Shown here one piece after another: positions 1 through 39,717 of a DNA stretch of 39,717 nt. Every line of letters starts with the position of its first letter. Within the stretch, counting starts at the first letter, position 1. The stretch covers positions 1 to 39,717 of the IMG/VR virus record IMGVR_UViG_3300022745_000080, one strand, 5' to 3'. Both the position numbers and the translations under genes were made by a program. The notes under the pieces were generated by a model, which saw only the letters and a list, made by a program, of their open reading frames with translations, was not told where the DNA came from and made no database searches. The DNA is from a virus.

Positions 1-336
1 GGTGTGGTAAAAACTGACTTGATTGATTTTGTCATGAAAAAAGATTTCATCGCTGTTGTCAGGCCTTCAGGTGTCACACCTGAAGAGAAAAAAATGGCTG
101 TTAGGGACGCGCTCTCTCTGATCGGTAAGCCTTATGATTTTATGTTTTCTTATAGTCCAGACAAGCAAGCAAACCGGGCTTTTTATTGCTCTGAAATCCC
201 TTATTTTTGTTATCGTGACACCCGTTGGGCAAAGACTTTTATCCCCCGGGTTGTGCTTGGTGAGTTCACAATTGCACCGCAAGATTACTATGACGCCACA
301 AGCGGGCCAAAACTTGACCTTGTGATTGAGCTTTAA
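1..336 (+). CDS. permuted NlpC/P60 (YiiX/YebB-like) amidase or peptidase, C-terminal part
   Basis: The reading frame is open to the left edge, so this is the 3' part of a gene; the first usable start in the window is GTG at 4. Counting from there, the protein is 110 residues. Residues 34-65 (a helix, then GKPYDF and FYCSE with Cys62) look like the C-terminal half of permuted papain-like amidases, where the catalytic Cys follows the His. The expected His-containing N-terminal half would lie beyond the window start, and pieces of it seem to be at 39585-39717 (see that entry). In the family these enzymes cut amide bonds in peptidoglycan peptides or related substrates; a lysis or wall-degrading role is inference. 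The stop overlaps the stop of the convergent NlpC/P60 gene by 4 bases, with no terminator between them. Confidence 0.7.
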   Translation, partial: GVVKTDLIDFVMKKDFIAVVRPSGVTPEEKKMAVRDALSLIGKPYDFMFSYSPDKQANRAFYCSEIPYFCYRDTRWAKTFIPRVVLGEFTIAPQDYYDATSGPKLDLVIEL

Positions 337-770
337 ACCCCAAGAGTCCTTTGCTTATACTTTGGCATGATGACCCCAATGAGGTCCGGTCTATAGTCAA
401 CCGGTCTGATTTTCACAAAGGCATTGAACTTGTCAGCATCACCCGGCATGAGGACTTTTGAGCTCCCACCGTTTGCGCCAATTGCTAAGTTTGAGTTAAG
501 CAACAAAACAATGTGGGTGATCTCTTTTGGGCTTTTGCCATAAAAGGCCAAGGCCCCCATGCCATATTTTCCAACGGTGCCATTGAGCAAGAAATGGTCA
601 TAAAAACTTTGGGCGTTGTTATCATTTGGCAAGTCCTCACCCACAGCCATCAGGCACTCTTGCACAAAGCCAGAGCAATCAATCCCACTGATGGGGTTTG
701 AGCCACCCCACTTGTAAGGGGTGCCAAGAAAACTCAACGCATATTGAATCATGATACCAATGCCCGTCAT
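333..770 (-). CDS. NlpC/P60-family cell-wall peptidase
   Basis: 145 residues, the size of a single NlpC/P60 catalytic domain. Near the N-terminus GTPYKWGG is followed by GIDCSGF, giving the catalytic Cys32; the His is in THIVLLL (His86), and Asn100 in AIGANGG is a candidate third polar residue. Family members cleave gamma-D-Glu-diamino acid bonds in peptidoglycan stem peptides. It is the last gene of the minus-strand virion unit, just after tail-tip genes, the usual place for a tail-associated murein hydrolase (compare lambda gpK), though a free endolysin is possible. No signal peptide is seen. A GAGG ribosome site lies 5 bases before the ATG. Confidence 0.88.
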   Translation of the reverse strand: MTGIGIMIQYALSFLGTPYKWGGSNPISGIDCSGFVQECLMAVGEDLPNDNNAQSFYDHFLLNGTVGKYGMGALAFYGKSPKEITHIVLLLNSNLAIGANGGSSKVLMPGDADKFNAFVKIRPVDYRPDLIGVIMPKYKQRTLGV

Positions 771-777
771 TTTAACC

Positions 778-1218
778 TCACGTTGAAGAGTATTTAATAA
801 GTTGATAAGTCATTGAGTATGAGCTTGCCGTTTGAAGTGTGTTGTAAACCACGCGCTCATTTGGATAAATTTTCAAGGCCCCATCAACAAAACGGTCACA
901 ATTTGTTGTTGTGAGACCTAAGTCCTTAGGCAAAAGCGAAATGGTACCTGACCCCAACTGTGCATTTGGGAATTGATGATTGGACTCGCCAAAACTCAGG
1001 GCTGTGGTCCAAGAATTAGTTTGAGCATTGTAAACTTGCAATTCAAATTGCAAAGTCATAAATGCTGAGGCCCCGTTGTTTTTCAACACCTGTGGGATGA
1101 AATCAATTTTTTCATTTGCACCACAAGTGAAGAGCACATTGCCTGTTGTATTTCCCCCGCCAAATTCTACATGGACGGATTGCATGACCATGCCGATTGC
1201 TTTTGAGTAAGTGCTCAT
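778..1218 (-). CDS. hypothetical tail-tip virion protein
   Basis: 146 residues with no recognised family. The sequence is rich in Thr, Ser, Asn and Gln with alternating hydrophobic residues, as in a beta-rich structural protein, and has no membrane segment. GAGG lies 6 bases before the ATG. It is packed between the tail hub side and the NlpC/P60 gene, with 3-10 base gaps, so a minor tail-tip or baseplate role is likely from position only. Confidence 0.6.
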   Translation of the reverse strand: MSTYSKAIGMVMQSVHVEFGGGNTTGNVLFTCGANEKIDFIPQVLKNNGASAFMTLQFELQVYNAQTNSWTTALSFGESNHQFPNAQLGSGTISLLPKDLGLTTTNCDRFVDGALKIYPNERVVYNTLQTASSYSMTYQLIKYSST

Positions 1219-1221
1219 TTG

Positions 1222-1755
1222 TTACCTCGATCTGAAATAAATTGTGAGTGAGGCATCCTCAGCCCCAGTCATTGATTGAATTTTATCAACTTTAATAGCT
1301 GACCCCGCCGCCACATTGAGTGGGCTTGTCGTAAGCACGGGCGCGGTCCATCCTGTGAGAGTTTCACCCTCGGTGATCCACTCATCGGCTGTTGCTGTGG
1401 TTGTAACTTTTGGGGTCACGGTGTAAATTGAAGTGTAAGCCCCACCCTTTGTGGTTTGCACTTTGGCATCAAGCTCAGTTGTCCCACTTGAGCCAATCGA
1501 ATTGACTTCAAGGACTGTTTTAAAAATCTCAGCATCAAAAGGGAAAATGAATTTGCCATCACGTCTAAGCTCATTTGCGCCGCCGATTGGATAAGGGCCG
1601 TTGAGCTTAAATTGCACAAACTGAAATGAGCTGTTGGTCCTAAGCCAATTGAGCATTTTCCCCATCTTAAATCCAATTGCCGCACTGACCGCCGCCTTGT
1701 ATTTGAGGTCCTCTTCATAAAAAATCTTTTTTTCGGATGCGAGAATTGTCCCCAT
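1222..1755 (-). CDS. hypothetical tail protein (beta-rich)
   Basis: 177 residues, family not recognised. The first 40 residues are helical and basic; the rest is beta-rich with Thr/Ser runs, ending in a segment (SLTIYFRSR) typical of a jelly-roll-like domain edge. A strong AAGGGGG ribosome site stands 4 bases before the ATG. It follows the large tail hub gene in the same unit. The segment around residues 75-110 resembles fibre or receptor-binding domains in general composition, but this is weak evidence. Confidence 0.58.
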   Translation of the reverse strand: MGTILASEKKIFYEEDLKYKAAVSAAIGFKMGKMLNWLRTNSSFQFVQFKLNGPYPIGGANELRRDGKFIFPFDAEIFKTVLEVNSIGSSGTTELDAKVQTTKGGAYTSIYTVTPKVTTTATADEWITEGETLTGWTAPVLTTSPLNVAAGSAIKVDKIQSMTGAEDASLTIYFRSR

Positions 1756-1764
1756 GGTCCCCCT

Positions 1765-4500
1765 TTAAATAAATCGGTAAGCTGACCCAGCATCATCGGA
1801 AAAGCCCACAAAATCAATCAAGTGTGAACTTGTCGGGATGAAGCCCAAACTTTTGTCAACCGTCACGGTGTTACCCGCAATGCCTGAGATTTTAACCTCT
1901 GGGCTCACCTGAGTCCAATCCTCAAGCCTAAGCATAAGGGTTGCGCCCACAAAGAGCTTAGCAATGTCACCCGCCCCAACGTCAAACACTGTTTGGCTTG
2001 TGCCCGCCACAACTGAAATTGTGGGGTCAAAAAAGCAATGCTGATTTTTGTAAGCTGCGCCAAGATCAAGGCCCGGATAAATCGGGGGCTCAATGATGTA
2101 GTCCTCAGGCGGTGTAAAGCCCAGGGCCGGGCCCACAATGATCTTATTATTGTCGCTTGGGTCAAAGCCCATGAGTGTTGTTTCAGCATAGACTGACCAA
2201 TCCTCGGACCTCACAGCTATCTTTTCGCCTATGTAACCTTGCCACTTAAGCTTTTCACTGAGTGCTGAGCTTGTGCCATAGGATGCCTTAAGCTTCAGCA
2301 CACTTGTGGTTGATCCCACCCCTGTGTTTGAAGCGGGGCCAAAAACCCCATAGCGCCCTTCATTCAAATAGTGGGTGTCAAGTAAATCCAGGACAACCGC
2401 CCCGGTTTTAATGTCTAAGGATTTATTTACAACCTCAAAAATGCGCTTGTCAAAACCCCTCACCCCTCTTCGAGTGTCAATGAGGTTGAGCTGTTGGTCC
2501 CCATAAACAACGGCGTCCCCCACGTCTATGTAAAAGGCTTCACCATAGAGAAATTTTGCTTTGGTGATTTCAGCCGCGAAACGATACCGCTCAAGCATCC
2601 TGTTTGAGATTTGGCTGATGATTACGTCATTGTCACTCGATGGCCTAAGGCCTCTTGCAAGCACAGTGAGTGACTTGTTGCCAACCTTGATTTGCAACTT
2701 TGAGTCAGCGTCAACGGTGATTTTCCCGCTCAAATATCTTGAATTGTCCAAGACGTTTTGATTGTACTTAAAAACCACGTTATTATAAAAATATCGGTTG
2801 ATTGTCCTGACAATTTTATTGGTCTGTGGTTGCACAGTGTTGTCAGAGTCAAGCACCGGCAAAATTGCAATTGAGAGTGGGGGACTTGTAAAGCCCACAC
2901 TGATTTTACCTTTGCGCGGGATTGAGTAAGCCCCAGTTGGGAAAAGCAAGTCAGTGTCAATGAAGTCCTTTCCCTTTTCAGTTGAGGTCAAATAAAAATC
3001 ATAAGTAAAAATGGCTGAGAAAAATAAATCCCTAAGCCTTTCAAATTCAGGCACGTCAACCTGGTCACCGCCAAGGTTGAGGCCAGCACCCAAGGGTAAA
3101 ACATTATATTTTGATTTGAAGGCAATCACGCCTGATGGGTTTGAGTTTGTAACCAACGGGGCCCCATCAACCACAATGTAAGAACCGCCGTCAACGCTGA
3201 CAACCTCTGTGATTGTCCTCAGCGTGAAATTGTTGGCACTCTCTTGGTCACCTGTGATTGTGCAAAAGTCCCCAGGCACAAGTCCAAAGCGGTCACCCGC
3301 AATGATGCCCTGGAAATAAATTGCATTTGCAATCACCCCGTTGTCAGGGGTGACTTGGATTGACGTAATTTTTTCATCGGTGAGAAAATACTCATCCCCT
3401 GAGAGCATAAGTTTAAGAGCAAGGGAAAAAGCATCACCTTGAAGTCTGTAAAAACTTTTCACCTCTGTGCCCGTTTGGTGTTGGTCCCCTTGTGTCCTCG
3501 GGTCCTCAGCAAACATGGCCTCACGGGTGCAACCTGTAAAGCTTGTGTCAGTGAGGCCAGTATATTCAATGATTTCATCATCAATTCTGACATAAGTTCG
3601 AAGCGTCCCATTATCAGCGGGGGTGAGAAAACTTGCCGTTGACTCAACATCGAGGGTGAGATCACTCTCAAGATTTGTTGAGGCCTGAGCTGTTTGCACA
3701 GTTGAAGCCATGCCAGTCTCAATGCTGACACTGACAAGTGATAAGGCCTCGAGTTTATTTTCAATTGCATTTCTGATCTGTGAAGCGGTTGAGACCCCGC
3801 TTTGCATGAGCACACTGATGGCCGTCCCAACCACGGTGACAACCTCAAGACCCGCAACCCCACCGTTGTTATAAGTGATCGAAACGGTGCCAACCACATC
3901 ACGTCTTGTGGTGTAAGTGAGCCCTTGAATTGTTAAAGATCTAAAGTCAGCCGGGGCGGTGAGCTTAGTTGAGCCCTCTTGAAAAATATCAAACCGCTTG
4001 CCAGCTTCGGGGTGAGCCACGTTGAGGGTGATCATGGCCCCGCCGTCAATGTTGTCAATAATGCCTGAGAAAATGGTGACAAAATCATCGGGGAAAGCGG
4101 TGTCAGAATACCCCAAATAAACCCTTGCTTTTCGCCCAAGCAATTCATTTACCACAACACCGGGGCTAATGAGCCTTGTGATTGCCTCATTGATGTCCAA
4201 CAATGAAATTTGAATTGCTGAAACTGAGGACGCCCCGCCCTTGTCTTGCAAGAGCTGTTGAGTGATTGTGGTTGTCGAGCCATCGAATGAAATCAAGTCA
4301 TCTTGGTCAGCCACTTCATTGAAGCCACCAATTGTCCAAGAGCCATCAATCAAAAGACCCGGGTCACCAATCCTCACAAATTTTTTGATGCGTTCAACGC
4401 CGTATAAAGTTGAAACCCCATCAATTTCAAGGATGAGCTGAGGGTTTTGACTTACACCCTGAGCGGCGGCCTTGGCGAGTTTTGAAAGGTCAAATGCCAT
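1765..4500 (-). CDS. large tail hub / tail-associated protein
   Basis: 911 residues from the ATG at 4500, which has GAGG 6 bases upstream; an in-frame TTG at 4506 is less likely. The N-terminal 170 residues (LEIDGVSTLYGVERIKKF ... KARVYLGYSD ... IFSGIIDNID) have the look of phage tail hub proteins that form the central ring at the tail tip. A middle region carries DNGTLRTYVRIDDEIIEYTG, a short beta module common in tail hubs, and the C-terminal third is repetitive and beta-rich. It overlaps the upstream lipoprotein gene by 11 bases. Hub assignment comes from size, N-terminal pattern and location; the precise family is not certain. Confidence 0.68.
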   Translation of the reverse strand: MAFDLSKLAKAAAQGVSQNPQLILEIDGVSTLYGVERIKKFVRIGDPGLLIDGSWTIGGFNEVADQDDLISFDGSTTTITQQLLQDKGGASSVSAIQISLLDINEAITRLISPGVVVNELLGRKARVYLGYSDTAFPDDFVTIFSGIIDNIDGGAMITLNVAHPEAGKRFDIFQEGSTKLTAPADFRSLTIQGLTYTTRRDVVGTVSITYNNGGVAGLEVVTVVGTAISVLMQSGVSTASQIRNAIENKLEALSLVSVSIETGMASTVQTAQASTNLESDLTLDVESTASFLTPADNGTLRTYVRIDDEIIEYTGLTDTSFTGCTREAMFAEDPRTQGDQHQTGTEVKSFYRLQGDAFSLALKLMLSGDEYFLTDEKITSIQVTPDNGVIANAIYFQGIIAGDRFGLVPGDFCTITGDQESANNFTLRTITEVVSVDGGSYIVVDGAPLVTNSNPSGVIAFKSKYNVLPLGAGLNLGGDQVDVPEFERLRDLFFSAIFTYDFYLTSTEKGKDFIDTDLLFPTGAYSIPRKGKISVGFTSPPLSIAILPVLDSDNTVQPQTNKIVRTINRYFYNNVVFKYNQNVLDNSRYLSGKITVDADSKLQIKVGNKSLTVLARGLRPSSDNDVIISQISNRMLERYRFAAEITKAKFLYGEAFYIDVGDAVVYGDQQLNLIDTRRGVRGFDKRIFEVVNKSLDIKTGAVVLDLLDTHYLNEGRYGVFGPASNTGVGSTTSVLKLKASYGTSSALSEKLKWQGYIGEKIAVRSEDWSVYAETTLMGFDPSDNNKIIVGPALGFTPPEDYIIEPPIYPGLDLGAAYKNQHCFFDPTISVVAGTSQTVFDVGAGDIAKLFVGATLMLRLEDWTQVSPEVKISGIAGNTVTVDKSLGFIPTSSHLIDFVGFSDDAGSAYRFI

Positions 4501-4792
4501 TTGCAACCTCTTGGGTCCAACCGCATTTTTGTTTTAAATCTTTGTACTCTTTTTGAGCGTCCTCGACCCAACGCTTGAAGGGTAAAAACTCATCTTTTGA
4601 AATGAGCACACCGCCGTCACAAGTATCAAGGCTTAGGTCAGCAATGTGCTTAAAGGTGATGGGGTAAGTATCGAGCACTTGCTTTTGAGCACAGACCATG
4701 TGCTTTGTATCGAGCACATAAACAAATTTCAGCTTGTAGTCACCACAAGATGAGAGTGCAAGGACGCTAAGAGTTAAGAAAATCATCCTCAC
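4490..4792 (-). CDS. small phage lipoprotein (possible outer-membrane spanin)
   Basis: Residues 3-16 are a hydrophobic signal sequence ending in LALSSC, a good lipobox, so the mature protein should be lipid-anchored at Cys. The rest (about 85 residues) has four more cysteines and a helical, charged C-terminus. I chose GTG at 4792 because AAAGG lies 7 bases upstream; ATG codons at 4807, 4864 and 4786 are in frame but have poorer sites. The gene starts inside the preceding 71-codon gene (26-base overlap), as outer spanins often do, and sits in a group of four tiny genes between fibre and hub genes. An exclusion or spanin role is inference. Confidence 0.72.
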   Translation of the reverse strand: MRMIFLTLSVLALSSCGDYKLKFVYVLDTKHMVCAQKQVLDTYPITFKHIADLSLDTCDGGVLISKDEFLPFKRWVEDAQKEYKDLKQKCGWTQEVANGI

Positions 4793-4982
4793 TTTTTTGC
4801 CTTTCATCGCGGGTTTGATCTTTTTTGACCTCAGCTTCAAACTTGTTGGTTGAAGCGTGATCATGAAACTTTTGAGTCAAATGTAAAATCCAATCTTGGA
4901 TAAGTTTTTCAACCTTTGGCAAAGCCCATTGGACTAATTTACCAGCAACAAAAGCCAAAACTTTTTCCAAGATTGGACTCAT
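4767..4982 (-). CDS. small amphipathic protein of the lysis-like cassette
   Basis: 71 residues. Residues 4-38 form a mostly hydrophobic, Leu/Val/Ala-rich helix with interspersed Lys and Trp, followed by a strongly charged tail rich in Lys, Glu and Asp. No clear uncharged membrane span is visible, so it could be a membrane-associated helix or a coiled-coil partner. GAGG lies 8 bases before the ATG. The 3' end hosts the start of the lipoprotein gene in another frame. If the lipoprotein is an outer spanin this could be its partner, but it lacks a typical N-terminal membrane anchor. Confidence 0.55.
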   Translation of the reverse strand: MSPILEKVLAFVAGKLVQWALPKVEKLIQDWILHLTQKFHDHASTNKFEAEVKKDQTRDERQKSEDDFLNS

Positions 4983-5216
4983 TTATTTTACCTCAGGTAA
5001 ATGCAACTTATCAATCAACTCATCAATCTTGCTGTCAGCCATGGCAAGGATTGTGTCATCAATTGGGGTTGCTGTTTTTGCTGCCTCAGCCTTAAGCACC
5101 GCCACAACTGAGTGAGCAAAGCTTTTAAGAAAAGGCTTCATGACAGGTTTAAGAGCCTCGAGTATTGATGCTTTAAGTTGCAACTTTAAATTTTCAACAA
5201 CCGGTTTTAAGTCCAT
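4983..5216 (-). CDS. small helical protein of the lysis-like cassette
   Basis: 77 residues from ATG 5216, which has AAAGGA 7 bases upstream; TTG at 5222 is an alternative. The sequence is helical and Lys/Leu/Ala-rich throughout, with a moderately hydrophobic stretch (FAHSVVAVLKAEAAK) too short and polar for a sure membrane span. It overlaps the upstream gene by 23 bases and abuts the next. I do not recognise the family; holin-accessory or coiled-coil functions are open. Confidence 0.55.
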   Translation of the reverse strand: MDLKPVVENLKLQLKASILEALKPVMKPFLKSFAHSVVAVLKAEAAKTATPIDDTILAMADSKIDELIDKLHLPEVK

Positions 5217-5418
5217 TTTCAAATCCTTTCAGTTTTTCATTTATGACTGCAATCTCAATTCTGTTTTCAACAACCTTTTCATTTGTGGCATTTACTTTTG
5301 TGCCAATCCCATTGACCTGTTTTTTGAGCTCAGCCAAGTCCCGTTTCATCACCACAATTGTGGCGGCAAACCCGCTGACCGCTGTGATGATGTGACCGAG
5401 GTCAAAGTCTAAGCTCAT
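5194..5418 (-). CDS. small membrane protein with coiled coil (holin/XhlA-like accessory)
   Basis: 74 residues from ATG 5418, which overlaps the preceding stop as ATGA and has GGGG 5 bases upstream. An N-terminal hydrophobic segment (HIITAVSGFAATIVVM) is followed by a long heptad-like helix (LAELKKQVNGIGTKV onward) and a short polar tail. This layout resembles small phage membrane proteins near lysis genes, although classical XhlA has its membrane segment at the C-terminus. It is the first of four tiny genes between the signal-peptide fibre and the tail hub. Confidence 0.6.
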   Translation of the reverse strand: MSLDFDLGHIITAVSGFAATIVVMKRDLAELKKQVNGIGTKVNATNEKVVENRIEIAVINEKLKGFENGLKTGC

Positions 5419-7448
5419 CTTGGCCCCATGCAAATCACGTCAAAATCAATATCAGCCGAGGCCCCCGAGCTTGGAACCCGGATATCAGTGGTTATTGACG
5501 TTGCTGTTATAGAGACAACACTACAAATTCTTTGCCCCGATTCGGGGTTACAAGTACACGTTGGCGCTTGTGAAAAGCGGCCTGAAGGGATTGTCAAAAC
5601 TACCGCACCCACTCCCGTACGGTTTATTGTCCACCCCCCATCAGATTGTGAAACAATCGAAGCCGTGCCGTTGTTTAAAACTCTTATGCGCTCAATCCTT
5701 TCAGCCCCATTTGAATTTGAACTTACTGAGCCCACAAGGATTGGAGTGTTGGCCGCACCGTAAAACTCTTCAATAATGATGACACCCGATCCCCCGGCAC
5801 CCGCCACTTGAGTTGAAGCCGCCGCTGTGCCACCCGCACCAATTGAATAATTGTAAGAGCTTGCAATCTGTCCAACAGGGATGATGATTTCAAGATACCC
5901 ACCGGCCCCACCGCCTGAGCCTGTAAAAGCGCCGCCCGTACCCGAGCCACCGCCCCCTGAGCCTGAATTTGCGGCACCCGATCCCGAAGCTGCGTTATTT
6001 GATCCCCCATCACCGCCCCCGGCACCGCCAAATGGTGATGATCCCCCATCACCGCCTTTGCCATTGGCGTTTGATGATGGGCCATTGGTTGTTGCACCCC
6101 TGACCAAAGTTGCAACCAATCCTGTTGTATTTGTGCAAACAGCACCGTTTGTTGACGGCGCATCATCCCCATTGACGGTCCCCCCAGGCCCCCCAGCACA
6201 TGAAAGCTGTGATCCAAAAGTTGTGGTCCCACCGGCCCCACCATTTTGCCCGGCGGCACTCCCACCGCCACCGCCGCCACCGCCAATCATTCTGATCTTT
6301 AAGTATTTCACACCGGTTGGTGGGAAATAAACCCCTGTGCCCGATGTGAGTCTTGTTGTGGTTGGTGAAGAGGGCGCGTTGATGTTTACAATTGTGCCAT
6401 TCCCAGCAAATCCAACGCAAGGCACTCGAAAATTTAAACTAAATGTGAGGGATGTTGCCGAAAATTGGTCAACATTTAATAAAGAAATATTATAACCCGT
6501 GGTGTTTGCTTGATTATAGTTGTAATCCTTAAATGCAATTTGTGAACTTGAATACACTGATGGGGTGATTGTACCAATCAAAGAGCCTTGATAAGTTTCC
6601 CTCATGATGCCAATGCCACCCGAGTCAGTTTGACCAATTGATGCTGTTGTATTGGCCTTGGCTCTCACGGTATCAATCACACAAATTGAACTTGGGATAT
6701 TGAAGAGCATGAGCCCTGTGCCGTTCGTGCCCGCCGCTGTTTGCCTGTAGTCCCATCTTACCAACAAGTCAGGCCCTTCTCTTCGATATTGAGCAACATT
6801 TGTGGCCACAGTCCCATAAACCGGATTTGTTGTTGACCCTGTGATTAGTGCGCCAGCGGCAACACTTGGGAAGTCTTGCCAGTCAGTTGAAATTGCGCCA
6901 AGACCGAGATTTGTGGCTTTCCCCGCATAAACCTTTGCCACGTTGACCGTGTTTGAGCCGGTACCAGTTGATGCCAAGCAAACGGTTGCTTGTGAACTTA
7001 GGTTACCACAAGGAAAATTCATTGAGACTGGTTGCGAATATGACGGGTTGATCAGTTGCAAGTCAGTTGTGACTTGCACGGTGCCAAGGGTCACATAAGT
7101 TTTGAAGTTGGCCGCATTGCCTTTATAAACAAATTTTGCTTCACAGTTTTGCCCTTTGAGGTCCTCGCCAAAGAAATTGGCGGTCCAGCAAAAGGTCTGT
7201 GCTGAAGTTGAAGCGGTGACCGCGCATTGAGTATTGGTGTCAGCGTTGAGCGGTGTTGTGGCGTTTTGTGCAACAGTCCCGCCACTCACTGTGATGAAGC
7301 TTGTATTTTTCCAACAATCGGGATTTTTGATGTAGTTTTTTTCAGCACTGAGTCCCGGCAAATATGTGCCGGGTGAAACCAAGCTTGAGTTTTGCGCTTG
7401 AGCAAAACATCCTGCGAAAAATAATACTAAGAAAATAAATGCTTTCAT
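5415..7448 (-). CDS. secreted, cysteine-rich fibre-like protein with polyglycine domain
   Basis: 677 residues. Residues 1-19 are a signal peptide (Lys, hydrophobic core, cleavage near AQA/Q); a weaker lipobox reading at FAGC is possible. Residues 30-190 resemble the carbohydrate-binding-like 'NYIKNP ... KNT' modules seen in environmental phage adhesins and contain many cysteines. Residues 190-380 are beta-rich. Residues 385-560 are a glycine-rich sandwich starting KIRMIGGGGGGGG, as in fibre-tip adhesins, and the end is another small beta domain with a CTC/C pair. A virion fibre normally needs no export signal, so this protein may be displayed on the host or assembled in an unusual way. AAGGG precedes the ATG; the gene follows a tail fibre gene. 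Confidence 0.75.
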   Translation of the reverse strand: MKAFIFLVLFFAGCFAQAQNSSLVSPGTYLPGLSAEKNYIKNPDCWKNTSFITVSGGTVAQNATTPLNADTNTQCAVTASTSAQTFCWTANFFGEDLKGQNCEAKFVYKGNAANFKTYVTLGTVQVTTDLQLINPSYSQPVSMNFPCGNLSSQATVCLASTGTGSNTVNVAKVYAGKATNLGLGAISTDWQDFPSVAAGALITGSTTNPVYGTVATNVAQYRREGPDLLVRWDYRQTAAGTNGTGLMLFNIPSSICVIDTVRAKANTTASIGQTDSGGIGIMRETYQGSLIGTITPSVYSSSQIAFKDYNYNQANTTGYNISLLNVDQFSATSLTFSLNFRVPCVGFAGNGTIVNINAPSSPTTTRLTSGTGVYFPPTGVKYLKIRMIGGGGGGGGSAAGQNGGAGGTTTFGSQLSCAGGPGGTVNGDDAPSTNGAVCTNTTGLVATLVRGATTNGPSSNANGKGGDGGSSPFGGAGGGDGGSNNAASGSGAANSGSGGGGSGTGGAFTGSGGGAGGYLEIIIPVGQIASSYNYSIGAGGTAAASTQVAGAGGSGVIIIEEFYGAANTPILVGSVSSNSNGAERIERIRVLNNGTASIVSQSDGGWTINRTGVGAVVLTIPSGRFSQAPTCTCNPESGQRICSVVSITATSITTDIRVPSSGASADIDFDVICMGPR

Positions 7449-7449
7449 T

Positions 7450-9162
7450 TTAGACCCTTCCCGTTTCAGCCCATGCGGTGCCGTTCCAAACCAATTTTAA
7501 AATTGAATTTGAATATGAGTACCAATCACCCTTTAAATAAGGGTTATTTAATTGCATCAAAATAATGTAGTCAGTGTTATGGGTGCCATAGATCCAAAGT
7601 TCACGGCCAACAGTCAGCGCCGGGGCAATCATTGGATTTGCAATCACATTGACCTCACCGCCGTTTGATTTCACAAACCAAACTTGTCTTGCATCAGTGC
7701 CCTCAACATAAGCAATGCCGGTGCCTGCCACAATTGATTGTGGGGATGCAATCGAGCCCGTGACAACAAGGGCCCCGCCGCCCGCGCCTGAGCCCGAGCC
7801 GCCCACGACTTGCCACAAACTTGCCGCCGCATCATAAATGAAAGTAAGGGCTGAGCCGTCAGTCACCGTGAGATTTGCACCCGTGCCGGTAAGAATACGA
7901 TTTGCAGCGGTCCCGCCTGTATTGTTTTTGATAACAACAGAACCCCCGGTTGCAAACTTAACAATCAAAAAAGACCCGTTTTGTGGGGCCGCAATATTGT
8001 TGATTGAAGCAAGTGAGGCATTGGTGACTTTTAAAAATGACCTTGTTGGTGCAAGACTTTGATCAGCCCCGGTTGTGGTTGAGTCAACTTGTTGGACAAG
8101 CCTAATCATGGCTTGAAAAAGTTGATCAGCCATCCAAGTTTTCACCCCAGCAAATGCCTGAGCTGCAATTGAAATGAGCCCGGGATGAGTGTCATCAGCC
8201 GGTTGAAGGGTTATCACCTGGCCTGAAATGGTTGCACCCTTAGCATCAGGTGTCGAACCGAAAGCGCCTAGACTTGCGTCACCTGTATTGGTGCCTGACA
8301 AATTGCTTGCGCCGATTGTGCCGGTGAAAGTCTTATTGCCCGCAAAGGACTGAGTGCCGGTATTTACAACCCCTCTATGGGCTGTTGAGGCATCAATGAC
8401 ATCGGCTGTGACATCAAGGGTGCCCACTTCCATGGGGTTGCTCGGGAAGGTTGGTTTTGTCGAGACGTTGAAAACTTCCCAGAAAATAAATTTGATGTTT
8501 GTTGAACTGAGGTTGTAAGCCGTTTCAGTGCCAGCAATATTGGTGAAAAAAGATAAAGTCCAAACACCGGTCGCATAAGTCATGCGACCATAAACCCTTT
8601 GACCTGTGGTTGCATCCTCAATATAAGTCAGAGTTGAAGCATCAACCACAAAGACTCTATTTTCAGGCGGTGCGGTGACAACACCCACGTTGGTTGTTGT
8701 ACCCCCTGAAACCTTGCCAACCATTTGTGCTGACACGTCAACGCTTGTGCCACTTGCGCCGGTTTTTGTGGCCCCTTGATAAACCGCTTCAAATACATTG
8801 AAGTTTGAAAGTGCGAGGGCTGAAATCTGTTTGCCAGCACCCGCCGCACCCGAGTGATCATGACCCGAGGTCACGTTGAATTTTGCATCTAGTTTGCCAA
8901 GAGCAACTTTTTTACTGTCACCGTTGGCAATGACTTCATTTGATGAGTAAGTTTTTCTTGTGGTGTCACCAGTGCCGGTCATACCCTCGGCATCAAATAT
9001 TTCATTGATTGCTTGCTGTGAATTTGCAACAGCGGCCCCGCTGTTTGGGTCACTTACGTTGTTAAGACCAACCACACCCACCGTTGTGGTGTTGGCCGTC
9101 CTTGACATAAAGGCATTGTTGAAAGTCGTTTGATTTGCAATTTGTCCATTTGTGACGCTCAT
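7450..9162 (-). CDS. tail fibre protein
   Basis: 570 residues. Motifs common in phage fibres are present: GHDHSGAAGAGKQI near residue 100, NLSGTNTGD near 300, and GLISIAAQAFAGVKTW shortly after. The N-terminus is short and helical (likely attachment), the middle repetitive and beta-rich, and the C-terminus is an aromatic-rich receptor-binding-like domain (about residues 460-570). It lies between the distal tail gene and the signal-peptide fibre in the same unit, overlapping the former by 4 bases. Binding target unknown. Confidence 0.8.
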   Translation of the reverse strand: MSVTNGQIANQTTFNNAFMSRTANTTTVGVVGLNNVSDPNSGAAVANSQQAINEIFDAEGMTGTGDTTRKTYSSNEVIANGDSKKVALGKLDAKFNVTSGHDHSGAAGAGKQISALALSNFNVFEAVYQGATKTGASGTSVDVSAQMVGKVSGGTTTNVGVVTAPPENRVFVVDASTLTYIEDATTGQRVYGRMTYATGVWTLSFFTNIAGTETAYNLSSTNIKFIFWEVFNVSTKPTFPSNPMEVGTLDVTADVIDASTAHRGVVNTGTQSFAGNKTFTGTIGASNLSGTNTGDASLGAFGSTPDAKGATISGQVITLQPADDTHPGLISIAAQAFAGVKTWMADQLFQAMIRLVQQVDSTTTGADQSLAPTRSFLKVTNASLASINNIAAPQNGSFLIVKFATGGSVVIKNNTGGTAANRILTGTGANLTVTDGSALTFIYDAAASLWQVVGGSGSGAGGGALVVTGSIASPQSIVAGTGIAYVEGTDARQVWFVKSNGGEVNVIANPMIAPALTVGRELWIYGTHNTDYIILMQLNNPYLKGDWYSYSNSILKLVWNGTAWAETGRV

Positions 9163-9944
9163 AAACCCTCAACCACGCGAAAAATTAAATTTCCAGTGTC
9201 AAAATAAGATGGGATGCCTAAGTCGTATCGCTCTTTTAATTCAAATCCAGTCCCATCACCACTCATTGGGGTTGACTCTAAAATCACTCTTTCGAAGGTG
9301 TCAGCATCATCCCTATTTTCCATAAATTCCAATGGTGCTTTTGTGATGGCATAGTTTAAAAAATCTCTGAGATTTTGAACACCGCTTGAGTCAGTTTCAA
9401 CCACAAAGTCAGGATTTTGGGGGATATCAGTGACAAAACGGGCGTTGAATTTGATAAACTTTTCAACACCAAACTTTTGCACACTGACCCGACCGCTTGC
9501 CGATTTTGAAACCGTTGAGCTTGCGGCTTTGACAGAATTTTTTGAAGGGATGTAGTCTTGCAAGAAAAACTGGGGCTTCCACTCTAAACCACAAGGGCTT
9601 GTGCCCACAACTGTGGTGACGCCCATGTGGTCAACGCTTGCAAGACCTAAGAGTGAGTAAATACTTTGCCCGGCATGAGTGCCAGTTAAACAAAGTAAAT
9701 CAACGGCACTCGAAAAGTTTAGGGTCACAATTCTTGTGGTCCGATCAATTGAAATGGTGACATCAGCGGTGAGGGCCGCATTGATCGCTTGAGCCACAAC
9801 CTGTAAAAACTTTGTGAGCGAGTATGAGCCGGGATCAACTTGAGCGAGTTTTGCAACTGAGCTTTCAACAAAGTCCAAGTTTTGGTTGCTCACCGTGACG
9901 GTGTGCCCATAGTAAAATTTTGATCTTTTATTTAAAGCACTCAT
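9159..9944 (-). CDS. distal tail-like protein
   Basis: 261 residues, located right after the tape measure gene, where siphoviruses encode the distal tail protein. Residues 36-100 contain a small module (GSYSLTKFLQVVAQAINAAL followed by a strand-rich piece ending SLLGL) that recurs in other virion proteins, including the 335-residue protein at 13921. The C-terminal half (KFGVEKFIKFNARFV ... PLEFMENRDD) fits a beta-rich ring protein. It overlaps the tape measure stop by 4 bases (ATGA). Assignment is mainly from order; sequence support is modest. Confidence 0.62.
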   Translation of the reverse strand: MSALNKRSKFYYGHTVTVSNQNLDFVESSVAKLAQVDPGSYSLTKFLQVVAQAINAALTADVTISIDRTTRIVTLNFSSAVDLLCLTGTHAGQSIYSLLGLASVDHMGVTTVVGTSPCGLEWKPQFFLQDYIPSKNSVKAASSTVSKSASGRVSVQKFGVEKFIKFNARFVTDIPQNPDFVVETDSSGVQNLRDFLNYAITKAPLEFMENRDDADTFERVILESTPMSGDGTGFELKERYDLGIPSYFDTGNLIFRVVEGL

Positions 9945-11980
9945 GAAGTCACCGCCACAACCCCTTGTGTGTCAAAAGCTTCCCGCACAAGGTCGGTAAG
10001 CTCAAGCGCAAAGTTGCGGTCCCGTGGGATGATGTTGCCATTGACGTTGAGATTGACTTGAGTTTGTGGGGCTTGAGGCTTTTGCTCAGTCGGTAAGGAT
10101 GTGATGTCACCCGGACTTGTGGCCACACCGCCGCCAATCCCGGCTGAAACCCCGCCGCCCGTTGCGGCACTTGTGAGCGCCCCGCCCGCTGAAGCCTTCA
10201 AGAAATTTCCAAAAGTCACCAAGGCAAAACCGGCGGCGATTGCCATGCCCCCTGACAAGGTGGCAAGTGAAGTTTTCAACACCTCTGTGGCAATACCAAT
10301 TTGGATCATTTGATTTCCAATCGCTATGATGATGTCAGCGATGATGCCAACAACCCCATTTTTAAACGCTGCAAAGGCATCCTCACCCTTAGCGAGTGCC
10401 GTCCCGATGCTTGCTGCCATGCCTGAAATGCCAGCCACAAGGGCTGATTTGTAAGCATTTTGAATGGCCAAAAGGTTTTTGCCTTTTCGGATTTCACTCT
10501 CTTGCTCAATTGCTTCAATTTTTGCATTGGCATTTTGGGTCTCAATCAAGATCAGCTCATTGAGCTTTTTCTGATCAAAACCTTTTTTGGCTGAGTATTG
10601 CTCTCTCAGTGAAGCAATTTTTGTTTCAAGGTCAACTTCAAGCTGGATTTGTCTGTCAACATCGAGCTCATCGAGAGCTCGGTTTTTTGCTTGCTCATCG
10701 GTGAGTTTTTGAGCCGCTGTGAGCCTAATTTGCAAGGCCTCATCCTCACCCTTTGAAATGGCGGCATTGATTTCAGCATAGTTTTTTGCAAGCTCTTCAG
10801 CATTGAAACGCAAGAGAGGGTTTTCTCTTTTGCTCATTTCATCCATTTTGGCTCTTACAGCTTCGGGGATGAAGCCAGCCCGTGCCTGTGCCCGGCGGTC
10901 ATCATCAGTTTGAGCTGAGGCAATATCTTTTAGGTTTTGCAACTTTGCTTGCAAAAACCCAAGCTCACGTTTGTTGCTCTCAACTTCATCCCAATTGTTC
11001 AAGTTGGGTTTTGCAATTGCCCCTTTTAAATATTCGATGTTTCTTGTGAGCTTTTCAATTGTGGCATTTCGCTTTTCATTTTCATCATGGCCAAAAGCCG
11101 CCACAAAATCAGTTGTAAAACGCTTCAAGTGCTCCGTTGTATTTGTGGCCAGTGAGGTGAGTGCCGGTGCAATCAACTGATAAACGGCGGTGTAAATGGC
11201 TTCCCCGGCCTCTTTTGAAGCCACCCCAAGGCGAGTAAATGCCGGGGTTACCTCTTTAACTGTTGAAACCCCTTTAAATGCTTCATTCCCCTTGGCCATG
11301 ACCGCATTGAGCCTGACCTGTTGAAGTTCGGCTTCGGTCAACTTATCGGGTAAAACTCCGATTGAAGCGGCATAGTCTTTGACCGCCTTTTGCATATCGA
11401 CAAAGATATTTACACTTCTTAAACCCCTTGCTGACCCCGTTTCAATGGCTCTCACCATTGAGTTAAAGTTGTCAGTCATCGCTTGGCCATTGATCAAGGA
11501 CGCTTTTCTTGCAAGGTCTAAAAGTTCGGGAAGCTTGTTTGCTTGGTCACCTAATTCAACCAATGCTGAATTTGCCGCTTTGAGAGCATCCTCGTTTGTG
11601 ATGAGCCCTTTGCCAGCGGCAACAAACGCATCTTTTAAATTGCTACCGACACCAAGAGCGCGAGTTGATAAAATGTCAAATTGATAATTTACTTGCTTTA
11701 TGTTTTCAGCGTGTTTGGCAATATCTAAAAAGCCATTCACAACAGCAAGTGTGGCATCTTTGACTTTGCCCAATAAATCCAAAGTTTGATTTATCATAAT
11801 TGAGACAAAACCAAACCCAGTCAGAGACTCGGCAAACCCGCCATTTTCTGATTTTGGGCTTAAAGCATCACCAATTTTTGCGCCTGATTTGGCGGCCTCT
11901 TTTTCAAGATTGTCAAATGAGCTTTTGACCGTGCCTTTATCAATCTCAAACTCGGTCACTAACTTTGGGTTATCTGACAT
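9941..11980 (-). CDS. tape measure protein
   Basis: 679 residues, mostly helical. The N-terminal half has long amphipathic helices (residues 1-290), then a coiled-coil Lys/Glu/Gln-rich middle (290-500), then several hydrophobic segments near residues 510-600 (SGMAASIGTALAKG ... VVGIIADIIIAIG ... GMAIAAGFALVTFG) and a Gly-rich tail, the usual pattern of tape measures that set tail length and insert in the host envelope. It directly follows the frameshifted chaperone genes, as in lambda-like siphoviruses. At about 0.15 nm per residue the tail would be roughly 100 nm long. A GGTG-type ribosome site precedes the ATG. Confidence 0.9.
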   Translation of the reverse strand: MSDNPKLVTEFEIDKGTVKSSFDNLEKEAAKSGAKIGDALSPKSENGGFAESLTGFGFVSIMINQTLDLLGKVKDATLAVVNGFLDIAKHAENIKQVNYQFDILSTRALGVGSNLKDAFVAAGKGLITNEDALKAANSALVELGDQANKLPELLDLARKASLINGQAMTDNFNSMVRAIETGSARGLRSVNIFVDMQKAVKDYAASIGVLPDKLTEAELQQVRLNAVMAKGNEAFKGVSTVKEVTPAFTRLGVASKEAGEAIYTAVYQLIAPALTSLATNTTEHLKRFTTDFVAAFGHDENEKRNATIEKLTRNIEYLKGAIAKPNLNNWDEVESNKRELGFLQAKLQNLKDIASAQTDDDRRAQARAGFIPEAVRAKMDEMSKRENPLLRFNAEELAKNYAEINAAISKGEDEALQIRLTAAQKLTDEQAKNRALDELDVDRQIQLEVDLETKIASLREQYSAKKGFDQKKLNELILIETQNANAKIEAIEQESEIRKGKNLLAIQNAYKSALVAGISGMAASIGTALAKGEDAFAAFKNGVVGIIADIIIAIGNQMIQIGIATEVLKTSLATLSGGMAIAAGFALVTFGNFLKASAGGALTSAATGGGVSAGIGGGVATSPGDITSLPTEQKPQAPQTQVNLNVNGNIIPRDRNFALELTDLVREAFDTQGVVAVTS

Positions 11981-11984
11981 CTTG

Positions 11985-12532
11985 TCACCTGTTTGCTAAG
12001 AGCCCCTGTAAGTCCGTGAGGCTTAGTTTTTTTGCTTTCATTGCATCAGGGTAAGCCGTTTGCATAAGGTCCCGGTGCAACCTCTCTCTGTCATTTTTTT
12101 CCATGTTGTTAAAATTTGCAACTTTAATTGCTTTAAGCATTTCTTGGGCTTCGATTGTGGTGATGTCATCCCACATGGCTGAGAATACAGTGACCGGCAA
12201 AGCCTCGACTTCACTCGGGGTCATCCGATAAAAAAAGCAAAATTTTGAGATCTTTAAACTCTCGCTATTTACTTTTTTTTCGAGCCATTTACAACGGCCC
12301 AAAGGTCCAACAGATTGCTGACAGTGAAGTGTTCTTCCTGAATTTGCAAGGGCAACCCAAGCTCAACCAAAAAACCTTGCACCTTTTCAACCGCCACAGA
12401 GGGGTCAGCGTCCCGCAGCTCATTGGAAAATCTTTTAGACTCTCCAACTGAGGGGACTGATACCTCGAAAGCCCCAACGTCTGGGACTTTCACATTGATA
12501 ACCTCTTTTATGATTGAAAAATCATTAGTCAT
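11985..12532 (-). CDS. tail assembly chaperone, -1 frameshift product (gpGT-like)
   Basis: The 87-codon gpG-like frame ends at 12269, and the second frame continues to 11985 with 95 more residues (VNSESLKISKF ... LLANR). The two frames join by a -1 shift at the A AAA AAG heptamer at 12272-12278, giving a fusion of about 182 residues. The second frame has no convincing start of its own: its first ATG at 12302 lacks a ribosome site and lies within the gpG frame. Position directly before the tape measure matches lambda G/GT, where the fusion loads the tape measure for tail tube assembly and is absent from the virion. Confidence 0.85.
12269..12532 (-). CDS. tail assembly chaperone (gpG-like), short product
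   Basis: 87 residues, acidic, soluble and helical, between the tail tube and tape measure genes. In siphoviruses the unshifted product of this position coats the tape measure during tail assembly in a fixed ratio with the frameshifted form. The frame ends in Gly-Ser-Lys-Lys-Lys-stop right over the slippery A-run. AAAGGG lies 7 bases before the ATG. Sequence similarity to known gpG is not obvious to me, so the call rests on order, size and the frameshift arrangement. Confidence 0.85.
   Translation of the reverse strand: MTNDFSIIKEVINVKVPDVGAFEVSVPSVGESKRFSNELRDADPSVAVEKVQGFLVELGLPLQIQEEHFTVSNLLDLWAVVNGSKKK
12272..12278 (-). promoter_or_regulatory. programmed -1 ribosomal frameshift site A AAA AAG
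   Basis: On the minus strand the zero-frame codons are TCG AAA AAA AAG TAA. The heptamer A AAA AAG (the E. coli dnaX type) lets both tRNAs slip back one base to AAA AAA, entering the downstream open frame one codon before the stop. The A-run is 8 bases (12273-12280). Downstream there is only a weak GAGA/TCTC stem, and no strong upstream Shine-Dalgarno stimulator is seen, so efficiency is unknown. Confidence 0.85.
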
Positions 12533-12555
12533 AGTCTGACCCTTTCAACGCTCAA

Positions 12556-13482
12556 TTAAATTGCAAGACCGGCCTGGGTGCCGTCACCAACACAGAAAAA
12601 TTGAATTTGCTTTTGCTTAGTTTCATCAGCAAACACTTTAAATTTTAAAGGTAAGAGGGCAATGTTTTCACCGGAAAAAGTAAGAGCATCAAAAACGCCC
12701 CGTGCTTTCCAAATAGTGATGTCCTCGCTTCGATCACCGTCAGCTTTTTGGACTGGGTGAAGTCTGAGTTGTGTGTTTGGCAACTGAGTGCCAACCGCTT
12801 GAGGGCCATAACCAAAAACCTCAGTTGCACCCGCGCCAACTGGCACAAATGGAAGCTGGCCAGCCGCCGCAAAAGCCCGCTTTAGGGTTGCTTTATCACT
12901 CTCTTTGAAAGTGAGTTTGGCTTCAATGGGTTTATAACCTTTTACAAGAGTGCCCCGCACTGTGGTGCCAGACTCATGCGCTGTGATATCAACCTCTTCA
13001 GGTGATAAGCCGCTGATTTCGATGTCCCCATCAATCGCACCGGCTTCAATTTCAAGTGATCCCGCCACAGTGATGGCAAAGTTGAAATTGGTGCCAGCCG
13101 CAAGGCTTGGGTCTTTTGCTGGGTTTGCAAAACCATTCACAGTATTTGTAAGAATGACATCAGGGCCACTCACTGTGGCGTCAAAGCCAACAATTGCAGT
13201 CAATACCGCTTGCAAGGCTGATGCAACCGCAGAGCCATCAGCGCCCTCAGTGATTGTGACTTTGTGGCCTGTCCAACCGCCCGCCGGTGCTGGGTCAACG
13301 CTTGCACCGGTATCAAACCAAGCATAATGCTTTGCACCCGCTGGGTCTTGAAAAGTGAAATATTTTGCGCTCAATGAATTTGCAAGACTTGAGCCTCGGC
13401 AAGTGATTTTTTGCACTTGAGCGCGGTCAACACCGACAAAAGCGAGCATTGGTTTGATTGCAATGTTGGCAATATTTGACAT
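12556..13482 (-). CDS. major tail tube protein
   Basis: 308 residues, immediately upstream of the chaperone genes, the standard place of the tail tube subunit. Core segments (IDGDIEISGLSPEEVDITAH, GTTVRGTLVKGYKPIEAKLT, and a C-terminal DITIWKARGVFDALTFSGEN) fit the tube-forming beta-sandwich. Residues 25-130 hold an insertion (YFTFQDPAGAKHYAWFDTG ... GWTGHKVTI) that recurs in varied phage virion proteins and may project from the tube. A strong GAGGGG site precedes the ATG. Confidence 0.82.
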   Translation of the reverse strand: MSNIANIAIKPMLAFVGVDRAQVQKITCRGSSLANSLSAKYFTFQDPAGAKHYAWFDTGASVDPAPAGGWTGHKVTITEGADGSAVASALQAVLTAIVGFDATVSGPDVILTNTVNGFANPAKDPSLAAGTNFNFAITVAGSLEIEAGAIDGDIEISGLSPEEVDITAHESGTTVRGTLVKGYKPIEAKLTFKESDKATLKRAFAAAGQLPFVPVGAGATEVFGYGPQAVGTQLPNTQLRLHPVQKADGDRSEDITIWKARGVFDALTFSGENIALLPLKFKVFADETKQKQIQFFCVGDGTQAGLAI

Positions 13483-13486
13483 AAAT

Positions 13487-13924
13487 TTAAACCCCTCTTG
13501 GTATTGTTAAAACTAATTGAACCTCAAAAACCATTCTCAACTCAACGTCATTGTCATCACTGGGCGAGTAAGGTGCCGGGGTGAAGCTCTTAAGCATGAC
13601 GTTTTTAATACTCGGTTGAGTCAACCTGTTTGTGGCTTTCAAGACCTCTTCAAGAACAGCCTGACCTTTTGCAATTGTCCAGTCAACAGCTTTTAAGGGG
13701 TCTTTGGCCCCCTTAGCAAACAGCTTTATGGTAACCTCACCGCTTGCGTCCAAACAGTCCTGATTTTGCTTTATTTGATTGAAACCGCTGATTTCAATGT
13801 GGAAAGCGCCTTGAAGTATAGTTGAGGGGATGTTGTCGGTATTGAGCCCAGTTGTCCACTCAGTAAGGCCCCCAACAGTCCTGATGCGGTCCCGAAAATA
13901 TGGTCTTAAGTGGGTGAAACTCAA
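13487..13924 (-). CDS. tail terminator / tail completion protein
   Basis: 145 residues if it starts at TTG 13924, which overlaps the upstream stop as TTGA and has GAGG 5 bases ahead; a TTG at 13948 would add 8 residues. The pattern (LRPYFRDRIRTVGGL near the N-terminus, then a beta-rich core IEISGFNQIKQNQDCLDA and a last helix and strand) matches gpU-like terminators that cap the tail tube and join it to the head. It sits directly before the tail tube gene, as expected. Confidence 0.68.
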   Translation of the reverse strand: MSFTHLRPYFRDRIRTVGGLTEWTTGLNTDNIPSTILQGAFHIEISGFNQIKQNQDCLDASGEVTIKLFAKGAKDPLKAVDWTIAKGQAVLEEVLKATNRLTQPSIKNVMLKSFTPAPYSPSDDNDVELRMVFEVQLVLTIPRGV

Positions 13925-14928
13925 CGCATCCTCACTGACCCGGACCAAGTTGTGACCCGCTCTTCGGGCTCAGCTTTGCCGTTGTTGTTGAAATCAATCA
14001 CAAGGACCGCCTGATTTCTCGCTGAAATCATCAGGGCCTCATAGTATTTTGATTTATCTTTTAAAACATCATCCTTTGAATTTTGAAAACTGATAAATAA
14101 ATGGTGCAAGGTCATGTAAACTGACCACAGTCTTACGTCCTCGAGGTCCAACAGTTGAAACTTGTTTATCCTTTTCCCCATGTTGGACAGGTACCCATTT
14201 TGATCAATGAATTGCATGATTTTTTCTTGTGAGCGCCTATGAGCATCAATAAAAGAGTTGCGCCCGACTGAAACCCAATCAAGGATTTGTGGCTCATGCA
14301 CCACAAGGTCAGCGTCACTTGAAAAGAGCGCGTCCCCCTCAGGCGAGAAAACCTTTTGCGTGAAAACTTGGCCCACAGGGGTGCCGTTGTCTAAGGTGAG
14401 GGTGACATTTCTTGGCAATGCATCAATGGTTGAACCTTGAAAGCTTGTATCAGTCAGCTCAGCCGAAAAATTGAACCCAATAAAAGGCAAAAGACTTGCA
14501 TCAAGATCAGAGGATTTGAGAGTCACTCGCTCACTTGCGGTGAGCAAATACTCGTTTTTAAGGCTGAGGGCCAAGGCCCAAACAACTGAGCTTGCAAGGT
14601 TGAGCTGAGTTAAGATTTCGAGCTGAAGAGCTGGAAGCGTGTAAGTGCCAACAGTGATTGTGGCGGTGTAAGTCACCCCATTTGAAACAAATTTGATTTT
14701 ATTTTTTAAGGCATCAACGTCAATTTTGAAACCTTCCCAAACCCAGTCCAAAAACCAATTTGCTGGGTCAGCGTCAAAGATTGAAACGGCTGAGCCATCA
14801 TCCCCGGGCTTTATTGTGATCGCCGTGAGAGCTGTATCCCCTTTTGTGATAAATGATTTTGAAGCGTCAAACCTGGTTTGATCTTGGCTTTGAACTTTAC
14901 CTTCGAATTTTAAAACTGGATTGAGCAT
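13921..14928 (-). CDS. virion protein, neck or head-tail region
   Basis: 335 residues, family not recognised. Residues 95-155 contain a module (TVGTYTLPALQLEILTQLN then a strand pair and SLLPFIGF) similar to one in the distal tail protein. Residues 225-310 are strongly helical (RRSQEKIMQFIDQNGYL ... LWSVYMTLHHLFISF), like gp6-type head-tail connector helices. It lies between fibre-like genes and the tail terminator. The mix of a beta-rich first half and a helical connector-like second half is unusual and may mark a fused neck protein. Confidence 0.55.
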   Translation of the reverse strand: MLNPVLKFEGKVQSQDQTRFDASKSFITKGDTALTAITIKPGDDGSAVSIFDADPANWFLDWVWEGFKIDVDALKNKIKFVSNGVTYTATITVGTYTLPALQLEILTQLNLASSVVWALALSLKNEYLLTASERVTLKSSDLDASLLPFIGFNFSAELTDTSFQGSTIDALPRNVTLTLDNGTPVGQVFTQKVFSPEGDALFSSDADLVVHEPQILDWVSVGRNSFIDAHRRSQEKIMQFIDQNGYLSNMGKRINKFQLLDLEDVRLWSVYMTLHHLFISFQNSKDDVLKDKSKYYEALMISARNQAVLVIDFNNNGKAEPEERVTTWSGSVRMR

Positions 14929-14937
14929 AAAACCTCT

Positions 14938-15339
14938 TTAAATGTAAGACAAGATTGTGACCCGCCAATTGTCAAGCATAGCCTGAGTCACAAACCCGCT
15001 TGGCCTTTTCATTTGCAATCTGTGGAGTGCTGTTGGAAAAAGCCCCTCTCTAATTCTGATGATGACATCCTCATAGTCATCAACCATTTGATCAGACTGA
15101 GCCGTTGAAATCCCCGCCACAGTGTTGGCGGCATATAGTGACCTTAAAAGTGCTGGGGCTTTCAATTGATAACCCTCAATCCTTTGCTCAACAAGAGCTT
15201 GGATGTTTGGCGGTGGCTCGGCTTCAGTGATTTGACTGATGGGATAGGCTACGCCACAAGCATTGACAAAAGCTTGGGCTTCACTTTCAGTTGCAAACTC
15301 AACAATCAATGTGGGCGTTGTGACTCTATACTTTATCAT
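14938..15339 (-). CDS. hypothetical protein
   Basis: 133 residues. It begins with a small alpha-beta unit (YRVTTPTLIVEFATESEAQAF) and continues as helices with a DDYEDVIIRIREGL segment. No family is recognised. It is translated between a fibre-like gene (2-base gap) and the neck protein, with a GGTGAG-type site before the ATG. A chaperone for fibre attachment would suit the place and size, but there is no direct evidence. Confidence 0.5.
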   Translation of the reverse strand: MIKYRVTTPTLIVEFATESEAQAFVNACGVAYPISQITEAEPPPNIQALVEQRIEGYQLKAPALLRSLYAANTVAGISTAQSDQMVDDYEDVIIRIREGLFPTALHRLQMKRPSGFVTQAMLDNWRVTILSYI

Positions 15340-15340
15340 T

Positions 15341-17275
15341 TTATCTCACCGTATTCCTTCCAAATCTTGTGCGGGCATAGTCAACTTGAAAGGATTTTGC
15401 GGCGGCATTTGTGCCCCCAGCAAAGCTCTTTAAGTTTGGACCAAGCGCCACAGTTGGCAAAGTTGTTGTGATTGTGGCAACTAAAATCCCATCAATAAAA
15501 AACAAGGCTTGTGAGTTATCTGAAGCCACAGCAATTGAAAGCTTGTACCATTGGCCAGCATTTACCGCTACACCTGTGGTGACTGTTGTCCTTGATGAAG
15601 CATTTGCGGTCTTACACGCCCAATTGATTGTGCCCGCCGCTGTGCCCGCATATTCAAAATAATAGCCGTTGGCGGCGTCAGCCGCGTTTGCAGCATCAGT
15701 GAACCCCGGTTGAAGAGTTAAAGCCGCCGCACCTGTGCCCCCCAAAGTTGGCACCATAAAAAAAGTTTCAAAAGCTAAGCGCCCTTGCCCTGGGACAAGG
15801 TTATTTAAACCAAGGTTTAAGCTCGCCGCCGCATTGTTGGCTGTTGCTGTTGACACCTGGATGATCCCGGCCTTGTTTGTGGTTGAGGCCTGATAAGCGG
15901 CTGTGGCGGTGCCGTTTGTGCCAGTTAAAACCCAGCCAAGTTGACCAATATTTCCCGTTGTCGCAAGAGCTGGGAAAAAGTCATCAAAAAGGTCAAAGTC
16001 TTTGGGGTTGCCCGCATAAACTTCCAGTTCCCAAACCCCATTTTGCGTTGATTTATCACTTGGGACAAGCTCACACTTTTCACTTGGGGCGAGTAAATAC
16101 TGAAGAGCGCCCGAAAAATTTAGGATTGGAATATAAGTGTCGGAAGCATTTACAAAAACCCACTCAGCATTTTGAGTCAATGTTGTGGCATCAGGTAAGG
16201 CCACCTTTTGCCCACCTGTTTTGCCCGTGAAAACGTACTCAGTTGGGCTTGAAACCAAGAGTGCAAGAGTTGAGTTTGCACAAACTTGAAGCGTGTAACC
16301 CGCCCCAGTCGGTAAAGTTTGCCAAGTCTTATCACCGCGCCAATATTGTGCTGTTGAGCCCGCTGTGATTGTTGGCTCTTTCCCCGCCACAGTTGTGATG
16401 AGATCGGTGATCTGCTTTTGCAATTTTCCAAGAGCACTAAGAACAGTGTCAGCCGAGGTGATTGCCGCATTTGTCGCGGTCGAGAGTCCTGAAAGCACAG
16501 TTGCAAGCACTCTTGCCGCTGTGAAATAAAGGTTTGTTGAGCCCTCGGTTACCGCATCGGTCGAGCCTGGACTTGCTGAAATTTCAACATAAGCCGAGCC
16601 TGACCAACGATAAGTTTTATTAGTATCAAGAGTCACATAAATTTTGCCGGTCTCACCTGTGCCGGGGAAAGCCGTAAGGTTGGCATATTCGAGGACATCA
16701 TCAACAAAGCTTGGCAGATAAGTTGAGGCGATCTTTGCACCCGAGTCCAAAGGGCAATACCCGTTTGCTGCCCCTTTATTTGCTGAGTCCTCAGGGGTGA
16801 AACCAAGTGCCGCTTGCTTGCCGTTCCAAGTTGATTTTTCGGCATCAGTTACAAAGCGGTGGGTTGAGTCTTGAGTGATATTGCTTGGATTAGTGGCATC
16901 AACATTGGGCACAGCACTCAGGCCAACTTGAGCCTTTGTGGTCGCATGGGGGTTGCCGGTGTCGCCAGTGTGGGACATGAGATTTGCTTGCACAGCACTT
17001 GCCGCCCCAGCGGGATCAAATGCACTTGTGGGCTGAGTTGCCGCTGAGCCAAGGCCTAGGTTTGCCCGTGCGGTCACCACACTGGCAAGGTCACTTAAGT
17101 TGTTTGCAGCAAGCAAGTCGCCTATGCCAGAGCCAATTAGCGCCCAATCAGCATTGGTGAGCCCTTTGGCATAGTACAACTTTTTGGTTGTTGTATCTTG
17201 GAAAAATTGATTTAAAAAGTCGGGTGTTACCGAGCCAACCGGTGTTGCACTTCCAATTTTATCATAAAAAGCCAT
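15341..17275 (-). CDS. fibre-like virion protein with lectin-type C-terminal domain
   Basis: 644 residues. The N-terminal part has fibre motifs LLAANNLSDLASVVTARANL near residue 55 and GNPHATTKAQVGL ... HRFVTDAEKSTWNGKQ near 108-155, then a coiled-coil-like piece around 265-295. Residues 430-640 look like a concanavalin-type jelly roll (FETFFMVPTLGG ... WYKLSIAVASDNSQALFFIDGI), a fold often used to bind sugars. It lies among head and neck genes, about 6 kb from the other tail fibres, so it may be a head fibre or a neck whisker rather than a tail fibre. Its start overlaps the previous stop by one base (TGATG). Confidence 0.72.
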   Translation of the reverse strand: MAFYDKIGSATPVGSVTPDFLNQFFQDTTTKKLYYAKGLTNADWALIGSGIGDLLAANNLSDLASVVTARANLGLGSAATQPTSAFDPAGAASAVQANLMSHTGDTGNPHATTKAQVGLSAVPNVDATNPSNITQDSTHRFVTDAEKSTWNGKQAALGFTPEDSANKGAANGYCPLDSGAKIASTYLPSFVDDVLEYANLTAFPGTGETGKIYVTLDTNKTYRWSGSAYVEISASPGSTDAVTEGSTNLYFTAARVLATVLSGLSTATNAAITSADTVLSALGKLQKQITDLITTVAGKEPTITAGSTAQYWRGDKTWQTLPTGAGYTLQVCANSTLALLVSSPTEYVFTGKTGGQKVALPDATTLTQNAEWVFVNASDTYIPILNFSGALQYLLAPSEKCELVPSDKSTQNGVWELEVYAGNPKDFDLFDDFFPALATTGNIGQLGWVLTGTNGTATAAYQASTTNKAGIIQVSTATANNAAASLNLGLNNLVPGQGRLAFETFFMVPTLGGTGAAALTLQPGFTDAANAADAANGYYFEYAGTAAGTINWACKTANASSRTTVTTGVAVNAGQWYKLSIAVASDNSQALFFIDGILVATITTTLPTVALGPNLKSFAGGTNAAAKSFQVDYARTRFGRNTVR

Positions 17276-17472
17276 CAGGTCCCCCGTCTTACAACGTCAC
17301 CGTTGTGATTGACTACAACTTCACCTAAATGATTAGTCAATATTTTATCCTCATCAAAAGGCACCCCGGCCACAACGCCCAAATCAATAAGAGCCTGAAG
17401 CAAGTCGTATTCGGTGTTATATTCAAACTCGACCCCATCTTTTTCGGCAATTAAAATTTTAAAGCTTGGCAT
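17275..17472 (-). CDS. hypothetical small protein
   Basis: 65 residues, acidic, with a compact alpha-beta look (FKILIAEKDGVEFEYNTEYD, then a helix and two short strands with DKILTNHLGEVVVN). AAAGGG lies before the ATG. It is placed between the terminator hairpin at 17492 and the lectin-type fibre gene, whose start it overlaps. Small proteins in this position can be fibre adaptors or chaperones; nothing more can be read from the sequence. Confidence 0.5.
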   Translation of the reverse strand: MPSFKILIAEKDGVEFEYNTEYDLLQALIDLGVVAGVPFDEDKILTNHLGEVVVNHNGDVVRRGT

Positions 17473-17491
17473 GGTTTACCCTTTGAAAAGG

Positions 17492-17513
17492 AAAGGGGGC
17501 CTAAGCCCCCTTT
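17492..17513 (-). terminator. hairpin terminator after the DUF2793-type fibre gene
   Basis: A perfect 9-base stem, AAAGGGGGC paired with GCCCCCTTT, closes a 4-base loop 6 bases behind the 17519 stop. On the minus strand it is followed by CCTTTTC, a modest U-tract. The stem is symmetrical and could also work on the other strand. It probably lowers rather than abolishes read-through to the downstream structural genes. Confidence 0.75.
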
Positions 17514-17518
17514 AATTG

Positions 17519-18898
17519 TTAAGCATTTTTCTTAATGAATTCGACCTCAACGTGAAGGTCCGTTGCATTTTTAGCAACTCCAAGTTTCCAAACGTGAGAG
17601 CCTGACCCTGATGGGACTGTGGCAACAAAAGCCGATCCTGACCAATAAATTGTTTGACCCGCTGTTGCGCCTGAAAGGACGCCGGGGACAACCGCATCAT
17701 TGGCAAGAATGGTGACCGGTTGGCCAGCCGTTTGGGCCGAATATGCCAAACCAATGATTCTTGCTGTGTTTGTCAAAGCACCATACTCACTCACAGTGTT
17801 GTTGCCTGACACATAAGCCGGGAAGCCTTTTGAAATCCCGCCAACCGCAACAGTGTACTCAACACCGATTGAGGCGAGCTTGCCGTAAATCTCTTGCAAT
17901 GCCGCTTCAACTTCAGTTTGTGCTGTATAGTTGCCAGCATCGACAATTGGGATCAATGAAGCCTTAACTTGACCGGCACCTGTGCCAAAGTCAATTTTGC
18001 CAGCTTTTACACCCAAGTTTTTCAACTGAAGCGCATCGGCCACAATCTCAATGCCAACGCCGTCAACTTGGACATCAAGGACGCCCGCCGCAAGAGCCAA
18101 CGCCGCACCCGCCACACTTGAAGCAAGGCTGATGTCAACGCCAACTTTTTGCAACCCGCCTGAAGCGGTTGTTGCCTCATAAAATTTCTTATCCCATCCC
18201 GCGCCTGTGTAGAGATAAACCCCATCGGTTTCGGCATCAACTGAAACTTGCATCCCTGTGGTTGGCACAGTGTAAACCCATGCGGCACCTGACCATTGAG
18301 CAACTTGGTCCTCTTTGCCAGCCCATGCGCCTGTTGCTGTTGCTGTGATCAAATAGCGATCACCAACAGCGGGTGACACAGGTGGGGTTGCTAAGCGGTT
18401 GATGACTGAGTTGAGCCACTCTGTGCCCACAATCAAATCATCAACATATTTTTTATCAACCAACTCAGTGTCAACTGAAAAGGCGGGGTGCGAGTTGTAT
18501 TTCACTTTGCCTGTGAAATCTCTTGTGCCATCAGCTTTGGTGTAAATTGTGTGGTCATCAGCGCCAAGACCGCTCAATGAACCATGTGAAAGCAAAGCAT
18601 TTAAAGCCGAAACATTGATCAGCGAGTTGTCAATCTTACCGGCGGCATCACTCTTTACAGGCTTCCCAGCATCAGCAACACCCGCGCTTGAAGCAATAAA
18701 TTCATTTTCTCGAAAATATCGCGCATCATGGATGTGCTCATCATTGGCATCAGCCCCATCAATTAAGTTTGAAAGCTTTGCATCAGTCAGCTCTTTATTT
18801 GCCGTCTTAAACGACAAAAACTTAACTGAGTCAGCCGCTTCACTGTGTTCTTGGTTGTAACCGTCACCATTGACGTACAACACTTTTATGTCAGCCAT
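17519..18898 (-). CDS. fibre or head-decoration protein with DUF2793-type domain
   Basis: 459 residues. Residues 48-70 (DANDEHIHDARYFRENEF) and 104-126 (SHGSLSGLGADDHTIYTKAD) are classical phage fibre motifs. Residues 158-240 (AVGDRYLITATATGAWAG ... QWSGAAWVY) match the DUF2793 pattern. The C-terminal 115 residues form a beta domain (GFPAYVSGNNTVSEYG, ARIIGLAYSAQTAGQPVTIL) resembling capsid-decoration-like folds. The gene lies between capsid and neck genes and is bounded by hairpins, so a capsid fibre is a fair alternative to a tail fibre. AGAGGTG precedes the ATG. Confidence 0.7.
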   Translation of the reverse strand: MADIKVLYVNGDGYNQEHSEAADSVKFLSFKTANKELTDAKLSNLIDGADANDEHIHDARYFRENEFIASSAGVADAGKPVKSDAAGKIDNSLINVSALNALLSHGSLSGLGADDHTIYTKADGTRDFTGKVKYNSHPAFSVDTELVDKKYVDDLIVGTEWLNSVINRLATPPVSPAVGDRYLITATATGAWAGKEDQVAQWSGAAWVYTVPTTGMQVSVDAETDGVYLYTGAGWDKKFYEATTASGGLQKVGVDISLASSVAGAALALAAGVLDVQVDGVGIEIVADALQLKNLGVKAGKIDFGTGAGQVKASLIPIVDAGNYTAQTEVEAALQEIYGKLASIGVEYTVAVGGISKGFPAYVSGNNTVSEYGALTNTARIIGLAYSAQTAGQPVTILANDAVVPGVLSGATAGQTIYWSGSAFVATVPSGSGSHVWKLGVAKNATDLHVEVEFIKKNA

Positions 18899-18920
18899 TT
18901 TTCACCTCTTTGGTTTTTGG

Positions 18921-18934
18921 GCCCATTATTGGGC
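18921..18934 (-). terminator. short intergenic hairpin
   Basis: GCCCA and TGGGC form a 5-base stem over a TTAT loop directly behind the 18936 stop. On the minus strand no U-tract follows, so it may be an mRNA-stabilising or weak pausing structure rather than a true terminator. Confidence 0.3.
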
Positions 18935-18935
18935 T

Positions 18936-19334
18936 TTAATTTCCACTTACGATCTTGCCGGTGTTTGGGTTGTAACCAAGGCCATCAGCTTCATTGAAAC
19001 CATACTGAGGCCACAAATCTTTTTTGAAATTTGTAAAGCCCGCCTTAATGGTATCGTAAGATTTTGCTTTTTCCATGAGTGCAAGTTTTTGCTTTTCAAT
19101 CTTGGACAAAAGTAGGTTGTGCTCAAGTACCATGTTTCGGAGTGATTGCTCTTCAACAGCCATTTGCAGTTTTGCAATTTCAACATCCCGGTCCAAAGTC
19201 TCGAGTTGTCTTAAATGGTCAGGATGTAAAAACTCTTTACGCTCAGGCTGAGCGGGCTCTTCGATGAGCTGCATTTGCTCAACAAGCTCTTTGCTCACAA
19301 GTTTTTTTTCTCTTTTGGTTGAAGTCGATGCCAT
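18936..19334 (-). CDS. coiled-coil hypothetical protein
   Basis: 132 residues, highly charged. Residues 45-95 form a long helix with heptad spacing of Leu, Met and Ile (LETLDRDVEIAKLQMAVEEQ onward), and the C-terminus is a short Tyr/Asn/Gly-rich tail (YGFNEADGLGYNPNTG). No family recognised. AAGGGG lies before the ATG. Its position behind the capsid group suggests a minor head protein or assembly factor. Confidence 0.58.
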   Translation of the reverse strand: MASTSTKREKKLVSKELVEQMQLIEEPAQPERKEFLHPDHLRQLETLDRDVEIAKLQMAVEEQSLRNMVLEHNLLLSKIEKQKLALMEKAKSYDTIKAGFTNFKKDLWPQYGFNEADGLGYNPNTGKIVSGN

Positions 19335-19343
19335 GAAATCCCC

Positions 19344-19787
19344 TTAACTTAGTTTGGTTGGTTTATTGATGTTTAAAAGAATACCGCCGCCGCCGAGGGA
19401 AACCCCAAGGGGGACGTGAAAGCCTGTGGTTTGTCTTGTGTCAGTCACCCCACCAACAGCATCAAGAAAAAGCAAAGTGTTGACTGGGAAAATCGAAAAA
19501 ATTGCATCAAAGATTTCACCCCATGTGGCCACAATAACTTGTGAGCCGGGCAAAGCATCATTCAAGGCGATCCCGCCAACAAGGGCGTGGTCCAAAGTGG
19601 TGTCAGCTCTCGCGGGCGCGACACTCGAGAGTGAAGTAAAGAAAACGGGGTCACCCGCCACAATTGCCGATTGCGCGGTTTTTATACTCGCAAGGTAAGA
19701 GCTTGGCCCGCTGGGTGAAGTTGAGCCCCCAGGCGGCGGGGCGATGTCAAACTTGCCAGTGAAAGGGTTAAATTCAAAATAACTCAC
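19344..19787 (-). CDS. probable capsid decoration-like protein
   Basis: 147 residues, starting with GTG that overlaps the upstream stop (GTGA). After a Pro/Ser-rich N-terminal arm (residues 10-30), the core has AGDPVFFTSLSSVAPARAD, HALVGGIALNDALPGSQVIV and NTLLFLDAVGGVTD, the spacing of G, V and A seen in DUF2190-like head-decoration or cement proteins. Location a few small genes behind the capsid gene supports this. A similar domain ends the 459-residue protein next door. Confidence 0.52.
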   Translation of the reverse strand: MSYFEFNPFTGKFDIAPPPGGSTSPSGPSSYLASIKTAQSAIVAGDPVFFTSLSSVAPARADTTLDHALVGGIALNDALPGSQVIVATWGEIFDAIFSIFPVNTLLFLDAVGGVTDTRQTTGFHVPLGVSLGGGGILLNINKPTKLS

Positions 19788-20050
19788 AACGTCCCACCGA
19801 GAAAACTCGGGTCTTGTGGCGTTGTATAGTAAAGAGTCACGGTTTTAAGCACGGTGCCAGCAATGCCGCCTGACCTGTACTTATAAACAACATTGTTGCC
19901 AATGCACTCACGGGAAAAAGCATCAGCCCCTCTTGGAATACCAAAGGGGTTTATCTCTGAGGTTTTGATAAAATAATTTGATTTGTCCCCTGGGACAACT
20001 TGCTCACCGGCCTTTTTTAAGACCTCGAGACCATGATCATCAACAGCCAT
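19784..20050 (-). CDS. hypothetical protein
   Basis: 88 residues with a beta-rich C-terminal half (NNVVYKYRSGGIAGTVLKTV) and no recognised family. AAGG lies 7 bases before the ATG. It is coupled to the following decoration-like gene by a 4-base overlap, and the two may act together in the head. Confidence 0.5.
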   Translation of the reverse strand: MAVDDHGLEVLKKAGEQVVPGDKSNYFIKTSEINPFGIPRGADAFSRECIGNNVVYKYRSGGIAGTVLKTVTLYYTTPQDPSFLGGTL

Positions 20051-20098
20051 CTTGCACCTTCCATGAGCCGGTTAAGGCCACAAATAAAATGAAAAGCG

Positions 20099-20127
20099 CC
20101 CAGCAAATTTTTTAAAGAGTTGCTGGG
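20099..20127 (-). terminator. hairpin terminator at the end of the 37-codon gene
   Basis: CCCAGCAA and TTGCTGGG form a perfect 8-base stem over a 13-base loop that contains the stop of the small gene. On the minus strand the stem is followed by CGCTTTTCATTTT, a T-rich tract. This fits an intrinsic, perhaps partial, terminator between the capsid mini-genes and the decoration-like genes. Confidence 0.5.
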
Positions 20128-20225
20128 TTGTTGCTCAAAGAGCTTACAGCCGTTGAGGGTTTTTCGAGTGCTTCAACCTGAGCATAAGTCAGTTTATTTA
20201 CTTGAGTGCCTGGATTGACGATCAT
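20112..20225 (-). CDS. 37-residue peptide downstream of the capsid gene
   Basis: Reads MIVNPGTQVNKLTYAQVEAL and continues to a Ser/Asn-rich end at 20112. A strong ribosome site AGGGGG lies 5 bases before the ATG at 20225. No family is recognised. The strong site and its neighbours, all tiny genes behind the capsid, argue that it is translated. Confidence 0.5.
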   Translation of the reverse strand: MIVNPGTQVNKLTYAQVEALEKPSTAVSSLSNNPATL

Positions 20226-20245
20226 AAAAACCCCCTATGTTTAGT

Positions 20246-20314
20246 TTAACAACCTTTGCCTTTTGGCATTGGTTTGCTTCCCTTAACGGCTTTTTTTACT
20301 GATTTCTTAGCCAT
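20246..20314 (-). CDS. 22-residue basic peptide
   Basis: Begins MAKKSVKKAVKGSKPMPKGK and ends Gly-Cys; nine lysines in 22 residues. AAGGGG stands 7 bases before the ATG, so translation is plausible. Very short basic peptides beside capsid genes are seen in other phages, but their role is not established. A nucleic-acid-binding or capsid-filling role is speculative. Confidence 0.45.
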   Translation of the reverse strand: MAKKSVKKAVKGSKPMPKGKGC

Positions 20315-20318
20315 AAAT

Positions 20319-20516
20319 TTACCCCTTCAGTGTCCCAGATTGAATATCTTTTTGACTTTCATCAGGTGGGACAAAAAACATGACAAAAGTTTGTTCTTTA
20401 TCCTTCCAAATGATTTCTTTTATTTCAACGCGAAAAGATAAAGTCCTTAAGAATTTCTCAAGGGTTGCTTCATTCTTTGCTTTGACCCACCTGAGTCGGG
20501 TGTGAAGAGGTCGCAT
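20319..20516 (-). CDS. hypothetical small basic protein
   Basis: 65 residues beginning MRPLHTRLRWVKAKNEATLE, with an alpha-beta pattern (helix, FRVEIKEIIW strand, TFVMFFVPP strand). AAAGGA lies about 6 bases before the ATG. It follows the capsid gene terminator and precedes the 22-residue peptide by 4 bases. Family unknown. Confidence 0.5.
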   Translation of the reverse strand: MRPLHTRLRWVKAKNEATLEKFLRTLSFRVEIKEIIWKDKEQTFVMFFVPPDESQKDIQSGTLKG

Positions 20517-20546
20517 GATTTTCCTTTGATCAAGGTTATAAGGACA

Positions 20547-20564
20547 GGGCGCTTTTCAGCGCCC
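20547..20564 (-). terminator. hairpin terminator after the capsid gene
   Basis: GGGCGC and GCGCCC form a perfect 6-base GC stem over a 6-base loop, 27 bases behind the capsid stop on the minus strand. The following tract is TGTCCTTAT, a weak U-tract, so partial termination or 3' end protection of capsid mRNA is likely. Confidence 0.6.
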
Positions 20565-20590
20565 CGAGCTTTTTCATCCTTGAGCCAGCC

Positions 20591-21433
20591 TTAACCCAAA
20601 GTTGCAACACGCAAGCTGTCGAGCTGTTTGAAGCCGACAAGTGTGTCGATGTTTACACGTTGAGCGCGAGTCCCGTCAACTCCAAGATCGTATTGCTTGA
20701 TCTGAAGAGCTTGTTGAGCTGCCATTGTGAAAAATGATTTGTGCATCCAATAAGAAGTCGTGCCAACCACAGTTGTGTGGTGAGGCATGAAGCCAAGCAA
20801 TTGAGCTGGCAACTCGCCTGATGCAAGAGGTGATCCTGATGCCACAAAGTCTGAGCTTGTGAAACCAGTGATGTTGAAAACGTCATTTAAAATTGACGGT
20901 CCCATCACCGCGTGACGATCAGCCATTGGCACGTTTGCATTGTCGAGCAACTCTTTAACCGCAAGGATGTCAGAGAGCGCCAATGTTGTGCCAGTGCCGT
21001 AAGCGATCGAATGATCTGGTGCCGCTGCATGAGGCACGATCAAGCCAATGATCACAGCTTGGATTTTTTTGTTGATTGCATAAATAGCCATGTCCTGAAG
21101 AGCTTGGACAAATGGTAAAGATTGCAATGAGGCTTCATTTGTGACAATGAAATCCTTTGCAATGCGCTTGTTGATAACAAGCTCTTGCTGAGTGATTGTC
21201 ACCGCATCAGCATCATTTCTGACACCTTCAGCAACTTCAGTTGCATCAGCAAACTCAGGGATTTGAGAAATTTTAACCCGGTCACCAAGTGCCTGGATTT
21301 CGCCCTCGTAGTCTTTTGAAATGAGAGCATTGAATGGCAATTCAGCCAACAAAACCTCATAATATTTTTCAGACCATACCGCTGGCACGATCAGACTTGT
21401 TTCAGTGCTTTTTCTCATTACTAAATCAGCCAT
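20591..21433 (-). CDS. major capsid protein (HK97-like fold)
   Basis: 280 residues. Typical segments are the N-terminal arm with PAVWSEKYYEVLLAELPFN, the E-loop-like stretch LGDRVKISQIPEF with ATEVAEG, TITQQELVINKRIAKDF, the long spine-like helix QALQDMAIYAINKKIQAVII, and a C-terminal P-domain strand near TSSDFVASGSP. It follows the scaffold gene and is followed by a terminator, as capsid genes often are. AAGGGG lies before the ATG. The order terminase, portal, morphogenesis, scaffold, capsid is standard. Confidence 0.9.
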   Translation of the reverse strand: MADLVMRKSTETSLIVPAVWSEKYYEVLLAELPFNALISKDYEGEIQALGDRVKISQIPEFADATEVAEGVRNDADAVTITQQELVINKRIAKDFIVTNEASLQSLPFVQALQDMAIYAINKKIQAVIIGLIVPHAAAPDHSIAYGTGTTLALSDILAVKELLDNANVPMADRHAVMGPSILNDVFNITGFTSSDFVASGSPLASGELPAQLLGFMPHHTTVVGTTSYWMHKSFFTMAAQQALQIKQYDLGVDGTRAQRVNIDTLVGFKQLDSLRVATLG

Positions 21434-21446
21434 TTTTTACCCCTTT

Positions 21447-22091
21447 TTAACTTTGGAGAGCGCGAAGAGCGTCCTCATATTTTTGTTTATTTTCTTTTGA
21501 TGGGTTTTGTTGATAAACTTTTTGAAGTTTCACAACATCCGAAACCGTCATCTTTGTGGCGGTGCCTGAAATAGTCTCAGGGGTTGCCGGGTTCACTGAT
21601 GCGGGCTTTGCTGTAAACCAATGAGGTCTTTTTTGCTTCAAAGCCGCAACCGCTTGAGCCGCGCCGTGGACAATAATCTTGCCGTTGCTAGTAGTCTCAA
21701 TATCAATTTCAGGGAAGTCAAGCAAGTCAAGGTCGGATATTGAATTTTGATGAATACCCGCTTTGATTGCCTCAGCCCTGAGAGCCATAATTTTCTCTTT
21801 TTCAACAAGAGCATCCTCATAACCTTTAAGTCTAGTCTTGGCCTCTTGGGCCTCTTGCTCACGCATTTTTGCAATCTCTTCCCAATTTTTTGAAGCTCTC
21901 AGCTTTTCCTCTTTGAGTCTTTTGTTTTCATCCTCAAGCTCTTGAGCCCGCTGTTTTTGTTTAAAGAGGTCATCTTTAACTCTTTTAAAAGCGGGATCAA
22001 CCTCAGGGGGATCAACCACAATCGGGTCAACAGGCGGTGGGGTTGCAGAAATAGGCGGCACTTGATCGCTAATCGGATCGACTTGGTTCAT
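21447..22091 (-). CDS. capsid scaffolding protein
   Basis: 214 residues. A Pro-rich N-terminus (residues 5-35) leads to a long charged coiled coil (residues 37-110), then a conserved-looking ALRAEAIKAGIHQNSISDLD piece as in DUF4355-type scaffolds, and a helical C-terminus. Scaffolds direct capsid subunit assembly and then leave the head. Its start codon and GAGAG ribosome site lie in the structured intergenic element 22092-22171. Confidence 0.85.
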   Translation of the reverse strand: MNQVDPISDQVPPISATPPPVDPIVVDPPEVDPAFKRVKDDLFKQKQRAQELEDENKRLKEEKLRASKNWEEIAKMREQEAQEAKTRLKGYEDALVEKEKIMALRAEAIKAGIHQNSISDLDLLDFPEIDIETTSNGKIIVHGAAQAVAALKQKRPHWFTAKPASVNPATPETISGTATKMTVSDVVKLQKVYQQNPSKENKQKYEDALRALQS

Positions 22092-22171
22092 GTTTACTCT
22101 CTTTCATGTTTCAGTGTTGGCCCAACCAACATTGAGGGGCGGCACAACCGCGCCCAGACTAAGAGAGTAAA
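22092..22171 (-). promoter_or_regulatory. three-way-junction RNA element hiding the scaffold ribosome site
   Basis: In the minus-strand mRNA, TTTACTCTC (22163-22171) pairs with GAGAGTAAA (22093-22101), which contains the GAGAG ribosome site 5 bases before the scaffold ATG. Inside lie two hairpins: GGGCG/CGCCC (22137-22155) and TGTTGG/CCAACA (22115-22131). The upstream strand of the outer stem is the last codons of the 22159 gene, so a ribosome finishing that gene would open the stem. This is a reading of the sequence; no fold was computed. Confidence 0.5.
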
Positions 22172-22656
22172 TCCTTCATCCTCTTTGTAAAGAGGTTTTT
22201 GACTTCACGCATGACGCTCACCGCCCAAGTCTCACCCTCTTGTGGGATGAAACGGCGGCGGGGAATGACATCAGTGCCGAGGTTATTGGCCTCAGCTTTT
22301 ATTTTAACAAACTTTGTGGCGTTGGCTGGGATGCCCACGTTTAGTGAGCTTCCCGAAGCTTTCACAGTATAAAACCAACTCATCAACTCGCCTGTCAAAA
22401 ATAAGTTTACAGGTCGTGAGGGCTTTTGCCGTGATTTGCCTTTGCCTGGGTAAGACTCTGGGTCCTTGTACCCGACAAAACGGCCAAAGCCTTTGACGGG
22501 TGAAATCCCTTTTGCAATCATCGGCAAAATAATGCCTCTCACAATGGTCCTTTGAAAATCATTTACAAGTTTATCGTCAACAAACTCTTTGGCAATCTTA
22601 GCCTCAACTTTTCTCAAATCTTTTAGGCTTACCTTTGCTCTGACTTTCAATGCCAT
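22159..22656 (-). CDS. virion morphogenesis protein (HK97 gp10 / Mu gpG-like), copy 2
   Basis: 165 residues. An N-terminal helix (LKDLRKVEAKIAKEFVDD), a central LFLTGELMSWFYTVKASG segment and the signature IPRRRFIPQEGETW fit phage virion-morphogenesis or tail-completion proteins. The neighbouring upstream gene carries the same signature, so the two appear to be tandem paralogues. AGGA lies 8 bases before the ATG. In the family these proteins complete the neck or tail joining; the exact role here is unknown. Confidence 0.68.
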   Translation of the reverse strand: MALKVRAKVSLKDLRKVEAKIAKEFVDDKLVNDFQRTIVRGIILPMIAKGISPVKGFGRFVGYKDPESYPGKGKSRQKPSRPVNLFLTGELMSWFYTVKASGSSLNVGIPANATKFVKIKAEANNLGTDVIPRRRFIPQEGETWAVSVMREVKNLFTKRMKDLLS

Positions 22657-23309
22657 TAGATCAATCCTATCAGCCCAGCGGCGTCGAGCAAGTCCAGGAC
22701 GTCTTGATTTCTATACACCGCAAGTTTCAATTCAGCCCTGGACAGCTCGACCCCAAACAAATCGGCAAGATAGTTATAAAGTTGAGTCTTGTTTTTTATT
22801 TTTGTGAGCTGTGAAAGCCTCACGTCCTGGACGTTTTGTGAGACAATATCAGCCACAATGCGGTCAACCTCTGTGGCGATTGGGCCTTTGTAGTCTTGGC
22901 CAACATCAGGGATGAAGCGCCGTCTTGGAAGTTTTGATTTGCCAGAAATATTTGAATGGCCATCAGCAACCGGGGCGCGACCCCCAAAGACTCCAATTTT
23001 GATGCCATTTTCAGTCATTTTCCATGAGAGCTCATCAAGCGTTTGGCCTGAGAGCTGAAGGTCAGCATCAGTGTTGCCAACCTCGTCGAGCTTTTTCTTT
23101 TTGTATTCTTTTGAAATGAGTTTTTTCCAGGTCTCACCGTCAATGGGGCTTTTCTGTGAGCCCACGCTCAAAAGCGTTTGCTCAACCAAATAGTCCCCAA
23201 CCTCTTGAGCAATCTCGCGCTTTTGCTTTTTAGATAAAGCAAGGCCTGAGAAAAGGTCAATCTCGGCACTCGTTTCAGCTTCCGAGGCCGCCGCTCTTAC
23301 TATTTTCAC
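22656..23309 (-). CDS. virion morphogenesis protein (HK97 gp10 / Mu gpG-like), copy 1
   Basis: 217 residues from GTG 23309, with AGGGG 6 bases upstream; an ATG at 23345 in frame has no ribosome site and would overlap the portal gene by 71 bases. Features are KKQKREIAQEVGDYL, SPIDGETWKKLISKEYKKKK, LSGQTLDELSWKMTENG and KLPRRRFIPDVGQDY, the hallmark of Mu gpG-type morphogenesis proteins. The last 45 residues (NKTQLYNYLADLFGVELS onward) are an extra helical domain absent from copy 2. It lies directly behind the portal gene. Confidence 0.7.
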   Translation of the reverse strand: MKIVRAAASEAETSAEIDLFSGLALSKKQKREIAQEVGDYLVEQTLLSVGSQKSPIDGETWKKLISKEYKKKKLDEVGNTDADLQLSGQTLDELSWKMTENGIKIGVFGGRAPVADGHSNISGKSKLPRRRFIPDVGQDYKGPIATEVDRIVADIVSQNVQDVRLSQLTKIKNKTQLYNYLADLFGVELSRAELKLAVYRNQDVLDLLDAAGLIGLI

Positions 23310-25008
23310 CGGGTGCCCCTGGGTTTGGGTTGTCTGGGTTACCATTTTGCATTGAGTTTGGGTTGTCAGGATTGTCGCCCTGAGGGTTTGCCCCCGCTGT
23401 GGCTGGGTCAGGCACAGGCGCTAAGCCCGCCGCCGCTCTTGCCTCATCCTCAGCTTTCATGACCATCATGCGCTCAGCAATCAAGTCCTTGAGCTTTTTC
23501 TCAGCTTGTTGCTTGGTAAGACTTGGGTCATCCTTCATCAAAAGGCTTAGCAAGTTATCAAGGCCAAGCTCTTCCCTGAGTTTATAAACCTCAAGCTTTT
23601 CCTTTTCGCTCATGATCGGACTTTGATCATTGAATTTAAGTGTAAGGTCATCCTCGAGGTTGTCAGGTAAAACAAAGTCAACCAAGTCCTCACATAGTTG
23701 GGCGCGGTAAACATCAAGAAAAGTTTTAAGAGTTGAGAAAATCTCGGGCTCTTCATCTAAGAAAATTTGGCGTTGGTCTTGTACGTCCTCGAGACTCTCA
23801 GCTTTATCAACCACAAGTGCAACACCTGAAGCAAGATCTCTTGAGCCGCCAAGCTGGGCACTGACACCATTGGTTGACAAGTTGTTGGTTGTCAAAAGCA
23901 AAGCAACATAGGCCTCAATGCAACCTCTGAGTGAGTCGAGTTGTGGGCTTGCGTTTAAAAAGCCAAGCTTGGGCTCAGCTTGCTCATCTTTTTTGTATTC
24001 CATTTTGATGACCTTGTTTGGCCCAACCTCAACAACGCCCGGCAAGTTTTCACCGCTCATGTAAAATTGGCCATAGGATTGCAACACGCCGATGTTGTTT
24101 AAGTGGGTGATCATTGAGTTGATCAGGATTGCACCGTCAATCAAATCATCCCCACCCTCAGCCCAAAAGGACCCATCTTGATCCGAAGCAAAGTTGTGGA
24201 TCATGTGCTTACCAAACGGGTTCACGTTTTGTGGGTTGCCATCATCAGGGATGATGCGGCCCCGCTTGTCTGTGGTGAAATGGTAGTTTTCAGACCACCA
24301 AATGTATTTCTTTTCACCCAATGGGTCTCGGCCTTCATCCTCAGGGGTGTCAGCAATTGTCTGGTCTTGGCCATCACCTTTGGGTTGAAGTGTTGGGCTT
24401 AGCGGCCTGATGCCGGGATCGAGTGAAGAGAAATTTTGGATGACTGGATTGTAGTCACTGAGGATAAAAACCAAGGCTTCAGTACGGTTGAAATAGCCTT
24501 CAATGACATCATAATGGTGGGGGCAAAGGACTGTGGGCTCAACATCCCAACAAACCTGTGAGCCATCGGAGTTGTACTCAGGGCATGGCTTTAAATAAAG
24601 AGCACAGTTTTTGTGAAGCTTTAAAAAACGGTTTACTTTTTTCATTGCTGTATTGAGGTCAAGCTCTTTGGCAAGGTCCTCAACCATTTTTGTGGCGTCC
24701 TCATTGTCAGTCACCGTGCGGGTGACACCATTGGAGTAAACCCGCGCAAGCTTATCAATGATCTTTTTCACAAGAGAAATATTTGCGATTGAGTATCGCA
24801 TTTCAACAACGGTTTGCATCCTCAATTGGCGAAGCAAATTCTCAACCACAAATCGAGACGTTTGGTCCTTATAACACAAATATCTCTTATAAGAGTTATA
24901 CTTTCGCATTTGGTTTTCGGTTGACTCGATCTCTGTGAGCACTCTTGCCCGCACAGTTTCATCAAGGATTTCATTCTCAAATTTGATTCTTTTTGCTTGT
25001 GCCATCAT
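23275..25008 (-). CDS. portal protein
   Basis: 577 residues, right after the large terminase as usual. Helical N-terminal region with ENQMRKYNSYKRYLCYKDQ, a wing-like MRYSIANISLVKKIIDKLAR, and a crown region rich in Leu/Glu/Lys. The last 60 residues are Asn/Pro/Gly-rich and disordered. Portals form the 12-subunit ring for DNA entry and nucleate the head. It starts at ATG 25008, overlapping the terminase stop by 4 bases, with AAAGG upstream. Confidence 0.85.
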   Translation of the reverse strand: MMAQAKRIKFENEILDETVRARVLTEIESTENQMRKYNSYKRYLCYKDQTSRFVVENLLRQLRMQTVVEMRYSIANISLVKKIIDKLARVYSNGVTRTVTDNEDATKMVEDLAKELDLNTAMKKVNRFLKLHKNCALYLKPCPEYNSDGSQVCWDVEPTVLCPHHYDVIEGYFNRTEALVFILSDYNPVIQNFSSLDPGIRPLSPTLQPKGDGQDQTIADTPEDEGRDPLGEKKYIWWSENYHFTTDKRGRIIPDDGNPQNVNPFGKHMIHNFASDQDGSFWAEGGDDLIDGAILINSMITHLNNIGVLQSYGQFYMSGENLPGVVEVGPNKVIKMEYKKDEQAEPKLGFLNASPQLDSLRGCIEAYVALLLTTNNLSTNGVSAQLGGSRDLASGVALVVDKAESLEDVQDQRQIFLDEEPEIFSTLKTFLDVYRAQLCEDLVDFVLPDNLEDDLTLKFNDQSPIMSEKEKLEVYKLREELGLDNLLSLLMKDDPSLTKQQAEKKLKDLIAERMMVMKAEDEARAAAGLAPVPDPATAGANPQGDNPDNPNSMQNGNPDNPNPGAPGENSKSGGLGS

Positions 25009-26246
25009 CTAAACCTTTCAACTGTGCTTTGTTTCACTGGGGCTTTAAATGGGAAAAGAATATCTGTCATGTAGTCAAGCCCATCAGAGAAATGCGTCAA
25101 ACTCAGGTTTGATTTTTTCTTTTCAAGTGTCAAGATGTCTTGCTCGACCCCTTGAAAGTCACGTTTTAAACCCTTACAACGCTTGGGGTTGATCACAATT
25201 CGACCCTTGTCCAGTAAATTATTGACGTTGAGTTGGCGGGTCCTGAAACTTGGGGCCGCATTTCTCACATTGACGGCAAAGCCAGCTTCCCGGAGTTGGA
25301 CAACATCAGGCTTGCCTTTGGTGTCGCGTTGTTTACCGGCGGGGTCCGGATAAATCACAGTGTTGTCGGGTCGGTAACCCCGTGAGATCAAAGCTTGGAT
25401 CATATTCTTAGTTGAATACCCTTCAGAGCCTTTTAGTTCAACTTGATCAACACCATAAATTTTATAGCCGTCATATTGCCACAAGGTTGCACAAAAAGGG
25501 TCCACGTTGAAGTCCATTGAGCAAAGGAAGCCCGCATTTTTCTGAGGCTCAATGTTTTCATCCTCATTTTTTAAAGGGTTGTAAGCATAGTAAAAGAGTG
25601 AGCCCGCCATATTGACCCAAAGGCCCTTGCGGTAAGCTTCAATCATTTTTGTATCGTAAGATTCTTCAAGTGTTTTAATGTAGTCATCGGCCAAATTATC
25701 GGCATTGTCGTCGGTTGCCCCATAGATGATTTTTAAATTGTTGGGTGGGTTTTCAATAAAATAGTCGTGATACTCTGAGGCAAAACCCTCGGGCGTCCCC
25801 ACTGAAATGATTTGTGGTTGTGGAGCACCTTTCACCCTCACACGTCCAATGACCTCTTTGTATCTCACAAGCGGGATAAGTGTAACCTCATTGATGCCAG
25901 CATAAGCCCAGTTGGGGCCCCTGATTTTTTTATCGGCCGAGAGCACAAAGAGTTTGCCAGCGGTCCAAGGAAATTGAAACCAGTGCTCAGTCTTGTGGTA
26001 AGTGTATGCAATGTCATTGTCCTCAAGAATTTTTTCCATTTCTGGAAGCACGTCACGCTTAAACTCTTTAAAGTCAGGTGCGACCAATCCCCCAGGGTGA
26101 GGTGCATTGGCAAAGGACAGTTGCAACAGCTTTTGGCAAAGCACAAAAGTTTTGCCGCCGCCAAAGCCAGTTGAAAGGTGCAAAAGTTTGTGGTGTTTAT
26201 CAAAGAAAAATTGTTGTTGATGCTTGTTGAGTTTTGCTGAGATCAC
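25005..26246 (-). CDS. terL: terminase large subunit
   Basis: 413 residues. ATPase: Walker A GFGGGKT at residues 27-33 and a Walker B-type WAYAGINE with Glu120. RNase H-like nuclease: Asp245 in SMDFNVDP, Asp301 in YPDPAGKQRD, and Asp388/Asp391 in HFSDGLDY. It drives DNA into the prohead and cuts it. Start is GTG 26246, overlapping the small terminase stop (GTGA). Whether packaging is headful or by cohesive ends cannot be told from this sequence. Confidence 0.95.
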   Translation of the reverse strand: MISAKLNKHQQQFFFDKHHKLLHLSTGFGGGKTFVLCQKLLQLSFANAPHPGGLVAPDFKEFKRDVLPEMEKILEDNDIAYTYHKTEHWFQFPWTAGKLFVLSADKKIRGPNWAYAGINEVTLIPLVRYKEVIGRVRVKGAPQPQIISVGTPEGFASEYHDYFIENPPNNLKIIYGATDDNADNLADDYIKTLEESYDTKMIEAYRKGLWVNMAGSLFYYAYNPLKNEDENIEPQKNAGFLCSMDFNVDPFCATLWQYDGYKIYGVDQVELKGSEGYSTKNMIQALISRGYRPDNTVIYPDPAGKQRDTKGKPDVVQLREAGFAVNVRNAAPSFRTRQLNVNNLLDKGRIVINPKRCKGLKRDFQGVEQDILTLEKKKSNLSLTHFSDGLDYMTDILFPFKAPVKQSTVERFR

Positions 26247-26776
26247 GAGGCCTCATCATCAGCTTTTTCATTCAAGTTGCCATCAAAGGTTTTTCCCGTT
26301 GACTGATCATGAAAGCCATAGTCAACAGCCTTTGATCCTTGAAATTCATCGCGGCCTTGATCACACCAACCCATGGTGTTTTTTGAATACCAAATAAATC
26401 CAAATTGGTTGAAGGCTTTTCTCTCGCCAAGAATATTTTGCCTTGCTCTTAAGTGCCAAAAAGCCGCGTGGGCTTCAGCACCAAGCTGATAAGCTTTTTT
26501 AAACTCAGGATGTATTTTTGACCAATGCAAAACTGTATTCGAAGCAACCCCCCAAGCGGCACAGATTTCAGTCTTTGTGCTTCCCTCTTTACAATGTTGG
26601 ACAAAATCAATGGGGTGAAAATTTGGGTCATAAACTGTACGGGGCTCACCCGTCACACCGATGGGCTTAAAGAAATTTTCGAGTTGTCTTATTGCCTTTG
26701 GGACCTTTTTAGATTTCGAGCCCTTGGTCCCGGCTGCCGATTTTCTCTTCATTTGCAATGAGTCCCATTTCTTCAT
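26243..26776 (-). CDS. terS: terminase small subunit
   Basis: 177 residues if it begins at ATG 26776, which has AAGGG about 4 bases upstream; the in-frame upstream extension to 26905 overlaps the previous gene too deeply. A Lys-rich N-terminus is followed by a helix-turn-helix (TKTEICAAWGVASNTVLHWS), then a helical FKKAYQLGAEAHAAFWHLRA segment, as in small terminase proteins that bind the packaging site and recruit the large subunit. It overlaps both neighbours. Confidence 0.8.
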   Translation of the reverse strand: MKKWDSLQMKRKSAAGTKGSKSKKVPKAIRQLENFFKPIGVTGEPRTVYDPNFHPIDFVQHCKEGSTKTEICAAWGVASNTVLHWSKIHPEFKKAYQLGAEAHAAFWHLRARQNILGERKAFNQFGFIWYSKNTMGWCDQGRDEFQGSKAVDYGFHDQSTGKTFDGNLNEKADDEAS

Positions 26777-27149
26777 AAATCCCTTGCGGTTTACCTTCAA
26801 GGGTGAGGTCCAAATCCTTTTGAGCTTGAGCCTCTTGCTCACGCTGTAGTCTTGCAAGATCACTTTCCATGCGGCGCTTGGCCTCGGCCTCGATTGACAC
26901 CACAAAAACTGTGGTCATTTCTTCAATGAGCCAAATCACCTGTGCAAGTGTCGCGGGCTTTTTGCCCTCTTTGCGGCGCTGGGTTTGCATATTCACAAGC
27001 TCTTTGCTCATGTTGCTTAAGAAAACCCCAAGCCTTGGGTGCTTGTCCCGATCCCTCAACAGTTGGCGCTTAAGCTCAACAGAAATTTTGGGCGGTTCAA
27101 GTTTCAATACTGCTTTTTCAAAGTGCTCAACAACCAATTTTGTAAACAT
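26709..27149 (-). CDS. hypothetical protein before the terminase genes
   Basis: 146 residues from ATG 27149, with GAGGG 6 bases upstream and one base shared with the previous stop. It is charged and helical, with a hydrophobic LAQVIWLIEEMTTVFVV stretch flanked by Lys/Arg/Glu-rich coiled coil (AEAKRRMESDLARLQREQEA). No family recognised. Position before the small terminase suggests a packaging accessory or an early regulator. Confidence 0.55.
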   Translation of the reverse strand: MFTKLVVEHFEKAVLKLEPPKISVELKRQLLRDRDKHPRLGVFLSNMSKELVNMQTQRRKEGKKPATLAQVIWLIEEMTTVFVVSIEAEAKRRMESDLARLQREQEAQAQKDLDLTLEGKPQGIYEEMGLIANEEKIGSRDQGLEI

Positions 27150-27367
27150 CAACAACCCTCTTTCATTGGCCCCATCAAATGCGTGAGGTGGGATTGCAAA
27201 TGAGCCATCAAAAATGAAAGCTCATTTATTGTGAGCGTACTCATCCAAAGTTCATTCTGCTCACCGTGCTTTCCAAGTCCCAAGACCACAACGGCCTCAA
27301 ACTTTTCCCACGGTATTTGTTTTGCGATCGTTTCAGGCTTCACAAGCCTGTTGCCATCCTCGAGCAT
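27149..27367 (-). CDS. hypothetical small protein
   Basis: 72 residues with an alpha-beta look (FEAVVVLGLGKHG strand, then a helix LTINELSFLMAHLQSHLTH). The start codon nearly abuts the previous stop (TAAATG) and the end overlaps the next start, so translation is coupled on both sides. Family unknown. Confidence 0.5.
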   Translation of the reverse strand: MLEDGNRLVKPETIAKQIPWEKFEAVVVLGLGKHGEQNELWMSTLTINELSFLMAHLQSHLTHLMGPMKEGC

Positions 27368-28009
27368 TTAAGCAATCACGCCCGCCGGGGCGGCCCCTTT
27401 TTGAGCTTCCCAAGCAATTACTTTTTGTGCTTCCATGTTTTTGGCTTTTACCTTCACCTTTTCGGTGCTGTGATAAGTGACCTTATGCACATGGAAATCA
27501 TAGTCATTCAACGCAACTTCAACCTGTTGCCAGCGCCCCTTTATTTTTTCCTTCCCCATTGTCATTGGCCCTGAGATTTTTGTGATCACAGGTGGTTTTG
27601 TGGGATCGGTTGGGTGCGGGATCATTTCAACCAAGTGAAAATGACCCGCTATTGGGGTTGACCGCATCAGAGTTGCTTTTGGGTTGTCAGACTTAATTGT
27701 TGAAGTGGGGATGCGACCCTCGGAGTCGCGCGTCCTGAAAATGTGGGTGTGCTCAAGGTGCATGAACTGGCTTGGATCATGGTCAGGACTTGGGCTGTAA
27801 AGGCCAGTGTTCTTGATGATGTTGGCAACATTAAGCTTGAAAAGGTGAGAGTCAAAGTCAAGCGTGGGTGTTTCAATCTTGGTGCCCGGCACCTCGGAGT
27901 AAATTTCAGAGCTGTAAATCTCATCAGTTTGTTCAGGCTGAGGGGCTTGTGCTGTTTGCACGGGCTCAGAAATTTCATTGATTGATTTCATTTTCGGCGC
28001 TTTGGCCAT
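27368..28009 (-). CDS. hypothetical histidine-rich protein
   Basis: 213 residues. A Pro/Gln-rich N-terminal arm (residues 14-45) precedes a compact domain with several His pairs: HLEHTHIF, GHFHLVEMIPH and DFHVHKVTYH. The spacing suggests a beta-barrel with a metal site, possibly cupin-like, but no catalytic pattern is clear. GAGAGGTGATCA stands before the ATG. A virion or packaging role is only suggested by location. Confidence 0.55.
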   Translation of the reverse strand: MAKAPKMKSINEISEPVQTAQAPQPEQTDEIYSSEIYSEVPGTKIETPTLDFDSHLFKLNVANIIKNTGLYSPSPDHDPSQFMHLEHTHIFRTRDSEGRIPTSTIKSDNPKATLMRSTPIAGHFHLVEMIPHPTDPTKPPVITKISGPMTMGKEKIKGRWQQVEVALNDYDFHVHKVTYHSTEKVKVKAKNMEAQKVIAWEAQKGAAPAGVIA

Positions 28010-28091
28010 TGATCACCTCTCGAGTCGATTGGGTTTTGTGAAGTTTCAGAGAAATTGGGGGCTGTTGTCACGCCACAATGTGTCGAAGCCA

Positions 28092-28301
28092 TCAATCCGC
28101 CTTCAAGATCAAAAGGCAATCGGTGAGCTCAACCCGATCATCAAGGGAAAGGTCTGATGCTTTGAGCTTTTCAGCGATGAGCTCTTTGATTGTCTTATTG
28201 CGTTTTAAAGTGTCGAGGTCCTCATGCTCAGCTCTGAGGGCTTCCATGTCTTTTGCTTGAGCCTCAAGGATTTTGCGGCGGCGGCGGTTTAAATATTGCA
28301 T
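28092..28301 (-). CDS. hypothetical small coiled-coil protein
   Basis: 69 residues. An Arg-rich start (LNRRRRKILEAQ) is followed by a charged helix with Leu heptads. No clear ribosome site is seen, so confidence is moderate. A short overlapping frame at 27989-28093 follows it; the 83 bases to the next main gene show no other feature. Confidence 0.42.
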   Translation of the reverse strand: MQYLNRRRRKILEAQAKDMEALRAEHEDLDTLKRNKTIKELIAEKLKASDLSLDDRVELTDCLLILKAD

Positions 28302-28347
28302 TGCTTTAATTAGATCGGATGATCCTTGAATGGCTCAAGGCCAGAAA

Positions 28348-28626
28348 TCAACCGCGAGGGGATTTTTTACCGGCTTCAAATTCTAGTCTTTTCTCTTGGG
28401 CATAGTGCCCTAAGATTAGGTTAAGGATTGGCTCAGCTTTAAACCCCAGGATGATTGATAACTGGCCTAAGGTCTTGAAGGGCACTTTGCTTTTACCTGA
28501 CTCAAGCAAATGGACAAACATTGGTGAGCTGAGGCCAAGCCGAGTGGCAACCTCTGTTTGGGTGAGGCCCGCTTTCAGTCTCGCCGCTTTTAATTTCTCA
28601 CCAATGACTTGATTTGTGGTTTTCAT
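28348..28626 (-). CDS. XRE-family HTH transcriptional regulator
   Basis: 92 residues. Residues 8-62 are a Cro/C1-type helix-turn-helix: IGEKLKAARLKAGLTQTEVA, then RLGLSSPMFVHLLESGKS as recognition region. The rest is a short basic tail. Such proteins bind operators as dimers; a likely target is the palindromic promoter at 29015-29054 upstream of its own operon (inference). AAGGGGG lies before the ATG, and the start overlaps the previous stop by 4 bases. A 6-base hairpin (28324-28340) follows the stop. Confidence 0.82.
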   Translation of the reverse strand: MKTTNQVIGEKLKAARLKAGLTQTEVATRLGLSSPMFVHLLESGKSKVPFKTLGQLSIILGFKAEPILNLILGHYAQEKRLEFEAGKKSPRG

Positions 28627-28814
28627 TTGTCCCCCTTAAGCTCTTCGAGCAAGTCAATAAAATCCTCAACAACCTCATCAGTCATCACAACAACATCAAC
28701 TTCAGCATTGAAAAGCTTTTGCAGCTCTTCATTGACCTGGGTATGGGTGCCGCCTTGCCACCCAAGGGCTTCACAAAATCTTTGAAGGTTTGACTCAGAA
28801 ATTTTATTATTCAT
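28623..28814 (-). CDS. hypothetical acidic small protein
   Basis: 63 residues from ATG 28814, which has GGAAG 6 bases upstream and overlaps the zinc-ribbon gene end by 8 bases; longer in-frame starts up to 28862 lie inside that gene. It is acidic with a helical end (VVEDFIDLLEELKGDK). The alternation of zinc ribbon, acidic protein and HTH regulator in one tight unit suggests a small regulatory cassette, but the function is unknown. Confidence 0.55.
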   Translation of the reverse strand: MNNKISESNLQRFCEALGWQGGTHTQVNEELQKLFNAEVDVVVMTDEVVEDFIDLLEELKGDK

Positions 28815-28977
28815 CATCCACTTCCGCATCATAACCCCCATGCTCATACTCAATTTCATCAAATGAGTCTGATGTTAAGAGGGATTCTCTGTCACACCTC
28901 AAGCAAATTGTTTCATTGTCGGCCTCATCACCCTTATTGAATTGCTTCCCACAATTTTTGCAAGTGCATTTTTCCAT
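28807..28977 (-). CDS. small zinc-ribbon protein
   Basis: 56 residues beginning MEKCTCKNCGKQFNKGD. Two Cys pairs, CKNC (residues 6-9) and CLRC (residues 25-28), form a short zinc ribbon; the second half is acidic. It is the first gene behind the promoter at 29017-29046, with AGAGGTG just before the ATG. Small phage zinc ribbons often bind host RNA polymerase or DNA, but the partner here is unknown. Confidence 0.62.
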   Translation of the reverse strand: MEKCTCKNCGKQFNKGDEADNETICLRCDRESLLTSDSFDEIEYEHGGYDAEVDDE

Positions 28978-29016
28978 GTGTCACCTCTTAAGTCAATCTT
29001 ATCTTAAGCGGGGGAC

Positions 29017-29046
29017 TTTATAAAGTTCTTAGCTTAACAGTCTCAA
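29017..29046 (-). promoter_or_regulatory. sigma70-like promoter with palindromic operators
   Basis: Minus-strand -35 TTGAGA (29041-29046) and -10 TATAAA (29017-29022) are 18 bases apart. The -10 sits in a perfect 12-base palindrome ACTTTATAAAGT (29015-29026), and the -35 overlaps the palindrome GTCTCAAAGTGAGAC (29040-29054). Transcription would begin near 29010, about 33 bases before the zinc-ribbon start. Two CTTAAG copies lie further down. Palindromes on both elements suggest repressor control. Confidence 0.5.
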
Positions 29047-29468
29047 AGTGAGACAACTTGGCAAAACTCTTTGAGGTCAAAAGTTTTCTTGGCCCCTGGA
29101 AAGGCTGGCCTTGCTTGAAGGTCTTTGATTGAAAAGGGTAAGGCCCTCATCCTGAAGCTTTCCCACTCAAAGATAAAGAGCTTGTTGACCCCTTTCATCC
29201 TGAGGTTAAGAAATACAAAAGCCATGCCCCCTGATTTCTTGATGAGGGTGAGGTGCTTGATTTGGCTTGGTCTCATGGCCCTCATGCCAAATGATTGCCA
29301 TTTCTTGATGAGCTTCACTTCAATTGCCACAATGTTGCCATTGATGCTTGCAAGGATGTCACAGGGCTTTTCCGGTGCAAAGCGGGATGGGGCATCTGGT
29401 ATCTTATAAGCCCAGCCATGGGCCTTTAAAGAGTTCACAATCTCTGTGGTGATGAGCTTTTCGGTCAT
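29043..29468 (-). CDS. RecU/VRR-NUC-like PD-(D/E)XK nuclease
   Basis: 141 residues. PD-(D/E)XK core: Asp37 in CDILASINGN, Glu50 and Lys52 in VAIEVKL, and a Gln69 helix (RPSQIKHLTLI) followed by GGMAFVFLNLR, as in RecU Holliday-junction resolvases and related small phage nucleases. Such enzymes cut branched DNA formed in replication or recombination before packaging. It lies next to the putative origin with the primase-helicase. Distinguishing RecU from VRR-NUC would need a profile search. Confidence 0.75.
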   Translation of the reverse strand: MTEKLITTEIVNSLKAHGWAYKIPDAPSRFAPEKPCDILASINGNIVAIEVKLIKKWQSFGMRAMRPSQIKHLTLIKKSGGMAFVFLNLRMKGVNKLFIFEWESFRMRALPFSIKDLQARPAFPGAKKTFDLKEFCQVVSL

Positions 29469-29471
29469 GCC

Positions 29472-29651
29472 TTACATGATCCAGTTTTGGCCGTCTTTGC
29501 AATACAAAATATCGTCCTCGAGTTTTATGGCACCCCCGTGGTCACGGCAAAGGTTCTTCTCATCAATTGCCACAAGACCACATGAGGCGATTAGAAGTTG
29601 AGTGATAAGCAAAATTGTGAGCCAAAAGTAAAATCTTAAATTTTCTGTCAT
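29472..29651 (-). CDS. small lipoprotein beside the origin
   Basis: 59 residues beginning MTENLRFYFWLTILLITQLL. A hydrophobic signal of about 14 residues ends in the lipobox IASC, so the mature peptide would be about 36 residues anchored at Cys24. It keeps two further cysteines in CRDHGG and YCKDGQNW. AAAGGA lies before the ATG. Small phage lipoproteins may block superinfection (as Llp of T5 does) or act in lysis; this one is far from the lysis-like genes, which favours the former (inference). Confidence 0.65.
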   Translation of the reverse strand: MTENLRFYFWLTILLITQLLIASCGLVAIDEKNLCRDHGGAIKLEDDILYCKDGQNWIM

Positions 29652-29713
29652 AGTTTCCTTTTATAAAAGTTGGTTGGGGTAAAGTCACGCCACAAAAGCC
29701 ACAAATTTATGGG

Positions 29714-29743
29714 TGTCCCAACCCGTCCCAGCCTGTCCCGACC
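29714..29743. repeat. tandem iterons, left block (three copies)
   Basis: Three directly adjacent 10-base units: TGTCCCAACC, CGTCCCAGCC and TGTCCCGACC. They are the reverse complement of the GGTTGGGACA units on the right. Further copies of this orientation are at 29801-29819 (TGTCCCGACC plus a 9-base GTCCCGACC) and 29970-29979. Confidence 0.85.
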
Positions 29744-29754
29744 TCAAATGGCAA

Positions 29755-29979
29755 GGTTGGGACAGAAATTGGAGTTAAATTTCATGGAGTTAAGTCATTT
29801 TGTCCCGACCGTCCCGACCTTTTTGACCCAATTAACCCCCTATATATCTATGTATAAACAATATATTATTTATTTTATAAAACCATAGATATACCCCTAC
29901 ATTATTTAGAAAAAGGTTGGGTAGGTTGGGACAAAGTGAGTTAAGCACCTGATTTTGCACTCCAATTTCTGTCCCAACC
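29755..29979. repeat. 21-base perfect inverted repeat flanking the AT-rich core
   Basis: The left arm is 29755-29775 (GGTTGGGACA then GAAATTGGAGT) and the right arm is its exact reverse complement at 29959-29979. Each arm contains one iteron plus an 11-base extension. The arms enclose the AT-rich segment, giving the region overall two-fold symmetry. Confidence 0.85.
29841..29893. repeat. AT-rich core with 10-base inverted repeat
   Basis: TATATCTATG (29843-29852) and CATAGATATA (29884-29893) are perfect inverted copies around a 31-base, almost wholly A/T spacer. This is a candidate DNA unwinding element with cruciform potential. Confidence 0.75.
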
Positions 29980-30045
29980 TCACCGAAAAAGGTTGGGACA
30001 GGTTGGGACAGAAACCCATAAGCACTTGATTTTGCACTCCAATTT
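29943..30045. repeat. 26-base direct repeat, two copies
   Basis: Copies at 29943-29968 and 30020-30045 differ at one base (C/T at the seventh position). Both begin AAGCAC and end ACTCCAATTT, and lie next to iteron copies. The second half matches the extension in the 21-base inverted repeat. Confidence 0.85.
29991..30010. repeat. tandem iterons, right block (two copies)
   Basis: Two perfect adjacent GGTTGGGACA units. Single copies in the same orientation lie at 29755-29764, 29924-29933 (preceded by the variant GGTTGGGTA at 29915) and 30058-30067, the last 3 bases behind the primase-helicase stop. Confidence 0.85.
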
Positions 30046-30070
30046 AAAAAGTTCAGAGGTTGGGACACCC

Positions 30071-32326
30071 CTAATTTTTGCCAATTTTTGCCCAAAATCT
30101 CACCCTTTCGCCCTCATTTCTTGACCTCACGTTGGCATAGCCCAAAAATCTCAGGCATTTTGCGATCCTCATTTGGTCCCCGCGAGAAAACCCACCGGCA
30201 CTCGTGTCACCCTCAAGACCCCTGATAAAGTTGAAAACGTCCAATGCTTTAAAGTTTTGAGGCCTCTTGGCCACAAATTCTCGGACTTCATCGAGCCATT
30301 CGTCGGCTTGATACCGCTCACGCTGTTGCTCAATTGCCATCATTTCAACGTCTTTTTCTTCAAGGTAAAGATCCTCACCGCCTAAATAATAGGCAAATGC
30401 TTCGGCCCACAATTGGTCCTTATCAGCCTTGAGTTTTTCCCGGTCCAAGGCACCCACCACAACAGGCCAAAAACGGCGGTTGCCAGTTTCATCCTGTAAA
30501 TACTCACTTTGATTTGTGGTACCAATAAAAATGCACTGACGTGGGAAGGTCTCAGCCTTTCGCTCATAAGCAAGCCGGGCTCGGTCCTCAGTCTTACTCA
30601 AGAAAGCTTTCAAGCTCTCCGCATCAGCCCTGTGGGCTGGGGTCATTTCAGGTAACTCAATGATCCAACAATTTTGAATATTGTTGATTGTGTCCTTATT
30701 ATTGGGGTCAATGTGAGTGGCTGAAGTCCATGGGTCACTCAATATTGAAATGGCTGAGGACTTCCCCACCCCTTGGCCACCCTCAAGCACAAGCACACAG
30801 TCAAATTTGCACCCAGGTTTTACCACACGCGCAACCGCCGCCACAAGAGTCTTGCGCCCAACAGCTTCAACATATTTGTCAGGCCCAACAGCGTCCAAGT
30901 AGTCGAAGAGCCAACGTGAAAGCCTGGGTTTACCGTCCCAAGTGAGGCTCATCAAATAATCTTTAACCGGGTGATAAGCGTTTTTATGTGCAAGAAAAGT
31001 GACGGTCTTGATGATCTCATCCTCAGAGGGATCAATCTTGAAATGAGTCTGAAGCCAAATCTTTGCACGGGTGAGGTCCACGTTTGAAATCTCTTTACCT
31101 GTGGCGGTTTGCCCAGGCAAAACCCACGGTGGCTCAGCCCCATAAAACACCCCACCAAAAAATTCATTAAACAAAAAGGTTTTTGGCTTCAGTGCATTTT
31201 CCAAAATCAGAGCTCTGTTTTTTGATGAGTTTTTATTGACCCCTTGTTGGGTCTTATCCAAGCGGTCACGCCAAGTGATAAGCCCCTCAACCTGGGCTTG
31301 TGCCTCGGCTTCACTGAGCTCAGGCTCATCAATCATTTCATCATCACCAAATTCATTTGCAGCACTAAACTCAACCTTCACTTTTTGTACTTGGTTGATA
31401 AGCCACTGGGCGGCCCGCTCTCTGTTGCCGCCCCACTTTTCAAGAGCCTTTTCACTGATCGCGTTTTCACTGTCAGTAAGGATTGAAACAATTTGGTCAA
31501 CACTAAGATCAGCCCCCACAAGGGCGTTGATTGCAGCAAATAAAGCTGATGAGCGGTCCCCGCCGTATTCGTCAAGCCCGTCACCAATTGTGATGAGCCC
31601 GATCATCTTAGGGCTAAGTCCCGCATCAGTGAGAGTCATCAAATCCCACTCGACAAACTTAAAAGCCAAGTTTGTGGTAGCTTGACTCACCTTTTTGAAT
31701 TTTCTTGGGCTGTATTCGATCAAATCATCAACGCTTTCAAGTCTATTTTTCCAAGTGTATTCACGCCCTGAGTCCGGGTGAATTGAGGGCGGCATGACCG
31801 CTTGTGAACCGCTGCCAAGAAAAGTGATTTCCCATGCCCGTGCTAAGCGCCAACCGGCCTCAAGTTCACTTGGTAAAAATTCAGCCCGGTCTTGGATTGA
31901 TGGGGCCCGTGAGGGCATCAAAGTCCTTACCCGGTGGGCACTCTCAGCAATCTGAAAGCGGTTTAAGGGTTCATGCACCTTTGCATAAATATGCAAAGAG
32001 TATTCATTGCGCCCTGAGATCACGGTTGGTGAAAACTCCCAATCAGGAAAGGCCACGCTCAGGGCTTTTTCCATTTCAATCTTGTGGGCGTCCTCGGTTG
32101 ACTTCATGTCACAGTCAATGACACATAAATAAAAGCCATCTTTTAATTTTGACGGCTTCCCCGGTCTCACCCCACAATTAAACCCAGGTTTGTATTGGTC
32201 CCGAAGCTCGGGCCAAGTCTTTGTTTTTAAATTGGTCCAACGCTTTTCAATTGGCACCTTGCTATTCTCTTTCAGCCAGATCACTGAAAGGCCCATGTTG
32301 ACAAATGGCTTGAGGCTCTCAAGCAT
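30071..32326 (-). CDS. prim-pol / VapE-type primase-helicase
   Basis: 751 residues from ATG 32326, which has GAGGGGG 5-6 bases upstream; a GTG at 32341 is less likely. The N-terminal 200 residues look like a bifunctional primase-polymerase domain (NCGVRPGKP, VIDCDMK with the metal-binding Asp pair, then SGRNEYSLHIYAK). The C-terminal half is a virulence-associated E (VapE) helicase: WDGKPRLSRWL, Walker A GGQGVGKSS near residues 514-522, Walker B WIIELPEM near 555, then TTNQSEYLQDETGNRRFWPV. It probably opens and primes the origin. The C-terminal iteron lies 3 bases behind its stop. Confidence 0.88.
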   Translation of the reverse strand: MLESLKPFVNMGLSVIWLKENSKVPIEKRWTNLKTKTWPELRDQYKPGFNCGVRPGKPSKLKDGFYLCVIDCDMKSTEDAHKIEMEKALSVAFPDWEFSPTVISGRNEYSLHIYAKVHEPLNRFQIAESAHRVRTLMPSRAPSIQDRAEFLPSELEAGWRLARAWEITFLGSGSQAVMPPSIHPDSGREYTWKNRLESVDDLIEYSPRKFKKVSQATTNLAFKFVEWDLMTLTDAGLSPKMIGLITIGDGLDEYGGDRSSALFAAINALVGADLSVDQIVSILTDSENAISEKALEKWGGNRERAAQWLINQVQKVKVEFSAANEFGDDEMIDEPELSEAEAQAQVEGLITWRDRLDKTQQGVNKNSSKNRALILENALKPKTFLFNEFFGGVFYGAEPPWVLPGQTATGKEISNVDLTRAKIWLQTHFKIDPSEDEIIKTVTFLAHKNAYHPVKDYLMSLTWDGKPRLSRWLFDYLDAVGPDKYVEAVGRKTLVAAVARVVKPGCKFDCVLVLEGGQGVGKSSAISILSDPWTSATHIDPNNKDTINNIQNCWIIELPEMTPAHRADAESLKAFLSKTEDRARLAYERKAETFPRQCIFIGTTNQSEYLQDETGNRRFWPVVVGALDREKLKADKDQLWAEAFAYYLGGEDLYLEEKDVEMMAIEQQRERYQADEWLDEVREFVAKRPQNFKALDVFNFIRGLEGDTSAGGFSRGDQMRIAKCLRFLGYANVRSRNEGERVRFWAKIGKN

Positions 32327-32358
32327 AAAAATCCCCCTCACAAAAATTTGAGTTTAAT

Positions 32359-32631
32359 TCAGTCCCAGAATGAAAACTTAAGTTGGCGCTCATCACCCCA
32401 CTTTTTGGTGTGGCGCTTGAAATAAGGGGTGTAAATCCCTTCCCAGGATAGCTCATTATAAGAGAGCAAAATCAGTTTCCTTGCATTGTGAGGCTCGGGT
32501 GTAGTTTGCCAGTTTTTCCATTTGTAAACTGTTGTGTCATCAACACCAAGGCTCAAGGCAATCCTTTCAACCCCAGCCCTTTTGATAAAATCCTCAATTG
32601 TAAATAATCCATTCAGTGAGCTTTCAGCCAC
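32359..32631 (-). CDS. small HTH DNA-binding protein
   Basis: 90 residues, starting GTG 32631 with GAGGGG 6-7 bases upstream. Residues 16-50 form a helix-turn-helix (AGVERIALSLGVDDTTVYKW) like Cro or YdaS-type proteins; the tail is basic and aromatic. It faces the SNF2 helicase gene across a 114-base divergent region, so it is the natural candidate regulator of the switch between the two units. No autoregulation data can be read from sequence alone. Confidence 0.72.
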   Translation of the reverse strand: MAESSLNGLFTIEDFIKRAGVERIALSLGVDDTTVYKWKNWQTTPEPHNARKLILLSYNELSWEGIYTPYFKRHTKKWGDERQLKFSFWD

Positions 32632-32745
32632 TTAACACCCCTCGTTGGTTGATTTGTTTATTTTTCTTGACTGAAAAGAAATCAAAATTTAGTGATCAAG
32701 TCCAGAAAAAACGACAATAAAAGATTTGACTTGAGGGGTTAGGCA
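32632..32745. promoter_or_regulatory. divergent promoter/operator region
   Basis: Both major transcription units begin here. For the minus strand, TTGATT and AATAAA are 17 bases apart and would start transcription about 30 bases before the HTH gene. For the plus strand, TTGACT at 32667 is a -35 candidate, but its -10 is poor. TCAAGTC (32696-32702) and GACTTGA (32728-32734) form an inverted repeat that may be an operator. Both flanking genes have GAGGGG ribosome sites at the edges. Confidence 0.5.
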
Positions 32746-34362
32746 ATGGGGCTTTTGATATTTGAAAAAGACCTAAACACGTTTGTGTTTAGATGCACTT
32801 TCAGCGAAAAGGACATCCCCAAGCGAGCCGGTTTTAAGTGGGACAATGACAACAAAGTTTGGCATGAGCCTGACCATGCAAGAGCTTTTAAATTGATTGA
32901 ATTTGCAACCGACTCAGCAAAGAATGAAATCAATAAAAGAACAGGTATAAGTTTTAAGATCCCACCCATCATTGCAAAGAGTGGGGTAAAACTGATGAAG
33001 CATCAACATGAAGCGGTTGACTTCATCTTGGCAAGAAAAAACGCTTACTATGCCGGTGACCCTGGGGTGGGAAAAACGGCGGTTGCCATCACTGTGGCCT
33101 CAACTCTTTGTTACACCACAGAGCACACCCCGCAAGTGTTGGTGATCTGCCCACCATTTTTGGCGCTCAACTGGGTTGAAGAGATCAAAAAGTTTGCACG
33201 TTTTCAACCCGCAAGCGTTGAAATAGTTGGGTCCATGAGACACAAGCTCTCAGGTCGTGCCGCTTGGGTGATCTTACCAGACTCACTTTTACAGAGTGAG
33301 CTTGTGCGAGAGAATATCATTGAGCATGGCAACTTTGACATCCTCATTGCTGATGAGGCCCACAGGTTTAAGAATGAAAAAGCGGTAAGGACCAAAGCCC
33401 TTTATGGCCACAATGCCAAGCGAAAAGGCATCACGGGGCTCATCACTGTGGCAAGACGTGTGCTTTTGCTTAGTGGGACGCCGATGCCAAACAGACCCAT
33501 TGAGCTCTTTCCTTGTATCAATGCCCTTGCACCCCATCTTATTTATGGCATGACGATTTTTGAGTATGGGCTCAGGTATTGCCAAGGTCAAAGGACTGAG
33601 TGGGGATGGGATTTCTCAGGGGCAAGCAATGTGCAAGAGCTCCACGAGAGGGTCATCGGTACTCTGATGCTAAGACACAGCAAAGAGGATTGCCTCGACT
33701 TACCGGCAAAAATGATAAGAACTAAAAAGCTTCAAAGTGACATCACTAAGAAAACTGAAAAGCTTTTGAAAAATGTCAGCGGTGAGGACATTGACAACAT
33801 ATTAGACAACCCCATGAGTGAGCTTGGTGAAATGGCCACACTGAGATCAGAGCTCTCACTTATCAAAGCTGATGCCGCGATTGATTTCATTGAGGGCGCT
33901 GTTGAAGAGTCAGGCAAGGTGCTTGTCTTTGCTTGGCACAAAAAGGCCATTGCTCACCTTGAGGTTAAGCTCACAAATATCTTCGGCCCCGACTCTGTGG
34001 TTGTCAATGATGGCTCTGTCAGCATGAAAGCTCGCCACACCAACGTGAGAGAATTTCAGGAAAATAAAAAGGTGAAAGTCATGATTGGCCAGATTGAAAC
34101 CATGGTTGGCATCACCCTCACCTCAGCTTATCGGGGTATATTTGTTGAGATGAGTTGGCAACCTGGACAAAATGAGCAAGCCATGGACCGTTTGCACAGG
34201 ATTGGCCAAACGGAAAAGGTCATCATTGATATTTTATCAATTGAGCATGACCTTGATGAGCGCGTTTTCAAGTCCTTAAAATACAAGGAAAAAACGATCA
34301 GTGAATTTTTAACCGGCGAAACCGCCAAAAAGAAAAGGGTGACCAATGACTTTGAACATTGA
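32746..34362 (+). CDS. SNF2-family (SMARCAL1-like) DNA helicase/translocase
   Basis: 538 residues. A short N-terminal module (FSEKDIPKRAGFKWDNDNKV) precedes the two RecA-like lobes: Walker A GDPGVGKT (residues 104-111), DEAH (203-206), LLSGTPMPNRP (motif III, near 243), and in lobe 2 VLVFAWHK, then QAMDRLHRIGQTEKV (motif VI, near 483). This resembles compact phage SNF2 proteins and the annealing helicase SMARCAL1, which rewinds or remodels DNA forks. First gene of the plus unit, with GAGGGG before the ATG. Confidence 0.92.
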   Translation: MGLLIFEKDLNTFVFRCTFSEKDIPKRAGFKWDNDNKVWHEPDHARAFKLIEFATDSAKNEINKRTGISFKIPPIIAKSGVKLMKHQHEAVDFILARKNAYYAGDPGVGKTAVAITVASTLCYTTEHTPQVLVICPPFLALNWVEEIKKFARFQPASVEIVGSMRHKLSGRAAWVILPDSLLQSELVRENIIEHGNFDILIADEAHRFKNEKAVRTKALYGHNAKRKGITGLITVARRVLLLSGTPMPNRPIELFPCINALAPHLIYGMTIFEYGLRYCQGQRTEWGWDFSGASNVQELHERVIGTLMLRHSKEDCLDLPAKMIRTKKLQSDITKKTEKLLKNVSGEDIDNILDNPMSELGEMATLRSELSLIKADAAIDFIEGAVEESGKVLVFAWHKKAIAHLEVKLTNIFGPDSVVVNDGSVSMKARHTNVREFQENKKVKVMIGQIETMVGITLTSAYRGIFVEMSWQPGQNEQAMDRLHRIGQTEKVIIDILSIEHDLDERVFKSLKYKEKTISEFLTGETAKKKRVTNDFEH

Positions 34363-34861
34363 AAGCATGAACCGACAAACCAAGGTAAAAATTTTGACCG
34401 CTGAGCTGATGAAAGCTCAAGCAATCGCTGAGCATTTTGAATTTCAACTTGCCGCTCTTGATAAGCCCGAAGCCGAAACCAAGGGACAAGATGTAAAAAC
34501 CCCTGACACTGAGGCACCAAAAGTCGAGACGAAAAAGAGCGGCAAGCCTTCACCCACCACAAAGAAAACGGCCAAGTCTGTGGCTGTTGTTGAGCCTGAA
34601 AATGAGGTTGATGATGTCATTGAAGCAAGTGAAGAGGAAATCCATGAGGTTGAAGCTGTTGAGTCCGATGACACCGAGTCAGAGGAAAGCTCTGAAATCT
34701 CTGATGATGAAATCAGAAAACTCCTCATTGAATATGCAAAGCGAAAAAATGACCCAACAGCCGCCGCCAAAACTGTGGCCAAGTACAAGGTGCAAAAATC
34801 AAAACAGTTGAACCAACGTCAACGCGCTGAAATCAAGCACATGGTTGAGGGCTTTCAATAA
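34346..34861 (+). CDS. acidic low-complexity protein
   Basis: 171 residues. Residues 10-40 are helical, 40-80 are Pro/Lys/Thr-rich and disordered, 80-120 are a run of Glu/Asp/Ser, and 120-171 form a basic helix pair (RKLLIEYAKRKNDPTAAAKT). It overlaps the helicase stop by 17 bases, with AAGGG upstream of the ATG, and its stop shares a base with the next start. Placed with replication genes, it could be a DNA mimic or a partner of the nuclease, but the family is not recognised. Confidence 0.6.
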   Translation: MTLNIESMNRQTKVKILTAELMKAQAIAEHFEFQLAALDKPEAETKGQDVKTPDTEAPKVETKKSGKPSPTTKKTAKSVAVVEPENEVDDVIEASEEEIHEVEAVESDDTESEESSEISDDEIRKLLIEYAKRKNDPTAAAKTVAKYKVQKSKQLNQRQRAEIKHMVEGFQ

Positions 34862-35988
34862 TGTCAACAGCACCCCACAAAGAGCGCAAGCACTCAAGGA
34901 TTAGCCCCTCAAAGTCTGAGCGTTGGCTGAATTGTCCCGCGAGTGTTTGCCTTGAAGAGAAATACCCCGAGCAACCCGAGAGCCCCTGGGCTCTTGAGGG
35001 CACCAAAGCGCATGAAGCACTTGAGAAATTTTTGCGCCGCTTTTTGAAAAATGGGCGGCGGCATGGACTGTTTGAAGGGGATGACCTCTTTGACTCTGTG
35101 GGGGTAGCATTTGATTTCATCCTTGAAGAGCGGGCCAAGCTTTCAGGCTGTGAGCTTTTAATCGAAGAAAAAGTTGATTGCTCTTTTATTGACCCCGAGC
35201 TTACAGGCTCACTTGACGTGGCCTTGGTGCAACCGTTTGGGCTCTTGCACGTCATGGACTACAAGCACGGCGCTGGCATTTCAGTTGACCCAGTTAAAAA
35301 CACACAGCTTTTAATTTATGCCATTGGTATTGCTGAAAAGTACGGGTGGGATTTTGAGGACGTGCGGCTCACAATCATCCAACCCCGTGCAAGAGATTGT
35401 GGCGGGATCAAGCATTGGGACCTAAGCATTGATGAGCTCAAGGCTTGGGTGCCGATATTTGATAAAGGCATCAAGAGGACCAAGGCTTTAAACGCTAAGC
35501 CATTTGCTGGGGATTGGTGTAAGTATTGCCGGGCCTCGGTTGATTGCCCAGCCCTTGGCAAAAAGTCTTTGGCTGAAGCTAAGATTGAGTTCACTGACAT
35601 TGATAAACCGGCAAAGCTTCCAGATATTTCAAAGATGACACCCGAGCAACTCGGTAAGGTCCTTGATGTTTCAAAGGTCATTGAAATTTGGCTCAGTGAT
35701 GTCAGGGCTTTTGCTGAGGACAAACTTAAAAACGGCGGGGAAGTTAAGGGCTGGGGGCTTGTGCCAAAGAGATCATACAGAGTTTGGAAAGATCCGAAAA
35801 AAGCCGCTTCAGTTTTTGGCCTAATTGTGAAGGATGCTTTTGTCACAGACTTAAAATCACCGGCACAGATGGAAAAAGAAAAAGACGTGCATGGCAAAAA
35901 GGATATCAAAAAGCTTGTTGCTGAGCACACCACAACAGTCTCAAACGGGGTCACCCTTGGTAAGACTGAGAAAATTTTGGAGTTTTAA
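34861..35988 (+). CDS. DUF2800 RecB/Cas4-like nuclease
   Basis: 375 residues. RecB-type core: Asp119 in GSLDVAL, Asp133 and Lys135 in VMDYKHG, and Gln149 in QLLIYA, the PD-(D/E)XK order. Four cysteines, Cys25 in LNCPAS and Cys220/Cys223/Cys229 in WCKYCRASVDC, match an iron-sulfur cluster site as in Cas4/AddB. DUF2800 proteins occur in a conserved phage set with DUF2815 and family A polymerase. Likely a DNA-end processing nuclease for replication-linked recombination (family knowledge). Confidence 0.85.
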   Translation: MSTAPHKERKHSRISPSKSERWLNCPASVCLEEKYPEQPESPWALEGTKAHEALEKFLRRFLKNGRRHGLFEGDDLFDSVGVAFDFILEERAKLSGCELLIEEKVDCSFIDPELTGSLDVALVQPFGLLHVMDYKHGAGISVDPVKNTQLLIYAIGIAEKYGWDFEDVRLTIIQPRARDCGGIKHWDLSIDELKAWVPIFDKGIKRTKALNAKPFAGDWCKYCRASVDCPALGKKSLAEAKIEFTDIDKPAKLPDISKMTPEQLGKVLDVSKVIEIWLSDVRAFAEDKLKNGGEVKGWGLVPKRSYRVWKDPKKAASVFGLIVKDAFVTDLKSPAQMEKEKDVHGKKDIKKLVAEHTTTVSNGVTLGKTEKILEF

Positions 35989-35990
35989 AA

Positions 35991-36218
35991 ATGGAAACTA
36001 AGTTAAGAGGGACCTGGGCATCATACAGGGATGAAAAAGACAAAAATTTGTTTAGATGCAACCCTGATGAAATGGCAACAAAAATCATCAAGGACGGTTG
36101 GGGCAACTTCCCGCGAGTCATTGGCAATAAAAGAGCCATGGAACTTTGTATTCTCGCCGAAGCCTATCTTAGTTATCGTGACAAGGACAAAATGAAAACT
36201 CCACGGAAAAGCAAATGA
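35991..36218 (+). CDS. hypothetical small protein
   Basis: 75 residues, charged and helical, with MATKIIKDGWGNFPRVIGNK suggesting a small DNA- or protein-binding domain. GGAG lies 8 bases before the ATG, and the stop overlaps the next start (ATGA). Family unknown. Confidence 0.55.
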   Translation: METKLRGTWASYRDEKDKNLFRCNPDEMATKIIKDGWGNFPRVIGNKRAMELCILAEAYLSYRDKDKMKTPRKSK

Positions 36219-36388
36219 ATGAAAACAGACTCACCACAGTTGAAAAAGCCCACATTGAAAAGGTGCTCAAGCTCACTAAGTACAACAAATCAAAAGCGGC
36301 AAAAGAGCTTGGTATTGTGCGGTCAACGCTTTGGAAAAAGTTAAGAGAGCACAACATTAAGGTGCCAAATTGGTGGGAAATTTTATGA
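36215..36388 (+). CDS. tiny Fis-type HTH protein
   Basis: 57 residues beginning MNENRLTTVEKAHIEKVLKL. The piece KSKAAKELGIVRSTLWKKLR has the classic Fis/HTH_8 spacing found at the end of NtrC-like activators, here as a free protein. ATG overlaps the previous stop (ATGA), and its own stop overlaps the next ATG. It probably binds DNA as a dimer; the target is unknown. Confidence 0.75.
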   Translation: MNENRLTTVEKAHIEKVLKLTKYNKSKAAKELGIVRSTLWKKLREHNIKVPNWWEIL

Positions 36389-36537
36389 GGTTCTTACTCT
36401 GTCAACTGGGCTTTCACAAATGGATTTCGCCCATCTATTTGCCGCACCTGAGGCGCTGTGTTTATTGTGGCACTGATAAATTTGTAAAACCAAAACAACC
36501 CAAAATGGGAAAGGAAAAAGACAATGCAAAATTTTAA
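36385..36537 (+). CDS. small zinc-knuckle protein (DUF1660-like)
   Basis: 50 residues beginning MRFLLCQLGFHKWISPIYLP. Cys6, the LGFHKW motif and CVYCG (Cys25/Cys28) match the pattern of small prophage proteins in DUF1660, with a Cys/His/Cys/Cys metal site. The C-terminal 18 residues are basic. ATGA coupling on the 5' side; the next gene starts inside its 3' end. Function is unknown in the family. Confidence 0.65.
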   Translation: MRFLLCQLGFHKWISPIYLPHLRRCVYCGTDKFVKPKQPKMGKEKDNAKF

Positions 36538-37126
36538 ACCTGAGGTCAAAATTGATAAGGACAAAAAGAAAATTTTTATCAAGACCTCGATGTTTCGCGT
36601 GAGTTATCCAAATGTATTTGAAGCAAAAGCTATCCAAGAGGGTCAAGCCCCCAAGTATTCAATGGTGATGCTATTCCCAAAAAAGCACGACCTTAAGTGG
36701 CTGAAGGATGCCGTTGAACTTGCTCGAAAATTTCAGTTTGGTGACAAGGTGCCGAAGGGTTTTAAAAACCCACTCAAGGACGGGGACTCTGAGGACTATG
36801 CTGACCAACCCGGTTACAAGGGCATGATGGTTGTAAGTTGCTCAACCAATGCCAAGCGCAAGCCACAAATCATCAACAATAAAAAAGAACTGATCACCGA
36901 TGAGTCAGAGTTTTACCCAGGTTGCTGGGCCCGTGCCACTCTTACTTGTGCCGGGTATGATGCGGGCGGCGGCAAGGGCGTCACCTTTTATTTATCAAAC
37001 GTGCAAAAGATAAAAGATGATGAGTCATTTTCAACACGCCGAAACGCTGAGGATGATTTTGAAGAGTTTGAGTCAGAGGATGAAGGCTCAGAGGACTCAT
37101 CAAACTATGAGGACATGGACGTTTGA
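36524..37126 (+). CDS. DUF2815-type ssDNA-binding protein
   Basis: 200 residues. The pattern MFRVSYPNVFEAKAIQEGQA, KYSMVMLFPKK and GVTFYLSNVQKI, followed by a strongly acidic tail (EDDFEEFESEDEG), is that of DUF2815 proteins, regarded as OB-fold single-strand DNA-binding proteins of phages. An acidic C-terminus is used by SSBs to hold partners such as polymerase. It sits directly before the family A polymerase, sharing 4 bases. AAGGA lies 8 bases before the ATG. Confidence 0.82.
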   Translation: MQNFKPEVKIDKDKKKIFIKTSMFRVSYPNVFEAKAIQEGQAPKYSMVMLFPKKHDLKWLKDAVELARKFQFGDKVPKGFKNPLKDGDSEDYADQPGYKGMMVVSCSTNAKRKPQIINNKKELITDESEFYPGCWARATLTCAGYDAGGGKGVTFYLSNVQKIKDDESFSTRRNAEDDFEEFESEDEGSEDSSNYEDMDV

Positions 37127-39111
37127 GAGTCATCCTTGATTTCGAAACCTTCAGTGAAATTGATTTAAAAGTTGCGGGGGCATGGGCTTACTCTATGCAC
37201 CCCTCAACCGAGGTCCTTTGCGTTGGTTACAAGATTGATGACCAAGAGCCCAAGCTGTGGCGTCCTGATCTTGCACCCGAGCAACCCTATGACCTTTACA
37301 TGGCCTTACTTGATCAAAGGACAATTGTGGTTGCCCACAATGCCTTTTTTGAATTTTGCATTTGGCAAAATTGCTTGCGAGAAAAATATCCTCAGCACTT
37401 CAACCCGCTCACAATTATTGAGCACAAGAGGATGAGTTGCACCGCCGCCCGAGCAAGACACTTGGCTTTACCTGGGCACCTTGATGGGCTTTGCAAAGCC
37501 TTAAACCTTGATCACCAAAAAGATATGACGGGCCATAAGCTCATGCTCAAGATGTGCAAGCCTAAGCGCCCCTCAAAATTAAACCCAAGCATTCGCCACA
37601 ATACCCCTGAGCAAATGCAAAGGCTTGGTGAGTATTGCCTTCATGACATCAAGGCCGAGTATGAGCTTGATAAAATCTTGCCCCCGCTTCCAAAGAGTGA
37701 GCGTGAGCTTTGGCTCTTTGACCAAATGCTCAATGCCCGTGGCATCACCGCTGATGTTGAAGCGTGTAAACTTATAAAATCTCAGATCAAAACCTTCACC
37801 GAAAAGCTCACCGAAGAGTTGCAAGACGTGAGCGGCGGGGCCCTTCAAACCGCTGGGCAAAATGAAGCCATAAGGGTTTTCTGTGAAGCCCAGGGCTTTG
37901 ACCTTGAAAATGCCCAAAAGAAAACTGTGGCAACAGCTCTCAAAAATAAAGGCCTCACGCCACAAGTGCGGCGAGTGCTTGAAATTAGGCAATCACTTTC
38001 AAAGTCCTCAACAAAAAAATATGATGCTTTCATTGCCATGGCTGACACCAAAGGGAAAATCAGAGATCTTTGGCGGTATCACTCAGCTTCAACGGGGCGC
38101 TGGGGCGGTGCCGGTATTCAACCGCAAAATTTCCCACGGGGCACAGTCAGTGACCTTGAGAGTGCTCTTGAAGCGGTAAGGCTTAACAACGCCGAGCTTT
38201 TCTCTGTGCTTTATGATGAACCCATGGAAGTCTTTTCGTCCTTGCTTCGGTCAATGATCACAGTTGAAAAAGGTAAAGAGCTTTTTTGCGCTGACTTTGC
38301 CGGGATTGAGCTGAGGGTCCTCATGTGGCTTGTGGGCCAAGAAAATGCGCTCAAGATGATCAGAGCCGGTGGGGACCTTTATTGCTATCAGGCAAGCGAT
38401 ATTTTCAAGAGGACAATCACCAAAGAGGATAAGGCTGAGCGTTTCATCGGGAAAGAGGCCGTGCTCGGCATGGGCTTTGGCATGGGGGGTGCAAAGTTTT
38501 TTAAAACAGTGATTGAAAAGGGTGGCAACATCAGCCCCGAGCTTGCCAAAAAAGCGGTGCAATCTTACCGCTCAAAGTTTGACCGAGTGCCAAAGTTTTG
38601 GGACCGGGTTGAGCGGGCGGCAATTCAATGTGTGAATACCAAAAAGCCTGTTGACCTCGGGCGCGTGAAATTTGAAATGAGGCAACTCAAACGGGGTCAA
38701 AGGACCTGGGATTTTCTGGTTTGCATTTTACCCTCAGGGCGTCCTTTGTGGTATTCAAGCCCTTCAGTCAAAAACAAGCTCACCCATTGGGGTCAGGTAA
38801 AGCCACAACTTCACTATTGGGAAGTGGACCCCAAGACCAAGCAATGGGCTGAGTCCCACATTTACGGCGGCAAATGGACTGAAAACATTGTCCAAGCCAT
38901 TGCTCGGGACCTTATGGCGCATGGGGCCTTGAATTGTGAGCGCCAAGGCTTTGAAATTTTACTTATGGTGCATGATGAGCTGTTGGCTTCCAAACCCCTT
39001 GGGGTTGGCTCTGTTGAAGAGTTTGAAAAGCTCATGTGTGACATCCCCCTTTGGGCCCGAGGTTGTCCTGTGACCTCTGAGGGTTGGAAGGGATTGCACT
39101 ATAAAAAATGA
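37123..39111 (+). CDS. family A DNA polymerase with 3'-5' exonuclease
   Basis: 662 residues from TTG 37123, which overlaps the SSB stop (TTGA). Exonuclease: Asp6/Glu8 in LDFETF, VAHNAFFE (a Glu where the usual motif ends in Asp), and YCLHD with Asp175. Polymerase: TGRWGGAGIQPQNFPRG, motif A FCADFAGIELR with Asp near 391, motif B KEAVLGMGFGMGG, and motif C MVHDELL with Asp near 617. This is the usual phage replicative enzyme. Size matches phage polA-like proteins without a 5' nuclease domain. Confidence 0.95.
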   Translation: MRVILDFETFSEIDLKVAGAWAYSMHPSTEVLCVGYKIDDQEPKLWRPDLAPEQPYDLYMALLDQRTIVVAHNAFFEFCIWQNCLREKYPQHFNPLTIIEHKRMSCTAARARHLALPGHLDGLCKALNLDHQKDMTGHKLMLKMCKPKRPSKLNPSIRHNTPEQMQRLGEYCLHDIKAEYELDKILPPLPKSERELWLFDQMLNARGITADVEACKLIKSQIKTFTEKLTEELQDVSGGALQTAGQNEAIRVFCEAQGFDLENAQKKTVATALKNKGLTPQVRRVLEIRQSLSKSSTKKYDAFIAMADTKGKIRDLWRYHSASTGRWGGAGIQPQNFPRGTVSDLESALEAVRLNNAELFSVLYDEPMEVFSSLLRSMITVEKGKELFCADFAGIELRVLMWLVGQENALKMIRAGGDLYCYQASDIFKRTITKEDKAERFIGKEAVLGMGFGMGGAKFFKTVIEKGGNISPELAKKAVQSYRSKFDRVPKFWDRVERAAIQCVNTKKPVDLGRVKFEMRQLKRGQRTWDFLVCILPSGRPLWYSSPSVKNKLTHWGQVKPQLHYWEVDPKTKQWAESHIYGGKWTENIVQAIARDLMAHGALNCERQGFEILLMVHDELLASKPLGVGSVEEFEKLMCDIPLWARGCPVTSEGWKGLHYKK

Positions 39112-39119
39112 GGGGGCTC

Positions 39120-39506
39120 ATGGAAGCAATGCCAGTTTATCTTATGGCTTATGGGTTGGCGGTCACAGCGGTTGGCTTTCTCTTGTGGCGAAACCGCACC
39201 CCACAAGAAATGATTGTTGAGCAACTCAAGCTTTTAAAATCAGAAAATAAATTATTGTTGCAAAAAGTTGAGTCTTTGGATGTCTCAGTTTCACACTTCA
39301 GGACCTCAGTCATGGGTTACAAAGTTGAAACTGACAATTTTCAAGAACACTTGGCATTGATCCGAAAAGGTCAACAGCAACTCACCCTTTCAAATGAATA
39401 TTTAAAAGGTCGAGTTGAAGGTCTTGGGGCCGTGACAATTTTATCAACCACAGGCAAGGTGAAGGCAACAACACCGAGGCCAAAGCATGGACAAGTCAGA
39501 GCTTAA
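39120..39506 (+). CDS. membrane-anchored coiled-coil protein (inner-spanin candidate)
   Basis: 128 residues from ATG 39120 (AGGGGG lies 3-4 bases before it); an ATG at 39108 overlapping the polymerase stop adds four residues. An N-terminal membrane segment (YLMAYGLAVTAVGFLLW) precedes a long coiled coil (residues 30-105) with QKVESLDVSVSHF. A single N-terminal anchor plus periplasmic helix is the inner-spanin layout, and the next genes are a tiny membrane protein and a peptidase, so a lysis function is a reasonable inference. Confidence 0.6.
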   Translation: MEAMPVYLMAYGLAVTAVGFLLWRNRTPQEMIVEQLKLLKSENKLLLQKVESLDVSVSHFRTSVMGYKVETDNFQEHLALIRKGQQQLTLSNEYLKGRVEGLGAVTILSTTGKVKATTPRPKHGQVRA

Positions 39507-39588
39507 AGCATATTTTGGACTGACCATTTTCACTCTGACTCTTACTTTGATTTTTGTGGCTTTCATTGAGCTGTTTTCAAGAATATGA
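39487..39588 (+). CDS. 33-residue membrane peptide
   Basis: Begins MDKSELKAYFGLTIFTLTLT and continues as one hydrophobic helix (residues 9-29) with short charged ends. It starts inside the previous gene, and its stop overlaps the next ATG (ATGA), so it fits a coupled chain of lysis genes. A small holin-like or spanin-associated role is possible; too short to classify. Confidence 0.5.
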   Translation: MDKSELKAYFGLTIFTLTLTLIFVAFIELFSRI

Positions 39589-39717
39589 GCTGGGGGTTTT
39601 CATGGGTCCAATCACAAGTCTGAGGTCTTTGATTTTACACTATTCATTGCCATTGCAATATTTTATCACAAAGGTGGCAATGCCTGAGCGCCGAGCTTGC
39701 GCCAACTGGGTGAGGCG
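39585..39717 (+). pseudogene. broken or mis-sequenced N-terminal part of the permuted NlpC/P60 gene
   Basis: The ATG overlaps the previous stop (ATGA) and reads MSWGFSWVQSQV, a typical start of YiiX-like phage amidases, but stops at 39623. Matching pieces continue in other frames: FIAIAIFYHKGGNA in the frame ending 39684, LSAELAPTG from 39684, then GEAGVVKTD across the window ends into the gene at 1-336. Several single-base shifts, from sequencing or assembly at a contig end or from real decay, would explain this. Confidence 0.5.

Follow-up and report, generated by a model that had tools for sequence, protein, structure and literature searches.

A Sec-type signal peptide on the distal half of a two-gene phage tail fibre, and a possible two-compartment route to the assembled fibre

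It is assumed that a tailed virion has all its parts, fibres among them, before the host is lysed. In multi-gene tail fibres of the T4 type, the proximal and distal subunits are made as separate gene products, and the fibre subunits known to us fold in the cytoplasm. Superinfection-exclusion lipoproteins of the T5 Llp type are short, carry a lipobox and block the receptor. Fibres with signal peptides have been described in a bacterium, Bdellovibrio bacteriovorus: its mosaic adhesive trimer (MAT) fibres are secreted mosaics with phage-like tips, some of them TNF-like, in which a signal peptide precedes a conserved beta-rich domain of ~130 aa (PMC10769870). That phages use the Sec system is documented by secreted endolysins with signal peptides, such as Lys44 of fOg44 and the SAR endolysins (PMC6116005). 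A survey of DGR targets describes those of phages as having no signal peptide (PMC6199706). A literature search over the titles and abstract starts of open-licence PMC articles returned no tailed phage with signal-peptide-bearing tail fibres or periplasmic fibre maturation, and within the same scope nothing on Bdellovibrio phage fibres that describes export of a fibre half.

Here we describe P0001, a protein of 677 aa encoded on the minus strand (5415–7448) of a virus record of 39,717 bases; this whole stretch of DNA, which we call the window, contains large terminase, head, tail and replication genes. As in T4-type fibres, there are two tail-operon products, a proximal one that is anchored to the tail and a distal one with binding tips, and the domains of P0001 are common to the single-chain fibres of relatives; unlike in T4-type fibres, the distal subunit has a predicted Sec signal peptide and cysteines in paired number. 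Compared with the T5 Llp type, P0001 is long and has only a weak FFAGC box, which most relatives lack. Like the MAT fibres, it is a putatively exported mosaic fibre protein with a signal peptide followed by a beta domain, of ~150 aa in P0001, which may or may not be related to that of the MATs. MATs are bacterial genes on a predator chromosome, whereas P0001 stands in a virus record among phage genes, and the S74 domain is absent from it. Like the secreted endolysins, P0001 would be a late phage protein that uses host Sec and waits in the envelope until lysis, but the exported endolysins are lysis enzymes and not parts of a tail fibre. The surface-displayed DGR target proteins in the DGR survey are, like P0001, binding proteins with signal peptides (PMC6199706). 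Against the usual expectation, P0001 is tagged, which sets it apart from the phage DGR targets treated there.

P0001 lies directly behind fibre-1 (P0002; 7450–9162, minus strand), a protein of 570 aa without cysteines or a signal peptide, whose N-terminus is homologous to the fused fibres of relatives from their residue 1 onward and which we read as the tail-anchored proximal fibre. The stop codon of fibre-1 falls 1 nt before the start of P0001, and the gene order is the same in relatives. On the other side, again on the minus strand, the ATG of a small holin/XhlA-like gene (5194–5418; weak XhlA match, E 0.05) overlaps the P0001 stop (ATGA). It is followed by a lipoprotein with an LSSC box, o-spanin-like by position (4490–4864, minus strand), and by P0004 (1765–4506, minus strand), a large conserved tail protein that is hub-like by position. 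The first-pass annotation had placed P0001 between a tail fibre and lysis-like genes, and this placement holds. The replication block of the window (30071–32341, 32746–34362, 34861–35988, 36524–37126 and 37123–39111) encodes Prim-Pol/VapE, an SNF2-type helicase, a DUF2800 exonuclease, an Enc34-like ssDNA-binding protein and PolA. Searches with the terminase and the polymerase matched distant phages of many hosts and nothing closer, and P0001 and P0004 had no match among named phages.

The start of P0001 is an ATG with AAGG 7 nt upstream. Past the signal peptide, the only other in-frame starts within the 59 codons scanned are TTG, TTG and GTG, both TTGs without an SD match and the GTG, at codon 54, preceded by a 3-nt match only. 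Residues 1–18 (7395–7448, minus strand), MKAFIFLVLFFAGCFAQA/Q, show the n-, h- and c-regions of a Sec signal peptide, with K2, a hydrophobic stretch at 4–13 and predicted cleavage AQA/Q at 18/19; FFAGC14 offers an alternative reading as a weak lipobox. Signal peptides were called by rules of our own among the ORFs of 200 aa or more on 28 contigs, 146 in all, a count that spans the genes upstream of the hub, hub included. Under the stricter rule 10 of the 146 are positive, nine of them second-fibre genes at the P0001 slot and the other lipoprotein-like. This amounts to 9 of 18 fibre-2 genes against 1 of 128 others (Fisher p 7e-9; this and the other p values given here are rough, because related sequences are not independent). 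Two further signal peptides, in L021 of the family survey and L174 of the cap2 set described below, were recognized by eye and missed by the rules. Export of P0001 by Sec is a prediction that the sequence supports well. The first-pass annotation had found it unexpected that a fibre-like protein should carry an export signal, and we agree: by its predicted tag, P0001 breaks the expectation that a distal tail-fibre subunit is cytoplasmic and carries no export signal, and this is the new point here.

The same annotation had proposed a survey of relatives for signal peptides at this locus. Relatives were gathered through P0004, which yielded 27 further contigs; with the window included, 27 of 28 cover the slot. 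Left out of the counts were duplicate loci (L014, L017, L018, L022, L026, L029, L038, L040 and L041), loci with short hub matches only (L008–L010 and L039) and L011, whose contig leaves the slot uncovered and which stands in the tree's "single" group. A signal peptide is present on the second fibre in 10 of 27 contigs (the window, L006, L012, L021, L027, L032, L033, L034, L036 and L037) and absent from it in 8 (L002, L005, L007, L013, L015, L016, L023 and L035); in the remaining 9 a separate second fibre is missing (L003, L004, L019, L020, L024, L025, L028, L030 and L031).

What these genes encode is indicated by the domains of P0001, which consists of five pieces: the signal peptide, an N-domain, an M domain, a poly-glycine domain and a C-terminal tip. 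The M domain (residues about 186–350; 6399–6893, minus strand) is common to virion fibres of relatives. Its profile finds P0001 at E 2.3e-6, the next non-fibre match standing at E 3 (hmmsearch), and is matched by 9 of the 10 tagged fibres, all except L033, by 5 of the 8 untagged second fibres and by five single-chain fibres, which share with fibre-1 a tail-anchor module at their start. By blastp, residues 158–253 of P0001 align with 453–543 of the fused fibre L025 (39% over 97 aa, E 9e-7). The poly-glycine tip domain (residues 363–564; 5757–6362, minus strand) matches the C-terminal part of the single-chain fibre L031 with an alignment score of 407, against 198 for the best of 300 shuffles, and it has 2 cysteines where the matching part of L031 has none; a PHROGs scan of P0001 placed one tail family, phrog_863, in this glycine-rich part. 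The polyglycine fibre-tip element of the first-pass annotation is thereby borne out. Moreover, the tagged fibre of L006 is collinear with the untagged one of L013 along almost all of its mature sequence (blastp E 1e-43), and it aligns with residues 586–1086 of the fused L031 (blastp E 2e-14) and also with the distal part of the single-chain L019. The M domain, the collinearity of L006 and the poly-glycine match together argue that the tagged gene encodes a tail fibre's distal half. By its homology to tail-anchored fibres, and by its position in the tail operon adjoining the proximal fibre, P0001 is thus assigned to the distal half of a two-gene fibre and not to a one-off adhesin.

The N-domain (residues about 25–182, profile A7; 6903–7376, minus strand) contains cysteines. 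In the AF2 model, residues 40–180 have pLDDT values mostly of 55–85 per block, and a fold search with residues 24–182 returned CBM4/16/22/61 chains and CBA120 TSP4 at Z 12–14. The model thus agrees with the carbohydrate-binding-like region of the first-pass annotation and predicts a CBM-type beta-sandwich, a fold match that does not point to a ligand. The structure prediction that the annotation had also suggested was usable for this domain; at full length the mean pLDDT is 43, and the model was used for residues about 24–182 only. The C-terminal tip domain (residues 572–677; 5418–5735, minus strand) has 4 cysteines, and its profile, A6/Ctip, is found in 7 tagged fibres of the family and in L094/L095, L066 and L097. 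Its AF2 model (pLDDT 70) had no PDB match at E<=1e-3, and Pfam and NCBIfam scans of P0001 gave no match, although a missing match in these searches does not exclude a family. We also considered a single N-domain family for all tagged fibres. It was rejected, as comparisons of A7 with L002, L006, L007, L032 and L033 were not significant (hhalign), and the tagged fibres are linked only by the M domain and collinear blastp matches.

P0001 has 15 cysteines, 14 of them after the signal peptide. The first-pass annotation had pointed to the many cysteines and to their fit with oxidative folding, and the wider counts are in keeping with this. In the 28-contig set, cysteines per 100 aa number 1.56 in tagged fibres, 0.62 in untagged second fibres and 0.22 in single-chain fibres (Mann-Whitney p 4e-4), and the number after the signal peptide is even in 10 of 10 tagged fibres. 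In the cap2 set it is even in 33 of 35 complete tagged next genes versus 80 of 122 controls, these being proteins with at least 2 cysteines (p 3e-4). Odd counts occur in L042 (5 after the signal peptide), L141 and L150, and three tagged fibres have only 4 cysteines. Cysteines do not, however, require export, because untagged relatives can be rich in them as well (14 in L094/L095, 10 in L066), which weakens them as proof of export. In L066, the untagged, cysteine-rich relative of P0001 is directly followed by a gene for thioredoxin (L066:9319–9783, plus strand; PF00085 at 29.9 bits, above the cut-off). A thioredoxin made by the phage may assist a fibre that remains cytoplasmic.

The signal peptides sit exactly before sequences that, in relatives without the tag, start at Met. 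From residue 21 onward the tagged L006 aligns to the end with the untagged L129 from residue 2 onward (33% identity), and in a second subunit residue 17 onward of L137 aligns with residue 2 onward of the untagged L138 (56% identity). The distance to the NYIKNP/NFIKNP motif is equal within one residue between mature P0001 and the untagged L094 and L066 counted from Met1. On the hub-protein tree the tagged state is scattered, with the tagged L021 pairing with the single-chain L024, and the well supported branches force at least 6 changes. Thus, untagged fibres and tagged ones replace each other. Small genes with signal peptides lie behind the tagged fibres of L036 (7606–8157, plus strand) and L006 (9389–9943, plus strand). 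That of L036 resembles genes without signal peptides behind the untagged fibres of L002, L013, L016, L007 and L035 (hhalign E 3e-5, probability 73), and because its L006 counterpart shows no such likeness, a co-exported chaperone is not claimed.

Fibre-1 of the window ends in a C-terminal cap domain, cap1 (7456–7731, minus strand). An HMM finds it in 11 split-fibre contigs, six tagged and five untagged, whereas the nine contigs that lack a separate second fibre do not have it. In seven further fibre-1 proteins the C-terminal domain is a different one, cap2. Searching IMG/VR with cap2 returned 49 loci, of which five or more are on contigs already in the set, and the match lies at or near the ORF end, with 0–25 residues after it. 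The next gene was available in 47 loci, representing 43 distinct sequences (L171 and L176 are cut before it), and 39 of the 43 are tagged by rule, L174 additionally by eye. The exceptions are L129 and L134, which have no signal peptide, and L132, where something other than a fibre half follows. Among the upstream genes of at least 150 aa, 5 of 98 are tagged, three of these being fibre-chain subunits (Fisher p 1e-24). The N-termini of fibre-1 before cap2 differ between phage types, which suggests that the cap and the tagged fibre travel together. Some fibre-1s are little more than adaptors, 163 aa in L036 and 153 aa in L072, with no obvious binding domain of their own. The pairing also occurs in a complete circular podovirus record, MW202898.1, where a cap1 fibre-1 is overlapped by a tagged fibre of 917 aa (L042; 35733–38486) that carries the annotation "caprin-2 domain protein". 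Fibre-1 is itself tagged in 6 of 44 distinct cap2 cases (L130, L132, L133, L135, L137 and L139), and a tagged fibre-1 could mean a wholly exported fibre. L130 and L132 lie about 14 kb apart on one contig, IMGVR_UViG_3300033067_001518. In L137 four fibre-type subunits with signal peptides stand in a row behind one untagged gene of 466 aa (2017–5572, plus strand), and by its predicted tags this is a fibre chain exported from the second member onward.

We propose that P0001 is a distal, receptor-binding half-fibre that is exported by Sec, pairs its cysteines in the periplasm and docks on the fibre-1 cap at lysis, and we give this route about an even chance. A Sec signal peptide would have been added to the N-terminus of a distal half-fibre. 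Fibre-1 would remain in the cytoplasm and attach to the tail, exposing its cap, while P0001 would pass into the periplasm of the infected cell, where the signal peptide would be cut off and the 14 cysteines could pair. When holin, endolysin and spanin opened the envelope, the half-fibres would meet the released virions, and the freed N-terminus of P0001 would dock on the cap. Docking is favored because the tagged gene replaces a part of the virion, because some fibre-1s consist of anchor and cap only and because tagged and untagged fibres interchange. Against it, the tagged fibre-1s of some phages shift the joint between cytoplasm and periplasm further in. By extension, two-compartment fibres, with a cytoplasmic tail-anchored part and a Sec-exported, disulfide-locked distal part joined to a cap at lysis, and with cap and tagged gene moving together between phage types, may occur across a widespread group of tailed phages, a generalization that falls just short of an even chance. 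What is exported would on this view be either a distal part or, as in L137, as many as four subunits in a chain.

The first-pass annotation had left the choice between display on the infected cell, for exclusion, aggregation or host manipulation, and an unusual assembly route. Its observation is confirmed and its interpretation partly supported: the distal-fibre homology, the recurrence of the tag behind a cap and the interchange of tagged and untagged genes favor assembly over exclusion or aggregation. Nevertheless, a signal peptide normally denotes life outside the cytoplasm, and P0001, with its CBM-fold domain and fibre tips, adjoins the lysis genes. An exported half-fibre that never joins a virion might mask the receptor, giving superinfection exclusion, or coat the receptors on debris and so spare the progeny. 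The tagged fibre-1s fit such display at least as well as docking, since in these phages the whole assembly may be exported. We consider it the main rival but less likely than docking, because P0001 follows fibre-1 directly in the tail operon and replaces a virion fibre half in relatives, so that repeated switching would strip virions of their distal fibre each time; fibre-1s reduced to anchor and cap speak against it too, as do the absence of a lipid anchor common to all and of a known route across the outer membrane before lysis.

The hydrophobic N-terminus might instead be a membrane anchor or stay uncut, with assembly at the inner membrane or with the segment buried in the joint between fibre-1 and fibre-2. 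Hydrophobic N-termini alone cannot prove cleavage, and the cleavage/lipobox stretch of P0001 is ambiguous, but most of the 39 tagged genes next to cap2 have clear cleavage-type sites, mostly AxA. Moreover, relatives without the tag begin exactly at the mature end. An unprocessed segment would have no counterpart in them, and we regard this reading as improbable. Still less probable, and to our minds very doubtful, is that P0001 is a host-like adhesin carried as cargo that alters the surface of an infected or lysogenic host. Bdellovibrio MATs do combine a place on the cell surface with signal peptides and tips like those of phages (PMC10769870). However, P0001 lies inside the tail operon, coupled to fibre-1, there is no integrase among the scanned ORFs of the window, and searches of the phage, plasmid and genome-contig collections gave no match to it. 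With two genome-contig scans empty and no MAT entry in the PDB sequence searches, that with the N-domain included, the idea that P0001 belongs to the MATs was given up, and the kinship is at most one of working alike, as putatively exported fibres both.

Whichever of docking and display applies, annotation is affected, as tagged fibre genes can pass for bacterial secreted proteins. If the protein is displayed, tagged fibres would represent an overlooked family of proteins that derive from fibres and act in exclusion or as decoys. If, as we favor, half of the fibre matures in the periplasm and docks later, fibre biogenesis would depend on the Sec and disulfide machinery of the host. Disulfide-stabilized fibres would then be an evolutionary option for these phages, and host range could be altered by half-fibres that other phages release into a shared lysate.

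Follow-up and report, generated by a model that had tools for sequence, protein, structure and literature searches.

Mirrored iterons 3' of vapE: a probable SaPI1-type replication origin in a phage-like virus

Approximately 360 bp of intergenic DNA separates vapE, which encodes a putative primase-helicase, from a small predicted lipoprotein-like open reading frame (ORF) in the IMG/VR virus record IMGVR_UViG_3300022745_000080, the whole of which (39,717 bases) was analysed and is termed the window. This region is dense with short repeats in both orientations, which raises the question of whether it is an origin of replication, as a reading of the sequence alone had suggested, and if so which protein recognises it. 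The interpretation favoured here, with a probability of roughly 0.86, is that it is a phage replication origin working like that of SaPI1, with the C-terminal domain of VapE reading the iterons, two helicases facing one another and replication starting bidirectionally.

Gene surroundings and structure of the array

Besides VapE, the window encodes a number of replication-type proteins recognised through Pfam, namely an SNF2-type helicase, a DUF2800 protein, an Enc34-type SSB and a family-A polymerase. Structural functions are represented by genes for a major head protein, a scaffold, a morphogenesis protein and a large terminase; as it encodes its own capsid and terminase set, the window is classified as a phage-like virus and not a PICI. 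Neither tRNA genes nor an exact terminal repeat of at least 20 bases were found in it. The cumulative GC-skew minimum, at ~32-33 kb, is ~2.5 kb from the array and coincides with a switch in gene direction at 32.4-32.7 kb, where transcription is divergent, which makes the skew unsuitable as a guide to the origin here. The genes surrounding the array, and the parts into which the proposed origin can be divided, are as follows.

28348-28626: small HTH protein, near the array (Pfam)
29043-29468: RecU/VRR-type nuclease, beyond the lipoprotein-like ORF as seen from the array
29472-29651, minus strand: unlisted ORF of 59 residues, read from the sequence, with a lipoprotein-like start (LLIASC); lies between the origin and the RecU-like nuclease
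29712-30070, unstranded: proposed replication origin, ~360 bp, intergenic, directly 3' of vapE
29714-29743, minus strand: outer iteron block of three tandem copies, the second degenerate
29755-29764, plus strand: opposing iteron, at a spacing of 21 bp from the outer block
29765-29800, unstranded: 36 bp arm, with candidate arm element TTTCATGGAGTTAA at 29780-29793 (held-out p 0.035)
29801-29819, minus strand: inner tandem iteron pair of the GGTCGGGACA type, facing the core
29820-29914, unstranded: A/T-rich core, 77% A+T, the likely melting region, containing the TATATCTATG/CATAGATATA inverted repeat
29915-29933, plus strand: inner tandem iteron pair (GGTTGGGTA, GGTTGGGACA), mirroring 29801-29819
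29934-29969, unstranded: 36 bp arm, with candidate arm element GTTAAGCACCTGAT at 29940-29953 (held-out p 0.145)
29970-29979, minus strand: opposing iteron, mirroring 29755-29764
29991-30010, plus strand: outer tandem iteron pair
30020-30045, plus strand: extra arm copy beyond the outer pair, a 26 bp direct repeat of 29943-29968 with one mismatch
30058-30067, plus strand: outermost iteron, adjoining the vapE stop codon
30071-32341, minus strand: vapE, encoding a prim-pol domain (PF09250), an AAA+ VapE helicase domain (PF05272) and a C-terminal winged helix; proposed initiator-helicase (Pfam, AlphaFold2 and PDB matches)

When at most one mismatch is permitted, the window contains 14 matches to GGTTGGGACA, compared with an expectation of 3.7, and none of 100 shuffles reached this total. 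Nine of these matches fall inside 29714-30067, the other five being at the level expected by chance. Scanning the array with a weight matrix identified 12 sites, in agreement with the approximately 12 near-copies of GGTTGGGACA, in both orientations, counted in the sequence-only reading. The further repeats it described are likewise present: the tandem blocks at 29714-29743 and 29991-30010, a perfect 21 bp inverted repeat (29755-29775 and 29959-29979), the 26 bp direct repeat with a single mismatch (29943-29968 and 30020-30045) and the inverted TATATCTATG/CATAGATATA pair within the core.

The two-fold symmetry proved stronger than had been claimed. In the orientation of vapE, with the innermost left site set to zero and arrowheads giving direction, the site offsets are >-143 >-86 >-76 <-57 >-9 >0 on one side of the core and <103 <112 >160 <179 <189 <199 on the other, such that ten of the 12 sites mirror one another to the base (pairs 0/103, -9/112, -57/160, -76/179 and -86/189). 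A repeat search detected an overall inverted repeat of 100 bp, at 77%, between 29725-29824 and 29910-30009. The 95 bp core is 77% A+T compared with 66% in the arms, a moderate enrichment only, and the outermost iteron stops 4 bp short of the end of vapE. The virus is represented by one further metagenome record (L007, 99.93% identical), in which the array is unchanged over 490 bp; the array is therefore not an assembly artefact, but L007 is too close to the window to demonstrate conservation. Direct similarity searches of the array DNA against known phages returned nothing meaningful.

Such inverted repeats could alternatively constitute an RNA or terminator element, with 12 bp inverted pairs forming hairpins that end the vapE transcript. 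Perfect inverted pairs are indeed found 9 bp apart, and two terminator-like matches are located at the vapE end of the array. However, terminator-like matches number five against 4.6 expected, which is the level of shuffled sequence, and no Rfam family was found in the array. As a hairpin would need neither exact mirrored spacing over 270 bp nor tandem copies on the same strand, this explanation is highly unlikely.

Recurrence and shared geometry 3' of vapE

Conservation of the repeat in relatives had been put forward as a check on the original proposal. The proposal withstands this check, in that the layout and its position 3' of vapE recur, while the repeat word itself drifts. This was assessed in a sample free of repeat-based selection, consisting of 80 VapE loci fetched by protein similarity, in which copies were counted for the best family of 9-mers within a 560 bp stretch covering the vapE stop and its 3' side. 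At least eight copies were present in 24 of the 80 loci, compared with 0/80 shuffled sequences, 0/80 gene bodies, 0/67 upstream stretches and 0/76 stretches downstream by 1.1 kb. Using several word lengths, Z was at least 7 in 28/80 loci, against 2, 0 and 2 in three real-sequence controls. Fewer than seven copies were found in the searched stretch of 53/80 loci (about half to two thirds being without an array), and thus the link between vapE and the array is common, not universal. Clusters of at least seven copies are present elsewhere in the locus in nine of these 53; some of the nine, namely L056, L057, L101 and L110, are displaced arrays. The displacement from vapE is 1.7-4 kb in L101, L110 and L016; in the last, whose array is at 1605-1905, a patatin-like gene and a transposase intervene. 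Among the closest VapE relatives of the window, the arrays of L043 (seven copies) and L044 (Z 5.7) are weak, and none was found in L042.

Repeat words vary widely by lineage, with examples including TGTACCCAG, GGTCCGGGT, TGTCACCAA, GTTCCAGTC, CTGACTACA, TGTAACATT and TTGTTTCCG. Named phages harbouring such arrays are Marinobacter PS3, Staphylococcus QT1 and phiSa2wa, Corynebacterium Adelaide, Paenibacillus Bloomfield, Rhodobacter RcDora, Fusobacterium phiPaco, S. pneumoniae IPP10, S. thermophilus SW6 and C. difficile phiCDKH02; PS3 and RcDora closely match the layout of the window. Some VapE replicons do not fit, as no clear array was evident in the 480 bp examined from Bacteroides BF503P2, PPpW-3, ep3 and LN34, and those of Javan154 and Javan466 were weak. 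Scans with the repeat pattern matched contigs of unrelated phages and prophages (alphaproteobacterial, Synechococcus and metagenomic), and in those stretches that included vapE the array mostly lay immediately 3' of the gene, in the layout << 11 > 36 << core >> 36 < 11 >> or a near variant.

Several loci were set aside, comprising L005, in which two copies beside a DnaB gene form one isolated repeat pair only, and L019, L024, L025, L029, L030, L036 and L041, with one isolated repeat pair each. Other arrangements were also observed. In L011, inverted half-arrays of one repeat (8544-8635 and 13603-13695) flank a ~5 kb block containing a DUF927 primase-helicase gene, with an integrase gene just beyond one half-array. 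The Desulfovirgula genome L038 carries an array of ten copies (5935-6390), at a wider spacing of 57-58 bp, beside a DUF927/Cch-type helicase gene; here the repeat word known from vapE loci accompanies a different helicase family. Copies in L010 (5012-5054) are on one strand only, beside serine recombinase genes, and are without the mirrored layout.

A gene order consisting of vapE, a gap of ~270-380 bp, a VRR-NUC/nuclease and an SNF2-type helicase recurs in L123, L124, L125, L126, L129 and L144, from phages of Staphylococcus, Corynebacterium, Paenibacillus, Fusobacterium and Brevibacillus. Small ORFs are annotated within the vapE-nuclease gap of L123, L124, L129 and L144, and phiSa2wa and Emery have a tiny annotated ORF in the gap corresponding to the origin.

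The position of the array across phages bears on a role in partition or packaging, since clusters of repeats around a core also occur at centromeres and packaging sites. However, a parS-like function is opposed by the finding of no ParA/ParB family among the 30 window proteins scanned against Pfam, some small ORFs being outside that scan. Similarly, a pac/cos-like site would be at odds with the location of the terminase genes, which at 25-27 kb are distant from the array, and with the tendency of arrays to follow vapE, not terminase. Either function is extremely unlikely.

Arrays from different lineages also share a geometry, which was examined in the 42 lineages whose core could be defined. 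Of these, 37 have divergent site pairs at a distance of 42-50 bp, against a mean of 20.6 and a maximum of 30 in 500 orientation shuffles; there was no excess of convergent spacings of 15-24 bp (26 against 26.4 in the orientation shuffle). The mirror score was 0.56, compared with 0.35 (sd 0.02) when the outer sites were randomised, and the core was richer in A+T than the arms in 29/42. Inner tandem pairs were present in 34/42, a figure that is partly built in, and so not independent evidence, because the rule for picking the core prefers such pairs.

The arms, taken as the spacers of ~33-41 bp between divergent sites, had been described in the sequence-only reading as an iteron combined with a second element. 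Such an element recurs across lineages as a motif resembling TTAAACCCATTGATA on one strand, with a likelihood of 104.7 against at most 44.9 in shuffles (33 lineages) and, in lineages not found by repeat sequence, of 78.0 against at most 43.0, the shuffles preserving base composition, not dinucleotides. When the window arms were treated as held-out data, the p values were 0.035 and 0.145, and the presence of the motif in the window itself is thus no more than suggested. In a set of streptococcal and SaPI arms (L137:6488-6785, L138, L141 and L142) there is a near-palindrome, AAACCC-TTGATATTA-GGGTTT, which could form a hairpin and is a possible priming site.

VapE as the predicted initiator

The PF05272 domain of VapE scores 248 bits in Pfam, against a curated cut-off of 25. 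In the AlphaFold2 model, an AAA+ core predicted with confidence is accompanied by a C-terminal winged helix (residues ~663-752), consisting of helices followed by a two-strand wing, with pLDDT mostly >90. The only PDB sequence match was to 7pds (E 9.5e-47), an entry named 'Similar to D. nodosus vapE' with the title PriRep1 with dsDNA. Structural comparison of the model with 7pds gave a Z of 35.3 over 390 residues at 27% identity (model range 355-756), a match spanning both the AAA+ domain and the winged helix, and Foldseek an E of 4e-27; the SaPI5 primase-helicase, 7ola, was a weaker fold match (Z 13.5). We take 7pds to be the SaPI1 Rep of Qiao et al. 2022. In agreement with this identity, phage 2PHSA1 has a gene that is 98.8% identical to 7pds and whose annotation refers to a homologue in SaPI islands.

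Repeat similarity appears to follow the C-terminal domain of VapE, not the helicase core, in a relationship that is modest but one-sided. Across 48 lineages, iteron similarity was associated with C-terminal domain identity when corrected for the helicase core (partial r 0.29, 0/500 permutations), and the reverse test, of the core corrected for the C-terminal domain, gave -0.08. For 39 lineages mostly free of repeat ascertainment, the corresponding values were 0.23 (0/1000 permutations) and -0.05. This covariation agrees with the behaviour of SCCmec Cch2, the isolated C-terminal domain of which binds its 3' iterons (PMC7581432).

Operators can also take the form of inverted-site arrays, and with a small HTH protein encoded nearby, at 28348-28626, the repeats might bind such a transcriptional regulator and control neighbouring genes, not replication. 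This is very improbable given that the array is at the 3' end of vapE, with promoters numbering three against 3.6 expected and none inside the array, that arrays follow vapE in phages with differing neighbour genes and that the repeat word tracks the VapE C-terminal domain.

Conservation of the arm element while the iterons change indicates that a second reader may exist, and the origin might therefore be read by another initiator, or by a protein of the host (DnaA, for example), VapE serving solely as a helicase. By contrast, the covariation points to the VapE C-terminal domain, no second initiator was found among the 30 window proteins scanned with Pfam, and SaPI/SCC helicases self-load and bind their own iterons (PMC7581432), making a separate initiator very improbable. 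A classical iteron plasmid origin (RepE/RepA/TrfA type), which has DnaA boxes and a non-helicase Rep protein as initiator, is not indicated either, no plasmid Rep family having been found among the window proteins scanned with Pfam.

A predicted iteron-type origin served by the neighbouring prim-pol/VapE protein, much as first suggested, is well supported: VapE is homologous to SaPI1 Rep, the layout is found both at SaPI1 rep and at the Sfi21 origin, arrays recur 3' of vapE in many phages, and the repeat word covaries with the VapE C-terminal domain. In the mechanism that we infer, entailing binding, melting, two facing hexamers and a bidirectional start, the VapE winged helix would bind the GGTTGGGACA iterons, and the five mirror-placed sites per side would each position one self-loading helicase assembly, the two facing across the A/T-rich core. 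The core would melt, with each helicase taking one strand and departing; the N-terminal prim-pol of VapE would prime, and extension in both directions would fall to the family-A polymerase, SSB and helicases that the phage encodes.

A broader and more tentative proposal, at slightly less than even odds, is that such arrays form a very widespread class of phage origins with a two-part grammar. The VapE C-terminal domain would read swappable, lineage-specific iterons at fixed mirror positions. A different conserved partner, for instance the primase domain or helicase ring, would read the arm element (~TTAAACCCATTGATA), which is still recognisable where the iterons have changed, and the two together would position two facing helicases and their priming sites.

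Although vapE is very common in phages, their origins are rarely annotated, and mirrored repeats around an A/T core just 3' of vapE provide a rule for locating them by sequence. The layout is common to dozens of unrelated phages with differing repeat words, and its occurrence in phages of several host phyla that have their own capsid and terminase genes alters the view of the origins of satellite replicons. As iteron word and winged helix both vary naturally, the recognition code would also be testable.

Comparison with known origins

In PICIs, the A/T-rich region 3' of rep is invariably bordered by two iteron sets, an organisation said to be found in no other known bacterial replicon (PMC6092414). 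Autonomous replication is reported for the pri-rep-ori segments of SaPI1 and SaPIbov1 and for rep and ori of EcCICFT073 (PMC6092414). Since the published SaPI/PICI organisation thus already places two iteron sets around an A/T-rich stretch immediately 3' of the gene for a helicase-initiator (PMC6092414, PMC7581432), the suggestion of a new initiator-origin type in the sequence-only reading was too strong. The putative origin of the window is of this SaPI1/PICI type, lying directly 3' of the gene for a helicase-initiator homologous to SaPI Rep helicases (7pds E 9.5e-47, Z 35.3), in a virus that encodes a capsid and terminase of its own. Novelty appears to lie in how broad the origin class is and in the conserved arm element.

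SaPI1 resembles the window in having a Rep of VapE's helicase family, including the C-terminal domain, and an origin directly 3' of rep. In the SaPI1-type rep and origin stretch of 2PHSA1, the only part of that phage compared, convergent inner TGGGACA pairs surround an A/T core as in the window, with opposing sites or arms ~43-55 bp out and, as read by eye, the arm element on both sides. However, SaPI1, a satellite of phages, has its primase as a separate protein, whereas the virus record analysed here carries genes for capsid, terminase, polymerase and SSB, joins prim-pol and helicase in one protein, and has a 10 bp unit and stricter symmetry. The alpha protein of satellite phage P4 is, like VapE, a primase-helicase-initiator fusion associated with iterons in both orientations, but P4 differs in needing a distant second site, crr, besides ori.

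SaPI5 Rep and SCCmec Cch2 likewise resemble the model proposed for the window, in which the helicase loads itself and recognises iterons on the 3' side of the gene encoding it (PMC7581432), but are unlike VapE in belonging to the D5/Primase_Cterm helicase family, the Cch2 site consisting of three short iterons only. In the Streptococcus thermophilus phage Sfi21 (NC_000872), a non-coding stretch of 302 bp directly 3' of a putative primase is annotated as an 'origin of replication' and 'phage inhibitory sequence'. It shares inner pairs, an A/T core and the arm element with the window, and differs in its unit (GTTACT), its fewer and shorter repeats, its separate primase gene and its Gram-positive host. 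As this record annotates an origin at the same position, at least one phage case is already known, and its annotation as inhibitory to phage suggests that such sites may act as decoys too.
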